Source of the DNA: Flavobacteriaceae bacterium
Lineage (GTDB): Bacteria; Bacteroidota; Bacteroidia; Flavobacteriales; Flavobacteriaceae
Direction: 5' to 3'
DNA: 64,000 nt
Assembly (NCBI GenBank): GCA_018402135.1
Contig: JAGYJF010000003.1
Coordinates: 682,001 to 746,000 of the forward strand
Shown here: in pieces, positions 1-64,000 of the stretch
Layout of the letters: each line of letters opens with the position of its first letter
Position numbering within the stretch: position 1 is the stretch's first letter
Position numbers and translations under genes: made by a program
The notes under the pieces: generated by a model
What the model was told of the DNA's origin: nothing
Databases searched by the model: none
Seen by the model: the letters and a program-made list of their open reading frames with translations, nothing else

Positions 1-246
1 GGTACTTCTCGCCAAATCACTAAGAGCGTCACGATGCGCTCCACCACCTGCACCTCCACCAAAATCTTTTAAATAATCCCACGGCATGTTTTCATAGATT
101 TGGAAGAAATAGGTATCCATTAAACCTTTATCACCCCAAACATCTTCTTCGGTGATTCTATCCAAGGGAGGTTGGTTTAGAAAATCCTTGGTACATGCCG
201 TAACCAAGAGTGCGCACAAGAATAAAGTTAAATAATTAAATTTCAT
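1..246 (-). CDS. SusD/RagB-like nutrient-binding outer membrane lipoprotein, N-terminal part (truncated by window edge)
   Basis: Minus-strand translation from 246: MKFNYLTLFLCALLVTACTKDFLNQPPLDRITEEDVWGDKGLMDTYFFQIYENMPWDYL...; lipobox LVTAC and typical SusD N-terminus (KDFLNQPPLDRITEEDVW), directly downstream of susC. Not in the ORF list because it is truncated. Confidence 0.88.
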   Translation of the reverse strand, partial: MKFNYLTLFLCALLVTACTKDFLNQPPLDRITEEDVWGDKGLMDTYFFQIYENMPWDYLKDFGGGAGGGAHRDALSDLARST

Positions 247-257
247 AGTTTTATTTT

Positions 258-3200
258 TTAAAATGTTACATTAACACCAAAAGTGAATGATTTATTTTGA
301 GGATAATACCAACCTACAGATGATGTGTTTTGTGGATCAAAATCTTCATTATATTTTTTAAATACATGTAAATTAGTTCCTGTAAAAAAAACGGTTAACT
401 CTTCAAAACCTAGATTTCTGCCGGAACTGGGTAATGTATAACTAAGGTTAACGTTTCTAATTCTTAAGTGACTTCCATCACGCATCCAAAAATCTGAATA
501 TCTATTGTTATTTGGATTTGCTCCACCATTTGATATCCTCGGATAAGCAGCGTTGGTATTCTGGGTTGTCCAGTAATCTAATTGATATTCGTACCCGTTA
601 AATCCATTTACCAATGGACTCTGGGCTTCACCATCTAAATAAATGTCGTAACCACCGGCACCAGTGAGCAATACTGAAAGTCCCCATCGCTTGTATTCTA
701 CACCCAGATTTAATGAATAATTGATGGCAGGTTTATCTCCATTACCAAAAACTTTTTGATCACGGACATCTATTATCCCATCACCGTTAAGATCTTCATA
801 CCTAATATCGCCTGGTTGAATGCTTGTATTTCCATTTTCATCTTGAATGGCCCATTGATCAATTTCTTCTTGCGATTGGAACAATCCGTTCGTGATATAA
901 CCTCTTCTGAGGTTTGTAAACCCACCGGTTATAGTAAGGTTTTGCCTCATAAATGGGTCTTCTTGAAAGTTTTCATCAATAAATACCGCTTTTTCTCTGG
1001 ATCTTGAAAAGTTCAAAAGTCCGCTGACTCTGAGATTATCACTAATTTGCTTATTATAATTAATTGAAAATTCAAACCCTTCATTGGAGAATTCATATAA
1101 ATTTTGTGCCGCTAACGAAACTCCTAAAGTACTTGGGATACTTCTAGATGCAAAGGCCAAAACATCTTCCCTCTTTCTAAAAAAGTAATCGAATGAAAAT
1201 TGTAGTTCACCTTGCAATAAACGCGCATCTAATCCGGCATTATATGTTGTTATTGTTTCCCATGTGATATCTCTATTTGCCAGTGCGGTATTATCTATGG
1301 TAGGTATAGTTCCGTCTCCAATAACGTAAAAAAAGCTGTAATTAAATCCGCTTAACCATTGATATGCTGCGGTATTATCATTACCAGCCGTACCTAACGA
1401 GGCCCTTAATTTCAAATCGGAAACTGTACGCTTCAAGGATTCAAAAAATGGCTCATCAGACAATCTCCAACCAGCGGAAATAGATGGAAAGAATCCCCAT
1501 TCATTACCAGGGGCAAATCTTGAAGACCCATCATACCTAAAGGAAGATTCAATAAAATATTTAGATTTATAATCGTAACTAAAACGCCCAACATAACCTA
1601 GCCTATTTTCTCTAAATTCTCCTCCTTCTGCCACTTGGTTTTGTAATGAACCCGCATATAATTGGTCTATGGCACTAGATTGAAAATCTTGGCGTCTTCC
1701 TGAAAAATTTTCTCCTTGTATTTGTTGAATTTCTGCTAATAATAAACCCGAAACACTATGATTACCGAAAATGCGGTCGTAATTTATGGAAGGCCTTAGT
1801 ACATAATGGTTGCTGTAATTTGTTGATAGTGACAATATTGTCTCGCTAAAGGCTCCTTCAGGAAGTGCCGTAAATGAGTCGTATTCGCCAGTTTGCCGAT
1901 TTAAAGTAAAAAGTTCATAACCCTTTCCCCAATCTTTATTAAAGGAAGTATCATACACCAAAGAAGTAAAAGCTTTTAAGCTTAAGCCTTTAATTTGATT
2001 AACATCCCATTGTAAAGAAAGTTTTGCATCAATATTATTATTTGTAGAACGAAAGTAACCTGCATTAAAATCCCTCAATCCTTCTTGAATGTGATTTGGG
2101 CTAAAACTTGGTTTTGCAGGTGTACCGTCAGGGTAGTAGGCTAAATCTACTGGTAGGGCACGACTTAATTCTCTAAATATATCAAAAGCTGAATATGCAG
2201 GCGCTTCTCTTTCTCCTCTTCTTGCTGCAAGATTAAGGGTTAAATTCAAATTATCTGTGACGTCTGCATTTAAATTTGAACGTATATTAAATTGTTGAAA
2301 AGAAAGAACATCTGTGCTGTAATTAGAGCCTTGATCTAAGTATCCACCTGAAACAAAATATTTAACCTTTTCGGTTCCACCGGAAAGATTTAAATTATGA
2401 CGCTGTTGAAATCCCCATTCATCTAACACCAAATTTTTCCAGTCTGTATTAGGATAATTAATAGGATCTAATCCTGTTCTAAAAAGTTCAATTTCAGCAT
2501 CTGAATAAAATGGATTTTGACCGGCATTTCTTAAGCCCTCATTTAAAACTTCTGCATACTGAGTGGAATTAAAGAAGTCTGGGTATGAGGTGAAACTAGA
2601 ATATGTAAATTGATTACTATAGGTAAGTTTAGGTTTACCTATATTACCTTTTCTGGTTGTAATTAATACTACACCATTACCGCCCTGAACGCCATAAACC
2701 GATGCGGCAGCAGCATCCTTTAAAATGGAAATATCTTCAATTTCATTTGGATCTAACTGATTTAAATCACCGGGGGCACCATCTACAATAACAAGGGCGT
2801 TACCAAAATTTCTAATTTCAAAGGAAGAGCCACTAAAGCCTGGTTCCCCAGAAGTCTGTCTAACAAATAATCCAGAGGCCAAACCCTCTAAGGCATTACT
2901 TACCTGTGGTACGGGTAATTTTCTTAATGTTTTTTCATCTATGGTTGAAACTGCTGAAATCACCTTTGTTTTTGATTTTTTGCCATAACCTATGACCACA
3001 ATTTCTTCTAGATAGCCTACATCCTCGATAAGTGTAATATCTAACTTAAGTTCTTCTTTAATTTCAACTTCTTTGGTTTTAAGACCTGTATATGAAAAAA
3101 CAAGTACATTGCCTATTGCTGCCTCAATGGAAAAAAGCCCATCAAAATCTGTTACTGTGCCTTCAGCTGTACCTTTGATAAGTACATTAACTCCAGGGAT

Positions 3201-3338
3201 AGGTAGATTTTCTTTATTGGTAACTTTTCCCTCTATACTAACTTGTGCTAGAATAGAAATAGTACTTAAAGAAAAAAGCAACAAAAAAAGATGTAATTCT
3301 TTTGGACATTTTAAGTAGTCTGTAAAATATGATGTCAT
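258..3338 (-). CDS. SusC/RagA family TonB-linked outer membrane protein
   Basis: 1026 aa; CarboxypepD_reg-like N-terminus (VTNKENLPIPGVNVLIKGTAEGTVTDFDGLFSI), plug motif (ALVIVDGAPGDLNQLDPNEIEDISILKDAAAASVYG), C-terminal barrel ending in FTFGVNVTF. Confidence 0.95.
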   Translation of the reverse strand: MTSYFTDYLKCPKELHLFLLLFSLSTISILAQVSIEGKVTNKENLPIPGVNVLIKGTAEGTVTDFDGLFSIEAAIGNVLVFSYTGLKTKEVEIKEELKLDITLIEDVGYLEEIVVIGYGKKSKTKVISAVSTIDEKTLRKLPVPQVSNALEGLASGLFVRQTSGEPGFSGSSFEIRNFGNALVIVDGAPGDLNQLDPNEIEDISILKDAAAASVYGVQGGNGVVLITTRKGNIGKPKLTYSNQFTYSSFTSYPDFFNSTQYAEVLNEGLRNAGQNPFYSDAEIELFRTGLDPINYPNTDWKNLVLDEWGFQQRHNLNLSGGTEKVKYFVSGGYLDQGSNYSTDVLSFQQFNIRSNLNADVTDNLNLTLNLAARRGEREAPAYSAFDIFRELSRALPVDLAYYPDGTPAKPSFSPNHIQEGLRDFNAGYFRSTNNNIDAKLSLQWDVNQIKGLSLKAFTSLVYDTSFNKDWGKGYELFTLNRQTGEYDSFTALPEGAFSETILSLSTNYSNHYVLRPSINYDRIFGNHSVSGLLLAEIQQIQGENFSGRRQDFQSSAIDQLYAGSLQNQVAEGGEFRENRLGYVGRFSYDYKSKYFIESSFRYDGSSRFAPGNEWGFFPSISAGWRLSDEPFFESLKRTVSDLKLRASLGTAGNDNTAAYQWLSGFNYSFFYVIGDGTIPTIDNTALANRDITWETITTYNAGLDARLLQGELQFSFDYFFRKREDVLAFASRSIPSTLGVSLAAQNLYEFSNEGFEFSINYNKQISDNLRVSGLLNFSRSREKAVFIDENFQEDPFMRQNLTITGGFTNLRRGYITNGLFQSQEEIDQWAIQDENGNTSIQPGDIRYEDLNGDGIIDVRDQKVFGNGDKPAINYSLNLGVEYKRWGLSVLLTGAGGYDIYLDGEAQSPLVNGFNGYEYQLDYWTTQNTNAAYPRISNGGANPNNNRYSDFWMRDGSHLRIRNVNLSYTLPSSGRNLGFEELTVFFTGTNLHVFKKYNEDFDPQNTSSVGWYYPQNKSFTFGVNVTF

Positions 3339-3424
3339 TATGAATTGATTAATTTGTAGTTTGTTGGATGAAAATTAATTACACACAACAATACTCATGT
3401 TGATATTTAAATTTTATTTATTTT

Positions 3425-4720
3425 TTACTCTTTTATCAGCTTTTGAGTAGTTGAAGCTTTATCACTAGTGATTTTTAATATATAAACACCAGGCACTAAT
3501 ATCGAAGAATCAATTTGCAAGGATGTTGATTGAGGTCTCTTCGAAATCACTCTTTTACCCATCATGTCAAAAACTTCTACTAAAGAGATAATTTGATTAT
3601 TTGTTGAAATATTCCATAAGTAGGAGGTAGGATTAGGATAAACTGTTAGATCAAAATTTTCAAAAGACCTAGTGTTTAGTGTAGTGTAATCACCAAAAAC
3701 AAAATCGTCTATCTGGAAAGTATTGAGGGTTGGATCTGTGATTACATCAGAATTTACTTGAATATCAAAAAACACAGCAATTTCTGTATTAGAAACTGAA
3801 TTAGTGCCTGTAAAGTCAAAAATTAGTTCCTGCCATACATTTGGTGTAGTATAATCTAAAGTGGCTTCAGAGGCAGTGCCACCATTTTCAATTTTTATTG
3901 TTACGGGTAAAGCTCTTGGTCCTTTCACTTTTAGACTTATCCCTTTATCGCCAGTGGAAAGATCTATACCAGACGAATTTTGAAAATAAAATTTTGAAAA
4001 CCAATCATTATTGATTCCTGAAATTTCTGCTACCTCGGTAGAAGGATTTATACCACTTGTAATTGTATTGGTTGCTTCTTCATTCATGGTTATATTCGAA
4101 GTCTGGAGACTGGTAGCGGTAGCGAAATCAAAATTGAAATCTGATGTCATTCCAGCAGGTGCAGAAGAGGCTGTAAGATTGAAATTATCTAGTTCAACTC
4201 CAGTTGTACCGAAGTTTGAACCACCCGATCTAAAAAGTAAATAATAGGTCCCACTATTAGGGATAAAAAATAGTCCTGGATTAGTGCTATCGCATCCTGA
4301 TGCCACTGCCGAACCTGAATAGGTTTGTATGCAATCCCACGCATTATATGCTTTTATTACCTGCATATCCCCAAAGTACTCCTGGTTTGGCATGGGTTCT
4401 GCAGGCCCCAAATATATTTCTCCCCAAATCTGATCAATACTGTTAAAATTCATATCCATGTCAAATTGATGCCAACCGGCATTTAAACTCAAACTTGTAT
4501 AAAAACCCATATGAATCCAACCTCCATCACTTGGATCTATTTTGTCAATTGTTACAGTTCCGTTTGTAAACGTAACAGACCCGTTGGTGCTGTCGGTACC
4601 GTATTGATTAACCACGGTCCATCCTGTTTCATCATCAAAAGTACCGTTAGTAATGAGATTTTGGCCGTAACCAATAAGCATATAAAGTGTACATGCAGTT
4701 AAAAGGGTAATTTTTTTCAT
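3425..4720 (-). CDS. Secreted T9SS type A sorting-domain protein with two carbohydrate-binding-like (jelly-roll) regions
   Basis: Signal peptide, NLITNGTFDDETGWTV (CBM-like opening), second beta-sandwich-like region, C-terminal FDLTVYPNPTSYLW...VPGVYILKITSDKASTTQKLIKE typical of T9SS type A tails. Confidence 0.85.
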   Translation of the reverse strand: MKKITLLTACTLYMLIGYGQNLITNGTFDDETGWTVVNQYGTDSTNGSVTFTNGTVTIDKIDPSDGGWIHMGFYTSLSLNAGWHQFDMDMNFNSIDQIWGEIYLGPAEPMPNQEYFGDMQVIKAYNAWDCIQTYSGSAVASGCDSTNPGLFFIPNSGTYYLLFRSGGSNFGTTGVELDNFNLTASSAPAGMTSDFNFDFATATSLQTSNITMNEEATNTITSGINPSTEVAEISGINNDWFSKFYFQNSSGIDLSTGDKGISLKVKGPRALPVTIKIENGGTASEATLDYTTPNVWQELIFDFTGTNSVSNTEIAVFFDIQVNSDVITDPTLNTFQIDDFVFGDYTTLNTRSFENFDLTVYPNPTSYLWNISTNNQIISLVEVFDMMGKRVISKRPQSTSLQIDSSILVPGVYILKITSDKASTTQKLIKE

Positions 4721-4975
4721 TGCTTTAATATTAAGTGTTAGCTATAGTTTTTGGTTTAGTCTTTTCGGCTAAATCGTTGTAGTTGAATTCCAAAAAAAAT
4801 TCAATGAGTCAAAGCTAATTTTAAAATCGAATTACTTCTAAAAATAGACTACATCAAAAATTCAATAAAATGTTAAATTGACCTCATCAAAAATACCCAG
4901 TTTTACAATTATACCACATTATATATGCCTTTTGAGAATATTTATTTATACATTAGCTTATATAAATCACCTCTC

Positions 4976-7804
4976 ATGGGTTTGAAATATTTTTTCTTAG
5001 TACTTATTCTTTTCACTATAAATTCCTTCTCTCAAACTAATTCAATAGAATTAAGAGTTATTCCTTTAAGAAAACATTTTAATTCAAGTGATTATCGAGG
5101 AGGAATGCAAAGTTGGGATTTTAGTCAGTCTGCGGATGGTTTAATTTATGTTGCTAACAATAATGGTCTCCTCGAATTTGATGGAAATAAGTGGCAGAAG
5201 TATGATATACCGGATGCAACTAAGATTAGAACCGTAATGTTGGATAGTAAAGGTGTTATATATGTCGGTGGTCAAAACCAAATCGGTTATTTTATAAATA
5301 ATGGTAGAAGTTTTAAATTTAAATCCTTAAGGAAGGAATTGGAGTATGCCAATGTAAATATTTCAGAAGTATGGAAAATATTTGAATATGAAGATAAGAT
5401 ATATTTTAATACAGAAGATAAGTTAATAACTTATTCATCTTTGGGTATAGAAGAAATAAATTCGCCTGGATTTATGATTAATTCATTTATGGTTTCTAAT
5501 CGTATTATTAGTCAATTTTATGGATTAGGGCTTTTTGAACTTAAGAATGAAGAATTTTTACCACTACCCAATACAGAGGGATTAACAAAACTTGCGGCCA
5601 TTTACCCGATTGATAAGGGTTATTATTTTATTAGCGAATCGGGAGATGTTTATGAATATTATAAATCTAGTATTAGATTAAAAACAAAATTATTAGAATC
5701 TGGAACTATAAATGAAGTAATTAAACTAAAAAATGGAGACTACGCCGTGGGTACACAAAATAACGGTCTTCTCATTTTCGATTCAAGCTTTTCAATAAAA
5801 CTTCATTTAACCAAAAACAAAGGCATTACCGATAGAACAGTTAAAGCCATTTATGAAGATAATTTCAACAATTTATGGGTTGCTTTAAATAATGGTATAG
5901 ACTACCTCAAAATGAGTCTGCCCTTCAATTTGATTAATGAAGAATTGGGCGTGGAAGGAACTGGTTATGATGCCCAATATTTTAATGGTTCTTTGTATTT
6001 GGGCACAAATAACGGTTTGTTTCTACAACATAACAAAAGCGTATTTTCTGAAGAAAAACCATTTAAATTTATATCGGGCAGTGAAGGCCAGGTCTATAAA
6101 TTCTCTCAAATAAGAAATGAACTTTTTTTAAACCATCATGAAGGTGCTTTCAAAATTGAAGGTAGTGCTTTACAACAAATTCATGATATAGGGAGTTGGA
6201 CTTTTATAGAAACAAATAAACCTAATGTAATTTTAGGAGGGGATTATAAGGGGATTAAATATTTTGAGAAGCAAAATAATTCATGGATTTATAGTGAAGA
6301 CCTTCCTGGATTGTCAGAATCATCAAGAATATTGGTCTTTGAAAATGACACAACACTTTGGATGTCTCATGGATATAGAGGAGTCTACAGAATCGAAATG
6401 GATGAGAATATGCACCCCAAAAACGATTTGAAACATTTTGATAGTCGACACGGTTTTCCTTCAAACATCCTTATTTCTGCATATAAGTTGGATGGGAAAT
6501 TGGTTTTTACATCCGAGAAAGGTATTTATAATTTCAATGCAGACTCATTAAAATTTTCAAGCAATATATTTTTTGATAAATATTTAGGTGAAGATCATGT
6601 TAGTTGTTTAGAATATGATGGCAATAATTCAATTTATTATATACAAAATAAAAATTTTGGAGTTATTAATGAGGAGAAGTACGGTACCTTCAACAAGAAT
6701 TCTTCTGTATTTAAACATATTAACCAATATATTAGCGATGACTTACAAAATATATCAATCATTGATAATAACAACATCCTCATATCTGCAAAAGATGGTT
6801 TTATTCATTATGACCCATTAAAAGAGCATTCTATTAACAAAGACTTTTCTGTTATAATCCGGTCTGTTAAGGTTTCGAAAAATGAAGATTCAACTTATGT
6901 TTATATGCCTCTTAAGACAGCGAATGTAGCCATAAACAAAAACCAATCTTTAAAAATAGAGTATGCATCACCCTATTATGACGGCTTTGAGGATTTAAAG
7001 TATAGTTATAGATTAAATCCGTTAGATGATAATTGGTCTAAATGGTCTTCAATTAATGAAAAGAGTTACGATCATTTACCCTATGGTAATTATACATTCG
7101 AACTAAAGGCCATAAACATATATGGGATAGAAAGTCAGCCTTCTAGTTTGTCTTTTAAGGTTTCAACACCTTGGTATACAACTTGGCTTGCAAAGATCGC
7201 CTACTTGACTACATTTTTAATAGTCGTAATTTTGCTAGTTATTTTACAGAGAAAAAAATATAAAGTTGAAACATTCAACTTAACAGAACAAAAAGAAAAA
7301 GAACTTAAGATTAAAGATAAGGAGATAGATAAATTGTATCACGAGAAATTACAGACAGAACTAAATGCAAAAAATGATCAACTCACATCAATTACCATGC
7401 AATTAGTAAAAAATAAAGAGTTTATCCAAAATGTTCAAAATAAAATTAGCACAACCATAGATAAAGGAGGTTCAACAAGAGAGCTAAAACGTATAATTAA
7501 AACGATCGATAAAGAACTTTCAGATGAAGATTATTGGGAAAGGTTTGCCTATCATTTTGATCAGGTACATGGTAATTACCTAAAAAAACTATCTAACAAA
7601 AACATCAAACTTTCACCCAGAGAAATTAAATTAGCGGCCTTTCTAAGAATGAATATGAGTTCTAAAGAAATAGCAAAAATTTTAAATATCACTACAAGAG
7701 GTGTTGAATTAGCGAGATACAGATTAAGAAAAAAATTAAATTTACCTCGCGAACAAAATTTGGTGGAATTTTTAATTGACCTTGATAATAAAGATAAATC
7801 TTAA
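4976..7804 (+). CDS. Ligand-binding sensor (Reg_prop-like beta-propeller, Y_Y_Y domain) - TM - LuxR-type HTH regulator
   Basis: ORF 4925..7804; ATG at 4976 gives a better signal peptide (MGLKYFFLVLILFTINSFSQ). Propeller-like repeats, YSYRLNPLDDNWSKWSS...LPYGNYTFELKAIN (Y_Y_Y), TM WLAKIAYLTTFLIVVILLVILQ, coiled coil, HTH KLSPREIKLAAFLRMNMSSKEIAKILNITTRGVELARYRLRKKL. No histidine kinase domain seen. Confidence 0.88.
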   Translation: MGLKYFFLVLILFTINSFSQTNSIELRVIPLRKHFNSSDYRGGMQSWDFSQSADGLIYVANNNGLLEFDGNKWQKYDIPDATKIRTVMLDSKGVIYVGGQNQIGYFINNGRSFKFKSLRKELEYANVNISEVWKIFEYEDKIYFNTEDKLITYSSLGIEEINSPGFMINSFMVSNRIISQFYGLGLFELKNEEFLPLPNTEGLTKLAAIYPIDKGYYFISESGDVYEYYKSSIRLKTKLLESGTINEVIKLKNGDYAVGTQNNGLLIFDSSFSIKLHLTKNKGITDRTVKAIYEDNFNNLWVALNNGIDYLKMSLPFNLINEELGVEGTGYDAQYFNGSLYLGTNNGLFLQHNKSVFSEEKPFKFISGSEGQVYKFSQIRNELFLNHHEGAFKIEGSALQQIHDIGSWTFIETNKPNVILGGDYKGIKYFEKQNNSWIYSEDLPGLSESSRILVFENDTTLWMSHGYRGVYRIEMDENMHPKNDLKHFDSRHGFPSNILISAYKLDGKLVFTSEKGIYNFNADSLKFSSNIFFDKYLGEDHVSCLEYDGNNSIYYIQNKNFGVINEEKYGTFNKNSSVFKHINQYISDDLQNISIIDNNNILISAKDGFIHYDPLKEHSINKDFSVIIRSVKVSKNEDSTYVYMPLKTANVAINKNQSLKIEYASPYYDGFEDLKYSYRLNPLDDNWSKWSSINEKSYDHLPYGNYTFELKAINIYGIESQPSSLSFKVSTPWYTTWLAKIAYLTTFLIVVILLVILQRKKYKVETFNLTEQKEKELKIKDKEIDKLYHEKLQTELNAKNDQLTSITMQLVKNKEFIQNVQNKISTTIDKGGSTRELKRIIKTIDKELSDEDYWERFAYHFDQVHGNYLKKLSNKNIKLSPREIKLAAFLRMNMSSKEIAKILNITTRGVELARYRLRKKLNLPREQNLVEFLIDLDNKDKS

Positions 7805-8207
7805 GTTTTAGCCAAATTTTAATTATGTTTAAGTTTTCTCCAGAAAACACGAAAGTGGTTAAATTAAAGTGTTGTTAATTAATTTGCATTACAACTTTAA
7901 AGTTAAAAAGTTATAGCGGTTTTTAAAGGTCATTAACTGTCTTAGATACCTCGGTTTATTAAATTAATTTTTTTATATACAGTACTTTGAACACTAACTT
8001 TCCATCCGACGTGGTTGGTTGTGCAGACCATTCAAAGTAAACCATGATAAACGAAAAATTCTGAACCATTAAAAATTCTTTTGAGCCCTGGCTATAAGAG
8101 GAATTGCAACAATTCTCGCTGTGTGCGATTTAAGCCGTTTTTAGGTTGTTTATTATAGCCGTTTTTTTCAGTATATTTTTAGTCTTCACCTTTTTTGGTG
8201 CTTTACT

Positions 8208-8444
8208 CTAAATATTGTCGTTTAAATTGCAGTATTTGTCCCAAAAACGGCCAGTTTTAAAACTGTTTACTTTTATTATTTGGTTCGTTTCGGGTTCTAT
8301 TTCAATCTCAACAAAAAACTTGTCAATTGCGTAAAGGTTGCAACGCTTTAATTTTGTTGCGCATTTATCAATAAAAACACCTAGGTCCCAAACAGTTTTT
8401 AATTTGTCGTCGTGTTCTAACTGGTTAAATTCGTAAAGAGTCAT
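8208..8444 (-). CDS. Small hypothetical protein
   Basis: ORF 8208..8486; internal ATG at 8444 gives MTLYEFNQLEHDDKLKTVWDLGVFIDKCATKLKRCNLYAIDKFFVEIEIEPETNQIIKVNSFKTGRFWDKY..., compositionally protein-like. Confidence 0.65.
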   Translation of the reverse strand: MTLYEFNQLEHDDKLKTVWDLGVFIDKCATKLKRCNLYAIDKFFVEIEIEPETNQIIKVNSFKTGRFWDKYCNLNDNI

Positions 8445-8899
8445 TTTAAATTTTTTTGATATCAGTTGTGGCTTCAGGTTACACAAAACTTAATGAAAAA
8501 TTCAAACTTAGTATGGTTGATAGAATAAATGATTTTTTCAGAATAAATAAGGTATTTAAAAGCTTACATGTTTAGTTTAAAACTTTAAAAGTAAAATTGT
8601 TTTTTAAAAAAAATATGAGGGATTCCGTAAAATGAAAAACGCGTTAACCCTAAAAACTAATAATAACGTTCCCGCAAATAAAACGGGCCGCAATAATATT
8701 AGTTGCTAATTTCATGAATAATTGTAAGCAGCGCAATACGTAGAACTACGTATATAGAAAATATTTCGGTCTAAATAATTGAATATTAAATGTAAAAAAA
8801 ATAAGTATTTTACAAAAAAAAATTAAAAACTTTGATTTAGTATTAAAATTAAAGAAAATACTTACAAAAAATTTAATTCTTAATCCGTTTTTTAAGTCC

Positions 8900-9103
8900 T
8901 TAATTCAAGAAATCATCATATGCTTTAGCAAAAACAATTAAGGAGCCGTAGCTAAAATTCAAATTTAATTTTGTTCGAACATGGCTTTTGTGCTTTTCTA
9001 CTATCCTAACAGAGATATTAAGATTACTCGCTATTTCTCTAGCGGTTTTATTTCTTCCAATACTAGAAACAATAATTTTTTCGGTTGGTGTTATCAATAT
9101 CAT
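8900..9103 (-). CDS. Stand-alone LuxR/GerE-type HTH protein, possibly a truncated regulator
   Basis: 67 aa: LTPTEKIIVSSIGRNKTAREIASNLNISVRIVEKHKSHVRTKLNL resembles a LuxR HTH; no receiver or sensor domain. Confidence 0.6.
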   Translation of the reverse strand: MILITPTEKIIVSSIGRNKTAREIASNLNISVRIVEKHKSHVRTKLNLNFSYGSLIVFAKAYDDFLN

Positions 9104-9130
9104 TCCAAATTAGACTTGTATTTTTTCCAA

Positions 9131-9156
9131 AAAAAAAGCCTGAAATATCAGGCTTT
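9131..9156 (-). terminator. Rho-independent terminator for the 9178..9558 gene
   Basis: AAAGCCTGA-AATA-TCAGGCTTT perfect hairpin, followed on the minus strand by a T-run. Confidence 0.8.
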
Positions 9157-9177
9157 GAAACAATAGAGTTTTGACTC

Positions 9178-9558
9178 CTAATTCTGTTTTATCTTATCGC
9201 TTGCTTTTTTCATGGCATCTGTGCCTGCTTTTTCGGCTTTGTCAACGGTTTCGTTAACAGTGCTTTCTGCATCATCAACAGCTTCGTTTACTGCGTCTTT
9301 AGTTTCTTCTAAAGCTTCATCAATACTGTTTTTGGCATCTTCCGCAGCATCTTCCGCACTGTCCATAGCGTCTTCGGCTTCATTGTTTAAATCATCCATG
9401 GCATCGCCAATGTCATCAGTCGCATCTTCAATAGCGTCTCCAGCATCATCAACTGCTTCTTCTATTGAATCCTCTGTTTTTTCTTTGGTGTCTCTGCAAG
9501 ACGTAAAGGTAAAAGCCATGGCCATCACCAATACCAAACTTAAAAGTAATTTCTTCAT
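9178..9558 (-). CDS. Small acidic repetitive (coiled-coil/LEA-like) putative lipoprotein
   Basis: MKKLLLSLVLVMAMAFTFTSC lipoprotein-type signal, then Ala/Asp/Glu-rich repeats (EDATDDIGDAMDD...DAEDAKNSIDEALEETKDAVNEAVDDAES). Confidence 0.75.
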   Translation of the reverse strand: MKKLLLSLVLVMAMAFTFTSCRDTKEKTEDSIEEAVDDAGDAIEDATDDIGDAMDDLNNEAEDAMDSAEDAAEDAKNSIDEALEETKDAVNEAVDDAESTVNETVDKAEKAGTDAMKKASDKIKQN

Positions 9559-9655
9559 TTAAATAGTTTTAGTGTTAATTGAATTTATACGAATTTAACA
9601 AGTAAATTTTAAATTACAATAAAAATTTTAACATTTATTGGTTTTAAATGTTTAA

Positions 9656-10890
9656 TTATATACGAGTTGTAGTTATAATTTGGTTGACGGCACCTTCATT
9701 TAATTCAACGAATTTTTTGTTTTTGGCACCAAGCTGATGCCGATAATCGGCATTTTGAACTAATTTAGTAAAGGATTGTTCAAAGGTTTCGTAATTACGA
9801 ATAGAAATAACACCGCCATTCTTTATCATAGCCTTGGCTTCGGGAAACTTATCTATACGGTTTCCGATAATTATGGGAATTCCAAAAACTGCAGGTTCTA
9901 AAATATTGTGAAGTCCGGTGGTTCCAACGGCACCGCCAACATAGGCTATATGGGCATAACTGTAAATGCTACTTAATAACCCAATGGTGTCAACAATTAA
10001 AACTTGGCTCGCTTTTAAAATGGGATTGTTGCTTTGAGAATATAAGGCAGTCTGTTGTTGAATTTTCGACTTAATCGCGCTGATATGTGGTTGATCTACG
10101 TTGTGTGGGACGATGATGTATTTAACAGCCGCCGACTCGTTTTTATTTATAAATTGAAACCATAGAGCTTCGTCTTCCGGCCATGAACTCCCAATCACCA
10201 CACAAATATTTTGTGCAACAAAGGCCTTAATAATATCCAACTGCTTTGTGCTTTTTTCATTCTGAATTACACGATCGAATCTGGTATCTCCCGCAATGGT
10301 AACGTTTTCGTAACCAATCTTTTTAATAGTAATTCCGATGTTACATCTTGAACAAATATATGTTCAAAAGCGTTTAAAGCGTTTTTGAAAATACCGCCAT
10401 ACCACTTAAAATATGACTGATGTTCTCTAAACAATGCAGAAACTAAAATTGCGCGTCTGCTTTGTTTTTTTAGAATGGTTAGGTAATTAATCCAAATTTC
10501 GTATTTCACAAAAACAGTGAAATCTGGGTGTACGAGTTCTAAAAATTTTTTGGCGTTTTTTGGCGTATCTAAAGGTAGATAAACAACCACATTTGCCAAC
10601 TTACTATTTTTGCGAATTTCATATCCCGAAGGCGAAAAAAAACTGAGTACAATTTTATAGTTGGGATGCTTTTCTTTAAGTCGCTCAAATACCGGTAATC
10701 CTTGTTCGTATTCACCTAAAGAGGCACAATGAAACCAAAATACCTTGTCGGTTTTGGAAATCGCTTGTTGTAATTTTTTAAAAGTTTCACTTCTGCCAGC
10801 GACTCCTAATTTTAATTTATCATTGAATAAGGAGCCTAGATAAACAAGCACCTTCATTGTATAAATAGCTATGTGGTATAGGATTTGCAA
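9656..10890 (-). pseudogene. waaA: 3-deoxy-D-manno-octulosonic acid (Kdo) transferase, apparently interrupted by a 1-nt frameshift
   Basis: ORFs 10267..10890 and 9656..10240 are the N- and C-terminal halves. Adding one A at the A5 run (10320..10324) reads ...LLLKKIGYENVTIAGDTRFDRVIQNEKSTKQLDIIKAFVAQNICVVIGSSWPEDE.... Confidence 0.8.
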
Positions 10891-11018
10891 GCGTTTTTAG
10901 TTTGTGCTAAAATACAGTTCTTTTTGGGAAAATTCATTAGCGATAGCGGGCTAATTTTTGTATTTTCGCTGAGCATTCAGCTATATTGCTGATACTTTTA
11001 TATAAGAAATAGAATTAG

Positions 11019-12179
11019 ATGAAAAAAATTCAAATGGTTGACCTCCAAAGTCAATACGCTCCAATAAAAGAAATGGTGGATGCATCCATTCAAGAAGTAA
11101 TAGATACTGCTATGTTTGTGAATGGACCAAAAGTTCACGAATTTCAAAAGAATCTTGAAAATTATTTAAACGTCAAACATGTGATTCCCTGTGCCAATGG
11201 AACCGATGCACTACAAATTGCTATGATGGGTTTGGGTTTGGAACAAGGTGATGAGGTAATTACAGCCGATTTCACATTTGCTGCAACAGTAGAAGTGATC
11301 GCATTACTGAAATTAACACCAGTATTGGTTGATGTTGATCCCATCAATTTTAATATAGATATTGAGGCTTTAAAAAAAGCAATAACCCCAAAAACCAAAG
11401 CTATTGTCCCTGTGCACTTGTTTGGTTTAGTTGCCAATATGGAAGCAGTTATGGATATTGCCAAGCAGCACAATTTGTATGTGATTGAAGATAATGCGCA
11501 AGCCATAGGTGCCGATTATACTTTTAAAGATGGCAGCAAAAAGAAAGCAGGCGTTATTGGCGATGTGGGTTGCACCTCATTTTTTCCATCCAAAAACTTG
11601 GGTTGCTATGGCGATGGTGGGGCTATTTTCACCAACAACGACGATTTGGCGCATAGCATTCGCGGTATTGTAAACCATGGTATGTATGTGCGCTATCACC
11701 ACGATGTGGTTGGTGTAAATTCAAGATTAGACGCTATTCAAGCCGCTGTATTAGATGCAAAATTACCAAAATTAGACGACTATAATAATGCTAGAAGAAA
11801 CGCCGCTAGAAAATACAACGCAGCCTTTAAGAACCACCCAAATATCATTACGCCATCAGGCCTATCAACTTGCCAAGGCATTTGTGATACCTGCGATTGT
11901 CATGTGTTTCACCAATACACTTTAAAAATTGTAAATGCCGATAGAGATGCCTTAGCCAAACATCTGGCCGATATGGGTATTCCCCACGGAATATATTATC
12001 CTATTCCGCTTCACAGACAAAAAGCTTACACAGATGGGCGCTATAATGAAGCCGACTTTAAAGTCACCAACCAATTATCTGACGAGGTAATTTCCTTACC
12101 GATGCATACCGAATTAGACGAGGAACAAATTGGATACATAACCAGCACAGTCCTTAACTTTTTAAACCAAAAAAATTAA
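11019..12179 (+). CDS. DegT/DnrJ/EryC1/StrS family PLP-dependent sugar aminotransferase
   Basis: CANGTDALQIAMMGLGLEQGDEVITADFTFAATVEVI, VPVHLFG, IEDNAQAIGA, SFFPSKNLGCYGDGGAI. Confidence 0.93.
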   Translation: MKKIQMVDLQSQYAPIKEMVDASIQEVIDTAMFVNGPKVHEFQKNLENYLNVKHVIPCANGTDALQIAMMGLGLEQGDEVITADFTFAATVEVIALLKLTPVLVDVDPINFNIDIEALKKAITPKTKAIVPVHLFGLVANMEAVMDIAKQHNLYVIEDNAQAIGADYTFKDGSKKKAGVIGDVGCTSFFPSKNLGCYGDGGAIFTNNDDLAHSIRGIVNHGMYVRYHHDVVGVNSRLDAIQAAVLDAKLPKLDDYNNARRNAARKYNAAFKNHPNIITPSGLSTCQGICDTCDCHVFHQYTLKIVNADRDALAKHLADMGIPHGIYYPIPLHRQKAYTDGRYNEADFKVTNQLSDEVISLPMHTELDEEQIGYITSTVLNFLNQKN

Positions 12180-13201
12180 TGCAAATAGTTGTAACAGGCG
12201 GTCTCGGCTTTATCGGTTCACATACAGTAGTAGAATTGCAAAATGAAGGTTTTGAAGTGATTATCATCGACAACCTTTCTAATTCTTCCCGAGATGTGCT
12301 TGATGGCATCAAGTCAATCACTGGAAAATCACCTATTTTCGAAGAATTTGATTTAAGAGAAAAGTCCAAAGTCCAAGATTTTTTTAAACGTTATCCAAAT
12401 ATCAAAGGTGTCATTCATTTTGCGGCCAGTAAAGCGGTAGGCGAAAGCGTTCAGGAACCTTTATTGTATTACGAAAACAACATCAGTAGCTTGGTGTATT
12501 TGTTGCAAGAATTAAAAGCTTTACCCGATGCAAACTTTATTTTTAGTTCGTCTTGTACCGTTTATGGTCAGGCCGATGAATTACCTATTTCAGAAAACGC
12601 ACCCGTAAAACCAGCAGAATCACCCTACGGAAACACCAAGCAAATTGGAGAAGAAATTCTAAAGGATGTTTGTAAAATCGATGCGCATTTTAACGCCATT
12701 GCATTGCGCTATTTTAATCCGATAGGCGCCCATTCTACCGCTAAAATTGGTGAGCTTCCAATTGGAGTGCCACAAAATCTCGTGCCCTTTATTACCCAAA
12801 CTGGAGCTGGATTGAGAGAAAAGTTATCGGTTTTCGGTGATGATTATCCAACGGTAGATGGCACTTGTATCCGCGATTATATTCATGTGGTTGACTTAGC
12901 GAAAGCGCATGTGGTAGCCTTACAACGTCTTATTAAAAGCAAGCATAAATCAAATTTTGAAGTCTTTAATCTAGGAACTGGAAAAGGAAGTTCGGTTTTA
13001 GAGGTAATCCAATCTTTTGAACGTGTCACCGATTTAAAATTAAACTATCAGATTGTTGGGAGAAGAGAAGGCGATGTGATTGCGGCCTATGCCGAAACCA
13101 CCAAAGCTAACCAAGATTTAGGTTGGAAAGCACAACTCACTTTAGACGATGCTATGGCATCTGCTTGGAAGTGGGAGAAACAAATTAGAAATATTAAATA
13201 G
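12179..13201 (+). CDS. galE: UDP-glucose 4-epimerase
   Basis: VTGGLGFIGSHTVVELQ, VIHFAASKAVGESV, SSSCTVYG, YGNTKQIGEEIL, RYFNPIGAH, DYIHVVDLAKAHV. TAATG overlap with the preceding gene. Confidence 0.93.
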   Translation: MQIVVTGGLGFIGSHTVVELQNEGFEVIIIDNLSNSSRDVLDGIKSITGKSPIFEEFDLREKSKVQDFFKRYPNIKGVIHFAASKAVGESVQEPLLYYENNISSLVYLLQELKALPDANFIFSSSCTVYGQADELPISENAPVKPAESPYGNTKQIGEEILKDVCKIDAHFNAIALRYFNPIGAHSTAKIGELPIGVPQNLVPFITQTGAGLREKLSVFGDDYPTVDGTCIRDYIHVVDLAKAHVVALQRLIKSKHKSNFEVFNLGTGKGSSVLEVIQSFERVTDLKLNYQIVGRREGDVIAAYAETTKANQDLGWKAQLTLDDAMASAWKWEKQIRNIK

Positions 13202-13208
13202 TTAACAT

Positions 13209-14486
13209 ATGAAATTTTATGTACTTCTGGTGGCATTTGCTTTTTCGGCAATGAGTATCGCCCAAAATACCTACCTGCATTGTGGTAAATTAATCGATAC
13301 CAAATCGGGAAAGGTACGCACCAATCAAACCATTGTGGTGTCGGGTGAACGCATTATTGCTGTTAATAACGGATTTACTGAACCAGCAAGTAATGCAGAT
13401 GTAGTTATAGATTTAAAAAGTAAAACGGTTCTACCAGGTCTCATAGACATGCATGTTCATTTAGAGAGTGAAACCAATCCTAAAAAATACTTAGAAAGCT
13501 TTACCCTTAATCCTGCCGATGTTGCTTATAACGCGCAACACCTAGCACAGATAACCTTAATGGCTGGTTTTACAACAGTGCGAGATTTAGGTGGCTCGGG
13601 TGTAAATGTATCATTGCGAAATGCCATTAACGCCAAGAAAGTGGTAGGTCCTAGAATTTTTACAGCTGAAAAATCATTGGCGAGTACTGGCGGACATGCC
13701 GATCCAACAAACGGCTATAACCGTCAATTGGCTGGTGATCCTGGGCCAAAAGAAGGGGTAGTAAATAGTATTGAAGAAGCTAAGAAGGCCGTTAGACAAC
13801 GCTATAAAAACGGTGCCGATTTAATAAAAATCACTGCTACAGGTGGTGTTTTAAGCGTGGCAAAAAGTGGCGAAAATCCTCAGTTCACCTTAGAAGAAAT
13901 TAAAGCTATTTGCGAAACAGCAGCCGATTACGGATTTCATGTGGCAGCACATGCCCATGGCGACGAAGGCATGCAACGTGCCATTATGGGTGGCGTAAAA
14001 ACCATAGAACACGGTACCATGATGAGCGATAAAACCATGGAGATGATGAAAGAATACAACGCCTATTATGTACCTACAATTTCTGCCGGAAAGTTTGTGA
14101 GCGAAAAAGCGTCCGTGCCTAATTATTATCCTGAAATGGTAGCTGTAAAAGCTGCTGCTATAGGACCAAAAATTCAAAGCACGTTTGCAAAAGCCTACGC
14201 AAAAGGCGTGCCAATTGCCTTTGGTACCGATGCAGGAGTGTTTTATCACGGCGATAATGCCAAGGAATTTGGTTTTATGGTAGAAGCCGGTATGCCAGCC
14301 ATTGAAGCCATTCAATCAGCTACGGTTACCAACGCTATGTTGCTCTCTATGCCAAATGACATTGGCGAAATTAAAAATGGCTTTTTTGCAGATATCATCG
14401 CTGTTGATGAGGATCCAACTAATAATATCAAAACACTCGAAAATGTAGTGTTTGTTATGAAAGAAGGAAAAATTTATAAGGAGTAA
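13209..14486 (+). CDS. Metal-dependent amidohydrolase (imidazolonepropionase/Xaa-Pro dipeptidase-like), secreted
   Basis: Signal peptide; LPGLIDMHVHLE, GFTTVRDLGGSG, HAHGDEGMQRAI, IEHGTMM, FGTDAGV. Confidence 0.9.
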   Translation: MKFYVLLVAFAFSAMSIAQNTYLHCGKLIDTKSGKVRTNQTIVVSGERIIAVNNGFTEPASNADVVIDLKSKTVLPGLIDMHVHLESETNPKKYLESFTLNPADVAYNAQHLAQITLMAGFTTVRDLGGSGVNVSLRNAINAKKVVGPRIFTAEKSLASTGGHADPTNGYNRQLAGDPGPKEGVVNSIEEAKKAVRQRYKNGADLIKITATGGVLSVAKSGENPQFTLEEIKAICETAADYGFHVAAHAHGDEGMQRAIMGGVKTIEHGTMMSDKTMEMMKEYNAYYVPTISAGKFVSEKASVPNYYPEMVAVKAAAIGPKIQSTFAKAYAKGVPIAFGTDAGVFYHGDNAKEFGFMVEAGMPAIEAIQSATVTNAMLLSMPNDIGEIKNGFFADIIAVDEDPTNNIKTLENVVFVMKEGKIYKE

Positions 14487-14687
14487 TCCGAAACATAAAG
14501 TTTCTTAATTACAAAAAGACGGTTGCGTTTAATCATACGTTAGCCGTTTTTTATTGCGAATTCGTTAAAGATTGCTTTCTTTAGCCGAGGGTAATTTAAA
14601 AATAATATTGATTAACAGCTATTTAAGTTTAAAAACTTGCATTTGGCTTCATTATGTCTTTTCTTTGTAGCTAATGTTACTTGAAAA

Positions 14688-14888
14688 ATGAATGTGATGA
14701 AACTAGTAAATATCAAAAGAGAAACCGTTATTGAAAATAGGTACACGCCTAAAATGGGAAAACTACAAACACGTGTAACCTACATTAGAAAAAGAATTTT
14801 AAGCTTTCCAATTAGAACTTTACACAAATACCGTGAAACTTATTACGGTGAGGTTAAAGATTGTACCGACTGTAATTTACAGCGTTAA
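14688..14888 (+). CDS. Small basic conserved-looking protein of unknown function
   Basis: 66 aa MNVMKLVNIKRETVIENRYTPKMGKLQTRVTYIRKRILSFPIRTLHKYRETYYGEVKDCTDCNLQR; stand-alone ORF between convergent genes. Confidence 0.6.
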   Translation: MNVMKLVNIKRETVIENRYTPKMGKLQTRVTYIRKRILSFPIRTLHKYRETYYGEVKDCTDCNLQR

Positions 14889-15394
14889 TCTACAACGGAA
14901 TTTTCAGGAGTCTTTGGTTTATTGAAAAAACTGGCATAAAGTAGTAACAACATTCCTGTGGTTACCGACATGTCGGCTACATTGAATATTCCCGTTCTAA
15001 AAATACCACCAAAATCTAAGTGTAAAAAATCGGTCACTGAACCAAAGACAATTCTATCAAAAACATTGGCAATACCGCCACCGATTATGCAACAAAAAGC
15101 GATCAAACTCAAGCGGTCCAATTCCTTGTTGTTAAGTATATAATAAATAACATAAGCCAATACTATTACTGGAAGAATGAGAAGGAAAATGATTTTGAGT
15201 GTTGGATTCATGTCACTACCCATTCCTAAAAAGGCACCTTCATTTTCAACATTCCACAACTGAAACACATCACCAAACACATCAATTATTTCACCTTTTC
15301 GTATATAAATCCGTGCTATTATTTTTGTTATTTGGTCTAATGCTATATTTATAACAATTAGAATAATGATAAATTTTGTTCTGGATTGATTCAT
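14885..15394 (-). CDS. lspA: Lipoprotein signal peptidase (signal peptidase II)
   Basis: ALDQITKIIAR, WNVENEGAFLGM, GGGIANVFDRIVFGSVTDFLHL, FNVADMSV. Confidence 0.92.
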   Translation of the reverse strand: MNQSRTKFIIILIVINIALDQITKIIARIYIRKGEIIDVFGDVFQLWNVENEGAFLGMGSDMNPTLKIIFLLILPVIVLAYVIYYILNNKELDRLSLIAFCCIIGGGIANVFDRIVFGSVTDFLHLDFGGIFRTGIFNVADMSVTTGMLLLLYASFFNKPKTPENSVVD

Positions 15395-15404
15395 TTAATA
15401 AAAT

Positions 15405-16292
15405 TTAAGCGCTTATTTGAGCAGCTGTAGTTTGGGCATTTCTATCAATTTTTTTCACAAGTCCTTGCAAAACATTACCTGGACCAACTTCTGTAAAAAG
15501 CGTAGCACCATCGGCAATCATTTGTTGAACGGACTGTGTCCAACGTACCGGTGCTGTTAACTGTAACATCAAATTTGCTTTTATTTGTGAAGCATCGCTC
15601 ACAGCACTAGCGGTTACATTTTGATATATCGGACACTTTGGCGCGCTAAAAATTGTATTTTCAATGGCTGCGGCCAGTTCTTCTCTTGCAGGTTCCATCA
15701 AAGGTGAGTGAAAAGCACCACCAACAGGTAATACCAGAGCACGTCTGGCGCCGGCTGCTGTTAAAGCTTCACAAGCGGCATTAACCGCGTCTACGTCACC
15801 AGAAATCACCAACTGTCCTGGGCAATTGTAATTGGCTGCCACCACCACACCAGGAGTTTTACTGCATATGTCTTCTACGATAGCATCTTCCAATCCAAGT
15901 ACTGCTGCCATGGTGCTAGGTTGTTTTTCGCAGGCTTTTTGCATGGCTAAAGCGCGTTTAGAAACCAATGTTAAGCCAGCTTCAAAAGTTAAAGTACCAT
16001 TGGCAACCAAAGCTGATAATTCACCAAGTGAATGCCCAGCAACCATATCTGGATTAAAACTATCGCCTAGTGTTTTCGCTAAAATAACCGAATGTAAAAA
16101 GATTGCAGGCTGTGTAACTTTGGTTTGTTTTAAATCTTCTGCAGAGCCTTCAAACATAATATCGGTAATGCGAAAACCTAATATATCGTTGGCTTGTTCA
16201 AAAAGCTGTTTTGCCTGTGCCGATTGGTTGTAAAGGTCTAATCCCATGCCTGTAAATTGGGCACCTTGACCGGGAAATATGTATGCGTTCAT
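15405..16292 (-). CDS. fabD: Malonyl-CoA:ACP transacylase
   Basis: Start moved to MNAYIFPGQGAQFTGMG; TQPAIFLHS, VAGHSLGELSALV, AAFHSPLMEPA-like GGAFHSPLMEPA. Confidence 0.93.
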   Translation of the reverse strand: MNAYIFPGQGAQFTGMGLDLYNQSAQAKQLFEQANDILGFRITDIMFEGSAEDLKQTKVTQPAIFLHSVILAKTLGDSFNPDMVAGHSLGELSALVANGTLTFEAGLTLVSKRALAMQKACEKQPSTMAAVLGLEDAIVEDICSKTPGVVVAANYNCPGQLVISGDVDAVNAACEALTAAGARRALVLPVGGAFHSPLMEPAREELAAAIENTIFSAPKCPIYQNVTASAVSDASQIKANLMLQLTAPVRWTQSVQQMIADGATLFTEVGPGNVLQGLVKKIDRNAQTTAAQISA

Positions 16293-16387
16293 AATTGGTT
16301 TCTGTTGTGGCGACAAAAATAGGAATTATTTTTTTAGAAGTTGCGATATGTTTATGCACTTGCATGTGCTTATAAATACACCTACAA

Positions 16388-17947
16388 TTATAATCCGGCA
16401 ATCGCCGCTTCAGCACAACGTTCACCATCCATTGCTGCCGAAACAATGCCACCAGCATAACCGCCGCCTTCACCACATGGAAATAAATTGTTGATTTGCG
16501 GATGTGTAAAATGCTCATTTCTGGGGATGGTCACAGGTGAAGAGGTGCGCGATTCAACACCAACAATATTGGCTTCTTCGGTGTAATAGCCACGCATTTT
16601 TTCGCCAAAAGCTTTAAGTCCAGTTCGTAAACGTCCACCTATAAATTTCGGCAACAAAGAGTGTAAGGGCGCCGATTTTAATCCTGGTTGGTACGATGTG
16701 CCGTTTAAAGTAGTTGACAATTTGCCTTCAACAAAATCGGTGAGACGTTGAGCCGGAGCCGTCTGACTCCGCCCGCCAGAGGTAAAGGCCAGCTTTTCTA
16801 AATCCTTTTGATATTCTAAACCTTTCAACGCACCAAAATGTTCGTATTTGTATAAATCTTTATCAGCATTGATTTCTACTACAATACCAGAGTTGGCATA
16901 CAAATTATTGCGTTTAGATGGCGACATACCATTTACTACAACTTCACCGTGTGAGGTAGCCGCCGGCACAATAAAACCACCAGGACACATGCAAAACGAA
17001 TACACGCCGCGATCATTCACTTGTTGCACCAAACTGTAAGCAGCAGCAGGTAATAAGTCGTCTCGTTTCCCTGAACAATGGTACTGAATACTGTCAATAA
17101 TATACTGTGGATGTTCTACCCGAACACCCATCGCAAAGGATTTTGCTTGCAAGGCAATAGATTTATTTTGAAGTATATAGAAAATATCACGTGCCGAATG
17201 ACCTGTAGCTAAAATCACGCGCTGTACGGGAATTTCATCACCATTTTGAAGATGTATCCCAACTATCTGATTGTTTTTGATGGTGAAGTTGGTTACACGA
17301 GTTTCAAAATGAATATCACCACCAAATTTTAGGATGGTTTCACGAATATTCTGTACTACTTTCGGTAATTTGTTAGTGCCAATATGTGGATGCGCATCTA
17401 CCAATATCTGATCGGTGGCGCCGTGATAGACTAAATTTTCGAAAATCCGACGCACATCACCACGTTTTAAGCTACGCGTGTAAAGTTTACCATCGCTGTA
17501 AGTACCTGCGCCTCCTTCGCCAAAACAATAATTAGAATCTTCGTTTACAATATGATCTTGATTGATAGCACGAATATCACGCCTGCGATCTTGTACATTT
17601 TTACCACGCTCAAATACCACAGGCTTAAACCCCAATTCTATACAACGCAGTGCTGCATACATACCCGCAGGTCCAAACCCAATAATGTGAATGGGTTTTG
17701 CTTTGGAAACGTCTTTATAATCAAAGTTGTAGTCTGAAGACTGTGGAGCCGGTTCGTTAATGTAAACGGCCAACTTATAATTGAAATAGATAGTCGATTT
17801 CCGCGCATCTATCGATTTTCTAAGAACTTTAATACCCGATATTTGTCCAGAAGATAGGCCTAAACTTTCAGCAGCTTTTTTACTTAAAACATCTGATTGC
17901 GTAGCTTCTTCATGTAAAGCTACACGCAGTTGAAGCTCTTTAACCAT
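16388..17947 (-). CDS. FAD-dependent oxidoreductase (NAD(P)/FAD-dependent protein)
   Basis: IHIIGFGPAGMYAALRCIELGFKPVVFERG, GEGGAGTYSDGKLYTR, PCGEGGGYAGGIVSAAMDGERCAEA. Confidence 0.9.
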   Translation of the reverse strand: MVKELQLRVALHEEATQSDVLSKKAAESLGLSSGQISGIKVLRKSIDARKSTIYFNYKLAVYINEPAPQSSDYNFDYKDVSKAKPIHIIGFGPAGMYAALRCIELGFKPVVFERGKNVQDRRRDIRAINQDHIVNEDSNYCFGEGGAGTYSDGKLYTRSLKRGDVRRIFENLVYHGATDQILVDAHPHIGTNKLPKVVQNIRETILKFGGDIHFETRVTNFTIKNNQIVGIHLQNGDEIPVQRVILATGHSARDIFYILQNKSIALQAKSFAMGVRVEHPQYIIDSIQYHCSGKRDDLLPAAAYSLVQQVNDRGVYSFCMCPGGFIVPAATSHGEVVVNGMSPSKRNNLYANSGIVVEINADKDLYKYEHFGALKGLEYQKDLEKLAFTSGGRSQTAPAQRLTDFVEGKLSTTLNGTSYQPGLKSAPLHSLLPKFIGGRLRTGLKAFGEKMRGYYTEEANIVGVESRTSSPVTIPRNEHFTHPQINNLFPCGEGGGYAGGIVSAAMDGERCAEAAIAGL

Positions 17948-17949
17948 GT

Positions 17950-18837
17950 TTACTTTCTCTTATAAGTTATAAAAGAATAAGGATAATCGTGTTGGTCATC
18001 AATTTCAAATTTCTGATTATTGACGATTTTCCATACATCGGTATCTATCTCAGGAAAATAAGTATCTGCATTTTCAAAGTGGTGATGAACCTTAGTAAGT
18101 TCAATGACATCTGCAAATTCCATAGCTTGCTGGTAAATTTCACCACCGCCAATAATATAAGGTCGGTCGTCATTTTTGGCAGCATCAAGGGCATCGTGTA
18201 AATTATTAACTACAATAACGCTTGATGGTACTTTGTAGTCGCGTTGCCTGCTAATTACAATATGCGTTCTGTTTGGTAGTGGTTTAGGGAAACTCTCAAA
18301 AGTTTTTCGTCCCATGATAATATGGTGGCCGTTGGTAAGTGATTTGAAGCGTTTTAAATCTTCACTCAAATGCCAAATAAGCTGATTGTCTTTACCAATA
18401 GCGTTATTTTCATCTGCCGCAGCAATAACAGTGACTGTTTGGCCTTTTTTAGTTTCAATTGAAGGTAATGGATGCTCAGCTTTAATTTGCTTAGAAAGTT
18501 CCTCTATCCGCGCTTTTTGTTTTGAAATTAAAATGGCAGTTTGTTCATCTTCCCAGTTTTTACCCATAAATCGGTTGGTTATAAAAACTGAAATTAAGTG
18601 GTAAAGTAATAAGAATAACCATAACGAAATAGCATAAACAAACCAGTTATAGCCATAAAAGGTAAGTTCTTTCCCGATTCCTAAAAGCTGATTTGCAACT
18701 ATCAGAAATATTGCGCCAATCACAAAAATAACAACGTGGGCGACTAGCCGTTTTTTCTGAGTAATACGTCTTTTAGCGTTTTCGTAAAGAGCGAGTTCTT
18801 CCTTACTAATGTGCGGTTCCTTTTTACTTCCAAACAT
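17950..18837 (-). CDS. 2TM-domain / dihydrofolate reductase fusion protein
   Basis: N-terminal 2TM-like region (ALYENAKRRITQKKRLVAHVVIFVIGAIFLIVANQLL...WFVYAISLWLFLLLYHLISVF) followed by full DHFR: VTVIAAADENNAIGKDNQLIWHLSEDLKRFKSLTNGHHIIMGRKTFESFPKPLPNRTHIVISR. Confidence 0.9.
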   Translation of the reverse strand: MFGSKKEPHISKEELALYENAKRRITQKKRLVAHVVIFVIGAIFLIVANQLLGIGKELTFYGYNWFVYAISLWLFLLLYHLISVFITNRFMGKNWEDEQTAILISKQKARIEELSKQIKAEHPLPSIETKKGQTVTVIAAADENNAIGKDNQLIWHLSEDLKRFKSLTNGHHIIMGRKTFESFPKPLPNRTHIVISRQRDYKVPSSVIVVNNLHDALDAAKNDDRPYIIGGGEIYQQAMEFADVIELTKVHHHFENADTYFPEIDTDVWKIVNNQKFEIDDQHDYPYSFITYKRK

Positions 18838-19068
18838 GACTTAAGTTATAGGTGTAAAATTACTTATTTTTCACGAAATCTTTGTATCTGAAACCGCCTT
18901 TTTAAAATAGATAACATCCGAAAACGATATAGTTGGAAATCAGCAGTTAAGCTTTTAAATTAACAGTTGTTAAACTGACATATTTTTGTGCAAAAATTTA
19001 TCAATTATAGCGTTTAAATAGTTTATTATTAAGAAATTGATAAATCTTATGCATATTAGCTAGGAAAG

Positions 19069-19100
19069 TTGCACTACTGAAAAATTCTTTTATAATTTTG
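19069..19100 (+). promoter_or_regulatory. Bacteroidetes-type promoter for the CBM48-like gene
   Basis: TTG at 19069..19071, 21-nt gap, TAATTTTG (TAnnTTTG) at 19093..19100, 23 nt before the ATG. Confidence 0.5.
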
Positions 19101-19123
19101 ACCCGTATTTAAACACCTTAACT

Positions 19124-19420
19124 ATGGCAATTAAAAAACAGTATTTAAAAAGCAAACCTGTATGTAAAGTTACTTTCGCATTAGAAGCAAAAGAAGCTCA
19201 AAATGTGGCAGTCGTAGGAAGCTTTAACGATTGGAATGCTGAGGTAACTCAGTTAGCTAAACAAAAAAACGGCACCTTTAAAGGTACAGTTGATTTAGAG
19301 AAAGACAATTCTTATGAATTTAGATATGTGGTTGACGGCAATTACGTTAACGACGACCAAGCAGATTCTTACCAGTGGAATGAATTTGCATCAGCAGAAA
19401 ATGGTGTGCTAAATTTATAA
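19124..19420 (+). CDS. Stand-alone isoamylase early-set / CBM48 (glycogen-binding-like) domain protein
   Basis: 98 aa; VTFALEAKEAQNVAVVGSFNDWNAEVTQLAKQKNGTFKGTVDLEKDNSYEFRYVVDGNYVNDDQAD. Confidence 0.88.
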   Translation: MAIKKQYLKSKPVCKVTFALEAKEAQNVAVVGSFNDWNAEVTQLAKQKNGTFKGTVDLEKDNSYEFRYVVDGNYVNDDQADSYQWNEFASAENGVLNL

Positions 19421-19440
19421 TTAGTTATTTTGTGTAATTA

Positions 19441-19471
19441 AAAGCGCTGCCGTTTAGTAGCGCTTTTTTTT
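19441..19471 (+). terminator. Rho-independent terminator
   Basis: AAAGCGCT-GCCGTTTAGT-AGCGCTTT followed by T-run, just after the 19124..19420 stop. Confidence 0.8.
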
Positions 19472-19480
19472 ATGTTATTT

Positions 19481-20311
19481 TTAAGGAAAATAAATCGTCA
19501 TCAAAAATGAAAATGGTGTTAAAGCCGATTTGCCATTTACGGTCCCTGCTCGTTTTAACTTTGGCATCCGTTTTACTACTTGTATAACATCAATAGCCAC
19601 AGCACGATGATTGGCCTTTACATTTATTTTTTCAGCCTTGCCTTTTTCGTTTACTTCAAATTCAACCAAAAATTGTGTCGATTTTTCGGTTGGAAATAAC
19701 TTATCAGCTAGATCATAATTAAAACTCAGTTTAATAAAATCCATTATTTTTTGAGAAGAACATTGTTTTTGATCTTCGTAGGAGAGCCCCTCGCTACATC
19801 CTTTATGAACTGGAAATGTTTTATCCAAAATATGTTTTTCCTTTTTATTGGAGCCTTCTATTTGTAAGTGCAAAGGAAGTGAATACTGAACGGTTACGGG
19901 TTTGCCGCGCTGCATACCTGGTTTGTCAAGCTTTGGCACTAAACGAATAACCCTTATGGCTTCTGCTTCTAAAACCGGGTGCGAGGCCCTTGACTCAATA
20001 TTGGTTATTTCGCCTTCTTTGTTAATTTTGAAAATAACAAATATTTTTTCTACGCCATCCGGCAAACCAAGTGAATTAGCAAGCTTATAGTTGAAGTTGC
20101 TTGTAACAATTGATGTAATGCCACTCGCCATACATTTTTTTAGTTCAAGGTTGCTCAGTTGTGGATCACAACCTTGATATATGGGCACATGTTCTATGAC
20201 CTCAAAAGGTACTTCTTGCGAATCTATAGTTTCTACTTTAATTGAGCTAGCTTCTTGAGCCAACATAATACCAGTGTAAAATAATAGCCCAAGCCAAAGT
20301 AAGTGTTTCAT
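19481..20311 (-). CDS. Exported protein with two tandem TonB_C-like modules
   Basis: Signal peptide MKHLLWLGLLFYTGIMLAQ; two similar halves: VPIYQGCDPQLSNLELKKC...FKINKEGEITNIESRASHPVLEAEAIRVIRLVPKL and FPVHKGCSEGLSYEDQKQC...FEVNEKGKAEKINVKANHRAVAIDVIQVVKRMPKL. Confidence 0.75.
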   Translation of the reverse strand: MKHLLWLGLLFYTGIMLAQEASSIKVETIDSQEVPFEVIEHVPIYQGCDPQLSNLELKKCMASGITSIVTSNFNYKLANSLGLPDGVEKIFVIFKINKEGEITNIESRASHPVLEAEAIRVIRLVPKLDKPGMQRGKPVTVQYSLPLHLQIEGSNKKEKHILDKTFPVHKGCSEGLSYEDQKQCSSQKIMDFIKLSFNYDLADKLFPTEKSTQFLVEFEVNEKGKAEKINVKANHRAVAIDVIQVVKRMPKLKRAGTVNGKSALTPFSFLMTIYFP

Positions 20312-20325
20312 AAGTTTAGTTTGAT

Positions 20326-21150
20326 TTAAACAGCCACAATACCTTTTATGTGCGGATGTGGGTTATAATCAACCAAAGTAAAGTCTTCAAAGGTGAAGTC
20401 AAAGATATCTTTAACCTCAGGATTTAAAATCATTTTTGGCAATGGCCTAATATCACGGGACAACTGCAGTTCTAGTTGTTCAAAATGATTGCTGTAAATA
20501 TGGGCATCACCAAAGGTATGCACAAAATCTCCTGGCTGGTAACCGCAAACTTGTGCCATCATCATAGTGAACAAGGCATAGGAGGCAATATTAAAAGGAA
20601 CGCCTAAAAAAATGTCAGCACTGCGCTGATACAGCTGACAAGAAAGTTTGCCATTTGAAACATAAAATTGAAAAAAAGCGTGGCACGGTGGCAAGGCAGC
20701 TTTACCATTGGCTACGTTCTCGCTAAAACTTTTAGAAGTGTCCGGCAGCACCGAAGGATTCCAAGCCGAAACCAACATGCGTCTGCTGTCAGGATTGTGC
20801 TTTAAAGTATGAATAACATCCTTAATTTGATCGATCTCATCACTATTCCAGTTGCGCCATTGGTGTCCGTAAACTGGACCTAAATTACCATTTTCATCAG
20901 CCCATTCATTCCAAATACGAACGCCGTTTTCATTTAAATACTGAATATTGGTGTCGCCTTTCAAAAACCATAACAACTCATAAATGATAGATTTTAAATG
21001 AAGCTTTTTGGTGGTTACCATTGGGAAACCTTCACTTAAATCAAAACGCATTTGGTAACCAAACACACTTTTGGTTCCTGTACCGGTACGGTCCGATTTT
21101 TGGTCGCCGTGATCCAATACGTGTTTTACTAGGTCGTGGTATTGTTTCAT
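20326..21150 (-). CDS. thyA: Thymidylate synthase
   Basis: [83 protein letters not shown]. Confidence 0.96.
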
Positions 21151-21165
21151 ATCATTTCCAGCTAA

Positions 21166-21183
21166 TCCCGATAGCTATCGGGA
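21166..21183. repeat. 18-bp perfect extragenic palindrome TCCCGATAGCTATCGGGA
   Basis: Self-complementary over all 18 bp, in the thyA upstream region. Confidence 0.85.
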
Positions 21184-21355
21184 GGGAATCTCTTTTTAGG
21201 TTAAATAATATTTCAGTAGTACTCAAAAATATTAAAAACCGGATTATATTGAATGACGTATAGTCTCATTTCTATTAAAAGTTATCAACTATTAATTTTG
21301 AGATGGCATTTGGTTGTGGCGATTTCTTTTGGAAAATTACTTTTTAAATGGTTCT

Positions 21356-21390
21356 CACAGATGGCACAGATAGCACAGATTTGCACAGAG
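21356..21390. repeat. Short tandem-like CACAGA(T) repeats, 9-10 nt period
   Basis: CACAGATgg CACAGATag CACAGATttg CACAGAG. Confidence 0.85.
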
Positions 21391-21457
21391 AAAAAATTGG
21401 CAACAATTACTGATATTGTGACTAAAAAAAGGTTGGATAGAACTTTTCAATAACGAG

Positions 21458-21477
21458 ATTCCTGCGTTCGCAGGAAT
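21458..21477. repeat. ATTCCTG-CGTTCG-CAGGAAT hairpin, possible dispersed REP-like element and/or terminator-region element
   Basis: 7-bp perfect arms immediately adjacent to the end of the nucleoside transporter gene. Confidence 0.65.
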
Positions 21478-23232
21478 TTAGCCAATAATCATCCCCGCTA
21501 TAGTGGCCGATAATAACGAAGCAATGGTGCCACCTATAAGTGCCTTAATTCCAAATTCCGACAAGGTTTTGCGCTGGCCAGGAGCTAGAGACCCAATACC
21601 GCCTATTTGAATGCCTATCGATGCAAAATTGGCAAAACCACACAACATATAAGTGGCCATGATAATGGATTTTTCAAATTTCAAGTGCGTAAGGTTGGCT
21701 ATGTTTTTGAGCTCGGCTAGTTGAATATAGCCAACAAATTCGCTGGCAACCAATTTTATGCCCAGTAATTGACCCATAAGTGCCATGTCTTCTTTAGCAA
21801 CGCCAATCAGCCACATAAGGGGTGCAAACACATATCCTAAAACAAATTCTAAGGACAAGCCGTCGTATTGTGTGCTGGCGGCAATAACTTCGTTTAATGA
21901 GGTAAAGCGCCAATCGATATTTAGGGCAGCAATGGTAATACCATCAAAACTTGCCACAAAACCTAAAATACCATTAATCATGGCAATGAATGCTAGAAAA
22001 ACCAATAGCATAGCACCAACATTCGCGGCGAGCTTTAAACCTTCGGTGGTGCCATTGGCAATGGCATCTAAAATATTAGAGCCTATTTTATCTTGGGTAA
22101 TTGTAACTTCTGTATTGATCTTGGCTTGTTGTGGATATAAAATTTTAGAAATCACAATAGCACCTGGTGCTGCCATTACCGAGGCCGTAAGCAAGTGCTT
22201 GGCATAAAACAATTTTAAAGCTTCATCTTCGCCACCTAAAAATCCGATGTAGGCCGCCAAAACACCGCCGGCAACTGTGGCCATACCGCCAATCATTACC
22301 AGTAATATTTCGGATTTGGTCATTTTTTCTAAATAGGCTTTGATCATCAAAGGCGCTTCGGTTTGGCCCAAAAATATATTGCCTGCTACACTTAAACTCT
22401 CAGCACCTGAAATGCCTAAAAGTTTGGTGAGCGCAATGGCCAACCCGCTCACAATTTTCTGTATAATACCTAAATAAAATAACACCGAAGTTAGTGCCGA
22501 AAAGAAAATGATGGTTGGTAATACTTGAAACAGAAAAATAAACCCATAACTTTCTACATTCATTAAGTCTCCTAATAAAAAAGTACTTCCCGCAATGGTG
22601 TAATCTAAAATGGCTACAAATCCCTTGCCGACAAATTCAAAAACGCTTTGAATAAAAGCCACTTTTAAAACGCCAATGGCCAATAATAATTGGGCTAATA
22701 GTCCCAAAACCACGGTTTTCCATCTAATGGCTTTTCTGTTTTGACTTAACAAAAAGGAAATTAGCAATAAAACAAACATTCCTAAAGCGCCACGCATTAA
22801 ACTATTGGCGGAAAATCCTTCACTTTTTATAATGCTGTTTTCTTCTTGAAGTTTAGCAATTAAGGCTTTGTTTTGAAGGTATTGCTGATCGAAAAACTTG
22901 TAAGCAATATCTTGTTCTTTAAATACTAAAGTTGAATCTGTTAAGCTCGTGATGCGATATCGGCGAATGGTATCGGTGGGTCGGTTATAATAAAATACGA
23001 GTAAATTATTTTGAACAATATAATCACCTGAAGCTTGAAGGCTGTCTTTAGAATTTAAGGTATATAAAAAAGTACTGTTGTTTAGAACTAACGAATCTGA
23101 TTTGGTAACCGGTAAAAGCGTTTGGTTTTCACTTTCAATCGATTGTAACTTCCATGTTCGGTCTAATTCTTGTGCCTCGTTTATACTAGTAACAAAAAGG
23201 CATGCGAGTAAAAAGACGAACAATTTATTCAT
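21478..23232 (-). CDS. NupC-family concentrative nucleoside transporter with an exported N-terminal lipocalin-like domain
   Basis: N-terminus: signal peptide, then LDRTWKLQSIESENQTLLPVTKSDSLVLNNSTFLYTLNSKDSLQASGDYIVQNNLLVFYYN. C-terminus: CNT core GAESLSVAGNIFLGQTEAPLMIKAYLEKMTKSEILLVMIGGMATVAGGVLAAYIGF. Confidence 0.88.
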   Translation of the reverse strand: MNKLFVFLLACLFVTSINEAQELDRTWKLQSIESENQTLLPVTKSDSLVLNNSTFLYTLNSKDSLQASGDYIVQNNLLVFYYNRPTDTIRRYRITSLTDSTLVFKEQDIAYKFFDQQYLQNKALIAKLQEENSIIKSEGFSANSLMRGALGMFVLLLISFLLSQNRKAIRWKTVVLGLLAQLLLAIGVLKVAFIQSVFEFVGKGFVAILDYTIAGSTFLLGDLMNVESYGFIFLFQVLPTIIFFSALTSVLFYLGIIQKIVSGLAIALTKLLGISGAESLSVAGNIFLGQTEAPLMIKAYLEKMTKSEILLVMIGGMATVAGGVLAAYIGFLGGEDEALKLFYAKHLLTASVMAAPGAIVISKILYPQQAKINTEVTITQDKIGSNILDAIANGTTEGLKLAANVGAMLLVFLAFIAMINGILGFVASFDGITIAALNIDWRFTSLNEVIAASTQYDGLSLEFVLGYVFAPLMWLIGVAKEDMALMGQLLGIKLVASEFVGYIQLAELKNIANLTHLKFEKSIIMATYMLCGFANFASIGIQIGGIGSLAPGQRKTLSEFGIKALIGGTIASLLSATIAGMIIG

Positions 23233-23240
23233 ATTAAAAC

Positions 23241-23849
23241 TTAACGTTTAGAAATTTCGTCTCTTATTTTGGCGGCTGTTTCGTAGTCTTCATTTTTCAC
23301 AGCTTCGTCTAGTAATTCGTTGAGTTCTTTAAGGCTTTTCTCCTTATAACTTTCGTAAAGTGCGGCGTCAACTTCTTCGGCAATTAAATCGTCCACCAAA
23401 ATACTATCTTGGCCTTCTTTATCTCCTTTAGGATTCACTTTTAAATAAATACCTGCTTTGTCGATTATGTTTTTATAAGTGAAAATTGGTGCTTGAAATC
23501 GCAGCGCTAAGGCAATGGCATCGCTGGTTCGTGCATCGATTATTTCTTCAATTTTATCGCGTTCACAAATCATGCTTGAATAAAAAACACCATCCACCAA
23601 TTTATGAATGATAACCTGCTTTACAACAATGTCAAATCTGTCAGCAAAATTTTTGAATAAATCATGAGTGAGTGGTCTTGGCGGTCTAATTTCTTTTTCT
23701 AAAGCAATAGCAATAGACTGTGCTTCGAAAGCACCAATCACAATGGGCAACTTTCTATCACCGTCAACTTCACTCAAAATTAGCGCATAGGCACCATTTT
23801 GTGTTTGACTGTATGAAATTCCTTTAATATTTAGCCGTACTAAACTCAT
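23241..23849 (-). CDS. Bifunctional nuclease (BFN/DUF151) family protein with UVR-motif-like C-terminus
   Basis: Start moved to MSLVRLNIKGISYSQTQNGAYALILSEVDGDRKLPIVIGAFEAQSIAIALE; C-terminal LNELLDEAVKNEDYETAAKIRDEISKR resembles a UvrB/UvrC motif. Confidence 0.88.
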   Translation of the reverse strand: MSLVRLNIKGISYSQTQNGAYALILSEVDGDRKLPIVIGAFEAQSIAIALEKEIRPPRPLTHDLFKNFADRFDIVVKQVIIHKLVDGVFYSSMICERDKIEEIIDARTSDAIALALRFQAPIFTYKNIIDKAGIYLKVNPKGDKEGQDSILVDDLIAEEVDAALYESYKEKSLKELNELLDEAVKNEDYETAAKIRDEISKR

Positions 23850-23996
23850 AAATTTAAAACACAAATAACCGTTTAAATTTGCAATTAACCAAACGCATTC
23901 TTATCAAAACTTAAGCGGTCGCGATAACACAAGCAACCAAGTAATGCGGTGGAGTATTAACTTCTGAATCAGAATTGATTTTACAAGTTAATAAAA

Positions 23997-24959
23997 TTAA
24001 GCGTTTTGTGCTTTAAATTCCTTTAATTTTTCGGTAAGTTTTGGAACAATTTCAAAGGCATCGCCAACAATTCCATAATCGGCAGCCTTAAAAAATGGCG
24101 CTTCGGGATCGGTGTTGATAACCACTTTTACCTTAGAGGCATTAATACCTGCTAAATGCTGAATGGCTCCTGAAATACCAATAGCGATATACAAATTAGA
24201 GGCCACTGGTTTACCAGTTTGTCCAACGTGTTCACTATGTGGTCGCCAACCTAAATCGGAAACAGGTTTAGAACAGGCTGTCGCTGCTCCTAAAACTTCA
24301 GCTAAATCTTCAATCAATCCCCAATTTTCTGGGCCTTTTAAGCCGCGACCTCCAGAAACCACAACTTCAGCATCGGCGATACTTACTTGGTTAGAGGCTT
24401 TGTCAACTGAGGTTACTGTAATTCCAGAATCTTCAATGTTCGGGCTAAATGCTTCCACCTGGGCTGTTGTGGTATTTTCAACCAATCCATAGGAATTGTT
24501 AGAAACCCCAATAATTTTGTGCCCATTGTTTATTTCGGTTTGTGAAAAAGCTTTGTTGGTAAAAGCAGTGCGTTTTACTGTGAAAGGTGAAATATTACTA
24601 GGTTTTTCTACCACGTTAGAAACGTAACCTGCCTCTAACTTAACTGCCAAAACTGGGGCCAAATATCTGCTATCGGCACTTGAACTTAAAATAACAACTG
24701 TTGCATTTTCTTGCTTAACTGCTTGCTCTAGTATGCTTGCATGGGTATTTACATTAAAGTTTTTGATGGCATCGTTGGTTATATTCAAAACTTTACTGAC
24801 GCCGTAGTTTCCTAGTGATTCAACATTTTGTGCATTTATTGCAACAGCTGTTACGGTGGTATTCATTAAATCGGCCACTGCCTTCGCATAAGAGGCAACT
24901 TCGAATGAAATTTTCTTTAACTGACCTTTATCGGATTCTGTATATACTAAAACTGACAT
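23997..24959 (-). CDS. etfA: Electron transfer flavoprotein alpha subunit
   Basis: Start moved to MSVLVYTESDKGQLKKISFE; VVVSGGRGLKGPENW, GAATACSKPVSDLGWRPHSEHVGQTGKPV, YIAIGISGAIQHLAGI. Confidence 0.93.
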   Translation of the reverse strand: MSVLVYTESDKGQLKKISFEVASYAKAVADLMNTTVTAVAINAQNVESLGNYGVSKVLNITNDAIKNFNVNTHASILEQAVKQENATVVILSSSADSRYLAPVLAVKLEAGYVSNVVEKPSNISPFTVKRTAFTNKAFSQTEINNGHKIIGVSNNSYGLVENTTTAQVEAFSPNIEDSGITVTSVDKASNQVSIADAEVVVSGGRGLKGPENWGLIEDLAEVLGAATACSKPVSDLGWRPHSEHVGQTGKPVASNLYIAIGISGAIQHLAGINASKVKVVINTDPEAPFFKAADYGIVGDAFEIVPKLTEKLKEFKAQNA

Positions 24960-25073
24960 ATCTTTATTTTTTGTTATGTTTCCGCAAACTTGTCTTTTCA
25001 AGAGGGTGAGGAAATGTTATTATTTAATACGTTACTTTAAAAATTCCAAATTCCAAAATTTGTTTATTGAATT

Positions 25074-25820
25074 TTAGATAACTTTTGCTTCGTTATGAAG
25101 CAGGCTTATAAGTTCATCAAGGTTATCGGCATCCACTAAGGTTACTGCGCCTTTGGGTGCAGGTTTTTCAAAACTTTTGGCTGCAGTTGCATCGCTCGTG
25201 TTGATTGGTTCTAAAACTTTTAATGGTTTTTGTCTCGCCATCATGATACCTCTCATGTTTGGAATGCGCAAATCGCTCTCTTCAACCAAACCTTTTTGTC
25301 CGCCAATTACAAGTGGTAAACTAGTAGCAATGGTTTCTTTTCCACCATCAATTTCACGAACCGCAGTGGCATTGCTGCCATCAACTTCTAGACTTACACA
25401 ATTAGTTACAAAACTAGCACCTGTTAATGCTGCAAGCATTCCTGGCACCATACCACCGTTGTAGTCTATAGATTCTCTACCCGCGATTACCAAGTCGTAT
25501 TGTCCGTCTTTTACCACAGTGGCTAATTGCTGGGCAACGGCATAACCATCGGTTGCCGCTGTGTTAACTCTTATGGCCGAATCGGCTCCAATGGCAAGTG
25601 CCTTTCTTAAAGTGGGTTCCGTTTCTGGGCCACCAACATTTACGACATCGACACTAGCGCCTTGCTTTTCTTTAAACCACATGGCACGTGTCAAGCCAAA
25701 TTCATCATTTGGGTTGATCACAAATTGCACGCCATTGGTGTCGAATTTGGTATCGCCATCTGTAAAATTAATCTTCGAAGTGGTGTCGGGTACGTGACTT
25801 ATACAAACTAATATTTTCAT
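25074..25820 (-). CDS. etfB: Electron transfer flavoprotein beta subunit
   Basis: MKILVCISHVPDTTSKI, NPNDEFGLTRAMWFKE, VIAGRESIDYNGGMVPGMLAAL, VREIDGGKE. Confidence 0.93.
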   Translation of the reverse strand: MKILVCISHVPDTTSKINFTDGDTKFDTNGVQFVINPNDEFGLTRAMWFKEKQGASVDVVNVGGPETEPTLRKALAIGADSAIRVNTAATDGYAVAQQLATVVKDGQYDLVIAGRESIDYNGGMVPGMLAALTGASFVTNCVSLEVDGSNATAVREIDGGKETIATSLPLVIGGQKGLVEESDLRIPNMRGIMMARQKPLKVLEPINTSDATAAKSFEKPAPKGAVTLVDADNLDELISLLHNEAKVI

Positions 25821-26123
25821 AGATTCGTTATTATTTTAAAAGGTTTACAACTTAATACTATATCGTTTGAGTAATATAAGACATTAAGTTATTAATTTTT
25901 ATCTTCTTGAGCCTAAACTTACTCAAAATGCTACGAGAATACGAAGGTAAATATTTTATTTTGGATTTTGCTATGCATGCATAATAAAATTTTCTAAAAT
26001 TTTCACGCCGGATTAACGTGTCTAAATATTTTGTGGTTTTTGTTTAATTAAGATAAAAAGTCAATCTTGTCAAAATGTTTTACATGGTATCAAAAATAAT
26101 ATCAACTAATTCATTCAAAACTC

Positions 26124-26156
26124 TTGTTAATTTAAAACCAATAATTATTACTTTTG
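26124..26156 (+). promoter_or_regulatory. Bacteroidetes-type promoter for pdhB
   Basis: TTG at 26124..26126, TACTTTTG (TAnnTTTG) at 26149..26156, 25 nt before the ATG. Confidence 0.5.
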
Positions 26157-26181
26157 TTCTTCCAAAAAAATAAGAACCTAA

Positions 26182-27159
26182 ATGAAGACAATACAATTTA
26201 GAGAAGCCATTTGCGAGGCGATGAGTGAAGAAATGCGCAGAGATGAAAGCATCTATTTAATGGGTGAAGAAGTTGCTGAATACAATGGTGCTTATAAGGC
26301 TTCAAAGGGAATGCTAGACGAATTTGGTCCTAAACGTATTATTGACACGCCAATTGCCGAACTCGGTTTTGCAGGAATAGCGATTGGATCTACCATGACT
26401 GGCAACAGACCTATTGTAGAATACATGACCTTTAACTTCTCCTTAGTTGGTATTGATCAAATCATAAATAATGCGGCTAAAATCCGACAAATGTCTGGCG
26501 GACAGTTTAAATGTCCTATAGTTTTTAGAGGGCCAACCGCTTCGGCAGGACAACTAGCAGCAACACACTCACAAGCCTTTGAAAGTTGGTTTGCCAATAC
26601 GCCTGGTCTAAAAGTTATTGTGCCTTCAAATCCGTATGATGCTAAAGGCCTTTTAAAATCTGCTATTAGAGACGACGACCCAGTTATTTTTATGGAAAGT
26701 GAACAAATGTATGGTGATAAAGGTGAAGTGCCAGAAGGTGAATACATCATTCCTATCGGAGTAGCCGATATTAAACGTGTAGGCACTGATGTGACCATCG
26801 TTTCTTTCGGAAAAATTATAAAAGAAGCCTATATAGCTGCCGATGAATTGGAAAAAGAAGGCATTTCTTGTGAAATAATAGATTTAAGAACGGTAAGACC
26901 AATGGATCACGATGCCATTCTTACTTCCGTTAAAAAAACCAATCGTTTGGTTATTCTCGAAGAAGCTTGGCCTTTTGGCAATGTGGCAACCGAAATCACC
27001 TATCAGGTACAATCTCAAATATTTGATTATTTAGATGCGCCAATTATAAAAATCAATACTGCCGATACACCAGCGCCATATTCGCCAGTGCTATTCGAAC
27101 AATGGTTGCCCAATAGCAACGATGTTATTAAAGCAGTTAAAAAGGTGCTTTACAAATAA
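26182..27159 (+). CDS. pdhB: Pyruvate dehydrogenase (alpha-ketoacid dehydrogenase) E1 component beta subunit
   Basis: MKTIQFREAICEAMSEEMRRDESIYLMGEEVAEYNGAYKASKGMLDEFGPKRIIDTPIAELGFAGIAIG; EEAWPFGNVATEI. Confidence 0.93.
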   Translation: MKTIQFREAICEAMSEEMRRDESIYLMGEEVAEYNGAYKASKGMLDEFGPKRIIDTPIAELGFAGIAIGSTMTGNRPIVEYMTFNFSLVGIDQIINNAAKIRQMSGGQFKCPIVFRGPTASAGQLAATHSQAFESWFANTPGLKVIVPSNPYDAKGLLKSAIRDDDPVIFMESEQMYGDKGEVPEGEYIIPIGVADIKRVGTDVTIVSFGKIIKEAYIAADELEKEGISCEIIDLRTVRPMDHDAILTSVKKTNRLVILEEAWPFGNVATEITYQVQSQIFDYLDAPIIKINTADTPAPYSPVLFEQWLPNSNDVIKAVKKVLYK

Positions 27160-27220
27160 AATAACAGTTTTACCGTTATTTATACTTCATCTGTAATACC
27201 AACGATGAAGCTACCATTAT

Positions 27221-29725
27221 ATGAAGCATAAACTACTCATTGTCCTAAGTTTATTGTGTATCGTTGCCTTAAATGCTCAAACAAAAGTGAGTGGTTATGT
27301 GTATGATACTTACAATGAGCCCGTGGCTTATGCCAACGTACTTTTTAAAAATTCTTCCGAAGGCACTATCACCGACGAAAATGGTCGTTTTTATTTAGAA
27401 TCCAAATCCACTTGGGAAACTTTAGTAGTATCTTTTTTAGGTTATGAAACACAATCTTTAACCTTAACATCAAGAGTTTCCTTTGATCTAAAATTTATTT
27501 TAGAGGAAGCCTCAAACACCTTAAATGAAGTTTTTATTGTAACGGGAAAACAGTCTAAAAAAAACAATCCAGCCATCGATATTTTAAGGAAAATCTGGGA
27601 GCGTAAACGCCAAAACGGTCTCAAACAATTCAGACAATACGAATACGATAAATACGAAAAAGTAGAATTTGACCTCAATACTATTGATAGTGCACTAATC
27701 AAAAGCAAATTATTTAGAGGCATGGAATTCGTTTTTGAAGAAGTAGATACCTCTAAAGTAACTGGAAAAACATACCTGCCCATATTTTTAAACGAATCGT
27801 ATAACCATGTTTCAGGCGATAATATTATAAAGAAGGAAAGAGAAGAACTCATAGGAAATAAAAATTCGGGATTTAGCAACAACCAAATTATTATCGACTT
27901 TATAGATGATTTGTATTCCGATTACGATGTGTATGAGAATTACCTGAAATTTTTCGATAAAAGTTTCGTGAGTCCACTATCGAAAACAGGCATCGATAAT
28001 TACAATTACGTACTTTCTGATAGTGCTTTTATTGATAATAAATGGTGTTATAATATCATTTACTATCCACGACGTAAAAACGAACTGACTTTTAAAGGGG
28101 ACTTCTGGGTGAACGATACAACCTTTGCAATTAAAGAAATAAAATTGCAAGCATCCAAAAGTGCCAACATAAATTGGGTAAAGGAAATCTATATCGAACA
28201 GGAATTTGAAGTTCTAAACGACTCCGTATTTTTGGTGAAAAGAGATTATTTCCTTTCAGATTTTACTTTAAGCAAGAAAGAATCCTCCAGAGGTGTTTAT
28301 GGTAAAAGAACTACTTTGTATGATAATTATGTGTTTAATAAACCTAAAGATCCTAAGTTTTACGATGTAAAAGTTTTTGATTACGATTCTGAAATTTATA
28401 ACCGTGACGATGATTTTTGGCAACAAAACCGGTTAGAAAATCTTAACAAGGATGAACAGGGTGTTTATAAAATGTTGGACACTTTAAAAACGGTTCAAAA
28501 ATTTAAAACATTGTATAATGTTGGAAGTATCTTGGCCTCTGGTTATATTGAGTTTCCGTCCATCAATATGGACTACGGTCCCATTTTTTCAACTTTTGGT
28601 TTTAATGAAGTGGAAGGAGTACGTCTCCGTGCGGGAGGCAGAACCTATTTCGGACAAAACGATTTATGGCGTATTGAAGGTTTTACGGCCTACGGATTTA
28701 GAGATAATAAGTTTAAATATGGCATCTCAGCAAAGGCGCTATTAGCTAAAAAGAGCCGCTTGATTATTTTTGGTGGTAACCGCCGCGATGTCGAGCAAAT
28801 AGGGGCGAGCTTAACCAGCTCAACCGATGTTCTAGGCCGAAGTCTGGCGTCGTCGGCAGTAATAGGCACAGGCGCTAACGACAAACTCACCAATATTAAT
28901 TTATCGACCTTAGGTTTTGAAATTGAACCAGCAAAAAATTTAGTACTCGCGATTCAAGGAACCTATAGAACTTTAAAATCGGCGTCTCCTGCTTTTAGCT
29001 TAGATTATGTGGATGAATCTTCGCCCACGGGTGTTTCCTCTCAAATCAACCAGTTTGAATCTAGGTTTTCAGTCAACTATTTCCCTAAACGAAAAATGAC
29101 TGGTTATGGCGTTGAACGCCGCATCGCCAACGATTATTTCGCCAGAATTTTAGCGCAGGTAAGTTTGGGAAGTTCGTCAATATTAAATAGCGATTTCGAA
29201 TATACTAAGTTGCAAATGTCCTATATTCAACCCATTCAGGTTGGCGGATTGGGTAGATTGGTCGCATCAATCGAAGCTGGTAAAACCTTTGGTGATGTTC
29301 CACTGGGTTTACTGAGTGTTGTCCCCGGTAATCAAACTTATTTTTCTATTTACAACACCTTTCCACAGTTAGATTTTTATGAGTTTGTAACCGATACTTA
29401 TACCTCAGTACACGTCGAACACAATTTTAATGGACGACTATTTTCGAGAATTCCGTTTCTTAAAAAATACAATTTAAGAGCCATTGTTGGTGCGCGAGGC
29501 GTATGGGGCGATTTATCTCAAGACAATATCAATATCAGCACCACAGGAAATCCTGTTGAATTTCCGCTTATTGCACCAAACGATAAAATTTATTACGAGT
29601 ACAGTGTTGGCGTTGCTAATATTTTTAAAGTATTGCGCATCGATTTTAATTTTAGAGGTAATTATTTAGATGCACCAGGCGCAAGAAGGTTTGGTGTAAC
29701 TGGTAGTTTTGGCTTCTTTTTTTAG
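27221..29725 (+). CDS. DUF5686-like outer membrane protein with carboxypeptidase-regulatory-like N-terminal domain
   Basis: VSGYVYDTYNEPVAYANVLFKNSSEGTITDENGRFYL; long region NPAIDILRKIWERKRQNGLKQFRQYEYDKYEKVEFDLNTID; C-terminal barrel ending GVTGSFGFFF. Confidence 0.85.
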   Translation: MKHKLLIVLSLLCIVALNAQTKVSGYVYDTYNEPVAYANVLFKNSSEGTITDENGRFYLESKSTWETLVVSFLGYETQSLTLTSRVSFDLKFILEEASNTLNEVFIVTGKQSKKNNPAIDILRKIWERKRQNGLKQFRQYEYDKYEKVEFDLNTIDSALIKSKLFRGMEFVFEEVDTSKVTGKTYLPIFLNESYNHVSGDNIIKKEREELIGNKNSGFSNNQIIIDFIDDLYSDYDVYENYLKFFDKSFVSPLSKTGIDNYNYVLSDSAFIDNKWCYNIIYYPRRKNELTFKGDFWVNDTTFAIKEIKLQASKSANINWVKEIYIEQEFEVLNDSVFLVKRDYFLSDFTLSKKESSRGVYGKRTTLYDNYVFNKPKDPKFYDVKVFDYDSEIYNRDDDFWQQNRLENLNKDEQGVYKMLDTLKTVQKFKTLYNVGSILASGYIEFPSINMDYGPIFSTFGFNEVEGVRLRAGGRTYFGQNDLWRIEGFTAYGFRDNKFKYGISAKALLAKKSRLIIFGGNRRDVEQIGASLTSSTDVLGRSLASSAVIGTGANDKLTNINLSTLGFEIEPAKNLVLAIQGTYRTLKSASPAFSLDYVDESSPTGVSSQINQFESRFSVNYFPKRKMTGYGVERRIANDYFARILAQVSLGSSSILNSDFEYTKLQMSYIQPIQVGGLGRLVASIEAGKTFGDVPLGLLSVVPGNQTYFSIYNTFPQLDFYEFVTDTYTSVHVEHNFNGRLFSRIPFLKKYNLRAIVGARGVWGDLSQDNINISTTGNPVEFPLIAPNDKIYYEYSVGVANIFKVLRIDFNFRGNYLDAPGARRFGVTGSFGFFF

Positions 29726-29762
29726 AAAGAAATTGAATTCGTAAATTTACAAAAAACAATCT

Positions 29763-30290
29763 ATGAAAACTTCAGATGTACCCACTTTCGATGTGTTAAT
29801 CGAAATACCAAAAGGAAGCCGAAACAAATATGAATACGACTTTGAACTCAAAAAAATACGCTTCGATCGAATGCTGTTTTCATCTATGATGTATCCAGCC
29901 GATTATGGCTTTGTTCCCGAAACTTTAGCTTTAGATGGCGATCCATTAGATGTACTCGTATTAGGTGGTGAACCAACCTTTCCCATGTGCGTTATGGAAG
30001 TAAAACCCATTGGTGTCTTTCATATGGCCGACGAAAAAGGTCCAGACGAGAAAATTATTTGTGTTCCAGTGTCCGATCCTATATGGAATTCCCTGAACGA
30101 TTTATCAGATATGAATCCACATCAAATTAAAGAAATTGAACACTTTTTTCAAGTGTATAAAGACCTCGAAAAGAAGAAGGTTGACGTCGGTGGTTGGGGA
30201 AACGTTGAAGAAGCTACACAAATTTGGCACCGATGCAAAGAACGCTACCAAAAAAGTGATTTTAGTGAGACAGGTAAATTTTCAATTTAA
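29763..30290 (+). CDS. ppa: Inorganic pyrophosphatase (soluble, family I)
   Basis: IEIPKGSRNKYEYD, YPADYGFVPETLALDGDPLDVLVL. Confidence 0.94.
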   Translation: MKTSDVPTFDVLIEIPKGSRNKYEYDFELKKIRFDRMLFSSMMYPADYGFVPETLALDGDPLDVLVLGGEPTFPMCVMEVKPIGVFHMADEKGPDEKIICVPVSDPIWNSLNDLSDMNPHQIKEIEHFFQVYKDLEKKKVDVGGWGNVEEATQIWHRCKERYQKSDFSETGKFSI

Positions 30291-30308
30291 ATATTTGAAA
30301 TCCTAACA

Positions 30309-30346
30309 AAAAAGCCCTTTTGTTTTCTGAATAAAAGGGTTTTGTA
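30309..30346 (+). terminator. Probable terminator after ppa
   Basis: AAAGCCCTTTT...AAAAGGGTTTTG hairpin (one G-T pair) between ppa and hppA. Confidence 0.6.
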
Positions 30347-30370
30347 TTCAATTGCATTTTACTACTTTTG
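30341..30370 (+). promoter_or_regulatory. Bacteroidetes-type promoter for hppA
   Basis: TTTG at 30341..30344 and TACTTTTG at 30363..30370, 28 nt before the ATG. Confidence 0.5.
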
Positions 30371-30398
30371 CCCAGCAATTAACTAATCAAAATCAATT

Positions 30399-32813
30399 AT
30401 GGATAAATTTATGATTTATGTGCCACTTGTAATGGCAGTCATCGGTTTGCTTTTTATGTGGGCCAAAAAATCTTGGGTGTTAAAGCAAGATGCCGGAGAC
30501 GGAAAGATGAAAGAAATCTCCGATTACATTTATGAAGGCGCTTTGGCCTTTCTTAAAGCTGAATACCGTTTACTTACATGGTTCGTAATAGGAGCCAGTT
30601 TAGCACTTGCTGCTATATCATTTATTGTTCCAACCACAGATATACTTATTGTAGTTGCCTTTATTTTTGGCGCTATTTTTTCAGCCTTTGCTGGAAATAT
30701 CGGAATGAAGATTGCTACCAAAACTAATGTGAGAACTACGCAAGCTGCACGTACCAGTTTACCCCAAGCACTAAAAGTGTCTTTTGGCGGTGGAACTGTT
30801 ATGGGATTAGGTGTTGCTGGTCTTGCAGTACTTGGTTTAACAGCATTTTTCATCGTGTTCTTTCATTATTTTATGGGAGGCGTTTGGACCTCTACCGATC
30901 AAATGACCATCGTTTTAGAAACTTTAGCTGGTTTTTCATTGGGTGCTGAATCTATTGCTTTATTTGCACGTGTTGGTGGTGGAATTTATACCAAAGCTGC
31001 CGATGTTGGTGCCGATTTGGTTGGTAAAGTGGAAGCTGGAATCCCTGAAGATGATCCTCGTAATCCAGCAACTATTGCCGATAACGTTGGTGACAACGTT
31101 GGTGACGTAGCTGGTATGGGCGCCGATTTATTTGGAAGTTATGTGGCAACAGTATTGGCCGCGATGGTACTCGGAAATTATGTAATTAAAGATATGGGCG
31201 GTGATATCGTAAACCAAGGTTTTGGTGGGATAGGTCCCATTTTATTACCAATGGCCATTGCCGGGTTTGGTATTTTGTTTTCTATCATTGGAACCATGTT
31301 GGTTAAAATTAAAAATAATGATGCTAAAGAAAAACAAGTTCAAGGTGCATTAAATGTTGGAAACTGGGTTTCTATCGGCTTAACACTTATCTCTTGTTTC
31401 TTCTTAGTAAGATATATGTTGCCAGAAACCATGCAAATGAATTTCTTTGGTGAAGGTCTTAAAGAAATTTCATCAATGCGTGTGTTTTATGCAACCATCG
31501 TTGGTTTATTTGTAGGTGGTGTTATTTCATCAGTTACTGAATATTATACAGGATTAGGCACGAAGCCGGTTTTAGCCATCGTACAAAAATCTGCCACTGG
31601 CGCAGGAACTAACGTTATCGCTGGTTTGGCAACAGGAATGATTTCAACTTTCCCAACGGTATTATTATTTGCTGGCGCCATTTGGGGTTCATATGCTTTA
31701 GCTGGATTTTACGGTGTTGCTTTAGCAGCTTCTGCCATGATGGCAACAACAGCTATGCAATTAGCAATTGATGCTTTCGGACCAATTTCGGATAATGCCG
31801 GAGGAATTGCTGAAATGAGTGAGTTGCCAAAAGAAGTCCGTACGCGTACCGATATTTTAGATTCTGTTGGAAATACTACTGCCGCTACTGGTAAAGGGTT
31901 TGCAATTGCTTCTGCAGCTTTAACTTCATTGGCCTTATTTGCGGCCTATGTTACTTTTACAGGTATCGATGGGATAAATATTTTTAAAGCACCAGTACTA
32001 GCGATGTTGTTCGTTGGTGGAATGATTCCAGTAGTGTTTTCAGCATTAGCTATGAACTCTGTTGGAAAAGCTGCTATGGAAATGGTGTATGAAGTGCGTC
32101 GTCAGTTTAAAGAAATTCCTGGCATTATGGAAGGAACCGGCAAACCAGAATACGGCAAATGTGTTGAAATTTCAACCCAAGCGGCACTTAAAGAAATGAT
32201 GTTACCTGGGATTTTAACTATTGGTTTTCCTATCGCAATTTCATTATTGCCAATGTTATTGGGGTACGATAATTTATTAATTGCTGAAATGCTTGGTGGT
32301 TATATGGCTGGTGTAACGGTTTCTGGTGTGCTTTGGGCAGTATTCCAAAATAACGCAGGTGGTGCTTGGGATAATGCTAAAAAATCTTTTGAAGCGGGTG
32401 TAATGATTGATGGTCAAATGACTTACAAAGGTTCTGATGCACATAAAGCTGCAGTAACGGGTGATACAGTTGGGGATCCTTTTAAAGATACTTCTGGTCC
32501 GTCTATGAATATTTTAATTAAACTTACTTGTTTAATCGGATTGGTGATTGCGCCTATTTTAGGAGACCATGGTGCTGAAACAGGCTTGGCAGATAATCAA
32601 GTTAAAGTTGAAATGACGGTAACCAACGATTTAGCGGAAGCTACTGTTAATTACACGGTGACTGAAAACGGTGAAACGATTACAAAAGTAGAAACGTTTA
32701 AAGGAACTGAACTTGAAGTAAAAGATGCTGTTGAAGCTTTTGAAGCGGCAATAAATGTGGAAGAAACTTCTAAAAAGGTTGAAATTAATTCTGTGGAAAT
32801 TAAGAAAATCTAG
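30399..32813 (+). CDS. hppA: Membrane-bound ion-translocating pyrophosphatase with acidic C-terminal extension
   Basis: [86 protein letters not shown]. Confidence 0.95.
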
Positions 32814-32840
32814 GTTTGACAATAACTTAATAATAAAAAA

Positions 32841-32870
32841 ACCTCGCTTTTTCCAAGCGAGGTTTTTTTA
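32841..32870. terminator. Bidirectional terminator between convergent hppA and S9 peptidase genes
   Basis: ACCTCGCTT-TTTCC-AAGCGAGGT with A-run before and T-run after. Confidence 0.88.
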
Positions 32871-32887
32871 TTCAAAAACCATACAAT

Positions 32888-35413
32888 TTATTTAGATCTC
32901 GGCGTGTCACGGTTTATTTCAGTAATGTCTACAGCATTCATTTCGTAACCTAGCAAATATTTACTAAAATGATCAGCTCTTAACCAAAACGAATATTCGG
33001 TCATATCACCAAAACCGTGGCGTTGGCCAGGCAATAGCATAAAATCGAAACGCTTGTTTGCTTTAATCAAAGCTTCAGCCATTCTAATAGTGCCACCAGG
33101 ATGCACATTATTATCCACATCACCAGTAACTAGTAGTAATCTTCCTTTTAAGTTTTTAGCCAACGATTGGTTGGTGTCAATCATGTATTTGTATTTTGTT
33201 GTACCCTTATCATCCATTTCTTCAAGTACGCCATGGTGGGTTTCACTCCACCAACTATTGTAAATGGTATTGTCGTGGTTTCCTGCAGAAGATACGGCCG
33301 CTTTAAAAAAGTCTGGATACACCAACATCGCAGCAGTCGACATAAAACCACCGCCTGAATGGCCATAAATTCCAACTTTTTCAATGTCAATAAAATCGTG
33401 TTGATCGGCTAATTGTTCTGCCACATGTCTTTTATCAGCCAAACCGTAATCTCTTAAATTACCGTAACCGTAATTGTGATACCATTTTGAACGGTCGGGA
33501 TGTCCACCGCGATTTCCCAGAGTGACCACAATAAAACCAACCTGCGCCATTCTATCTAAACGATCCATTCTTACCGAAAATGATTTATTTACAGCTTCAG
33601 TTTGTGGTCCTGGATAGACGTATTGTAAAAGCGGATATTTTTTAGTCTCATCAAAATCAAAAGGTTTATACATCACGCCGTAAATATCGGTAATACCATC
33701 ATCTGCTTTCATTTTAAAGGGCTCTGGAAATTGGTAGCCAGTGGCCATGAGTTGTGTCAAATCGGCTTCTTCCAACTGCATCACCACACTACCTGCGCTA
33801 TTGCGTAACTCAGATTTTGGAACGGTATTTACTCTGGAATAATTGCTGACAAAAAAACCATTAGAATCAGCCATATTGGTATCGGTATTGTAATCGCCCG
33901 GGTTTAAGTTCTTCAGTCCTGTGCCATTCAGGTTTATTTTATGAAGTTGCTCAAAATAGGGGTCTTGGTCTTTGGGAATTCCGTGCGCCGTAAAATATAG
34001 TGTGCGTGACTTTTCATCCACACCAATAGCTTCTTCTACGTGAAACGACCCATCAGTAATTTGATTTTTAAGGTTGCCTTCAGTATCATACAAATAGTAG
34101 TGGGCCCAACCCGATCGTTCGGCCCAATGCAACATTTCGGTTTCGTTGTTAAGTAATAATAACGGACGTGATTCTATATAGGTATTAAATCGTTCTTCTA
34201 TCAATATTTTCACCTCACCCGTGTTGATATCGGCCACACAAATGTCAAGTTTTTTGCGATCTCTGCTAATGGTGTTAAAATAGATTTTTCCTTTTTCAGA
34301 TAGTAATAACGACGGCGTAAAATCGTCGCTATAGGTCGCTTTTTTTCGAGGTTCGCGGTACATTTGAATGCTTTGTTGCTTTGTGGTATCTAGTTGCAAC
34401 TTTTTCATATCTTTTGATGGAATATCGAACACAATCATCTCATATTTATAAAACTCATCTTCGCCAGGCATGTGATACTTGTAAGTTTCTAAGGTTGGTC
34501 GCTTCTCCTCAGTAGTGTTGATCACCCACAAATCTTTGATGTGTCTGGAATCTGTTTTTTGAAACACAAACTTTTTTGAATCGTGCGACCAAAGACCGTA
34601 AATACTTTTTCGCTTATCCTTATCTTTTATTTTGCTTTCGTTGGTTTCTCCGCGACCACTGCCACCGCCATAAGAAAAATATTCTTCGCCATCGGTGGTC
34701 CACTGATTTTCAACAATGGTACTGTCTTTCTCATTTTTAACTGCTTTCAAGAAATTTTCCTTATCCATCCAGTACATATTGTGATGTTTAGAAAACAAAA
34801 CAATGGAGCTGTCGGGTGCAATATTGGCCCATTTTTTCCAATCTTCTTTTTCCTTCTTTTTATGATCAAGTAGCGTTAGTGAATTACTGCCCAATCGGTA
34901 CTCAAAATGAAACACTTTATTTTCCATTTTTGGTTTTTTGGGCTTCTTTTTGGTTTTGGAGGAATCATTTTCAACCTCAGTTTTTTCTTCATCTTCATCT
35001 TCGGTTGCTTCTACCTTTTCGGATGAAGTCACTCTAAATTGAATGGCGGTATCATTCTTCACAAATTTAAAATCAAATCTCGGTAAATGTTGCGCATCGT
35101 AGGGATCTTTGGTGATTTCGGTGAGCCAATTAGCCATTTTTTCGTTGTCGAATAATTCAGTTTTAGTACGTTTATCGGCATCCACTAAATAGTATTTAGA
35201 ACCTTCGGTAGTTTTGTATTGATACCAGAACCGATTACCGGTTTTTAGCCAATTAGGATTAACCGAGGTAGAATGCACCAATTTCCCCAAGTTAGTTGGT
35301 GAAAATTTTGCCGCGGCTCTGTAGTTTGGTAATGGCGTTTTATTGGTGTCGTCTTGAGTATTACCAATAAAAAAAGATAGTCCTAAAAGGAGCGAAAGAA
35401 AGTGTTTTTTCAT
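32888..35413 (-). CDS. S9 family (DPP4-like) serine peptidase
   Basis: YGHSGGGFMSTAAMLVYPDFFKAAVSSAGNHDN, GDVDNNVHPGGTIRMAEALI, GQRHGFGD; N-terminal propeller region. Confidence 0.92.
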   Translation of the reverse strand: MKKHFLSLLLGLSFFIGNTQDDTNKTPLPNYRAAAKFSPTNLGKLVHSTSVNPNWLKTGNRFWYQYKTTEGSKYYLVDADKRTKTELFDNEKMANWLTEITKDPYDAQHLPRFDFKFVKNDTAIQFRVTSSEKVEATEDEDEEKTEVENDSSKTKKKPKKPKMENKVFHFEYRLGSNSLTLLDHKKKEKEDWKKWANIAPDSSIVLFSKHHNMYWMDKENFLKAVKNEKDSTIVENQWTTDGEEYFSYGGGSGRGETNESKIKDKDKRKSIYGLWSHDSKKFVFQKTDSRHIKDLWVINTTEEKRPTLETYKYHMPGEDEFYKYEMIVFDIPSKDMKKLQLDTTKQQSIQMYREPRKKATYSDDFTPSLLLSEKGKIYFNTISRDRKKLDICVADINTGEVKILIEERFNTYIESRPLLLLNNETEMLHWAERSGWAHYYLYDTEGNLKNQITDGSFHVEEAIGVDEKSRTLYFTAHGIPKDQDPYFEQLHKINLNGTGLKNLNPGDYNTDTNMADSNGFFVSNYSRVNTVPKSELRNSAGSVVMQLEEADLTQLMATGYQFPEPFKMKADDGITDIYGVMYKPFDFDETKKYPLLQYVYPGPQTEAVNKSFSVRMDRLDRMAQVGFIVVTLGNRGGHPDRSKWYHNYGYGNLRDYGLADKRHVAEQLADQHDFIDIEKVGIYGHSGGGFMSTAAMLVYPDFFKAAVSSAGNHDNTIYNSWWSETHHGVLEEMDDKGTTKYKYMIDTNQSLAKNLKGRLLLVTGDVDNNVHPGGTIRMAEALIKANKRFDFMLLPGQRHGFGDMTEYSFWLRADHFSKYLLGYEMNAVDITEINRDTPRSK

Positions 35414-35571
35414 GTGAGTTAGTTGGTGAATTGAATTGTTGAAGTTACTAAAATAAGAAAACTTAAAGTCGAAATATCGTTTAAGTATACAACCCCTATG
35501 TTTTTTAAGAAATATTAACGTTTGTCAAACTGCCATTTTACACAAAATAGCACGATTATTTAAAACGAAAA

Positions 35572-35600
35572 AACCTCATTTGAAGATGAGGTTTTTTATA
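35572..35600 (-). terminator. Terminator for the deoxynucleoside kinase gene
   Basis: AACCTCAT-TTGAAG-ATGAGGTT with flanking A/T runs. Confidence 0.82.
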
Positions 35601-35618
35601 TAAAGGTGAATGTAGGCG

Positions 35619-36233
35619 TTAAAACAACCCATTAATCTCCGCATCAATTTTATTGATAACCAAACCTAAATCTTCAGGATTGGCAACAAAATCTAAATGA
35701 TCCACATCAATTACCAATAAGCTGCCTTTGTCGTACCCGTGAATCCAAGCTTCATAGCGTTCGTTAAGTCGGCTTAAATAATCGATGCTTATTGAGTTTT
35801 CGTAATCGCGACCACGCTTGTGAATTTGAGATACTAAATTTGGTATTGAGCTTCTTAAATAAATTAATAAATCAGGACCTTTCACCAACGATTCCATCAA
35901 ATCAAATAACGAGCGATAATTTTCAAAATCACGATTGGTCATTAAACCCATAGCGTGCAGATTGGGCGCGAAAATATGAGCATCTTCATAAATAGTCCTG
36001 TCCTGAATAATATCTTTACCGCTTTCTCTAATTTGAAGTACCTGTCGAAACCGACTATTTAAAAAATAGACTTGAAGATTAAAACTCCAACGTTCCATTT
36101 GGTTGTAAAAATCGTCTAAATATGGATTGTCAACCACATCTTCGAGCTGCGCTTCCCATTTATAGTGTTTGGCTAAAAATTTTGTAAGTGTTGTTTTTCC
36201 GGCTCCAATGTTTCCTGCTACTGCAATATGCAT
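35619..36233 (-). CDS. Deoxynucleoside kinase
   Basis: MHIAVAGNIGAGKTTLTKFLAKHYKWEAQLEDVVDNPYLDDFYNQMERWSFNLQVYFLNSRFRQ; IQDRTIYEDAHIFA. Confidence 0.92.
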   Translation of the reverse strand: MHIAVAGNIGAGKTTLTKFLAKHYKWEAQLEDVVDNPYLDDFYNQMERWSFNLQVYFLNSRFRQVLQIRESGKDIIQDRTIYEDAHIFAPNLHAMGLMTNRDFENYRSLFDLMESLVKGPDLLIYLRSSIPNLVSQIHKRGRDYENSISIDYLSRLNERYEAWIHGYDKGSLLVIDVDHLDFVANPEDLGLVINKIDAEINGLF

Positions 36234-36237
36234 AATG

Positions 36238-37047
36238 TTAGTCTAATTTTAGTTGGTAGTGGTGCAAGTTTTCACCATCGTAAATATACAAGGTTTCGGT
36301 GGTTGCAAAAAACTGTTTTATTAACAAATTTGGTAATTTGATGGGTTGGGAGTCGCTTAAATCTTTACCCATTCGGTAGAGTCTGTCTGATTTTAAAACA
36401 ATTAGTTTTTCGTTGGAAATGGCTATTTTCTCAAATCCATTATTTGGGATTTTGGAAATCATACTGCCCAAATAATTGTATTGGTACAAATGGTTTTGGG
36501 TGAGCAGCCAGCAAAAATTGAAATTACTTTTTAAGTCTAATATTTTACCATTAATCGGCACCGACCGAAATCGAGACCTATTTTGCTTATAGTCATACAA
36601 TTCTAATTGTTGACTGTCCATATTAAAGAGCCAAACCGTATTGTCAAAACCAGTTGAAATATGGGTAACGTTGCGATAAGGTTGCAGCGTATTGAAGTCT
36701 ATTTTAAATACATCAGCAAGACGATTGTCTAAAATGATAAAGCTATTTAAATCCTTGTAAAATAAATTAATTTTTAAGGGATTATAAACGTCCACCGAGG
36801 CAATATCGCCCAATTGTAAATTGCTAAAAGACGAGATATTAGTGACAGACGAGATGTGCGCGGCATCTTGCTTAAAAAAACTGTTGTTTTTAGTGGTGTA
36901 GTAGAAATTGTCGAATTTGTCGAAACCGCCAATAATTTCGGCTTTAATCGGCTGCGACTTGATAAATAAGGGATTTATCGTATCTTGACCAAAAGCCACG
37001 GAAACCGCAAAAATATAAATAAGAATAAATCGCATCATAGGTGCCAC
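36238..37047 (-). CDS. Hypothetical exported beta-propeller-like protein
   Basis: Signal peptide MRFILIYIFAVSVAFGQ; repeats such as DNTVWLFNMDSQQLELYDYKQN resemble propeller blades; no catalytic motif recognised. Confidence 0.65.
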   Translation of the reverse strand: MAPMMRFILIYIFAVSVAFGQDTINPLFIKSQPIKAEIIGGFDKFDNFYYTTKNNSFFKQDAAHISSVTNISSFSNLQLGDIASVDVYNPLKINLFYKDLNSFIILDNRLADVFKIDFNTLQPYRNVTHISTGFDNTVWLFNMDSQQLELYDYKQNRSRFRSVPINGKILDLKSNFNFCWLLTQNHLYQYNYLGSMISKIPNNGFEKIAISNEKLIVLKSDRLYRMGKDLSDSQPIKLPNLLIKQFFATTETLYIYDGENLHHYQLKLD

Positions 37048-37070
37048 AAATTACAAAAATAAATGAATGT

Positions 37071-37754
37071 CTAGCACACTAATTTATAACCATAACCACG
37101 CACATTTAGTATTTGAAGATTGGAGTCTTTTTGGAGTTTTTTGCGAAGCTTAGAAATAAAAACATCCATACTGCGCGCATTAAAAAAATCGTCGTTGCCC
37201 CAAAGCTTGTTTAAAATTAAAGTCCTATCCAATACCTGATTTTTATTCTGTATCAAATGAAACAACAAATGCGCTTCTCTATGTGTGAGTTGAATAACGG
37301 ATTCGTTTTTGTATGTGAGAAGCTGCTTGGGAAAATTAAAGCTGTAGTCACCTAAAATAATAAGTGCAATATTTTGCTGAGTTTTTTTGTGGTCGAGTAA
37401 ATTATGAACACGCACAATAAGCTCTTCCATACTAAAGGGCTTTTTTAAATAATCGTTGCCGCCAATTGAAAAACCTTCAACCACATCGGCTGTTTGAGAT
37501 TTTGCCGTGAGAAATATTATAGGAATGTTTGGGTCTGTGCTTCGTATTTCTTTGGCTAAAGTAAAACCATCTTTTTTTGGCATCATCACATCCAAAACAA
37601 GCACATCAGGTTGTTGGGTTTTATAAGTTTCAAAAGCTTTGTCTCCATTATCGCAAAGTAATACCTCAAAATCACGCGTCTCTAGACTTTCTTTAATAAT
37701 TTGTCCCAAAGCAGCTTCATCTTCTGCTAACAATAATTTTATTTTAGCGTTCAT
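37071..37754 (-). CDS. OmpR-family response regulator
   Basis: KLLLAEDEAALGQIIKESL, DVLVLDVMMPKKDGFTLAKEIR, FLTAKSQ, C-terminal winged helix HREAHLLFHLIQNKNQVLDRTLILNKLWG. Confidence 0.93.
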   Translation of the reverse strand: MNAKIKLLLAEDEAALGQIIKESLETRDFEVLLCDNGDKAFETYKTQQPDVLVLDVMMPKKDGFTLAKEIRSTDPNIPIIFLTAKSQTADVVEGFSIGGNDYLKKPFSMEELIVRVHNLLDHKKTQQNIALIILGDYSFNFPKQLLTYKNESVIQLTHREAHLLFHLIQNKNQVLDRTLILNKLWGNDDFFNARSMDVFISKLRKKLQKDSNLQILNVRGYGYKLVC

Positions 37755-39276
37755 GAGGTAGTGTAATTTTAAAGGTTGTTTTGTTGTTATTTAAATTTAA
37801 GACAATACTACCACCATGTTTTTCGATGATGGTTTTGCTGTAAAATAAGCCAATTCCGAAACCTTTTACATCGTGCGTATTGCCTTTTGGTACGCGGTAA
37901 AATTTATCGAATATACGTTCTTTGTCTGCTGGTTTTAAACCGTTGCCATCGTCTGAAATGTCAATTTCAATCTGCTTTTTTAAAGTTTTGAGCTCAATTT
38001 CAATCTCATTTCCACCATATTTTATGGCATTGTCTAAAATGTTGTTAATGGCATTTTCAAAATGAAAGGTATCAACTGCAGCTATAATATTATGCACATT
38101 TTTATTGAAAATAAAATTCTTTTCGGGATGCTGATTTTTAAAACTATTAAAGGATACTTCAATTAAATTAGTAAGATTCACTTCTTCTTTATTAAATTCA
38201 AGTTCGTTACTGTCTAAAGTAGCTGTTTCTAATAGTTTTTCAACCATGGTATTCAACTTCGTCAACTGGTGAGCAGACATACTGATGTAGTGCTTGGCTT
38301 TGTTCTTATCATCTATGGCGTTAAAATTACTCATGCCTTCTAAAGCCGCACTTATGGTGGCTATAGGTGTTTTAAATTCGTGGGTAATGTTGCTGATGAG
38401 GTCATTTTTAATTTCGGCCAATTGTTTTTGTTGGTTGATAATATGGAGCAAGTAAAATAAACATGCAATAACGCCAAACACGAGTATAGTCGACAACAGA
38501 ATACCACCTAAAATTCGATTTAAAAGCAACGGAATTTCATTCGTAAAATATAAATTTAATTCACTTCCAGAAGGAAGAAAGCTTGAGTTTGCTTTGGTGT
38601 TAATGCCTTTTACTAGCGTGTCGGTTTTAGTAGCTGTTTCAAACTTATTTTGATGCCACCTAAAATACTGCTGCTTTTTATCATTATTATACTGCATCTG
38701 GTAGGTGATGTTTATCTTTTTTCGTTGGAATTCGTTTTTTAGCAGACTGTCAACTTGCTTCAAATCTAAACTGTCATTTTTAATTGAAATCACAATTTTA
38801 GAAGTTAAAAAATTAATTGCTTTTTCTTGAAGTGAATCGGGATTGTGTTTTTCAAAAGAAGTTATGGCTTTAAGATCTTCAAATCTGGCGTACTCGAGAG
38901 AAAAGGTATCCATCAATTTAACCTCGGCACCTCTAAAAATATTGACGCCTTCTATACTTTCAGGCTTTATATGGTCTAATTTTCTAAATTTATTGGTAGT
39001 ACTGTCTATACGCGAAAGTATGTTAATTAAAGTACTATCTTTTCCAAAGCCAAATTTGTTAGAGTTGCTGTTAATTGTTAACCCAATAGTGGAATTTTGT
39101 GCCAAGGCAGCATAATAATCATCAACAGCTTTATCCAGACTTATTTGAACTTCGTTAATGAGTTGCTGTTTATTAACTTGGTAGTTTTTATAATTCCAAT
39201 AGGTTTGAATACAAATGGTGGCCACAATAACTGTAGAAATTAGGTATAGAATCCAAGTGTAGGTTTTGCTTTTCAT
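37744..39276 (-). CDS. Sensor histidine kinase
   Basis: Two TM segments; DLISNITHEFKTPIATISAALEGM, NNILDNAIKYGG, DISDDGNGL, GFGIGLFYSKTIIEKHGG. Overlaps the response regulator gene. Confidence 0.93.
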   Translation of the reverse strand: MKSKTYTWILYLISTVIVATICIQTYWNYKNYQVNKQQLINEVQISLDKAVDDYYAALAQNSTIGLTINSNSNKFGFGKDSTLINILSRIDSTTNKFRKLDHIKPESIEGVNIFRGAEVKLMDTFSLEYARFEDLKAITSFEKHNPDSLQEKAINFLTSKIVISIKNDSLDLKQVDSLLKNEFQRKKINITYQMQYNNDKKQQYFRWHQNKFETATKTDTLVKGINTKANSSFLPSGSELNLYFTNEIPLLLNRILGGILLSTILVFGVIACLFYLLHIINQQKQLAEIKNDLISNITHEFKTPIATISAALEGMSNFNAIDDKNKAKHYISMSAHQLTKLNTMVEKLLETATLDSNELEFNKEEVNLTNLIEVSFNSFKNQHPEKNFIFNKNVHNIIAAVDTFHFENAINNILDNAIKYGGNEIEIELKTLKKQIEIDISDDGNGLKPADKERIFDKFYRVPKGNTHDVKGFGIGLFYSKTIIEKHGGSIVLNLNNNKTTFKITLPHER

Positions 39277-39396
39277 AAACCAAAAGTAGTTTTTTTAGCT
39301 TTCACAAAAACAATTGCTTAACACACGTTAACACTGGTTAACCTTATTGCTGATTTATTGTTGTCATATTTGCACTGTAGAATTAAAACTCAAATT

Positions 39397-39765
39397 ATGA
39401 AAACTGTTATTCTTTTTATCACCATGCTCATCGGCTTTTCGGTAGCGGCACAAACAAAACCATTAAATGGTCAAATTTTAGAACCTAAGGTGTTAACATC
39501 CAATATAGGTGTCACACTAAAAGCTGATTCTTTAGAAAAAATTGAAACTTTGAACGATGATGATCTTAGAGCCATATTTGAATCATCTAGCCCAAATCAA
39601 AGCATTTATTTTGAATTTATTTGTGAGAAAGACCAAGGCGATAATTACTTAATAGAAAATTTTTCGCTCAAAATTGAAGGTAATTCAAATGAACTTGACG
39701 TTTTTATGAGCCGTTTTCAAAAAGCAAAAAAGACCATCATAAAATTTTATAATCAAAATCCATAA
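39397..39765 (+). CDS. Small exported protein of unknown function
   Basis: ORF 39358..39765; ATG at 39397 gives MKTVILFITMLIGFSVAAQ signal peptide; followed by GLPGLI genes. Confidence 0.65.
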   Translation: MKTVILFITMLIGFSVAAQTKPLNGQILEPKVLTSNIGVTLKADSLEKIETLNDDDLRAIFESSSPNQSIYFEFICEKDQGDNYLIENFSLKIEGNSNELDVFMSRFQKAKKTIIKFYNQNP

Positions 39766-39768
39766 ATC

Positions 39769-40620
39769 ATGAAAAATATTCTAATTAATTTGAGTGTTGT
39801 TATGTCAATGCTTGTTATTTCAAGCGTCTCAGCACAAGATTTCCAAGGCATCGCCACCTACAAATCCCACCGAAAAGTAAGTATTAAAATGGACAGCACT
39901 AAAGTAACAAGTGCTATGGAAAAGCAAATGCAGGAAATGCTAAATAAACAATTTCAAAAAACTTATAAACTGGCATTTAGTAAAGAGATGTCCATTTATA
40001 AAGAGGAAGAAACGCTGGATGCACCACAAGCTGGTGGTGGTATGATGTTTACTTCTTTTGGTGGTGGCGGCAGTGATGTTTTGTTTAAGGATACCAAAAA
40101 TTTAGAGTTCACCAGCCAAAAGGAAACCATGGGTAAAATATTTTTGATTCAAGACTCGCTGCCTAATTACAATTGGAAACTAGAAAAGGAAACCAAAAAT
40201 ATTGGAGAATACACTTGCTTTAAAGCAACCTACACCCAGGAAATAGAAGTGCCTAAAAACAACAACTTAAGTTTTTCTGTAGTTGAAAGTGATGATGAAC
40301 CAGAAATGACAACCAAAGAAATAGTAACAACAGCTTGGTACACACCACAAATTCCAGTTTCAAACGGACCTGGAAAATATCAGGGTCTACCTGGTCTAAT
40401 TTTAGAAATCAACGATGGCTCTCAAACCATAATTTGCACGAGTATTGTTTTAAATCCAACAGACAAGCTGGAAATTAAAGCGCCAACAAAAGGTAAAAGG
40501 GTAAGCCAAACGGAATACAAAGTGTTAGTAGATAAACGACTTCAAGAAATGCAAGAACAAAATAGACCAGCAGGTAGAAGTGGCGGTGGGGAGCATATCG
40601 AGATTAGAATTGGTGGATAA
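39769..40620 (+). CDS. GLPGLI family protein
   Basis: Signal peptide; TTAWYTPQIPVSNGPGKYQGLPGLILEINDGSQTIICTSIVLNP. Confidence 0.92.
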   Translation: MKNILINLSVVMSMLVISSVSAQDFQGIATYKSHRKVSIKMDSTKVTSAMEKQMQEMLNKQFQKTYKLAFSKEMSIYKEEETLDAPQAGGGMMFTSFGGGGSDVLFKDTKNLEFTSQKETMGKIFLIQDSLPNYNWKLEKETKNIGEYTCFKATYTQEIEVPKNNNLSFSVVESDDEPEMTTKEIVTTAWYTPQIPVSNGPGKYQGLPGLILEINDGSQTIICTSIVLNPTDKLEIKAPTKGKRVSQTEYKVLVDKRLQEMQEQNRPAGRSGGGEHIEIRIGG

Positions 40621-40722
40621 CTTTAAGATATATTTAACTTGAGTAACTTTAACTTTAAGATTTTGTGCGCGTCTAAGTAAAGTTAATTAGTATACTTTTA
40701 CTTTTAAATCAATATTTTATAA

Positions 40723-41607
40723 ATGAAGACACCAATCAAAATTACCCTACTTAGTTTTATAACGCTATTTTTATGTGCCACTCAAATCACACCTGCTCAA
40801 GACTTTCAAGGAAGAGCTATATATCAAACCAAAACCACCATGGATATGGGAGATTGGGGTGGAGGTGAAATGAGCGAACAACAACGCAAACAAATCATGG
40901 ATCGCATGAAAAGTTTTCTTGAAAAAACATATGTGCTTACCTTCAATAAAACGGAATCCATTTATAAGGAAGACGAAAAGTTAGAAGCTCCAGGTGCTGG
41001 TGGCGGCCGTGGTTGGGGTGGCGCTTTTGCTTCTAGTTTTACTGGCGGACCACAATATAAAAATGTGAAAGATCAACAATTGTTGCAGGAACAGGAATTT
41101 TTTGGCAAACAGTTTTTGGTGAAAGACGAGTTAAAAAAGCTCGACTGGAAAATGGGAACAGAAACCAAACAAATTGGTCAGTATTTGTGTTTTAAGGCAA
41201 CAGCAATAAAAACAGTCGACGAATTTGATTGGAGAAGCATGAGAAGACGAAACAGTGATAACGATACTACCAAAGCAACGGATTCTACAAAAACCACCAA
41301 TCCCTTAGAGGACATTGAAGTACCAAAAACTATCGAAGTCGTAGCTTGGTACACACCGCAAATACCAGTCAATCAAGGCCCTGGTGAATATTGGGGTTTG
41401 CCAGGTTTAATTTTGGAAGTGAATGCAGATAGAACAACCATTCTTTGTACAAAAATTGTTTTGAATCCAGCAGACAAAGAAGAAATTAAAATTCCTTCTA
41501 AAGGAAAAGAGATCACCCAAGAAGAATACAATAAAACCGTTAAGGAGAAAACTGAAGAAATGCGCGACATGTACGGCGGAAGAAGTCGTGGCGGAAATCG
41601 TTATTAG
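40723..41607 (+). CDS. GLPGLI family protein (paralog)
   Basis: VVAWYTPQIPVNQGPGEYWGLPGLILEVNADRTTILCTKIVLNP. Confidence 0.92.
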   Translation: MKTPIKITLLSFITLFLCATQITPAQDFQGRAIYQTKTTMDMGDWGGGEMSEQQRKQIMDRMKSFLEKTYVLTFNKTESIYKEDEKLEAPGAGGGRGWGGAFASSFTGGPQYKNVKDQQLLQEQEFFGKQFLVKDELKKLDWKMGTETKQIGQYLCFKATAIKTVDEFDWRSMRRRNSDNDTTKATDSTKTTNPLEDIEVPKTIEVVAWYTPQIPVNQGPGEYWGLPGLILEVNADRTTILCTKIVLNPADKEEIKIPSKGKEITQEEYNKTVKEKTEEMRDMYGGRSRGGNRY

Positions 41608-41716
41608 TCATTTTTGAACCTAGAAATCCATAATCATAAAATCATCAGTTTAATAAAACCTTATGTGTTATTGATGATTTTTTTAAACCAACCAAATAAA
41701 AACCAAACCCAAAAAG

Positions 41717-44422
41717 ATGAATAAATTTATTGTACTACTAGTAATATTAGTAGCGGGGCAATCTTATGCTCAAATAAAAATGCAAGGCTTTGTAAAAGAT
41801 AGTATAGGAAGTCCTTTAGAACTTGCAAATGTGATTGCCATCAATACCGAAACCAATACCTTAGATGCCTACGCTATTACTAACGACAAGGGTAGATATA
41901 TAATGTCGCTCAATAAAAACGCCAAGTATAAAATTCAGGTAAGTTATTTAGGAATGAAAACGTCTGAGGAATCCGTTACAACGGTTGAAACCGATATCAC
42001 TAAAGATTTTACCTTAAAAGACGATAATTTTTTAGATGCCATCGAGCTTACCTACGAAATGCCTGTTACCATAAGCGGCGATACCATCATCTACAATGCC
42101 GATTCTTTTAAAAGTGGCACTGAGCGAAAACTAGAGGATGTATTAAAAAAACTACCTGGAGTTGAAATTACAGCCGATGGCGAAATTGAAGTGGAAGGCG
42201 TTCGTGTTCAAAAATTAATGATCGATGGGAAAGACTTTTTTGATGGCGACACCAAATTAGGAGCGAAAAATATACCTTCTAATGCGGTTGATAAAATTCA
42301 AGTATTAAAAAATTATGCAGAAGTGGGTCAGTTGAGCGGCGTTCAAAACAACCAAGATAACATCGCAATCAACATCAAATTAAAAGAAGGTAAAAAGAAC
42401 TTTTGGTTTGGAGATATTACAGCTGGTGGTGGCGTTTCTACCGAAAATGCGTTGTATTTATTACAACCTAAATTGTTCTATTACAGCCCAAAATATAGCA
42501 TCAATTTTATAGGCGATTTAAATAATATAGGCGAATTGGCACTTACCAATCGCGATATCCGAAACTTTTCAGGTGGATTTAGAAACCCAAGCCGTAGCAG
42601 TGGAACCAATATTAATTTAGGAAACAACAACCTTAATTTTAGTACCTTGCAAAATAATAGAGCCAAAGATTTACAAACCAAATTGGGCGCTGCTAACTTC
42701 ACCTATGCACCTAATGATAAATTAAATTTAAGCGGTTTCGCCATTTTTGCGAGTAGCCGTATCGATTTGCAAGAGAATAACGCTGTACTTTATACGGACG
42801 AAAGTTTAGGCATACCTGACGAAGTCACCGAAGCGAATACCCAACAAGCCAGCGATCAAGGGATTGTTAAATTAAGTGCTGTTTATAAACCAAATGCCAA
42901 TAATCAATTAGACTATGATGTTTTAGGTAGAGTATCTAAAGAACAGGAAGAAAGAGGTTTGTTTTCTTCTGTTATTGGTAATACTGATCAATTTGAAGCA
43001 GCAACACCATTTAGTATCAATCAAAATTTTAATTACTATTATACTTTAAACGATAGAAATATTTTTGCCTTCGAAGCACAGCATTTAATACAAGACGAAG
43101 ATCCGTTTTATAACGCCTTACTCGAAGATAAGGACGAATACGAAAACACCGCTAATGCTATTGGTCTAGATCCCAATCAAATTAATTATAACATCGGGCA
43201 AAACCGACGCGTAAAATCGAATCAGTTGGATGCCAAATTGGATTACTGGTATATTTTAAATGCCAAAAGCAATATCAATTTTACTTTAGGAACTATCTTG
43301 AGTCGTCAAGATTTTGATTCAGATATTTTTCAGTTTTTAGACAATGGTACCACCTTAACACCCACTACAGTTATTAATGACGGTCTCAATACCAACGATA
43401 CCCAGTACAATTTTAGCGATTTGTATTTAGGAGTTCATTATCAATTAAAAGCTGGAATTTTTACACTAACGCCAGGTTTTTCGGTACACGCCTATGGAAA
43501 TAAAAACATTCAATTTGGCGAGCAATACAAAGATAATTTTTACCGACTTTTACCTGATTTTGATGCGCGAATTCAGCTCAAAAAGAGTGAACGTATCACC
43601 TTTAATTATAGCATGCAAAATCAGTTCACCGATGTTACCAATCTTGCACGTGGTTTAGTGTTGAATAATTTTAACTCCTTATTTGTAGGTAATGCAGAGT
43701 TGGAAAATGCCCTCTCACACAATGTTCGATTAAATTATTTTAGCTTCAATTTATTTAACTATACCAATGTATTTGCTTTTTTAAATTACAGAAAAAGTAT
43801 CGATCAAATTAGAAATCTTACCAATTTCGAAAGTGTGATTAGAACAAGTTCGCCATTTAACTCGCCTTTTGCCGATGAAACCTTTTCAGCGAGTGGACGT
43901 TTCCAACGTACTTTTGGGAAGATCAGAACAGGGGTGAACGGTTCATTTAACTACAGTAAATTTAATCAGTTTATCCAAGATCAACGTTCGGTAAACGAAA
44001 GTTATAATCAAAATTATGGTGCAGAAATACGCAGTAATTTTAGAGAAGCTCCGAATTTCACTGTACGGTACAATTACGGAATTCAGCAAAACGATCAAGG
44101 TTCCAGAACCACTACTTTTTACACCAATGCACCTTCAGTAGAATTTGATGCTTTGATATGGAAAGCATTCACGTTCCGAACCGATTATACTTACAATAAT
44201 TTACGTGATGAAAGTGGTACTTTAAACTCATTCGAATTTTGGAATGCCTCTTTAAACTATCGTAAGGACAAAGATTCAAAATTTGAATATGAAATCAAGG
44301 CAACCAACCTGCTAAATATAAAATCTCAAGTGCAAAGTAATGCCAATGCATTTTCTGTAAGTGTGAATGAATATTTTATACAACCTAGGTTTGTAACCTT
44401 CAGATTTAGGTATAACCTTTAA
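41717..44422 (+). CDS. TonB-dependent-receptor-like outer membrane beta-barrel protein with carboxypeptidase-regulatory-like domain
   Basis: GFVKDSIGSPLELANVIAINTETNTLDAYAITNDKGRYIMSL; KLEDVLKKLPGVEITADGEIEVEGVRVQKLMIDGKDFFDGD; barrel ending FVTFRFRYNL. Confidence 0.92.
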   Translation: MNKFIVLLVILVAGQSYAQIKMQGFVKDSIGSPLELANVIAINTETNTLDAYAITNDKGRYIMSLNKNAKYKIQVSYLGMKTSEESVTTVETDITKDFTLKDDNFLDAIELTYEMPVTISGDTIIYNADSFKSGTERKLEDVLKKLPGVEITADGEIEVEGVRVQKLMIDGKDFFDGDTKLGAKNIPSNAVDKIQVLKNYAEVGQLSGVQNNQDNIAINIKLKEGKKNFWFGDITAGGGVSTENALYLLQPKLFYYSPKYSINFIGDLNNIGELALTNRDIRNFSGGFRNPSRSSGTNINLGNNNLNFSTLQNNRAKDLQTKLGAANFTYAPNDKLNLSGFAIFASSRIDLQENNAVLYTDESLGIPDEVTEANTQQASDQGIVKLSAVYKPNANNQLDYDVLGRVSKEQEERGLFSSVIGNTDQFEAATPFSINQNFNYYYTLNDRNIFAFEAQHLIQDEDPFYNALLEDKDEYENTANAIGLDPNQINYNIGQNRRVKSNQLDAKLDYWYILNAKSNINFTLGTILSRQDFDSDIFQFLDNGTTLTPTTVINDGLNTNDTQYNFSDLYLGVHYQLKAGIFTLTPGFSVHAYGNKNIQFGEQYKDNFYRLLPDFDARIQLKKSERITFNYSMQNQFTDVTNLARGLVLNNFNSLFVGNAELENALSHNVRLNYFSFNLFNYTNVFAFLNYRKSIDQIRNLTNFESVIRTSSPFNSPFADETFSASGRFQRTFGKIRTGVNGSFNYSKFNQFIQDQRSVNESYNQNYGAEIRSNFREAPNFTVRYNYGIQQNDQGSRTTTFYTNAPSVEFDALIWKAFTFRTDYTYNNLRDESGTLNSFEFWNASLNYRKDKDSKFEYEIKATNLLNIKSQVQSNANAFSVSVNEYFIQPRFVTFRFRYNL

Positions 44423-44430
44423 ACGAAAAA

Positions 44431-44457
44431 GCCTTTCAAATTTGAAAGGCTTTTTTA
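44431..44457. terminator. Bidirectional terminator between convergent genes
   Basis: GCCTTTCAAATTTGAAAGGC 20-bp perfect palindrome with A-run and T-run flanks. Confidence 0.88.
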
Positions 44458-44472
44458 TTTGATTTTAATTTT

Positions 44473-45726
44473 TTAAATTTTAAAAGCTGCTTTTATCTTA
44501 TCAACAAAATCAAGCACTTCCCAAGTAAATAATTCAACTTCAAGAACGACGTCTTGTCCATTAGGTTGAGAAAACGTTTTGGTGACCTTCTCTGGCGTTC
44601 TACCCATGTGCCCGTATGCCGCGGTTTCGCTATACATCGGTTGACGCAGTTTTAAACGGTCTTCAATTGCAGCGGGTCGCATGTCAAACAATTGCGTTAC
44701 TACCTCGGCTATTTCACTGTCGGTAATGTTGTACTCGCAGGTGCCGAAAGTGTTTACAAAGATATTCATGGGTTCAGCCACACCAATGGCATAACTTACT
44801 TGCACCAATACTTCACCGCATAATCCTGAAGCTACTAAGTTTTTGGCAATATGTCGTGTGGCATAAGCTGCACTGCGGTCTACTTTACTAGGATCTTTTC
44901 CTGAAAATGCGCCACCACCGTGTGCACCCTTTCCACCGTAAGTGTCCACAATAATTTTTCTACCTGTTAAGCCAGTATCGCCATGCGGACCGCCAATTAC
45001 AAATTTCCCTGTTGGATTGATATGATAGGTGATTGCATCATTAAATAAGGCTTGGATGTGTGTAGGTAATTTTGCAATAACTCTTGGAAGAAGAATGGTT
45101 TTAATATCTTTTCTTATGGTTTCCAACATGGCACCTTCTTCATCAAAAGGGTCGTGTTGTGTTGAAATAACAATAGCATCTATACGCTGAGGTACATTAT
45201 CATCGCTATATTCTATAGTTACTTGACTTTTAGAATCAGGTCTTAGATAAGTGATGTCTTTATTATCACGTCGCAATGCGGCCAATTCTTTTAAAATTAA
45301 ATGCGACAGCTCTAAGGCTAAAGGCATATAATTATCGGTTTCGTTGGTGGCATAGCCAAACATCATACCTTGATCGCCGGCACCTTGTTCTTCTTTGTTG
45401 GCTTTGTCTACACCGCGGTTTATATCTTCCGATTGCTCGTGTATGGCAGATAGAACACCGCACGAACCACCGTCAAACATATATTCGCTTTTGGTATAAC
45501 CTATTTTATTGATGGTGTCTCTTGCAATTTTTTGAACGTCTAAATAGGTATTTGATTTTACCTCGCCAGCTAAAATAACTTGGCCGGTGGTTACGAGTGT
45601 TTCGCAAGCAACCTTTGAATCTTTATCAAATGCCAAAAAATTGTCGATAAGTGCGTCACTAATTTGATCGGCGACTTTATCTGGATGACCTTCAGAAACA
45701 CTTTCCGAAGTAAATAAATAAGACAT
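44473..45726 (-). CDS. metK: S-adenosylmethionine synthetase
   Basis: [84 protein letters not shown]. Confidence 0.97.
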
Positions 45727-45772
45727 ACGTTCTTTTTTTAAAGGTTATTTAAACTAAGAAAAATTGTCGATA

Positions 45773-45820
45773 CAAAAAAATGCTAGAGAAGTGAATACTT
45801 ACTGCTTTAGCATTTTTTTG
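45773..45820 (-). promoter_or_regulatory. Strong hairpin upstream of metK (possible attenuator)
   Basis: CAAAAAAATGCTAGAG ... CTTTAGCATTTTTTTG: about 16 paired positions including G-T, with inner AAGT-GAAT-ACTT; T-run on the minus strand before metK. Confidence 0.6.
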
Positions 45821-45842
45821 TGAGGTTGCAATCAGACAAATT
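45801..45842 (-). ncRNA. Possible SAM-II/SAM-V-like aptamer core upstream of metK (tentative)
   Basis: Minus strand TTTGTCTGATTGCAACCTCACAAAAAAATGCTAAAGCAGT: TTTGT/ACAAA stem, ATTGC/GCAGT possible pseudoknot, TGATT and GCTAAAG elements reminiscent of SAM-II/SAM-V cores. Confidence 0.35.
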
Positions 45843-45920
45843 TTTCCTCTTTTTTTCTGGGACAAAAATACATATAAAATTATAATAATAAAATATTTGG
45901 TGTGATACTTATCCATCTAT

Positions 45921-45953
45921 AAAAAAAGCCTTCAGAATTTTAACTCCGAAGGC
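45921..45953 (-). terminator. Terminator downstream of amt
   Basis: GCCTTC...GAAGGC with T7 on the minus strand. Confidence 0.75.
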
Positions 45954-45981
45954 CTAACAAAACAAGAATAATTAATAAAAA

Positions 45982-47214
45982 TTAATGTTCATTCAATCTA
46001 TAATCTGGATAAGCATTCATACCGTGTTCATGGGCATCTAATCCTTCTAATTCTTCTTTTTCAGAAACTCTTATGCCTATTGTTTTCTTCAGGATGTATA
46101 TAATGATAAAGGTTGAAACAATACAAATGGCAGCGTAAGCTCCAACACCAATAAGTTGGCTTATCAATTGATCTAAACCAGCTAGGGAGCCAAATATACC
46201 AACGGCTAAAGTTCCCCAAATACCGCAAATTAAATGAACGGCTATAGCGCCAACAGGATCGTCTAATTTTAGTTTATCTATGAAGGCTACACCAAGAACT
46301 ATTAAAATTCCAGCAATACTCCCGATTAAAATAGCATCGGTAGGGCTCATTTGGTCGGCACCAGCTGTTATACCAACCAAACCACCAAGTATACCATTTA
46401 AAAACATGGTTAAATCAAGGTTTTTGTACAATACTGTTGAAAATAATGCGGCTACTACACCACCAGCAGCGGCGGCAAGACAAGTAGTTACCAGTGTGAG
46501 CGAAGTTAATCCTGGATCGGCAGATAATACAGAACCACCGTTAAAACCGAACCAACCCAACCAAAGTATTACAACACCCGCAGTGGCCAGTGGAATGTTA
46601 TGCCCCGGAATTGCTTGTGGCTTTCCATCTTTAAATTTGCCAATTCTAGAACCTAAAAGATATACGGTAATTAATGCGCCCCAACCACCTACTGAGTGTA
46701 CTAAGGTAGAGCCAGCAAAATCATAAAATGGTGTAGACAATTCACCTAAAAATCCGCCACCCCAATGCCATGACCCTGCAATTGGATAGATGAAACCAAC
46801 GTAAATAATAACAAAAATCATAAAGGCACCAATTTTCATACGTTCAGCAACGGCACCAGATACGATGGTGGCTGCAGTGGCTGCAAACATGCCTTGAAAT
46901 AAGAAGTCTGTCCAATAGGTGTAACCTTCGTTATAAGCTAAATCTAATGTGCCTTCAGCAGTTAACGGAGCGTCTAATCCTATGCCAGCAAAACCTAAAA
47001 AGCCATTAAAATCTCCAGGATACATTAAGTTGAAACCAACCAAACAATAGAGTAATAAGCCAATTGTGATTATAAATATATTTTTAAATAAAATATTAAT
47101 AGTGTTTTTTTGGCGTGTTAATCCTATTTCTAAAAATGCAAACCCTAAGTGCATGAAGAAAACCAGACCGGTACAGATCATCATCCATACATTATTTGTA
47201 GTTAATAATTCCAT
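45982..47214 (-). CDS. amt: Ammonium transporter
   Basis: FFQGMFAATAATIVSGAVAERMKIGAFMIF, GSWHWGGGFL, DFAGSTLVHSVGGWGALI, LWLGWFGFNGGS. Confidence 0.95.
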   Translation of the reverse strand: MELLTTNNVWMMICTGLVFFMHLGFAFLEIGLTRQKNTINILFKNIFIITIGLLLYCLVGFNLMYPGDFNGFLGFAGIGLDAPLTAEGTLDLAYNEGYTYWTDFLFQGMFAATAATIVSGAVAERMKIGAFMIFVIIYVGFIYPIAGSWHWGGGFLGELSTPFYDFAGSTLVHSVGGWGALITVYLLGSRIGKFKDGKPQAIPGHNIPLATAGVVILWLGWFGFNGGSVLSADPGLTSLTLVTTCLAAAAGGVVAALFSTVLYKNLDLTMFLNGILGGLVGITAGADQMSPTDAILIGSIAGILIVLGVAFIDKLKLDDPVGAIAVHLICGIWGTLAVGIFGSLAGLDQLISQLIGVGAYAAICIVSTFIIIYILKKTIGIRVSEKEELEGLDAHEHGMNAYPDYRLNEH

Positions 47215-47236
47215 AATTAAATTTAAGTTTAGTTAG

Positions 47237-47575
47237 TTATTTTAAGGTGCTTTCTCCCTTTTCTCCAGTTCGTATTCTATAAACTTCTTCAATGGTTGAA
47301 ACAAAGATTTTTCCGTCTCCAACCTCACCTGTCGCAGCAGCTTTTAGGATGGCTTGAATAGTCGCCGTTTCAAAATCGTCGTTAACAACAATAGATAAAT
47401 ACCGTCGTTGTATATCGCTAGTGCTGTAGCTAATTCCACGATATACATGTCCTTCTTTTTCGTTTCCGAGTCCAGTGACATCCCAGTATGAAAAGAAGTT
47501 TACACCAATGTCATGGAGTTCATTTTTAACATCAGAAAATTTTGATTTTCTAATGATGGCTTCAATTTTTTTCAT
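47237..47575 (-). CDS. P-II family nitrogen regulator
   Basis: MKKIEAIIRKSKFSDVKNELHDIGVNFFSYWDVTGLGNEKEGHVYRGISY...AAATGEVGDGKIFVSTIEEVYRIRTGEKG. Confidence 0.93.
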   Translation of the reverse strand: MKKIEAIIRKSKFSDVKNELHDIGVNFFSYWDVTGLGNEKEGHVYRGISYSTSDIQRRYLSIVVNDDFETATIQAILKAAATGEVGDGKIFVSTIEEVYRIRTGEKGESTLK

Positions 47576-47596
47576 TTTTATGTTGATTTTAGTTAG

Positions 47597-48616
47597 TTAA
47601 AATTTATAGATCGCAGCAAGAACAAATGAGCTCAAGCTTTTTGTTGGGTCAATATTTGAATTTATAAAAGCGTTGTCAGAGGCACTATCTAATCTCAATT
47701 CAGGCTTAATGATTAAATCGTCAATTACATAACTAGCTGTTAAGGTCGCAGTAAAAACACTAGAATCGGCAATGCCAGTGCCAATGGCTCCAAAGTCGCC
47801 ATCTTCAACAAAATACTCTCCTCTAAAACCAATTGTAAAGGAATCGGAAGTTGCATATTGCGGGTAAAGTGCAACGCCTGCAAATCCAGGACCGCTGTCT
47901 TCTGTTTTTAAATAAGCTGCATTGATTCCTAAAAAGAAATCATCCGATACGTCAAAACCTCCTGTGAAGTCTATTTCAAAAAAGTTAGGATCTACCAATA
48001 CATTTAAAAATTGATCAGAATAACCTAATTGAGCACCAAATGCATAGCTGCCATTTGGATTGAATTCTGTTAAGTCCGTAGGATTCATGACTCCAAGCAT
48101 TAAACTAAATTTATCACTTAATGCAAAATCAGCTTTTATTCCAGTGTGGCTAAATGGTCCGTAAGAAAAAAGATAGGAAGTACTGTAGTTAAAGTTGGCA
48201 ACAGGAGAAATAACCTCATACCCTAAAAAAGTATTAAAATTACCCATGGTAATGGTTACTTTATCACTTACATTCCAATAGGCGTATAATTGATTTACAA
48301 TATTTCCAGTAGCCGAATACATTGGAGAGGCAAAAATAGCATCGGTTCCTCTTGGTCCAAAAACCAAATCAGCTACAAATCCTACTTTCGCACCTTCATA
48401 AGACGCTATAATATTTGCCATGCCCAATGCAAAGCCAGGCAAATTAGCGAATGATGAACCAGGCGCAATGGCATTTTCATCATTGGGAGCATCAAAATTA
48501 GTTCTGTAGTAAGCGTCAATGCTACCACTTAAATTGAATTTTTTTTCGGAGGTTTCTTCCTGTGACCAAACTGTAACAGATACTAAAACTAAAAGAAAAG
48601 TAAAAGTTGATTTCAT
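47597..48616 (-). CDS. Outer membrane beta-barrel (porin-like) protein
   Basis: Start moved to MKSTFTFLLVLVSVTVWSQEE signal peptide; GSIDAYYRTNFDAPND..., alternating barrel strands, C-terminal LSSFVLAAIYKF. Confidence 0.85.
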   Translation of the reverse strand: MKSTFTFLLVLVSVTVWSQEETSEKKFNLSGSIDAYYRTNFDAPNDENAIAPGSSFANLPGFALGMANIIASYEGAKVGFVADLVFGPRGTDAIFASPMYSATGNIVNQLYAYWNVSDKVTITMGNFNTFLGYEVISPVANFNYSTSYLFSYGPFSHTGIKADFALSDKFSLMLGVMNPTDLTEFNPNGSYAFGAQLGYSDQFLNVLVDPNFFEIDFTGGFDVSDDFFLGINAAYLKTEDSGPGFAGVALYPQYATSDSFTIGFRGEYFVEDGDFGAIGTGIADSSVFTATLTASYVIDDLIIKPELRLDSASDNAFINSNIDPTKSLSSFVLAAIYKF

Positions 48617-48664
48617 AATAAAATTTTTATAGTTAGTTAGGGCCAAAACTATATATAAAATTAT

Positions 48665-48686
48665 TATACCCATTAAAAATTAGGGT
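48665..48686. promoter_or_regulatory. Dyad I: TATACCC-N11-GGGT candidate operator
   Basis: TATACCC ATTAAAAATTA GGGT. Confidence 0.5.
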
Positions 48687-48711
48687 CAATGTTGTCATTT
48701 TTATCTTAATC

Positions 48712-48748
48712 TTAATTTATACCCTCTAAAATTATGGGTATAAATTAA
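48712..48748. promoter_or_regulatory. Dyad II: 13-bp perfect inverted repeat TTAATTTATACCC-N11-GGGTATAAATTAA, candidate operator
   Basis: Both arms read directly, spacer TCTAAAATTAT. Confidence 0.6.
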
Positions 48749-49015
48749 TTTATTGTATTTTATTTATAATTTAATAAAATAGAAATTGAAAAATTATTAG
48801 TTAAAGGATGAAATTTGACGAAATAATGCACTTATTATTTTTATTTGATGATAAAAATTTACTGAAATGGATCATACACTGAAGATTTTCTATTATACAT
48901 TTTTCAGTATATAGTACTTAAAATTGCAAATTTCATTTTTTACAAGCTTCATATTGGTAATTTGAGAAAAGTGTTCCCACGATGTAAGCTGATTTAAACC
49001 ATCCTCCTATATTAG

Positions 49016-49029
49016 TATACCCTAAGGGT
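49016..49029. promoter_or_regulatory. Dyad III: TATACCC-TAA-GGGT before gltB
   Basis: TATACCCTAAGGGT, compact version sharing the TATACCC half-site. Confidence 0.4.
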
Positions 49030-49048
49030 CTTTAATCCTTAAAAAACA

Positions 49049-52000
49049 ATGTATATGTTAAAAAAACAAGGACTTTATTTACCAGAATTTGAACACGAAA
49101 ATTGTGGTGCTGGATTTATTTGTAGTTTGAAAGGCAATAAGTCGAATGCTATTATACACAAAGCGCTTGAAATTCTTGAAAAACTCGAACACAGAGGCGC
49201 CGTAAGTAGCGATGGTAAAACGGGTGACGGCGCTGGAATTTTAATAGATATTCCGCACGATTTTTTTGTAAAAAATTGCAAATTCACCTTGCCTAAATTT
49301 GGGCAATATGCAGTGAGTAATATGTTTTTACCTAAAAAAGAAAATCAGCGTATTTACTGCATCGATAAATTTGAGACCTATATAAAAGGACAAGGATTAA
49401 TTGTTTTAGGGTATAGAGATGTTCCCGTCGATACTTCGGTTATAGGTAAAATAGCTGCAGAAACGGAACCTTTTGTTAAGCAAGTATTTATTGGTAAAGG
49501 CGAAAAAAATCAATCTGATTTCGAATTCAATTTAAAATTATTTACGGCAAGAAAACAGGCCGAACACGATATTATCAATTCGAAATTATCAGAAAGCAGT
49601 CGTTTTTATTTACCCAGTTTATCTACAAAAACCATTATTTATAAAGGTTTGCTGATTCCCGAAGACATCAAATTGTATTACACCGACTTGCAAGATCCTT
49701 CACTGGTCACGAGATTGGCTTTGGTGCATCAACGCTTTTCAACCAATACTTTCCCGACTTGGGATTTGGCACAACCATTTCGCTATATGTGTCACAACGG
49801 TGAAATAAATACACTGCGTGGAAATGTCTCACGTGTTCTTTCGCGACAAGAACTTATGGAAAGTGATTGGTTTGGGGATGACATCAAAAGTATTTTCCCT
49901 ATTATACTGCCTGGGAAATCCGATTCTGCACAAATGGATATGATGGTTGAGTTACTTTTAATGACAGGTCGTTCGCTTCCAGAAGTTATGATGATGCTCG
50001 TTCCTGAAGCTTGGGAGAAAAACCCACACATGTCGGAAGCAAAACGGGCATTTTACGAATATAATTCTTGTATTATGGAACCATGGGACGGACCAGCATC
50101 AATTCCTTTTACAGATGGTAATTATATTGGTGCTGTTCTGGACAGAAATGGTCTGCGTCCGTCGCGCTATTCGGTAACAAAAGATGGCTACGTCATCATG
50201 TCATCGGAAACTGGCGTGATAGATATCGATCCTAAAAATATTGAACAACACGGACGATTGGAACCTGGTAAAATGTTTCTGGTTGATATGAATCAAGGCA
50301 GAATTATAAACGATGAAGAAATTAAAACCGATATTGTTTCCAAACAACCTTACAAAAAATGGCTTGATAAAAATTTGGTACATTTAGCTGATATTCCAGC
50401 CAAAAAAGGTCCTATAAAGCATAAAGAAGACGCTTTGGCAAAGCGCCAAATTGTTTTTGGTTATACCGAAGAAGATCTAAGTACACTTATTTGCCCAATG
50501 GCGCAACATGGCAAAGAGCCAATTGGCTCTATGGGAAATGATACGCCCATTGCTGTACTTTCAGAAAAACCACAGTTGATTTACAATTACTTTAAACAAT
50601 TATTTGCGCAAGTAACCAACCCGCCGTTAGATGGTATCCGAGAGAAACTTATAACCGATATCAGTCTTACCTTAGGTAGCGACACCAATATCTTTAAGAT
50701 TAATGAAGACCAGTGTAGAAAATTAAAAATTCAGAATCCTGTGATCTCCAAGCATGATTTAGATAAAATAAAAAACTACACTGACAACCCCGATTTTGTG
50801 GTGACTACCATTCCTTTATTATATGAAGTCGACAAAGGTTTAAATGAATTAGAATTCTCGCTTCAAAATATTGTAAATCAAGCATCTAAAGCGATCGATG
50901 AAGGTGGTAATATCATCATTTTATCGGATAGAGGCGTGAATAAAAAATTGGCGCCTATCCCAGTGCTATTGGCGTGTTCATTCGTCAACCACGAATTATA
51001 CAAAATTGGCAAACGCGCTAAGGTGAGTATTATTATTGAATCGGCCGAACCGCGAGAGGTACATCATTTTGCATTACTTTTTGGCTATGGGGCCAGTGCG
51101 ATTAACCCTTATATCGTAAACGAAATTGTTTACGAACAGGTAATCCATCAAGAAATTGAAGGTATCGATTATCTCACTGCCATAAAAAATTACAACAAGG
51201 CCATAGGAATGGGAATTCTTAAAGTCATGAACAAAATCGGTATTTCTACACTCAACTCGTATCGCGGCGCACAACTATTTGAATGCGTTGGACTAAACAG
51301 TAAAGTTGTAAATGATTATTTCCCGAATACGGTTACCAGAATTCAGGGCATCGGTTTACGCGAGATAGAAAAGGAAATCTACAAACGTCATAAAAAAGCA
51401 TACAAGACAGGTGCTGTTGAAGCCGATTTAAATTTAGATTTTGGTGGACAATACAAATGGAGACGCCATGGTGAAAAGCATAGCTTTAATCCTCTAACGG
51501 TTGCAAAATTACAAGAGGCTGTCCGCGGAAATAAACACAAAACCTTTCAGGAATATTCAAACTTAATAAACGAACAATCTAAACACTTAATGACCATTCG
51601 TGGGTTATTTGAGTTTACCAACTACGACCCCATTCCGATTGAAGAAGTAGAACCATGGACTGAAATAGTAAAACGATTTAAAACTGGAGCGATGTCCTAC
51701 GGTTCGATAAGCAAAGAGGCACACGAAAATCTAGCAATTGCTATGAATCGTATTGGCGGTAAAAGCAACTCTGGCGAAGGGGGTGAAGATGAAGAGCGCT
51801 ATTATAAAGATTCAAGTGGCGATTGGAAAAATTCTGCCATCAAACAAGTGGCCTCAGGACGTTTTGGCGTAACCTCTAATTATTTAACCAACGCTTCTGA
51901 AATACAAATTAAAATGGCCCAAGGTGCGAAGCCTGGAGAAGGCGGGCAACTGCCTGGCCCAAAAGTGAATCCGGATATTGCCAAAACTAGAAATTCAACA

Positions 52001-53560
52001 CCTTATGTAGGTCTTATTTCACCACCACCTCATCATGATATTTATTCGATTGAAGATTTATCGCAATTGATTTACGATTTAAAATCCGCCAACAGAACTG
52101 CAAGAATTAATGTAAAACTTGTTTCTGAAGTTGGTATTGGTACAGTTGCCGCAGGTGTAGCCAAGGCTAAAGGCGATGTTATTTTAATTTCAGGTCATGA
52201 TGGCGGAACAGGTGCTTCGCCATTAACTTCCTTAAAACATGCGGGCTTACCATGGGAACTTGGTTTGGCAGAAGCACAACAAACGCTAGTAATGAATAAT
52301 CTCCGTTCTCGTGTGGTTTTGGAATGCGACGGTCAATTAAAAACGGGTCGCGATGTGGCTATTGCATGTTTGTTAGGAGCCGAGGAATTTGGATTTGCTA
52401 CAGCACCTCTAGTGGCTTCAGGTTGCATTATGATGCGTGTTTGTCATTTAAATACTTGCCCGGTTGGTATCGCCACTCAAAATCCTGAACTTCGCAAAAA
52501 ATTCCAAGGAAAACCAGAACATGTGGTTAATTTTATGTATTTCGTGGCTCAAGAATTACGCGAAATCATGGCACAACTTGGTTTTAGAACCGTGAACGAG
52601 ATGGTTGGTCAGGTTAAAAAATTGAATCGTAATAAAACCATTAAACATTACAAAGCTTTAGGCCTGGATTTATCACCAATTTTGCATCAGGTTGATGTAC
52701 CTGAAAATACGGTATTCTACAATACAGAAAGTCAAGATCATCACTTAGAGAATGCCCTAGATTTTGATATTATACGAAAAGCACATCCAGCCTTATTCAG
52801 AAGAGAACGTACTGTTTTAGAATCTAAAATCACCAATAGAGACAGGGCATTTGGAGCGATTTTAAGTAATGAAATTTCTAAAATTTACGGCTCGCAAGGG
52901 CTTCCAGAAAACACTTTGAAAATTAATTTCACGGGTTCGGCAGGTCAAAGTTTTGGGGCTTTTGCTACCAAAGGACTAACCTTAACTATTAATGGTAACT
53001 CCAACGACTATCTTGGGAAAGGTTTGTCGGGAGCAAAACTAATTGTAAAAGTACCTGAAGAAGCCACTATTGTTCCAGAAGAGAATGTCATTATTGGTAA
53101 TGTTGCTTTTTACGGCGCTACTTCGGGTGAAGGTTATATTAATGGTAAGGCTGGTGAGCGTTTCTGTGTTAGAAATTCAGGCGCACTCACTGTCGTTGAA
53201 GGTATTGGCGACCATGGTTGCGAATATATGACTGGAGGTAGAGCTGTTATTCTTGGTGAAGTGGGTCGTAATTTTGGTGCTGGTATGAGCGGCGGCATTG
53301 CCTATGTCTATAATCCAAAGGGTACGTTTGAAACACAGTGTAATATTGAAGGTCTTAATCTTGAACCGGTCGTGATTTCTGAAGATATTATAGAACTCAA
53401 AACCCTTGTTGAAAATCATTACAACGCCACTTTAAGTCCCCTAGCGCAAAGACTACTCGAAAATTGGCAAACAGAGTTGCCTAAATTTATTAAGGTATTA
53501 CCAGAGGAATACAGACTGGCATTAATTAGATTAGAAGAAGAAAACAAAGTTAAGGTTTAA
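49049..53560 (+). CDS. gltB: Glutamate synthase large subunit (true start possibly 49055)
   Basis: EHENCGAGFICSLKG with N-terminal Cys; RFSTNTFPTWDLAQPFRYMCHNGEINTLRGN; GMSGGIAYVY. Confidence 0.97.
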   Translation: MYMLKKQGLYLPEFEHENCGAGFICSLKGNKSNAIIHKALEILEKLEHRGAVSSDGKTGDGAGILIDIPHDFFVKNCKFTLPKFGQYAVSNMFLPKKENQRIYCIDKFETYIKGQGLIVLGYRDVPVDTSVIGKIAAETEPFVKQVFIGKGEKNQSDFEFNLKLFTARKQAEHDIINSKLSESSRFYLPSLSTKTIIYKGLLIPEDIKLYYTDLQDPSLVTRLALVHQRFSTNTFPTWDLAQPFRYMCHNGEINTLRGNVSRVLSRQELMESDWFGDDIKSIFPIILPGKSDSAQMDMMVELLLMTGRSLPEVMMMLVPEAWEKNPHMSEAKRAFYEYNSCIMEPWDGPASIPFTDGNYIGAVLDRNGLRPSRYSVTKDGYVIMSSETGVIDIDPKNIEQHGRLEPGKMFLVDMNQGRIINDEEIKTDIVSKQPYKKWLDKNLVHLADIPAKKGPIKHKEDALAKRQIVFGYTEEDLSTLICPMAQHGKEPIGSMGNDTPIAVLSEKPQLIYNYFKQLFAQVTNPPLDGIREKLITDISLTLGSDTNIFKINEDQCRKLKIQNPVISKHDLDKIKNYTDNPDFVVTTIPLLYEVDKGLNELEFSLQNIVNQASKAIDEGGNIIILSDRGVNKKLAPIPVLLACSFVNHELYKIGKRAKVSIIIESAEPREVHHFALLFGYGASAINPYIVNEIVYEQVIHQEIEGIDYLTAIKNYNKAIGMGILKVMNKIGISTLNSYRGAQLFECVGLNSKVVNDYFPNTVTRIQGIGLREIEKEIYKRHKKAYKTGAVEADLNLDFGGQYKWRRHGEKHSFNPLTVAKLQEAVRGNKHKTFQEYSNLINEQSKHLMTIRGLFEFTNYDPIPIEEVEPWTEIVKRFKTGAMSYGSISKEAHENLAIAMNRIGGKSNSGEGGEDEERYYKDSSGDWKNSAIKQVASGRFGVTSNYLTNASEIQIKMAQGAKPGEGGQLPGPKVNPDIAKTRNSTPYVGLISPPPHHDIYSIEDLSQLIYDLKSANRTARINVKLVSEVGIGTVAAGVAKAKGDVILISGHDGGTGASPLTSLKHAGLPWELGLAEAQQTLVMNNLRSRVVLECDGQLKTGRDVAIACLLGAEEFGFATAPLVASGCIMMRVCHLNTCPVGIATQNPELRKKFQGKPEHVVNFMYFVAQELREIMAQLGFRTVNEMVGQVKKLNRNKTIKHYKALGLDLSPILHQVDVPENTVFYNTESQDHHLENALDFDIIRKAHPALFRRERTVLESKITNRDRAFGAILSNEISKIYGSQGLPENTLKINFTGSAGQSFGAFATKGLTLTINGNSNDYLGKGLSGAKLIVKVPEEATIVPEENVIIGNVAFYGATSGEGYINGKAGERFCVRNSGALTVVEGIGDHGCEYMTGGRAVILGEVGRNFGAGMSGGIAYVYNPKGTFETQCNIEGLNLEPVVISEDIIELKTLVENHYNATLSPLAQRLLENWQTELPKFIKVLPEEYRLALIRLEEENKVKV

Positions 53561-53564
53561 GAAT

Positions 53565-55031
53565 ATGGGAAAGATAACAGGATTTTTAGAATACGAAAGA
53601 ACTGACGAACCTTATATTAAGGTTGAAAGACGGCTTAAAAACTATAAGGAATTCACAATTCCTTTGGAAGAGAAAAAGATGAAGGAACAAGGTGCAAGAT
53701 GCATGGACTGCGGCATTCCGTTTTGCCATAGTGGTTGTCCATTAGGCAATCTGATTCCAGATTTTAATGATAAAGTTTATAAAGGAAGATGGAAGGAAGC
53801 CGCCGAAATTTTACACGCCACTAACAATTTTCCGGAATTCACAGGTCGATTATGTCCAGCACCATGCGAAGAAGCATGTGTTTTGGGAATTAATGAAGAT
53901 CCAGTTTCTATTGAAAACATTGAAAAAAACATTGTTGAAACAGCCTTTAAAGAAGGTTGGATTCAGCCAAATCCACCAGATAAAAGAACCGATAAAAAAG
54001 TAGCAGTTATTGGATCGGGTCCAGCTGGATTAGCCGCCGCTCAGCAACTGAACCGCGCTGGACATTCCGTGACAGTTTTTGAACGTGATGAAAAAGTTGG
54101 CGGATTATTGCGTTATGGGATTCCCGACTTCAAAATGGAAAAGCAGGTTATAGACCGACGTTTAGATATCATGAAAGCCGAAGGAATTGAGTTTAAAACC
54201 AATGCACATGTGGGTCTTAATTTAAGTGTTGAGACTATCAAAGCCGATTTTGATGCAGTCCTACTTTGCGGCGGCGCAACCGTACGACGCAATATTCCAA
54301 TTAAGGGCAATCATTTAAAAGGCGTACATCAGGCAATGGATTTTTTAAAATTGAATAACCAATATGTAGATGGGTTAATTGATTTTGAAGCGGTGATTTC
54401 AGCAAAAGACAAAAATGTGATTGTAATTGGCGGTGGCGATACAGGTTCAGATTGTATTGGAACAAGTAACCGTCATGGCGCCAAATCAGTGGTTAATTTT
54501 GAAATTTTAAGCAAACCAACAACAGGTAGACCAGCAAACCAACCATGGCCGTATTGGCCAATGAAGCTCAAAACAACTTCTTCGCATCAAGAAGGTGTTG
54601 AGCGATTTTTCAGTATTTCAACTAAAGAATTTATAGGTGATAAAAATGGCAATTTAATTGGGTTAAAAACGGTTGAGGTAGAATGGATTTTTGAAGACAG
54701 CAAACGACCAGAACTTAAAGAGCTACCCAATACTGAAAAGCAATGGGACTGCGACTTAGTATTATTAGCCTTAGGTTTTACCGGCGCCGAAAAAACCCTA
54801 GCGGAACAATTCGGTATTGAAATGGATTTTAGAACAAACATAAAAGCCAGCACCTCAGATTATGCTACCAACGTCAAAGGTGTATTTGCGGCTGGCGATA
54901 TGCGTCGTGGACAATCACTTATTGTATGGGCCATTTCCGAAGGAAGGGAAGCTGCTCATCATTTAGATGCCTACCTAATGGGGCATTCAAATTTACCAGT
55001 TAAAGAAGAAGGCGATTTGCCAAGACTGTAA
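53565..55031 (+). CDS. gltD: Glutamate synthase small subunit
   Basis: ARCMDCGIPFCHSGCPLGNLIPDFND, RLCPAPCEEACVLGIN, VIGSGPAGLAAAQQLNRAGHSVTVFERDEKVGGLLRYGIPDFKM. Confidence 0.97.
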   Translation: MGKITGFLEYERTDEPYIKVERRLKNYKEFTIPLEEKKMKEQGARCMDCGIPFCHSGCPLGNLIPDFNDKVYKGRWKEAAEILHATNNFPEFTGRLCPAPCEEACVLGINEDPVSIENIEKNIVETAFKEGWIQPNPPDKRTDKKVAVIGSGPAGLAAAQQLNRAGHSVTVFERDEKVGGLLRYGIPDFKMEKQVIDRRLDIMKAEGIEFKTNAHVGLNLSVETIKADFDAVLLCGGATVRRNIPIKGNHLKGVHQAMDFLKLNNQYVDGLIDFEAVISAKDKNVIVIGGGDTGSDCIGTSNRHGAKSVVNFEILSKPTTGRPANQPWPYWPMKLKTTSSHQEGVERFFSISTKEFIGDKNGNLIGLKTVEVEWIFEDSKRPELKELPNTEKQWDCDLVLLALGFTGAEKTLAEQFGIEMDFRTNIKASTSDYATNVKGVFAAGDMRRGQSLIVWAISEGREAAHHLDAYLMGHSNLPVKEEGDLPRL

Positions 55032-55144
55032 AAGTTAAGTTTTTTTATTGGTTGCGAAATCCATTTTTCAATTCTTTAGTTAGAAGCGAAAAGTGGATTT
55101 TTTTTAAAAATATCAGTCTTTGTACATCTTTTGACTATACCATT

Positions 55145-55177
55145 TATATCTCGTTAAATAATTATAAATGAGATATA
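55145..55177. promoter_or_regulatory. Inverted repeat upstream of ilvD: TATATCTCGTT-N11-AATGAGATATA
   Basis: 11-bp arms with one G-T pair. Confidence 0.4.
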
Positions 55178-55280
55178 TAAACTCATAACACATGTGTTGA
55201 ATTTAACACAGTGATACCAGTTGCGAAATAAAGGCACTACAGAAATTATAATTTCGGAGTTGAAAACCTAAAATCCCAGA

Positions 55281-56957
55281 ATGGAATTAAATAAATACAG
55301 CAAAACAGTAACTCAAGACCCAACGCAGCCAGCAGCCCAAGCCATGCTGCACGCCATAGGATTAACCAAAGAAGATTTTTACAAACCCATGGTAGGTATA
55401 GCAAGTACAGGTTACGAAGGAAACCCTTGTAATATGCATCTCAACGATTTGGCAAAGCTGGTAAAAGAAGGCACTAAAAATAAGGATATTGTAGGATTAA
55501 TTTTCAATACTATAGGCGTAAGCGATGGCATTTCAATGGGAACTCCTGGGATGCGTTATTCTTTGCCATCTAGAGATATCATAGCCGATTCTATGGAAAC
55601 TGTGGTGCAAGCCATGAGCTACGATGGTTTGATAACTGTTGTAGGTTGTGATAAAAATATGCCAGGTGCTTTAATGGCCATGATTCGTTTAAACAGACCA
55701 AGTATTTTGGTGTACGGCGGTACGATTGATTCTGGTTGCCACAACGGAAAAAAACTAGATGTTGTTTCCGCATTTGAAGCTTGGGGAAGTAAAGTTGCTG
55801 GCACTATGTCAGAAACAGAATACCAAAGTATAGTTGAAAAAGCTTGCCCCGGAGCTGGTGCTTGCGGTGGCATGTATACCGCGAATACCATGGCTTCAGC
55901 TATTGAAGCGTTAGGGATGGCTTTGCCATTCAACGCCTCCAATCCAGCATTAAGCGACGCAAAAAAGCAAGAATCCGTAAAAGCCGGTGAAGCTTTAAGA
56001 GTTTTACTAGAAAAGGATATTAAACCATCTGATATTATTACTAGAAAATCTCTTGAAAACGCTGTGAGATTGGTGACAATCCTAGGTGGCTCAACCAATG
56101 CGGTATTACACTTTTTGGCTATTGCTAGAGCTGCTCAAATTGATTTTACACTTAAAGATTTTCAAACTATCAGTGATAACACACCATTCTTAGCCGATTT
56201 AAAACCGAGCGGAAAGTATTTGATGGAAGACGTGCACGCGGTAGGTGGCATTCCAGCAGTATTAAAATATCTGTTGAAAAAAGGCCTGATTCATGGTGAT
56301 TGTTTAACAGTAACAGGAAAAACTATAGCCGAAAATCTGCGAGATGTCCAAGATTTAACAGATGGTCAAGAGGTGATCAAACCAATTGAAAATCCCATCA
56401 AAATTAGTGGACATCTACGAATGTTATTTGGAAACCTAGCCGAAGAAGGTAGCGTCGCCAAAATTACAGGTAAAGAAGGCTTGCAATTTAGAGGTAAGGC
56501 CAAAGTTTTTGAAAGCGAATACGAAGCCAATGATGGTATTCGAGATGGCAAAGTAGAAAAGGGTGATGTGGTTGTCATTCGATATGAAGGCCCAAAAGGT
56601 GGTCCAGGCATGCCAGAAATGCTAAAACCTACCGCAGCTATTATGGGTGCAGGTTTAGGGAACGAAGTTGCCTTAATTACTGATGGCAGATTTTCAGGCG
56701 GTACGCACGGATTTGTAGTGGGTCATATAACACCAGAAGCTCAGGAAGGTGGCGCGATAGCCCTAGTAAAGGACGGCGATTACATTACTATAAATGCAGA
56801 AACTAATACCATTCAATTAGAAGTTTCAGATGAAGCGTTAAAACTGAGAAAGCAGCAATGGAAGGCACCTGAATTAAAATTCAAACGCGGGGTTTTATAT
56901 AAATATGCAAGAACTGTTTTGTCCGCCTCAAAAGGCTGTGTCACGGATGAGTTTTGA
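55281..56957 (+). CDS. ilvD: Dihydroxy-acid dehydratase
   Basis: [69 protein letters not shown]. Confidence 0.97.
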
Positions 56958-57026
56958 ATCGAATAGTTAATAATTAGTAAAAAACAATTTGACAATCGAA
57001 ATTGTTCATAATAAGGGTTGAAAAAG

Positions 57027-58763
57027 ATGAAAGAAGTACAAACTTTAGAAAATAACATAGCTGTTTTAAATCAAACGGAACGCATCTCAGGTAGTGAAGC
57101 GATTATTAAATGCTTACTAGCTGAAGGCGTGGAAATTTTATACGGCTATCCCGGCGGAGCCATCATGCCGGTATATGATGAATTATACAAATATCAAGAC
57201 AAGATTCATCATGTGCTCACACGTCACGAACAATGTGCTGCGCATGCTGCACAAGGTTATGCAAGAATTTCAGGAAAAGTTGGTGTGGCCATAGCGACTT
57301 CCGGTCCTGGCGCTACCAATCTTATTACAGGAATTGCAGATGCCCAAATAGATTCTACACCTTTGGTCTGTATCACGGGGCAAGTCGGTTCGCACTTGTT
57401 GGGAAGCGATGCCTTTCAAGAAACAGATATTGTTGGTATTTCAACACCAGTTACCAAATGGAACCACCAAATCACCAAAGCTTCTGAAATTCCAGAAGTC
57501 CTAGCAAAGGCATTCTACATTGCTAAAAGTGGCAGGCCAGGACCTGTATTGATAGATATAACTAAAGATGCACAGTTTGAACAATTCGATTTTCAATATA
57601 AAAAATGTACGTCAGTAAGAAGTTATAAACCTGTGCCTGATACGGATGAAAAGACTATAAATGCTGCTGCAGATTTAATCAACAATGCTAAAAAACCTTT
57701 TATTATTTGGGGTCAAGGTATAATTTTAGGTCAAGCTGAAAATATTCTAAAATCAGTTATAGAAAAGACTGGAATTCCAGCGGCTTGGACAATTTTAGGG
57801 GCATCGGCCATTCCAACCTCACATCCATTAAATGTTGGTATGGTTGGTATGCACGGTAATTACGCACCAAATGTATTGACCAACGAATGCGATGTGCTCA
57901 TTGCCATCGGAATGCGTTTTGATGATCGCGTCACAGGAAATCTTCAAACTTATGCCAAACAAGCTAAGATTATTCACTTTGAAATTGATCCGGCAGAAGT
58001 CGATAAAAATGTAAAAACCGATGTTGCTGTTTTGGGCGATGCCAAACAAAGCTTAACAAAATTGTTACCATTGCTTTTTAACAATAGTCATCCTGAATGG
58101 GTTCAAAAGTTTAAGGATTTATATAAAATAGAATACGAAGAAGTCATTAAAAACGATCTACATCCAACCAAAGAAGGTTTGACCATGGGTGAAGTTTTAA
58201 AGGAAATCAATCAACAAACAAAAGGAAATGCAGCCATCGTAAGTGATGTAGGCCAACACCAAATGATTGCCTGTCGTTACGCTAATTTTAACATTACAAA
58301 AAGCAATATTACCTCTGGCGGCCTAGGAACTATGGGATTTGCACTTCCTGCAGCTATAGGTGCAAAAATGGCAGCGCCAGAACGCGATGTGATTGCTATT
58401 ATTGGTGATGGTGGTTACCAAATGACCATACAAGAATTAGGCACCATATTCCAGCAACGTGTACCGGTTAAAATTGTGGTTTTAAACAATGAATTTCTCG
58501 GAATGGTCCGCCAATGGCAGCAATTATTTTTTGAAAGACGCTACGCTTCAACCGAAATGGTAAATCCAGATTTTGTAGCTATTGCAAAAGGCTATCAAAT
58601 AGAAGCTCAAAAAGTAACAAAGCGCGAAGATTTAGCTACCGCAGTTAAGGAAATGATGCAATGTGATGGCCCTTACTTTTTAGAAGTTCTTGTTGAAAAG
58701 GAAGATAATGTATTCCCCATGATACCAACTGGAGCAAGTGTTTCAGATATAAGATTAGGATAA
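57027..58763 (+). CDS. ilvB: Acetolactate synthase large subunit
   Basis: ORF begins at TTG 57018; ATG at 57027. YGYPGGAIMPVYDELY, GVAIATSGPGATNLITGIADAQIDSTP, GDGGYQMTIQELGT. Confidence 0.96.
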   Translation: MKEVQTLENNIAVLNQTERISGSEAIIKCLLAEGVEILYGYPGGAIMPVYDELYKYQDKIHHVLTRHEQCAAHAAQGYARISGKVGVAIATSGPGATNLITGIADAQIDSTPLVCITGQVGSHLLGSDAFQETDIVGISTPVTKWNHQITKASEIPEVLAKAFYIAKSGRPGPVLIDITKDAQFEQFDFQYKKCTSVRSYKPVPDTDEKTINAAADLINNAKKPFIIWGQGIILGQAENILKSVIEKTGIPAAWTILGASAIPTSHPLNVGMVGMHGNYAPNVLTNECDVLIAIGMRFDDRVTGNLQTYAKQAKIIHFEIDPAEVDKNVKTDVAVLGDAKQSLTKLLPLLFNNSHPEWVQKFKDLYKIEYEEVIKNDLHPTKEGLTMGEVLKEINQQTKGNAAIVSDVGQHQMIACRYANFNITKSNITSGGLGTMGFALPAAIGAKMAAPERDVIAIIGDGGYQMTIQELGTIFQQRVPVKIVVLNNEFLGMVRQWQQLFFERRYASTEMVNPDFVAIAKGYQIEAQKVTKREDLATAVKEMMQCDGPYFLEVLVEKEDNVFPMIPTGASVSDIRLG

Positions 58764-58764
58764 T

Positions 58765-59292
58765 ATGAATGAACAAAAATTATATACAGTTACTATTTAT
58801 TCCGAAAACAACATCGGTTTATTAAACCGAATTTCGGCCATTTTTCAACGCAGACATATCAACGTTGAAAGCATCAATATTTCAACCTCAGAGATAGAAA
58901 ATGTTTCTAAATGGACGATTATGGTATGGCTTACCGAAGAGCGCATGAAAAAAATAATCGGACAAATAGATAAGCAAGTAGAGGTCATCAAGGCGTTTTA
59001 TCATCCCGAAGATGAAACTATTTATCAAGAATCTTGCTTGTTTAAAATTAAATCGGATTTATTGTTTGAAGAGCGTCAAATTCAAAATATTATTAAGGAA
59101 AGCAGCGCGAGAATTGTAACAGTGAACCGCGATTTTTTTGTGATTGAAAAATCAGGAAGGAAAGACGAAATTGATTTATTACATCGCGAATTAAGTGTAT
59201 TTGGAGTTATGCAATTTACACGTTCGGGTCGCATTGCAGTAACCAAAGACGAAATGAAAATATCAACAATGCTAAAAGCGTTGCAACATTAA
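58765..59292 (+). CDS. ilvN: Acetolactate synthase small subunit
   Basis: LYTVTIYSENNIGLLNRISAIFQRRHINVESINIS ACT domain. Confidence 0.94.
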   Translation: MNEQKLYTVTIYSENNIGLLNRISAIFQRRHINVESINISTSEIENVSKWTIMVWLTEERMKKIIGQIDKQVEVIKAFYHPEDETIYQESCLFKIKSDLLFEERQIQNIIKESSARIVTVNRDFFVIEKSGRKDEIDLLHRELSVFGVMQFTRSGRIAVTKDEMKISTMLKALQH

Positions 59293-59304
59293 AAACAAAA
59301 CAAA

Positions 59305-60807
59305 ATGGAAAATTATTTCAACACATTACCATTAAGAAAACAATTAGAGCAGTTAGGAAAATGCCGTTTTATGAAGGCCTCAGAATTTGAAAATGGCATC
59401 AATATATTAAAAGAAAAAAAAATTGTGATTATCGGTTGCGGTGCTCAAGGTTTAAATCAGGGCCTAAACATGAGAGATTCTGGTTTAGATATTTCTTATG
59501 CCTTAAGGCAAGTTGCGATTGATGAACAGCGAGATTCTTATAAAAACGCTTCGTCTAATGGATTTACCGTTGGAACGTATGAGGAATTGATTCCAACAGC
59601 TGATCTAGTGCTCAATCTAACACCCGATAAACAACATACAAATGTGGTGAAGACTGTAATGCCATTGATGAAAAAGGGCGCAACCCTAAGCTATTCTCAT
59701 GGCTTTAATATCGTGGAGGAAGGTACGAAAATCAGGGAAGATATCACCGTAATTATGGTAGCACCAAAATGTCCAGGAACCGAAGTGCGTGAAGAGTACA
59801 AACGCGGTTTTGGGGTGCCAACCTTAATCGCCGTTCACCCAGAAAACGACCCAGAACAAAAAGGCTGGGCACAAGCAAAAGCCTACGCGGTTGCCACCGG
59901 TGGTCATAGAGCTGGTGTTTTAGAATCATCCTTTATTGCTGAGGTTAAAAGTGATTTAATGGGCGAGCAAACCATATTATGTGGCCTGTTGCAAACTGGT
60001 GCTATTTTATCGTTCGACAAGATGATTGAAGAAGGTATAGAACCCGGTTACGCAGCCAAATTAATTCAATTTGGTTGGGAAACCATCACCGAAGCTTTAA
60101 AACACGGTGGCATTACCAACATGATGGACCGCTTATCGAATCCTGCAAAAATTAAGGCATTTGAATTATCTGAAGAACTAAAAACCATAATGCGTCCATT
60201 ATTTGAAAAACATATGGACGATATTATCTCAGGTCATTTCTCAAAAACCATGATGGAAGATTGGGCAAACGACGATAAGAATCTATTAAAATGGCGCGCC
60301 GAAACAGGCGAAACTGCTTTTGAAAAAACTGCCTTAACGAGCAACCATATTTCCGAACAAGAATACTTTGACCATGGGGTTTTATTGGTTGCCTTTGTTA
60401 AATCAGGGGTTGAACTCGCCTTCGAAACCATGGTAAGTGCTGGTATTATTGAAGATTCAGCATACTATGAGTCGCTGCACGAATTACCTTTAATTGCCAA
60501 CACCATCGCGAGAAAAAAACTGTTTGAGATGAATAGAGTCATTTCAGATACAGCCGAATATGGCTGTTATTTATTCGACCACGCTTGCAAGCCTTTGCTA
60601 GCTGATTTTATGAAAAACGTCGAAATCTCTGTAATTGGCAAGTCTTATTCAGTCTCAAATGCGGTAGACAATGTTGAAATTATTGCCGTAAATCAGGCTA
60701 TTAGAAACCATCCTATTGAAACGGTTGGAAAACGACTTCGAGCTGCTATGACTGCTATGAAAGTGATAAAGTCTGAAGTAAAAACCAAATCATCAGTACT
60801 CGCTTAA
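59305..60807 (+). CDS. ilvC: Ketol-acid reductoisomerase (class II length)
   Basis: [71 protein letters not shown]; 500 aa. Confidence 0.96.
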
Positions 60808-62072
60808 TGGAAGTAAAAACCACATACTTTCCAACACTACCAGCGATTGATGCTGCTGCTATAAAATTAGATGGTATAGCAACGGTTACACCTCTGATGA
60901 AAAATTTGAACTATTCAAATCTGTTTGAGAGCAATATATTTTTTAAACGGGAAGATTTGCAGCAAGTGCGTTCTTATAAAATTAGAGGTGCTTATAATAA
61001 AATGTCTTCGCTTTCAAGTGCCGAAATCGATAATGGTATTGTTTGCGCCAGTGCGGGAAATCATGCGCAAGGGGTGGCTTTATCATGTAAATTATTGAAA
61101 ATAAAAGGCACTATTTTTATGCCCGCGCCAACGCCTAATCAAAAAGTTGAGCAGGTTAAAATGTTTGGTGAAGAATTTATAGATGTCATTTTAACGGGTG
61201 ATAGTTTTGATGATGCTTATCACGCTTCAAAAATTCATTGTCAAAACTTAAGTAAAACATTCATTCATCCGTTCAACGACGAAAAAGTAATCGAAGGCCA
61301 AGCCACTGTAGGTTTAGAGATTATTGACCAAGCGCAACAGCATCCCATTCATTATGTGTTTGTTCCGGTAGGTGGTGGTGGACTTTCAGCAGGACTTTCA
61401 ACCGTTTTTAAAGAGCTCTCGCCACTGACGAAAATTATTGGTGTAGAACCGAAAGGTGCACCTTCAATGTTTACTTCTATAAAGAATAATAGAAATACAG
61501 AATTAAGACATATTGATAATTTTGTGGATGGTGCAGCGGTGAAACGAGTGGGCGATTTAAATTTTGCCATTTGTAAAAATAATCTACATGATATGCTTAC
61601 GGTTGATGAAGGCAAAATTTGTCAAACCATTTTGGATCTTTACAACAAGGAAGCCATCGTTGCTGAGCCCGCAGGTGCTTTAAGTATCGCTGCATTAGAA
61701 CAATATGCAGAAGAAATTAAGGGTAAAAATGTTGTGTGTGTAGTGAGTGGCAGTAATAACGATATTACTAGAACAGCTGAAATTAAGGAACGTGCCTTAT
61801 TGTACGCCAATTTAAAACACTATTTTATTATAAAGTTTCCACAACGCGCTGGCGCTTTGCGAGAATTTGTAGTTGAGATACTCGGTCCGAATGACGACAT
61901 CACGTATTTTCAATATACCAAAAAAACCAATCGTGAAAATGGTGCTGCCGTTGTAGGCTTGGAATTAAAAACTTCAGATGATTTACAACCACTCATTACC
62001 AAAATGAAACTCCACAATTTTTACGGCGACTATCTTAACGATAAACCTGATTTGTTTCAGTTTCTTGTATAA
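60807..62072 (+). CDS. ilvA: Threonine ammonia-lyase (threonine dehydratase)
   Basis: FKREDLQQVRSYKIRGAYNKM, ASAGNHAQGVALSCK, GGGGLSAGL; TAATG overlap with ilvC. Confidence 0.95.
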   Translation: MEVKTTYFPTLPAIDAAAIKLDGIATVTPLMKNLNYSNLFESNIFFKREDLQQVRSYKIRGAYNKMSSLSSAEIDNGIVCASAGNHAQGVALSCKLLKIKGTIFMPAPTPNQKVEQVKMFGEEFIDVILTGDSFDDAYHASKIHCQNLSKTFIHPFNDEKVIEGQATVGLEIIDQAQQHPIHYVFVPVGGGGLSAGLSTVFKELSPLTKIIGVEPKGAPSMFTSIKNNRNTELRHIDNFVDGAAVKRVGDLNFAICKNNLHDMLTVDEGKICQTILDLYNKEAIVAEPAGALSIAALEQYAEEIKGKNVVCVVSGSNNDITRTAEIKERALLYANLKHYFIIKFPQRAGALREFVVEILGPNDDITYFQYTKKTNRENGAAVVGLELKTSDDLQPLITKMKLHNFYGDYLNDKPDLFQFLV

Positions 62073-62145
62073 GTTAATTTATCATCCGAGATATTTATTT
62101 TAATTCTTACTACCTTTAGTGAAAACAAATTGCTAAAAAAATTCT

Positions 62146-63738
62146 ATGAAAACGCTATTTAAAAACATTCCTGAAAATTTTCAAATTAAAACATTAACCC
62201 ATCAAAACAGCTATTTAGTGGCTGGTAAATTGGTGCCTTGGAAAGGAGAGCAAGTTGAGGTGTTCTCGTCTATTTCTTCCACAGAAAAATACCAACCTAC
62301 ATTATTAGGAAGTATTCCGTCGCTTACTGAAAAAGAAGCCATTGAGGCCTTAGAAGCAGCTTGCACGGCTTACGACAAAGGTCAAGGTGAGTGGCCAACA
62401 ATGAAGGTTGTGGATAGAATTGCCTGCATGGAAAAGTTTGTAACGCAAATGAAAACCAAAAGAGACGAAGTCGTTAAACTTTTGATGTGGGAAATTGGTA
62501 AAAATTTACCTGACTCTGAAAAGGAGTTCGACAGAACTGTAGAATACATTTATGACACCATTGAAGATTACAAACAATTAGACAGAGATTCTGCTAATTT
62601 CAAGAAACACGATGGTGTTTATGCGCACATCCGACGCGGACCTTTGGGAGTTGTATTGTGTTTAGGACCCTATAATTACCCTTTAAATGAAACTTTTGCG
62701 TTGTTAATTCCAGCAATCATTATGGGGAACACCGCTATTTTTAAACCAGCTAAACACGGTGTTTTACTGCTTTCGCCATTATTAGAGGCGTTTAGAAGTA
62801 GTTTTCCACCAGGCGTGGTTAACATTATTTACGGTCGCGGTCGGGTAGTGGCAACGCCTATCATGCAGTCTGGTAGAATAGATGTGCTGGCACTTATAGG
62901 AAACAGTACATCGGCCAATGCATTGCAAAACGAACACCCTAGACAAAATAGGTTACGCTTGGTATTGGGATTAGAAGCGAAAAATCCAGCGATTGTATTG
63001 AAAGATGCCGATTTAGATTTGGCTATCGACGAATGTATTGCTGGCACGACTTCCTTTAACGGTCAACGCTGTACGGCGTTAAAAGTATTATATGTTCATG
63101 AAGATATTATTGAAGAATTCAACAAACGCTTCTCAGCCAAAGTGGATGCACTTAAGTTCGGGAATCCTTGGGATGTTGGTGCTAAATTAACACCGCTTCC
63201 TGAGCCAGGAAAACCAGCCTATATTCAAGAATTAATTGATGATGCCTTATCAAAAGGAGCCAAAATTATCAACGAAAAAGGCGGTGAAACCACTGATAAT
63301 TATATTTTTCCTGCGGTACTATATCCGGTTACTAAAGACATGCGCGTTTTTCAAGAAGAACAGTTTGGACCTGTGATTCCTGTGCTTTCATTCTCTGATA
63401 TTGACGAGCCTTTAGACGATATGGCCGCTTCTAATTATGGGCAGCAGGTGAGTTTGTTCGGTAAGGATGTAAAAACCTTATCTCCTTTAATCGACACCTT
63501 GGTAAACTTGGTATGTAGAGTAAATTTAAATAGTTCGTGCCAAAGAGGTCCAGACGTGTATCCTTTTACAGGCAGAAAAGATTCAGCGGTTGGTACCTTA
63601 AGTGTACATGACGCTTTGCGCTCGTTTTCAATTAGAACATTTGTGGCCTCTAAAGACAACAGCTATAACAATGCAATTTTAAAGGAGTTATTAACCTCTA
63701 AGGGTTCTAATTTTGTAAGTACAGATTACATACTGTAA
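62146..63738 (+). CDS. Aldehyde dehydrogenase family, probable NADP-dependent glyceraldehyde-3-phosphate dehydrogenase
   Basis: [81 protein letters not shown]. Confidence 0.88.
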
Positions 63739-63833
63739 TTCACAATTGGTATATGAGTAAATAAATTTTTAGAATAAACTAATTAATATGAATAATTCTT
63801 AAAAAAAGGTTGAAAAATATATAATATGATAAA

Positions 63834-63867
63834 ATTTACAACTTAGTACTGTTGTTAAGTTGTAAAT
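63834..63867. repeat. Perfect 12-bp inverted repeat ATTTACAACTTA-N10-TAAGTTGTAAAT
   Basis: Arms 63834..63845 and 63856..63867 are exact reverse complements. Confidence 0.8.
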
Positions 63868-64000
63868 GTCAAATTAATTTTTAGTTTTACTCAGATTTTA
63901 CAAGCAATTGAAAGCATTTTCCAATACATACAATTTCACTACAATTGTTATTTCAAGTAGCAGTAGGAATTCATTGCGTCCCGTTTTAAGTCGTCGCCCT

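Follow-up and report, generated by a model that had tools for sequence, protein, structure and literature searches.

The window, by which we mean the whole 64,000-nucleotide stretch of a Flavobacteriaceae bacterium contig analyzed here, carries metK at positions 44473–45726 of the minus strand; the gene encodes an S-adenosylmethionine (SAM) synthetase of 417 amino acids (TIGR01034, an equivalog model, 509 bits; Pfam N, M and C domains). The upstream neighbor is an ammonium transporter gene identified by Pfam (45982–47214), after which a pattern scan finds a terminator-like site (45926–45955, minus strand). Next come a promoter-like element, TATTTTTG, of the Bacteroidetes TAnnTTTG type (45863–45870, minus strand) and, 3′ of it, a SAM-II long-loop aptamer (RF01726; 45797–45855, minus strand) whose end lies ~75 nucleotides before the metK start codon. 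The TAnnTTTG motif is found no more than 45 nucleotides 5′ of helix P1 of the aptamer in 120/125 leaders, mostly 18–25 nucleotides upstream, and in 0/125 control stretches. Given that position directly before the aptamer, which the window shares with these leaders, the aptamer is probably situated at the 5′ start of the metK mRNA. The original prediction required that metK transcription not start downstream of 45773, and the promoter-like element, as a sequence motif only, agrees with this.

That prediction had placed a SAM-II-type aptamer upstream of metK, and this proved correct at the level of the broader class. Comparison of the whole window with Rfam 15 yielded a single match at curated thresholds. 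It is to RF01726, the long-loop subclass, scores 70.7 bits against a gathering threshold of 44 (whole-window E = 1.2e-11) and covers model positions 1–60 of 60. A covariance-model match was thus obtained as anticipated, but the two models that had been named, classical SAM-II (RF00521) and SAM-V, were not listed in the scan even at E values up to 10. RF01726 was present in 285/301 genomes drawn from the same taxonomic family as the window and in 15/118 genomes drawn across the phylum, 11 of those 15 belonging to the window's own family. The SAM-II long loop was published in 2010, with occurrences listed from Bacteroidetes and from marine samples (Weinberg et al., 2010; PMC2864571); the window element shares its aptamer sequence, structure, phylum and covariance-model match, and the aptamer itself shows no difference. 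SAM-II long loops are expected in the leaders of SAM or methionine genes, and metK is the next gene downstream. By its model match, then, the metK leader carries a SAM-II-type aptamer of a known family in the expected place.

In the model alignment P1 encloses the long loop expected of this subclass and is formed by GAGG (45846–45849, minus strand) pairing with CCTC (45822–45825, minus strand), both unchanged throughout 31 aligned leaders. P2, assigned by analogy with SAM-II, is a predicted pseudoknot made of CTG/CAG (P2b) and GCA/TGC (P2a), which lie outside the nested Rfam structure; their 5′ sides fall in the strand CTGATTGCA (45827–45835, minus strand) and their 3′ sides in TGCTAAAGCAG (45802–45812, minus strand), as assigned from sequence and conservation. 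These strands are complementary and conserved but invariant, and covariation is therefore uninformative. The minus-strand sequence originally quoted is present at 45840–45801, and its motifs GATTGC and GCTAAA, on whose conservation in metK leaders the earlier proposal depended, are conserved in relatives. Its account of the aptamer's extent and helices did not hold: the 5′ strand of P1 was missed, the aptamer reaching 45855 and so lying partly outside the given range, and the second pseudoknot helix was called not obvious, the short P2 helices being overlooked. A proposed TTTGT/ACAAA stem does exist in the window sequence, but its ACAAA side varies in 30 relatives and the stem is unlikely to be a functional element.

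Further RF01726 copies and similar elements were seen in relatives. In small-genome relatives, second copies precede a gene for a QueF-type preQ1 synthase (confirmed by Pfam in L033, with L005 and L048 similar in appearance) or one for a DUF6580 membrane protein (in L047 by similarity, and as the second gene in L005 by Pfam), either of which would be an unexpected target for a SAM sensor. Locus L027 has another copy before a gene for a Cys/Met-metabolism PLP enzyme, an expected target, and in that leader, too, the aptamer 5′ strand has a complementary segment. In metK leaders of Sphingobacteriaceae (L149, L156 and L176) a related element occurs whose P1 is GTGG/CCAC and whose loop holds an additional stem; in L149 it scores below the RF01726 cut-off. 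In a Flavobacterium genome, metK is closely followed by a Flavo-1 RNA (RF01705, 70.5 bits; L144:1981–2059, plus strand).

The comparison drew on 131 loci of the window's taxonomic family, among them that of the window, together with one congener and 80 named metK loci; 165 leaders were usable. As had been stated originally, a hairpin CAAAAAAATGCTA.../...TAGCATTTTTTTG is present at 45821–45772 of the minus strand and overlaps the aptamer, and the strand GCTAAAGCAGT is able to enter either of the two structures; the quoted aptamer stretch and the hairpin both agree with the range given originally to within a few bases. In this hairpin, which we call stem B, the aptamer 3′ strand is paired with ACTTCTCTAGCATTTTTTTG. 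Folded alone, the 63-nucleotide hairpin segment has a free energy of −18.1 kcal/mol (z = −6.0), and 0/200 shuffles were as stable. The mean gain of stem B over shuffles in the 165 leaders is 2.95 kcal/mol (64/165 at p ≤ 0.05), and 89.9% of cells are paired in an alignment of 31 leaders that have the window's aptamer type, a level that falls to 34–50% when the whole structure is slid.

The hairpin had been read as an intrinsic terminator with a T-run, one that would form without SAM and be prevented by SAM binding, favoring metK expression. The stem is indeed stable and has a seven-T stretch at its 3′ arm. However, the T-run makes up the 3′ arm of the hairpin and pairs with the aptamer A-run, rather than forming a tail after the stem, and the terminator pattern scan makes no call at the hairpin. 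Of the aligned leaders only the window's has the T-run, the relatives keeping the hairpin without it, and a stem followed by an unpaired T-run and kept at orthologous loci was not found. Moreover, SAM-induced expression of a SAM-making gene would be the opposite of the usual sign. A terminator mechanism is in our view very improbable, and as the conserved role of the hairpin it was rejected on the unconserved T-run and the missing scan call. Because the hairpin is retained in relatives that have no T-run behind it, an anti-aptamer is the more likely conserved role; the sign paradox noted at the outset, in which SAM would favor read-through, is a product of taking the hairpin for a terminator.

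Many leaders carry two segments 3′ of the aptamer, the first pairing with the aptamer 3′ strand (stem B) and the second with the 5′ strand (stem A). Where both could be recognized, the anti-P2 segment precedes the anti-5′-strand segment in 91/99 leaders. In the window the latter is GACAATTTTTCTT (45756–45768, minus strand), complementary to aptamer GAGGAAAAATTTGTC; there stem B is strong and stem A degenerate, with p = 0.086 for the window alone and support coming from across the relatives. One clade has GUCAAAUCYU as its stem A segment and the clade of the window has GCAAUC..CA.AAUUUUUC; GTCAAATC occurs in 32/125 leaders versus 0.2 expected. The single congener examined has a clean, compensated stem A (p = 0.004) in which a variant base is matched by a changed partner, GAUUUGAC being preceded by AU and GUCAAAUC followed by AU. 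Judged from these complementarities, the leader 3′ of the aptamer is a compressed reverse complement of the aptamer, and this would explain a weak RF01726 match on the opposite strand (16.6 bits, 45760–45796, plus strand).

The anti-aptamer idea was formed on leaders L001–L031, and further leaders were used afterwards as a held-out set. Across 96 further leaders, pairing between the 5′ strand of the aptamer and the leader beyond it is 5.3 kcal/mol more favorable than with dinucleotide-shuffled leaders, 60/96 reaching p ≤ 0.05 where ~5 are expected. The query used for this had gained four bases once the held-out leaders had been seen (the original query gave 64/125 at p ≤ 0.05). The same test on 40 named Bacteroidota leaders gave a difference of 4.9 kcal/mol, with 27/40 at p ≤ 0.05. 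Native aptamer/leader combinations beat swapped ones by 1.78 kcal/mol, or ~11 permutation standard deviations, in a permutation that leaves shared ancestry in. At single positions, A/G in the aptamer accompanies T/C in the anti-strand (Fisher 1e-6 and 0.003). In alignment A2 both stems are ~90% paired; the aptamer hardly varies there, so that covariation of the stems within clades does not exceed that of shuffles. RNAalifold applied to the downstream part alone returned no consensus structure. A third hairpin, GACG/CGUC, which overlaps the anti-strand in one clade, was discarded, being 76% paired with covariation not above shuffles. Leaders of one clade in A2 also show a weak excess of pairing with metK codons +15 to +45 (2.3 kcal/mol over shuffles, p = 0.001), which may be a codon constraint.

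Complementarity of this kind might also be a by-product, for example of an old inverted duplication of the aptamer, leaving a SAM-II aptamer that regulates alone without a dedicated switch. That the leader reads as a degenerate opposite-strand aptamer, at the 16.6 bits given above, and that stem A is degenerate in the window both speak for such an origin. The complementarity is nevertheless kept across many genera despite diverging flanks and spacing, it tracks aptamer variants, and the nesting order described above is kept in 91/99 leaders; we consider a by-product improbable. The hairpin instead looks like one half of a conserved anti-aptamer, which SAM binding should displace.

Taken together, the comparisons show two mutually exclusive sets of predicted pairings, the aptamer on the one hand and stems A and B on the other. 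We think it likely that this is a SAM-II long-loop riboswitch with an anti-aptamer (stems A and B) at the metK mRNA 5′ end, through which SAM lowers metK expression. With little SAM, stems A and B would hold the aptamer open and metK would be expressed; SAM would lock P1 and P2, freeing the anti-aptamer strands, and metK expression would be lowered. In the window, the lowest-energy fold is P1 plus stem B without stem A, at −32.0 kcal/mol versus −29.6 kcal/mol for stems A and B together (2.4 above).

How the freed strands might act is clearest in a small-genome lineage, in which a GCTTT arm complements the aptamer AAAGC and also an AAAGC directly before the AUG. AAAGC precedes the AUG in 18/21 leaders with the GCTTT arm versus 3/144 without it. 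This clade was first picked by eye and was retested by selection on its 5′ arm alone. The freed anti-P2 arm, GUUGCUUU, finds a match in AAAGCAAC immediately upstream of the AUG, and SAM binding would thereby cover the start site; the match of the GCTTT arm to AAAGC implies that SAM would act as an OFF signal, the expected sign for metK. By a weaker inference, GACAAUUUUUCUUAGUUUAAA, once freed, could cover the start of metK in the window too. With the aptamer occupied, a possible hairpin over the start (GACA.UUCUU.UUUAAA / UUUAAA.AAGAA.UGUC; 45722–45768, minus strand) appears in the predicted fold and is not significant for the clade, and the predicted probability of the window AUG being unpaired is 0.79 with stem A enforced and 0.35 with the aptamer masked as occupied. 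Start-site blocking in the window's lineage is only suggestive (p about 0.06–0.2): it does not reach significance within the window's clade, and none was seen in the largest clade. General start-site sequestration by the downstream leader was rejected, 123 leaders giving no overall excess (60 below the shuffle mean), and by clade it is significant only in the GCTTT-arm lineage. Bacteroidetes mRNAs, those of F. johnsoniae included, are without Shine-Dalgarno sequences, and in F. johnsoniae structure around the start codon helps to tune initiation (PMC6847099), which makes structural start-site blocking plausible, not proven.

The same aptamer and anti-aptamer might instead have an output other than start-site blocking. 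Rho prefers to load on C-rich, G-poor RNA, and the freed strand, being C-rich and G-poor, may load Rho or alter mRNA stability. Leader composition (C 0.198 versus G 0.102) and start-site blocking that is not above chance in most clades are compatible with this output, while one lineage clearly shows start-site complementarity; we regard it as a possible but rather doubtful alternative to start-site blocking.

Returning to the riboswitch with an anti-aptamer, its aptamer has well-studied relatives. Classical SAM-II elements (Sinorhizobium meliloti metA and metZ, PMC9373788; environmental metX, PMC10907184) share with the window the principle of a P1 and P2 pseudoknot, and in them SAM lowers the expression of SAM-pathway genes (PMC9373788, PMC10907184). 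Those elements either cover a Shine-Dalgarno sequence that lies within the aptamer or, by prediction, form a terminator in the presence of SAM, whereas in the window the start lies ~75 nucleotides away and the anti-aptamer is separate. SAM-V (PMC6061858) is likewise a short H-type pseudoknot that senses SAM, but its model has no match in the window. The Rfam model of RF01726 is without a downstream anti-aptamer, whereas the window leader has one, and we found no description of such an element in the accessible part of the original report (PMC2864571). Nor did an incomplete literature search, which reached few subscription journals, find a published description of this anti-aptamer or of an RF01726 expression platform; the aptamer is known, and the switching half appears to be undescribed.

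Finally, it seems reasonably probable to us that an undescribed expression platform is common to the SAM-II long-loop leaders of Flavobacteriaceae. It would be a reverse complement of the aptamer, in compressed form, that unfolds both aptamer strands and is kept across genera as its output changes, this output being start-site blocking in one lineage. Most work on SAM-II concerns cases in which the Shine-Dalgarno sequence is masked directly by the ligand, and a conserved anti-aptamer would offer a testable account of the way such a riboswitch might operate in Bacteroidetes. It is the platform, rather than the aptamer, that is the part worth following.
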